A stretch of DNA of 5,925 nt from Candidatus Aminicenantota bacterium. GTDB lineage: Bacteria > Acidobacteriota > Aminicenantia > UBA2199. A program made the position numbers and the translations under genes. The DNA lies in the NCBI GenBank assembly GCA_020355945.1, contig CP070627.1, positions 1,952,302-1,958,226 of the forward strand, in the 5' to 3' direction. Every line of letters starts with the position of its first letter. The stretch's first letter is position 1. The notes beneath the pieces are model-generated. The model was not told where the DNA came from, ran no database searches, and was given only the letters and a program-made list of their open reading frames with translations. Below, one piece after another: positions 1-5,925 of this stretch.

Positions 1-522
1 GGCACGTATACGGTAACCCTGACCGTGACGGATAACAACGGGCTCACAGACCCTGTATCTAAGGATGTTACCGTGAGCGACGGCGGTGGTTTGCCGGATT
101 ATTGTCCTTCCTACAGCGCCGACGCCGAGAGAATGGCCATCAGCCAGGTGGATATCGGCGGTTTCACCAATACATCGGGCAAGAGCACCTACTCCGACTT
201 CACCGATATGACCATCAACATGCAGTTGGGCCAATCTTATGATACTGCCATCACCCTGGATACCAGCCGCTACAATGTAAGAGCGGTGATATGGATTGAT
301 TTCAACCGGGACGGTGATTTCGATGACGCAAACGAACAAGTATTCCGGCGTCAGCGGAAAGGATCAACGGTTACCGGTACCATTACCATCCCTGCCACCG
401 GCGTGGTTACCGGCCAGAAATTGGGACTAAGAATCCACGCGGATACCTTTAGTTTTCGAGACCCCTGTGACGTTAATGTCGGAAATGGTGAAGTGGAAGA
501 CTATGCGGTCATTATCCAGTAG
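1..522 (+). CDS. C-terminal part of a secreted PKD-GEVED domain protein (5' end outside window)
   Basis: The reading frame is open from base 1, so the N-terminus is missing; the internal GTG at 25 is not a credible start because it falls inside a domain. The first residues (GTYTVTLTVTDNNG) are the last strands of a PKD-type Ig-like fold. A short Gly-rich linker follows, then a complete GEVED-type domain (about 100-519) starting at YCPSY. It contains IWIDFNRDGDF (289-321), an Asp/Asn-rich loop that resembles a calcium-binding turn, a second Cys near the end (DPCD) and the hallmark GEVEDY (487-504), and it stops with IIQ. Such domains are known at the C-termini of secreted or surface proteins, often peptidases. 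The catalytic part, if any, is upstream and unseen. The next gene begins 12 bp downstream and ends in a related domain, so the two are probably co-transcribed tandem relatives. The domain call is firm; the whole-protein function is unknown. Confidence 0.85.
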   Translation, partial: GTYTVTLTVTDNNGLTDPVSKDVTVSDGGGLPDYCPSYSADAERMAISQVDIGGFTNTSGKSTYSDFTDMTINMQLGQSYDTAITLDTSRYNVRAVIWIDFNRDGDFDDANEQVFRRQRKGSTVTGTITIPATGVVTGQKLGLRIHADTFSFRDPCDVNVGNGEVEDYAVIIQ

Positions 523-530
523 AAGGAGGT
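523..530 (+). promoter_or_regulatory. Strong ribosome binding site for the serine protease gene
   Basis: AAGGAGGT lies directly after the upstream stop codon and 4 bp before the ATG at 535. It matches eight consecutive bases of the usual anti-Shine-Dalgarno sequence and fixes the start of the protease gene. Its place in the 12-bp gap supports translation from a shared transcript. Confidence 0.85.
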
Positions 531-534
531 CAAC

Positions 535-2145
535 ATGAGACGTTCAATTTTAATATTGATATTCACAGCCCTGGTGTTCTCTCCCTGTCTCTTTGCCAAA
601 ATACAGGTGGGAGAAAAAGTCAAGCAAACGTTCGAGACTTCGCATCCCTATCCGGGTGAAAAAGGTGTGGTCTGGCAAAAGGAGTTCCATCATCCCGATG
701 CCGGGTTTATCGCCATTCACTTTTCAAAATTCGATCTGGCCAAAGGTGACTACCTGGAAATTTCCAGCCCTGACAAAAGATTCAAATACACCTACAAAGA
801 AAAAGGGAAAAAGGTCAAGCGATTTAATAATCAAAAGAAACTTGTAGAGAAGGAGATCAGTGTATTCTGGGCCACCCACATTCCCGGGGACCGGGCCATT
901 GTCAAACTGGTGAGCCAAAACAAACAGAATGCCTTTGGTTTTGTCATTGATGAGTGGGTACGCGGTTATGAGCCAGGACATGTAGAGGCGTTATTAGCAG
1001 AGGATTCAACGGCTCGAATTCAAGCTATCTGCGGCAGTGATGACAGCGAATGGGCCAAATGCTACGACGGCACCGCTATGTATGACAAATCCAAAGCGGT
1101 CTGCCGGCTGCTGATTAATGGAAACATCGCCTGCACCGGTTGGTTAATGGGCAGCGAAGGCCATGTGATGACCAATGAGCATTGTATTGAGAACCAGACC
1201 AGCGCAGACAATACAGACTTTGAATTCATGGCCGAAGGTTCCACCTGTACTACGGATTGTTCCAGTTGGTTCGCCTGCCCCGGTACTGTAGAGGCCAGTT
1301 CAGGCACACTGGTTAAAGTCGATTACGACCTGGACTATTCATTGTTATTGCTTCCCACCAATGTGAGCGGTACTTACGGGTATTTACAGCTCAGGGACAC
1401 CCTGCCAACAGTGGGGGAACGGATTTACATCTCCCATCATCCCAGCGGATGGGGTAAGCAATTGACGGTGAACAGTGATACTGACGGACCTTATGCTAAA
1501 ATCTACAGCACAACTCAGCCCCCCTGCCATGGTGGTCCTGGCGATATCGGTTATTATGCCGACACAGCCGGCGGCAGCTCCGGTGCACCGGTGCTGGGTT
1601 ACACAGATAACCTGGTGGTAGCCCTGCATCACTGCGGAACCTGCCCCAACCGAGGAGTCCCGGTTACTGCCATTATTACGGATTTAGGCCCTGACCTGCC
1701 TGATGATGCGGTTGCCGGTGGTGCACCACAATACTGCACCACCTATAGTAAAAACCAAAATTACGAATGGATTGCACAGGTTCAAATCAGTGATTTAAAT
1801 CACAGCACCGCTGCCTCTGCTTATTCGGATTACACCAACAAAACAGCCAATGTAACCGCAGGAGCCAATGCCAGTGTAACCTTAACTCCCGGGTATGCCG
1901 GTGGTTCCTATTCCCAATACTGGAAGATATGGATTGATTATAATAATGATGGTGATTTTACTGATGCGGGTGAAGAGGTGTTCAGTAGTTCGGGAGCTTC
2001 GGCCGTGTCCGGTAATTTCACTGTCTCTTCGGGTGCCAGTGGTGAAAAGCGGATGAGGGTATCTATGCGTTATGAGGGTTCACCGGATTCATGCGGCGCT
2101 TTTATCTATGGAGAAGTTGAAGATTATACGATCAATATCCAGTAG
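535..2145 (+). CDS. Secreted trypsin-fold (S1-like) serine protease with C-terminal GEVED domain
   Basis: The 536-residue product starts with a clear Sec signal peptide (MRR, hydrophobic core to about residue 20, probable cleavage after Leu-Phe-Ala21). Residues 22 to about 160 form a Lys-rich, beta-strand-like region that could be a propeptide or sandwich domain. The protease domain runs from about Cys166 to 395. The catalytic triad is visible as His216 (TNEHC, the TAAHC position), Asp267 (DYSLL, the DIALL position) and Ser349 (GGSSGAP, the GDSGGP position). Many Cys in this part suggest disulfides. The general pattern recalls lysyl endopeptidase-type bacterial S1 proteases, but no obvious S1-pocket Asp is seen near NRGVPVTAI, so specificity is open. 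A GEVED domain fills 400-536: YC at 400-401, IDYNNDGDF at 467-475, Cys520 (probable partner of Cys401) and GEVEDY at 526-531. The protein should act outside the cytoplasm. It sits between a GEVED protein and a modified-peptide precursor on the same strand. Confidence 0.9.
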   Translation: MRRSILILIFTALVFSPCLFAKIQVGEKVKQTFETSHPYPGEKGVVWQKEFHHPDAGFIAIHFSKFDLAKGDYLEISSPDKRFKYTYKEKGKKVKRFNNQKKLVEKEISVFWATHIPGDRAIVKLVSQNKQNAFGFVIDEWVRGYEPGHVEALLAEDSTARIQAICGSDDSEWAKCYDGTAMYDKSKAVCRLLINGNIACTGWLMGSEGHVMTNEHCIENQTSADNTDFEFMAEGSTCTTDCSSWFACPGTVEASSGTLVKVDYDLDYSLLLLPTNVSGTYGYLQLRDTLPTVGERIYISHHPSGWGKQLTVNSDTDGPYAKIYSTTQPPCHGGPGDIGYYADTAGGSSGAPVLGYTDNLVVALHHCGTCPNRGVPVTAIITDLGPDLPDDAVAGGAPQYCTTYSKNQNYEWIAQVQISDLNHSTAASAYSDYTNKTANVTAGANASVTLTPGYAGGSYSQYWKIWIDYNNDGDFTDAGEEVFSSSGASAVSGNFTVSSGASGEKRMRVSMRYEGSPDSCGAFIYGEVEDYTINIQ

Positions 2146-2198
2146 GCAGTAGAAAAAAATGTTAAGAAGACAGTTTAGCCAGGAACAAACCCAAAAAG

Positions 2199-2207
2199 AG
2201 GAGGTGA
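2199..2207 (+). promoter_or_regulatory. Extended Shine-Dalgarno site for the peptide precursor gene
   Basis: AGGAGGTGA matches nine consecutive bases of the common 16S 3' end complement, and the GGAGG core stands 6 bp before the ATG at 2211. It decides the start of this small gene and predicts strong translation, which is typical for precursor peptides made in excess over their modifying enzymes. Confidence 0.85.
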
Positions 2208-2210
2208 AAT

Positions 2211-2441
2211 ATGAAGACCAAAAAAATCCACAGGAAACTGGTCTTAAACAAAATCACCATTGCCAACCTGGTTGGCAATGACATGAGGCGTATCTACGGC
2301 GGTGCGCCAAAAGTAACTCATAAGTGTGTAGAGACGGATACCTGTGAGACAATTGCCTGTGAAACAATGGATCCGGAATTGTGCCCGATCCCCAGCACCG
2401 GCAGTATTGAGTTTTCTTGCGATACTGCCTGTAATTGCTGA
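2211..2441 (+). CDS. Probable RiPP precursor peptide, class I lanthipeptide / GG-leader type
   Basis: The 76-residue product divides into two parts. Residues 1-31 are basic and end in Ile-Tyr-Gly30-Gly31. They carry the pattern K-L-x-L-N-K-x-T-I-A-N-L followed by M-x-x-I-x-GG, which is known from class I lanthipeptide leaders and the related GG-type natural-product precursors of Bacteroidota and similar phyla. Residues 32-76 form an acidic core with seven Cys (39, 45, 50, 58, 70, 74, 76) and ten Ser/Thr. The only Lys residues in the core are 34 and 38, before the first Cys, and the gene ends in ACNC. Dehydration of Ser/Thr and thioether closure by Cys is the likely modification; radical SAM (sactipeptide-like) or simple disulfide formation are alternatives. 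The double Gly suggests cleavage by a C39 peptidase-transporter. No modifying enzyme or transporter lies in the window. The gene follows the serine protease by 65 bp, has an excellent ribosome binding site and is followed by a strong terminator. Confidence 0.8.
   Translation: MKTKKIHRKLVLNKITIANLVGNDMRRIYGGAPKVTHKCVETDTCETIACETMDPELCPIPSTGSIEFSCDTACNC
2258..2280 (+). repeat. Perfect 10-bp inverted repeat inside the precursor leader coding sequence
   Basis: CATTGCCAAC and GTTGGCAATG are exact reverse complements separated by the three bases CTG. The stem-loop covers the codons for the conserved leader residues Ile17 to Asn23. It may form in the mRNA about 47 bases after the start codon. It could affect translation or RNA stability, or it may be chance codon use; no T-tract follows, so it is not a terminator. 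Confidence 0.6.
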
Positions 2442-2489
2442 AGGTGTTTTGGAATTGAGTGACCAGTGAATTGAAGAGGAAATGTCCAT

Positions 2490-2554
2490 GGAAGTGTGGA
2501 AGTAAGTTTTTTGGGAGCTGCTTTCAGACGGTGTCCCAAACACTTCCTGGGACA
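2490..2554 (+). other. Structured RNA region between the precursor gene and its terminator, with competing stems
   Basis: Two alternative folds can be drawn. In the first, GGAAGTGT (2490-2497) pairs with ACACTTCC (2540-2547) and, further in, TTGGGA (2511-2516) pairs with TCCCAA (2534-2539). In the second, TGTCCCA (2532-2538) pairs with TGGGACA (2548-2554). Bases 2534-2538 are used by both, so the folds exclude each other. The region lies in the 3' untranslated part of the precursor transcript, just before the terminator. It could stabilise the short mRNA or be a processed small RNA. The function is unknown. Confidence 0.35.
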
Positions 2555-2562
2555 TCAAAAAC

Positions 2563-2603
2563 GGGGGAAGGCTTCGGCCTTCCCCCACTTTTTTAATTTT
2601 TTT
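2563..2603 (+). terminator. Strong rho-independent terminator ending the precursor transcript
   Basis: GGGGGAAGGC (2563-2572) pairs perfectly with GCCTTCCCCC (2577-2586) around a TTCG tetraloop closed by C-G, an exceptionally stable loop. Six T follow at 2589-2594 and seven more at 2597-2603. It closes the unit holding the GEVED protein, protease and peptide genes and insulates the next gene, which has its own promoter. Confidence 0.93.
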
Positions 2604-2609
2604 ATCCCC

Positions 2610-2628
2610 CTCCGTGTTTCTCCGTGTC
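2610..2628 (+). repeat. Short CTCCGTGT direct repeat, possibly part of a dispersed intergenic repeat
   Basis: CTCCGTGTT (2610-2618) and CTCCGTGTC (2620-2628) repeat with a 10-bp period. On the opposite strand the block reads GACACGGAGAAACACGGAG, a wording that recurs between genes in several environmental bacterial phyla, as far as I recall. A short GCCAC-TAT-GTGGC palindrome (2633-2645) follows. No coding function is evident. Confidence 0.4.
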
Positions 2629-2664
2629 CGTCGCCACTATGTGGCTAATATTTCGCTTTTTTTA

Positions 2665-2693
2665 TTGAAAAAATAGGGTAATTCTTATATAAT
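2665..2693 (+). promoter_or_regulatory. Near-consensus sigma-70 promoter for the erythromycin esterase family gene
   Basis: A -35 element TTGAAA (2665-2670, one mismatch to TTGACA) and a perfect -10 TATAAT (2688-2693) are separated by the ideal 17 bp, within AT-rich DNA. Transcription would start near 2700, giving an untranslated leader of about 37 bases that contains the ribosome binding site AAGAGGTGA (2722-2730). No operator-like palindrome overlaps it, so expression may be constitutive where a housekeeping sigma factor of this type exists. Confidence 0.75.
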
Positions 2694-2736
2694 GGCAGCA
2701 GAGAAGCGAGAAATAATGAGTAAGAGGTGATTTCAA

Positions 2737-4146
2737 ATGAAAGCTCTAATTCATAGAGACCGGGAAAAAATTGCCGGGACTGTCAGGCCAGTATTTGCAT
2801 TTATAATTTTTATGATTGGGCTGGTGGGAATCTCCTGCAGCCCTTTTATCAGTTCCACACAAGACCAGCAAAATGAAAAAAATGTCCTAGAAATCGGAGA
2901 TTGGTTGAGGCAAAAGGTTGTTTCTTTCTCAACCTGCGAACCAGGGACAGATTACCTGGACTTGATGCCCCTTAAAGAGATGATAGGCAATGCGTCTATT
3001 GTGGCATTGGGAGAGGCTACACATGGTACCAGTGAATTTTTCAAAATGAAGCACCGCATCCTGGAATTCCTGGTTAAGGAGATGGGATTTAATACATTTG
3101 CTATGGAGGCAGGCTTCGCCGAATCCCTACGAGTCAACCGCTATATCCAGGGCGGCCAGGGGGACCCGGCTGTGGTGCTGAAGGGTTTGGGTTACTGGAC
3201 CTGGAAGACCCAGGAGGTACTGGATATGATCATATGGATGCAAAATCATAACCAAAATCCCAATGGTTATCCTACCGTTAGCTTTTGGGGTTTTGACATG
3301 CAATATTTTGCTCTAGCCATGGATGAGGTGATCAATTACTTAAACGAAGTGGATGTACCCGCGGCTGAACTGGTTGAGTCTTTGTACTCTCCTTTGAGAA
3401 AATATGAAACGGATATGATGGCTTATAAATTTGCCTACCATGAACACGAGAAATGCCGGGAGGATGTGGAAAAAGTATACCAATTGCTACAAGAGAATCA
3501 AGATCTTTATGAAAACATAACCGGTAAAAAAAAGTTTGATTTAGCACTGCAAAATTCCCGGATCGTGATACAGTGGGAAGATGATTTTTCTGATAGGCAC
3601 TTTCCTTCCCTCAGTATACGTGATGCTTATATGGCTGAAAATGCTTCATGGATAAAGCAGTATGCAGGACCCGGGGCGAAAGTCGTACTGTGGTCCCATA
3701 ATGGACATTTGGGTGATGGATTTTCCCCTAACATTAGAAAAACAATGGGCACAAACTTGAGGGAAAAATATAATAGAAGTGAAATGGTTATTATTGCTTT
3801 TAATTTTTACCGGGGATGGTTTAATGCCTACGCCCTTCAAGAGGGCGGGATGAAGTTAAGGGCCATATATACACCATATCCTAAAGAAGAGAGTTATTCA
3901 ACCTATTTTGTACATGCGGGGATACCCGCTTTCTTCCTGGATTTGCGGGATTTATTGGCAGGCGACTTGAATCCCGCTGCCAGTGACTGGATCCAGGGGC
4001 CCCGTCCTTTTCGGACTGTCGGTTCCACATACGATATAGAAAAACCCGAAGATTATTATTCCACGATAAGATTGCCCAACGTATTTGATATCGTTATTTA
4101 TTTCCATGACACCTCTGCGTCTCAATTATTACTTCTTGATCCATAA
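2737..4146 (+). CDS. Erythromycin esterase family hydrolase, probable lipoprotein
   Basis: The 469-residue product begins with a basic stretch and a hydrophobic segment (about 18-33) that ends in Gly-Ile-Ser-Cys34, a slightly atypical lipobox, so it is probably exported and lipid-anchored. The rest matches the erythromycin esterase family (PF05139 type): GEATHGTSEF places Glu93 and His96, AMEAGF places Glu124, and WSHNGH places His321 and His324. These correspond to the Glu/His residues known to matter in EreA/EreB. Further family signatures are the WTWKTQE and FWGFDMQ segments. The true resistance enzymes hydrolyse the macrolide lactone, but most family members have no known substrate and this one should not be called a resistance gene from sequence. 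The start is fixed by AAGAGGTGA ending 6 bp before the ATG. It has its own promoter behind a terminator, and the next gene is convergent, so it is probably a single-gene unit. Confidence 0.87.
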   Translation: MKALIHRDREKIAGTVRPVFAFIIFMIGLVGISCSPFISSTQDQQNEKNVLEIGDWLRQKVVSFSTCEPGTDYLDLMPLKEMIGNASIVALGEATHGTSEFFKMKHRILEFLVKEMGFNTFAMEAGFAESLRVNRYIQGGQGDPAVVLKGLGYWTWKTQEVLDMIIWMQNHNQNPNGYPTVSFWGFDMQYFALAMDEVINYLNEVDVPAAELVESLYSPLRKYETDMMAYKFAYHEHEKCREDVEKVYQLLQENQDLYENITGKKKFDLALQNSRIVIQWEDDFSDRHFPSLSIRDAYMAENASWIKQYAGPGAKVVLWSHNGHLGDGFSPNIRKTMGTNLREKYNRSEMVIIAFNFYRGWFNAYALQEGGMKLRAIYTPYPKEESYSTYFVHAGIPAFFLDLRDLLAGDLNPAASDWIQGPRPFRTVGSTYDIEKPEDYYSTIRLPNVFDIVIYFHDTSASQLLLLDP

Positions 4147-4236
4147 CCATTTACTTCTAACTAATCCGAAAATAGCCTCCTGATGAGTGCTTTTATCATC
4201 GCTTTATTGGCTTCTTTAAATTTGTAGGGAAATAAC

Positions 4237-5925
4237 TTACCTGGCACCATTCTCCTTCCACCAATTTCCCTTCTCCCTATTTTGTTTTTGTCTGTATTGT
4301 ACTGTTGTGGAGCAACCTTCACCATAAACGTTGTAAGCGCATACTTTATAAAAATAAACGGTTTTAGGCGTCAGGTCCGAATCCTGGTAGTAAGTTGTAT
4401 TGGGTTGGACAGAGGTAATCGGGATAAGGGTTAAAGGGGTATCACCCCTATAAATTCTAAATCCCTCTTCATTGTCGGAATTATCTGTCCAGGCCAGGTT
4501 GATTCGATTGGAGATCGCTTTGGCTGTTAAGTTGGTTGGACCTGCCGGGAGGTTACCAACGCTGTTATTAATATAGAGGAAAACCGCGCTAAAGGCACCC
4601 CAGTTGCCATCTGTGTCCTGCCCCCTGACAAAGATAATATGCCGACCTTCTTTCCAGCCAGTGGTATTGATGGTGGCTTCAGCAGCTTCTACCCCACTGT
4701 TGAAATTTCCATCCACCGGCCACATGTCATATGCAACGGGTCCTTGAGCGGAAACCCACGGCGGTACATCAACGTAATACTGGGCCGCGGCTATATTTTG
4801 CCATGGTTCGCTGCCAGTGTTGTTATTACAGCGGGTGTCATCGACAGAAGCGGTTAAGGTGACACTTGTGCCGGCGGAAATGCCCGGGGATGTCGAGCCA
4901 GCGCTGAGACCCGGGTTAACAGCATCAGGCCCGGCTGATGTCATGTAAGGTGTCCTGGCAACTTTAAGGGCATAAAAAAGTGCAGGTATGTTATCCGCTA
5001 GCAGTGTATTTTCAAAATAGGAGCAGCTCTCAAAGAACGCTGTCCCCAATTCAACAGTATAAGCCGGTATGCCCATTTCACCGTAGCCGAACAATTTGGA
5101 TGTACCATCAGGAGTCGACCCATAGACACGGTAGCCATTAAAGTAAGCGATCTTACGTGCCAGTGTTATAAGTTCCGTCACATTGGGAACCGGTTCCTTC
5201 GATTCGTTTAACCACCTGGGCTGGTAAAGTATCTCTCGACCGTGACTGTGAATATCCAGGTAAATACCCGTGGTATCGAGCGGTGCGGGGTCGGAGTTAT
5301 TGGGCCCCCGCTGATCGGGAAATTGGGAGCGGATGTAATTTTGTATAGCCTGTGTCTCCGGCTCCGAAGCAGCATAGGGGCCGCGATAAACCAGGCTGCA
5401 GGGATCACCGCTGGAACCGCCGAAGCAATTCCATTTAAACTCGAAGTTCCGATTAAGGTCTGCGCCGCGGTAATTGCTGTTCGGGCCGCAGTAGTCCTGG
5501 TTGGTGTTTTTTCGCCATAACAGCCCGGTTTCTGCCTGCTTACGTCCGTCCGGGTTGGCGTGAAGCATCATATGGATTTCGTGATAGTCCAGCATCCAGG
5601 TGACATCAGGATCAGTGTTATAGTTATCCACCAGGTATTCGGCCAGGCGGGTCAGAAGTTCAGCAGTGGTGTATTCACGGGCATGGATGGCACCCGTTAA
5701 GAATAACTTAGGCTTGGGCCCGGGGACAGCAGAGTTGGTTAACTTTAACACGTACAAATCATAGCCGCCAGAGCCATTGGTCTTTTCCCATGAGTCACCC
5801 TGATCGGTCCAGGTGGCAAGCTCCGGGTAATTGGCAGCAATGGACGCGCCAGTGGTAAAAGTCTCTTCTACTGTTCGATAGCATGGATAGCCAGGTATCC
5901 CGGCAGTTTGCACCAGGGCCGCTTC
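4237..5925 (-). CDS. Secreted M14 zinc carboxypeptidase with Ig-like and fibronectin type III domains (5' end outside window)
   Basis: The frame is open to the window edge and residues EAAL precede the GTG at 5913, so the true start and signal peptide lie outside. Counting from that GTG, the catalytic domain shows all the key M14 residues: Zn ligands His77 and Glu80 (GAIHARE) and His222 (LDIHSH), substrate-binding Arg134 (WRKN) and Asn154-Arg155 (ADLNRNF), and catalytic Glu288 (YTVELG). Residues about 330-450 form an Ig-like beta region, and 456-540 form a fibronectin type III domain (PTNLTAKAISNRINLAW, then FRIYRG and VYFYKVCAYN). The protein ends with a short basic, polar tail (RQKQNREKGNWWKENGAR) rather than a recognised sorting domain. 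It should remove C-terminal residues from peptides outside the cell, probably for peptide nutrition. It converges on the erythromycin esterase family gene with a 90-bp gap that holds only a weak 5-bp stem and no clear terminator. Confidence 0.9.
   Translation of the reverse strand, partial: EAALVQTAGIPGYPCYRTVEETFTTGASIAANYPELATWTDQGDSWEKTNGSGGYDLYVLKLTNSAVPGPKPKLFLTGAIHAREYTTAELLTRLAEYLVDNYNTDPDVTWMLDYHEIHMMLHANPDGRKQAETGLLWRKNTNQDYCGPNSNYRGADLNRNFEFKWNCFGGSSGDPCSLVYRGPYAASEPETQAIQNYIRSQFPDQRGPNNSDPAPLDTTGIYLDIHSHGREILYQPRWLNESKEPVPNVTELITLARKIAYFNGYRVYGSTPDGTSKLFGYGEMGIPAYTVELGTAFFESCSYFENTLLADNIPALFYALKVARTPYMTSAGPDAVNPGLSAGSTSPGISAGTSVTLTASVDDTRCNNNTGSEPWQNIAAAQYYVDVPPWVSAQGPVAYDMWPVDGNFNSGVEAAEATINTTGWKEGRHIIFVRGQDTDGNWGAFSAVFLYINNSVGNLPAGPTNLTAKAISNRINLAWTDNSDNEEGFRIYRGDTPLTLIPITSVQPNTTYYQDSDLTPKTVYFYKVCAYNVYGEGCSTTVQYRQKQNREKGNWWKENGAR

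Follow-up and report, generated by a model that had tools for sequence, protein, structure and literature searches.

The 5,925 nt stretch of DNA analysed here, referred to as the window, holds a short open reading frame that is likely to encode a lanthipeptide precursor. The features of the window are given below with their basis.

1-522: GEVED-domain fragment (Pfam)
535..2145, + strand: predicted secreted trypsin-like protease with a GEVED domain (Pfam Trypsin_2 and GEVED)
2198..2205, + strand: Shine-Dalgarno-like GAGGAGGT, 5 nt 5′ of the ATG (sequence)
2211..2441, + strand: putative lanthipeptide precursor gene (LanA-like), 76 aa (ORF; NF038153 at 30.4 bits; 10 further homologues)
2211..2303, + strand: leader, residues 1-31, MKTKKIHRKLVLNKITIANLVGNDMRRIYGG, with a double-glycine end (the NF038153 match spans residues 1-31)
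2304..2438, + strand: core, residues 32-76, 45 aa (composition and alignment of 11 homologues)
2325..2369, + strand: C-(V)E-T repeat stretch CVETDTCETIACETM (unit counts and homologue alignment)
2563..2586, + strand: terminator-like hairpin followed by a T run, 121 nt past the precursor stop
2737-4146: erythromycin-esterase-family protein (PF05139, 254 bits)
4237-5925, - strand: M14 carboxypeptidase (Pfam)

The small ORF had been described earlier, in a sequence-only reading, as a precursor with a basic leader that carries a TIANL pattern and a Gly-Gly end, and this description proved to be correct. The peptide has 76 residues; its leader contains KITIANL and ends in IYGG. An SD-like motif is present before 100 of 105 precursors (the one in the window included) as compared with 130 of 2070 random sites, and none of 14 control genomes gave a match to the leader family NF038153. 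The NF038153 match, the ten relatives, the lack of matches in the controls and the excess of SD sites indicate that the ORF is more than a chance frame. Three terminator-like sites were found between 2000 and 2800, against a mean of 0.9 in shuffled sequences.

The protease gene at 535..2145 lies on the same strand as the precursor gene, 65 nt upstream; the two are possibly co-transcribed, and the protease is not claimed as a part of the system. Its family is very large (1103 matches among 7995 scored candidates), and a close homologue with 87% identity is labelled Candidatus Aminicenantes, which suggests a relative of that group as the source of the window. With the fragment at 1-522 it makes up two GEVED-domain proteins in succession. 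The 2737-4146 protein may carry a lipoprotein signal, as far as visual inspection shows; it scores far under the EreA, EreB and EreD cut-offs and hence no resistance is claimed. Neither tRNA genes nor Rfam families were found in the window. The earlier statement that the window has no LanB/LanC, radical SAM enzyme or C39 transporter agrees with the domain scans, in which none of these domains was detected among five window proteins.

The class I lanthipeptide-like character ascribed to the leader is backed by a family match. The leader matches NCBIfam NF038153 (lant_leader_L1a, 'class I lanthipeptide') over residues 1-31 with 30.4 bits and an E value of 3.3e-7, the curated cut-off being 22 bits. 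The match to TIGR04149, the leader family of rSAM-modified RiPPs, is weak (15.1 bits, E 0.015) and falls under the cut-off of 25 bits. A search of 5.8 billion proteins returned 11 proteins including the window peptide itself, and all 10 further relatives score over the NF038153 cut-off. Conservation of the Cys and the GG among homologues had been proposed as a test of the peptide. In the alignment the GG is invariant (11/11), conservation at each of C39, C50, C70 and C74 reaches 90% or more of the 11 proteins, and the Cys pattern is present in nine of the ten relatives, the sole exception being P0011 with a core of just 11 residues. The precomputed annotation of P0003, P0005 and P0008-P0011 is Pfam PF28317; the Pfam scan carried out here did not show this family in any of P0001-P0010. 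No confirmed relative was obtained when the precursor alignment was compared with the genome-contig and viral-contig collections, and a PDB search with the precursor gave a single match at E 2, which is not meaningful.

The core has the composition that was described for it, 45 residues with seven Cys and ten Ser/Thr and no Lys/Arg past residue 38 (the last being K38). It thus fits the class I precursor type, in which a Cys-bearing core should have no fewer Ser/Thr than Cys. The C-(V)E-T-x-x repeat occurs in 2 to 4 units among the 10 full-core homologues (the window peptide included), and a ladder of Thr-x-x-Cys rings is possible in CVETDTCETIAC of the window peptide. Across the repertoire described below, however, the spacing repeated in this family, with Thr three residues ahead of Cys, shows no enrichment (z -0.9).

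Sister genomes were reached via the protease neighbour. Four of them (G001-G004) were searched first, followed by 34 genomes of the order to which G001 belongs, taken here to be the Aminicenantales; matches to NF038153 were counted up to an E value of 0.01. The leader was found in seven of the 34 genomes, with 74, 50, 48, 32, 30, 22 and 10 matches. These seven are the genomes of 4.7 Mb or more, and no match was found in the other 27, which measure 1.8-3.4 Mb. Phylum-wide, 10 of 396 genomes match; the nine besides G001 have 1-3 matches each, and the count for G001 in that search is a lower bound since 19 of its 47 candidates were scored. In the class of Flavobacterium J27, presumably the Bacteroidia, 15 of 295 sampled genomes match (1, 3, 21, 1, 1, 2, 1, 7, 1, 2, 1, 1, 4, 1 and 5 matches), with leaders over the curated cut-off in 13 of the 15.

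The fetched loci gave 142 distinct precursors, from which 2 of Bacteroidia were dropped. The remaining 140, including that of the window, have 140 distinct cores, no two alike. The leader ends in GG in 125 of the 140 precursors from the sister genomes and the window. The cores contain 15.6% Cys and 14.3% Thr while the leaders are practically Cys-free; the medians per core are 5 Cys and 7 Ser/Thr, and a single core of the 140 is without Cys. Compared with 500 core shuffles, there is an excess of Ser/Thr at distances of 1, 5 and 6 residues on the N-terminal side of Cys (z 7.0, 10.1 and 7.6) and of 2 residues on its C-terminal side (z 7.3). Among 1500 random pairs of the first 99 precursors, the mean share of common residues was 48% in the leader, 33% in the core and 31% in shuffled cores. 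The Cys number is odd in 60 of the 99 cores of this first set. Three G002 cores carry GTVHGRTCD-type units (L208 4861-5097, L210 8681-8923 and L210 9342-9551), repeated in two of the three and unlike the other cores listed.

The modification and export genes were searched for in the same genomes. LanB (PF04738) occurs in seven of the 34 genomes of the order, and these are exactly the seven with L1a precursors. Where their records are named, the sister genomes are metagenome assemblies; most are fragmented, and the seven may be one clade; the coincidence of LanB and leader may then represent a single clade and not seven independent events. The canonical LanB of G001 is split into a 749-aa Lant_dehydr_N protein and a 331-aa Lant_dehydr_C protein, directly preceded by a 411-aa LanC (LANC_like). 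In G002 LanB is split likewise and the second protein, of 332 aa, is confirmed by Pfam; LanB likewise has an ORF of 305-323 aa next to it in G003, G007 and G008, as judged from ORF positions. LanC was found in all four of the seven genomes that were searched for it, in 3 to 7 match stretches each. The G001 LanC aligns with PDB 8byk (E 7.7e-18), and its Cys and Cys-His motifs, which we take to be the zinc ligands, are kept. Such a role agrees with a passage in PMC10352776.

A C39 peptidase is encoded in 17 of the 34 genomes, namely all seven with precursors (each at E 1.8e-34 or better) and 10 without. Its distance from LanB is about 2.5 kb in both G001 and G009. In G001, the one genome in which the ABC context was seen, it forms part of a PCAT1-like ABC transporter (E 1.2e-84). 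SPASM radical SAM domains are present in all 34 genomes; the seven with precursors have 7 to 24 matches apiece. Their presence does not track the precursors, as they also occur in the 27 genomes without precursors.

A second, divergent LanB system is present at G001:C53 (L195) 6625-12669, with a LanB-like protein of 998 aa, a Lant_dehydr_C protein of 353 aa and a LanC of 682 aa. G002:C495 and G003:C743 likewise hold LanB-like frames, about 1000 aa in length. The two divergent-LanB contigs that were fetched whole (L195, L199) hold no L1a precursor.

The positions of the precursors were then compared with those of the enzymes. One of the seven genomes has a precursor at 10 kb or less from the canonical LanB, a count that understates adjacency and cannot be fully judged for five of the seven, as their LanB contigs are merely 4.7-9.8 kb long. 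The one case is that of two precursors on G004 contig C636. No precursor was found on the short LanB contigs of the other five genomes. The LanB contig of G001 is 132 kb, and the nearest of the 30 precursors located in this genome (from 23 fetched stretches) is about 11.5 kb from LanB. In the Bacteroidia sample, LanB is present in 13 of the 15 genomes with L1a leaders, and all 13 have at least one leader match no further than about 5 kb from it; in two of them the leader matches are under the curated cut-off. Such proximity links the leader family to LanB. In the Aminicenantales the two still occur together but are mostly not clustered. No LanB was found in two of the Bacteroidia genomes, G089 with 21 L1a leaders and G092 with one. 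The 21 matches of G089 (2.6 Mb) are on contigs C72, C20, C8, C91 and C57, with 13 on one contig; either this genome is incomplete or a different modifying enzyme is used.

In the neighbourhood survey, 81 loci (80 fetched stretches and the window) were compared, of which 69 hold a precursor, 105 precursors in all. No gene family is a constant neighbour across the 69 loci. The largest BLAST-linked group of neighbours occurs at 18 loci and is apparently sensor/regulator-like, as judged by eye from one sequence; possibly it just reflects a large family. The group that includes the neighbours of the window is found at 7 of the 69 loci, and LanC is beside a precursor at 4 loci. Lone precursors adjoin LanC at G004:C391, G004:C170, G001:C160 and G003:C684, with no LanB found on the contig. 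A same-strand ORF ends less than 150 nt upstream of 18 of the 105 precursors.

The sequence-only reading had left two routes for the window peptide, modification in trans or a cluster that begins beyond the left edge of the window. Neither LanB nor LanC adjoins the majority of the precursors examined in the relatives, which favours modification in trans over a cluster on the left. The scattered precursors of the relatives suggest an explanation for the enzyme-less window locus, in which a few enzymes encoded elsewhere apparently serve them all.

Taken together, these results make it likely that the gene at 2211-2441 encodes a class I lanthipeptide precursor of the orphan type, whose modification would be the work of a split LanB and a LanC shared with other precursors and acting in trans, and whose export would use a C39 transporter. 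The L1a leader would be recognised in trans by the split LanB encoded elsewhere in the genome. Of its two proteins, the glutamylation protein of about 750 aa and the elimination protein of about 330 aa would together dehydrate Ser/Thr of the core. LanC would then add Cys thiols to form (methyl)lanthionine rings, and the C39-peptidase ABC transporter would cut after the GG and export the product. The window peptide would thus be one of a large scattered repertoire with one leader and hypervariable Cys/Thr-rich cores. The repertoire and enzymes of the window's own genome, their action on the window peptide, the order of the steps and the positions of the rings are what we infer here. The products are most likely secreted peptides acting between microbes, a role proposed with low confidence.

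A GG leader, a C39 peptidase in all seven genomes and many Cys are also what would be expected if the core formed disulfides without dehydration, as a GG-type microcin-like peptide exported by the C39 transporter alone. This is unlikely, as C39 is found also in 10 genomes without precursors whereas LanB occurs in exactly the seven with them; moreover, the cores are rich in Thr, the Ser/Thr-Cys spacing is non-random and the Cys number is often odd (60 of the 99 cores in the first set). Another possibility is sulfur-carbon crosslinks made by a radical SAM (SPASM) enzyme, as the family name of TIGR04149 implies; genes for such enzymes were among those that the sequence-only reading had proposed to look for. 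The weak match of the leader to that family (15.1 bits, E 0.015), the abundance of SPASM domains (7 to 24 in each of the seven genomes) and the two Bacteroidia genomes with L1a leaders in which no LanB was found are in line with such a route. The score is, however, under the cut-off of 25 bits, and the SPASM domains are present in 34/34 genomes including the 27 precursor-less ones; this chemistry is thus not supported and is highly unlikely.

Slightly less credible still is a two-gene unit in which the upstream trypsin-like GEVED protease would be the dedicated leader peptidase of the precursor. The common strand, the 65 nt gap with no promoter-like site found in it, the hairpin after the precursor and the looser BLAST-linked group at 7/69 loci would fit such a unit. 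A related near neighbour (two genes on either side, profile search) was, however, seen only at the window and at L173 among 105 precursors at 69 loci, the protease family is very large with its 1103 matches, and the GG end of the leader fits cleavage by C39. The least probable of all is a decayed, non-functional precursor left from a lost cluster. The scanned window proteins include no RiPP enzymes, as a remnant would predict, but the frame is open and preceded by an SD site, the leader is conserved in ten relatives and the Cys in nine, and in the sister genomes, too, precursors usually stand apart from clusters.

Class I lanthipeptides of Bacteroidota with L1a leaders share with the present group the NF038153 leader and LanB. 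They differ in the number and placement of precursors: 14 of the 15 Bacteroidia genomes have 1-7, and the 13 with both leader and LanB have one close to LanB, whereas the present group has 10-74 per genome, mostly not near it. Of 20 LanB matches in the Bacteroidia sample, 17 are in frames whose length (1006-1103 aa) would fit fused enzymes and three are in short frames (735-772 aa); split LanB is thus not unique to the present group. Pinensin biosynthesis also uses a split LanB. Pinensin comes from a conventional cluster; unlike in that cluster, the enzymes here would serve scattered genes. The precursors of rSAM-modified RiPPs (TIGR04149) are matched by the window leader in part only, at 15.1 bits against the cut-off of 25.

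No paper was found that pairs 'Aminicenantes' with 'lanthipeptide', and none of the titles and abstract openings among the literature matches listed, in which subscription papers are mostly not covered, points to a scattered class I repertoire. According to PMC7268733, the prochlorosin precursors were missed since its search was limited to a set distance from a LanC-domain gene. The orphan precursors described here would be overlooked likewise by cluster-based mining.

The closest parallel is with the prochlorosins and synechococsins of marine picocyanobacteria, class II lanthipeptides made by ProcM and SyncM, for which PMC10783134 gives up to 83 precursors per strain. According to the same paper, the precursor genes are single or in tandem and are served by a solitary promiscuous enzyme; a conserved GG leader, variable Cys cores and scattered genes are common to these peptides and the present group (PMC10783134). 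The prochlorosins, however, depend on class II LanM and Nif11-family leaders, while the present group has split class I LanB with LanC, L1a leaders and belongs to another phylum. As both the leader and the class of enzyme differ, the present arrangement falls outside the prochlorosin family and shares with it an analogous logic only. On balance, it is somewhat more likely than not that in the large-genome Aminicenantes relatives one main split LanB, helped by LanC and a C39 exporter, serves up to about 74 scattered precursors in trans, as a separately evolved class I counterpart of the prochlorosins. Natural lanthipeptide libraries in which one enzyme handles many substrates are known from class II enzymes. 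If the view is correct, a class I example, with its glutamyl-tRNA and separate cyclase, would mean that such libraries arose more than once, and that a very tolerant class I enzyme set exists in which the handling of unrelated cores by one dehydratase becomes testable.
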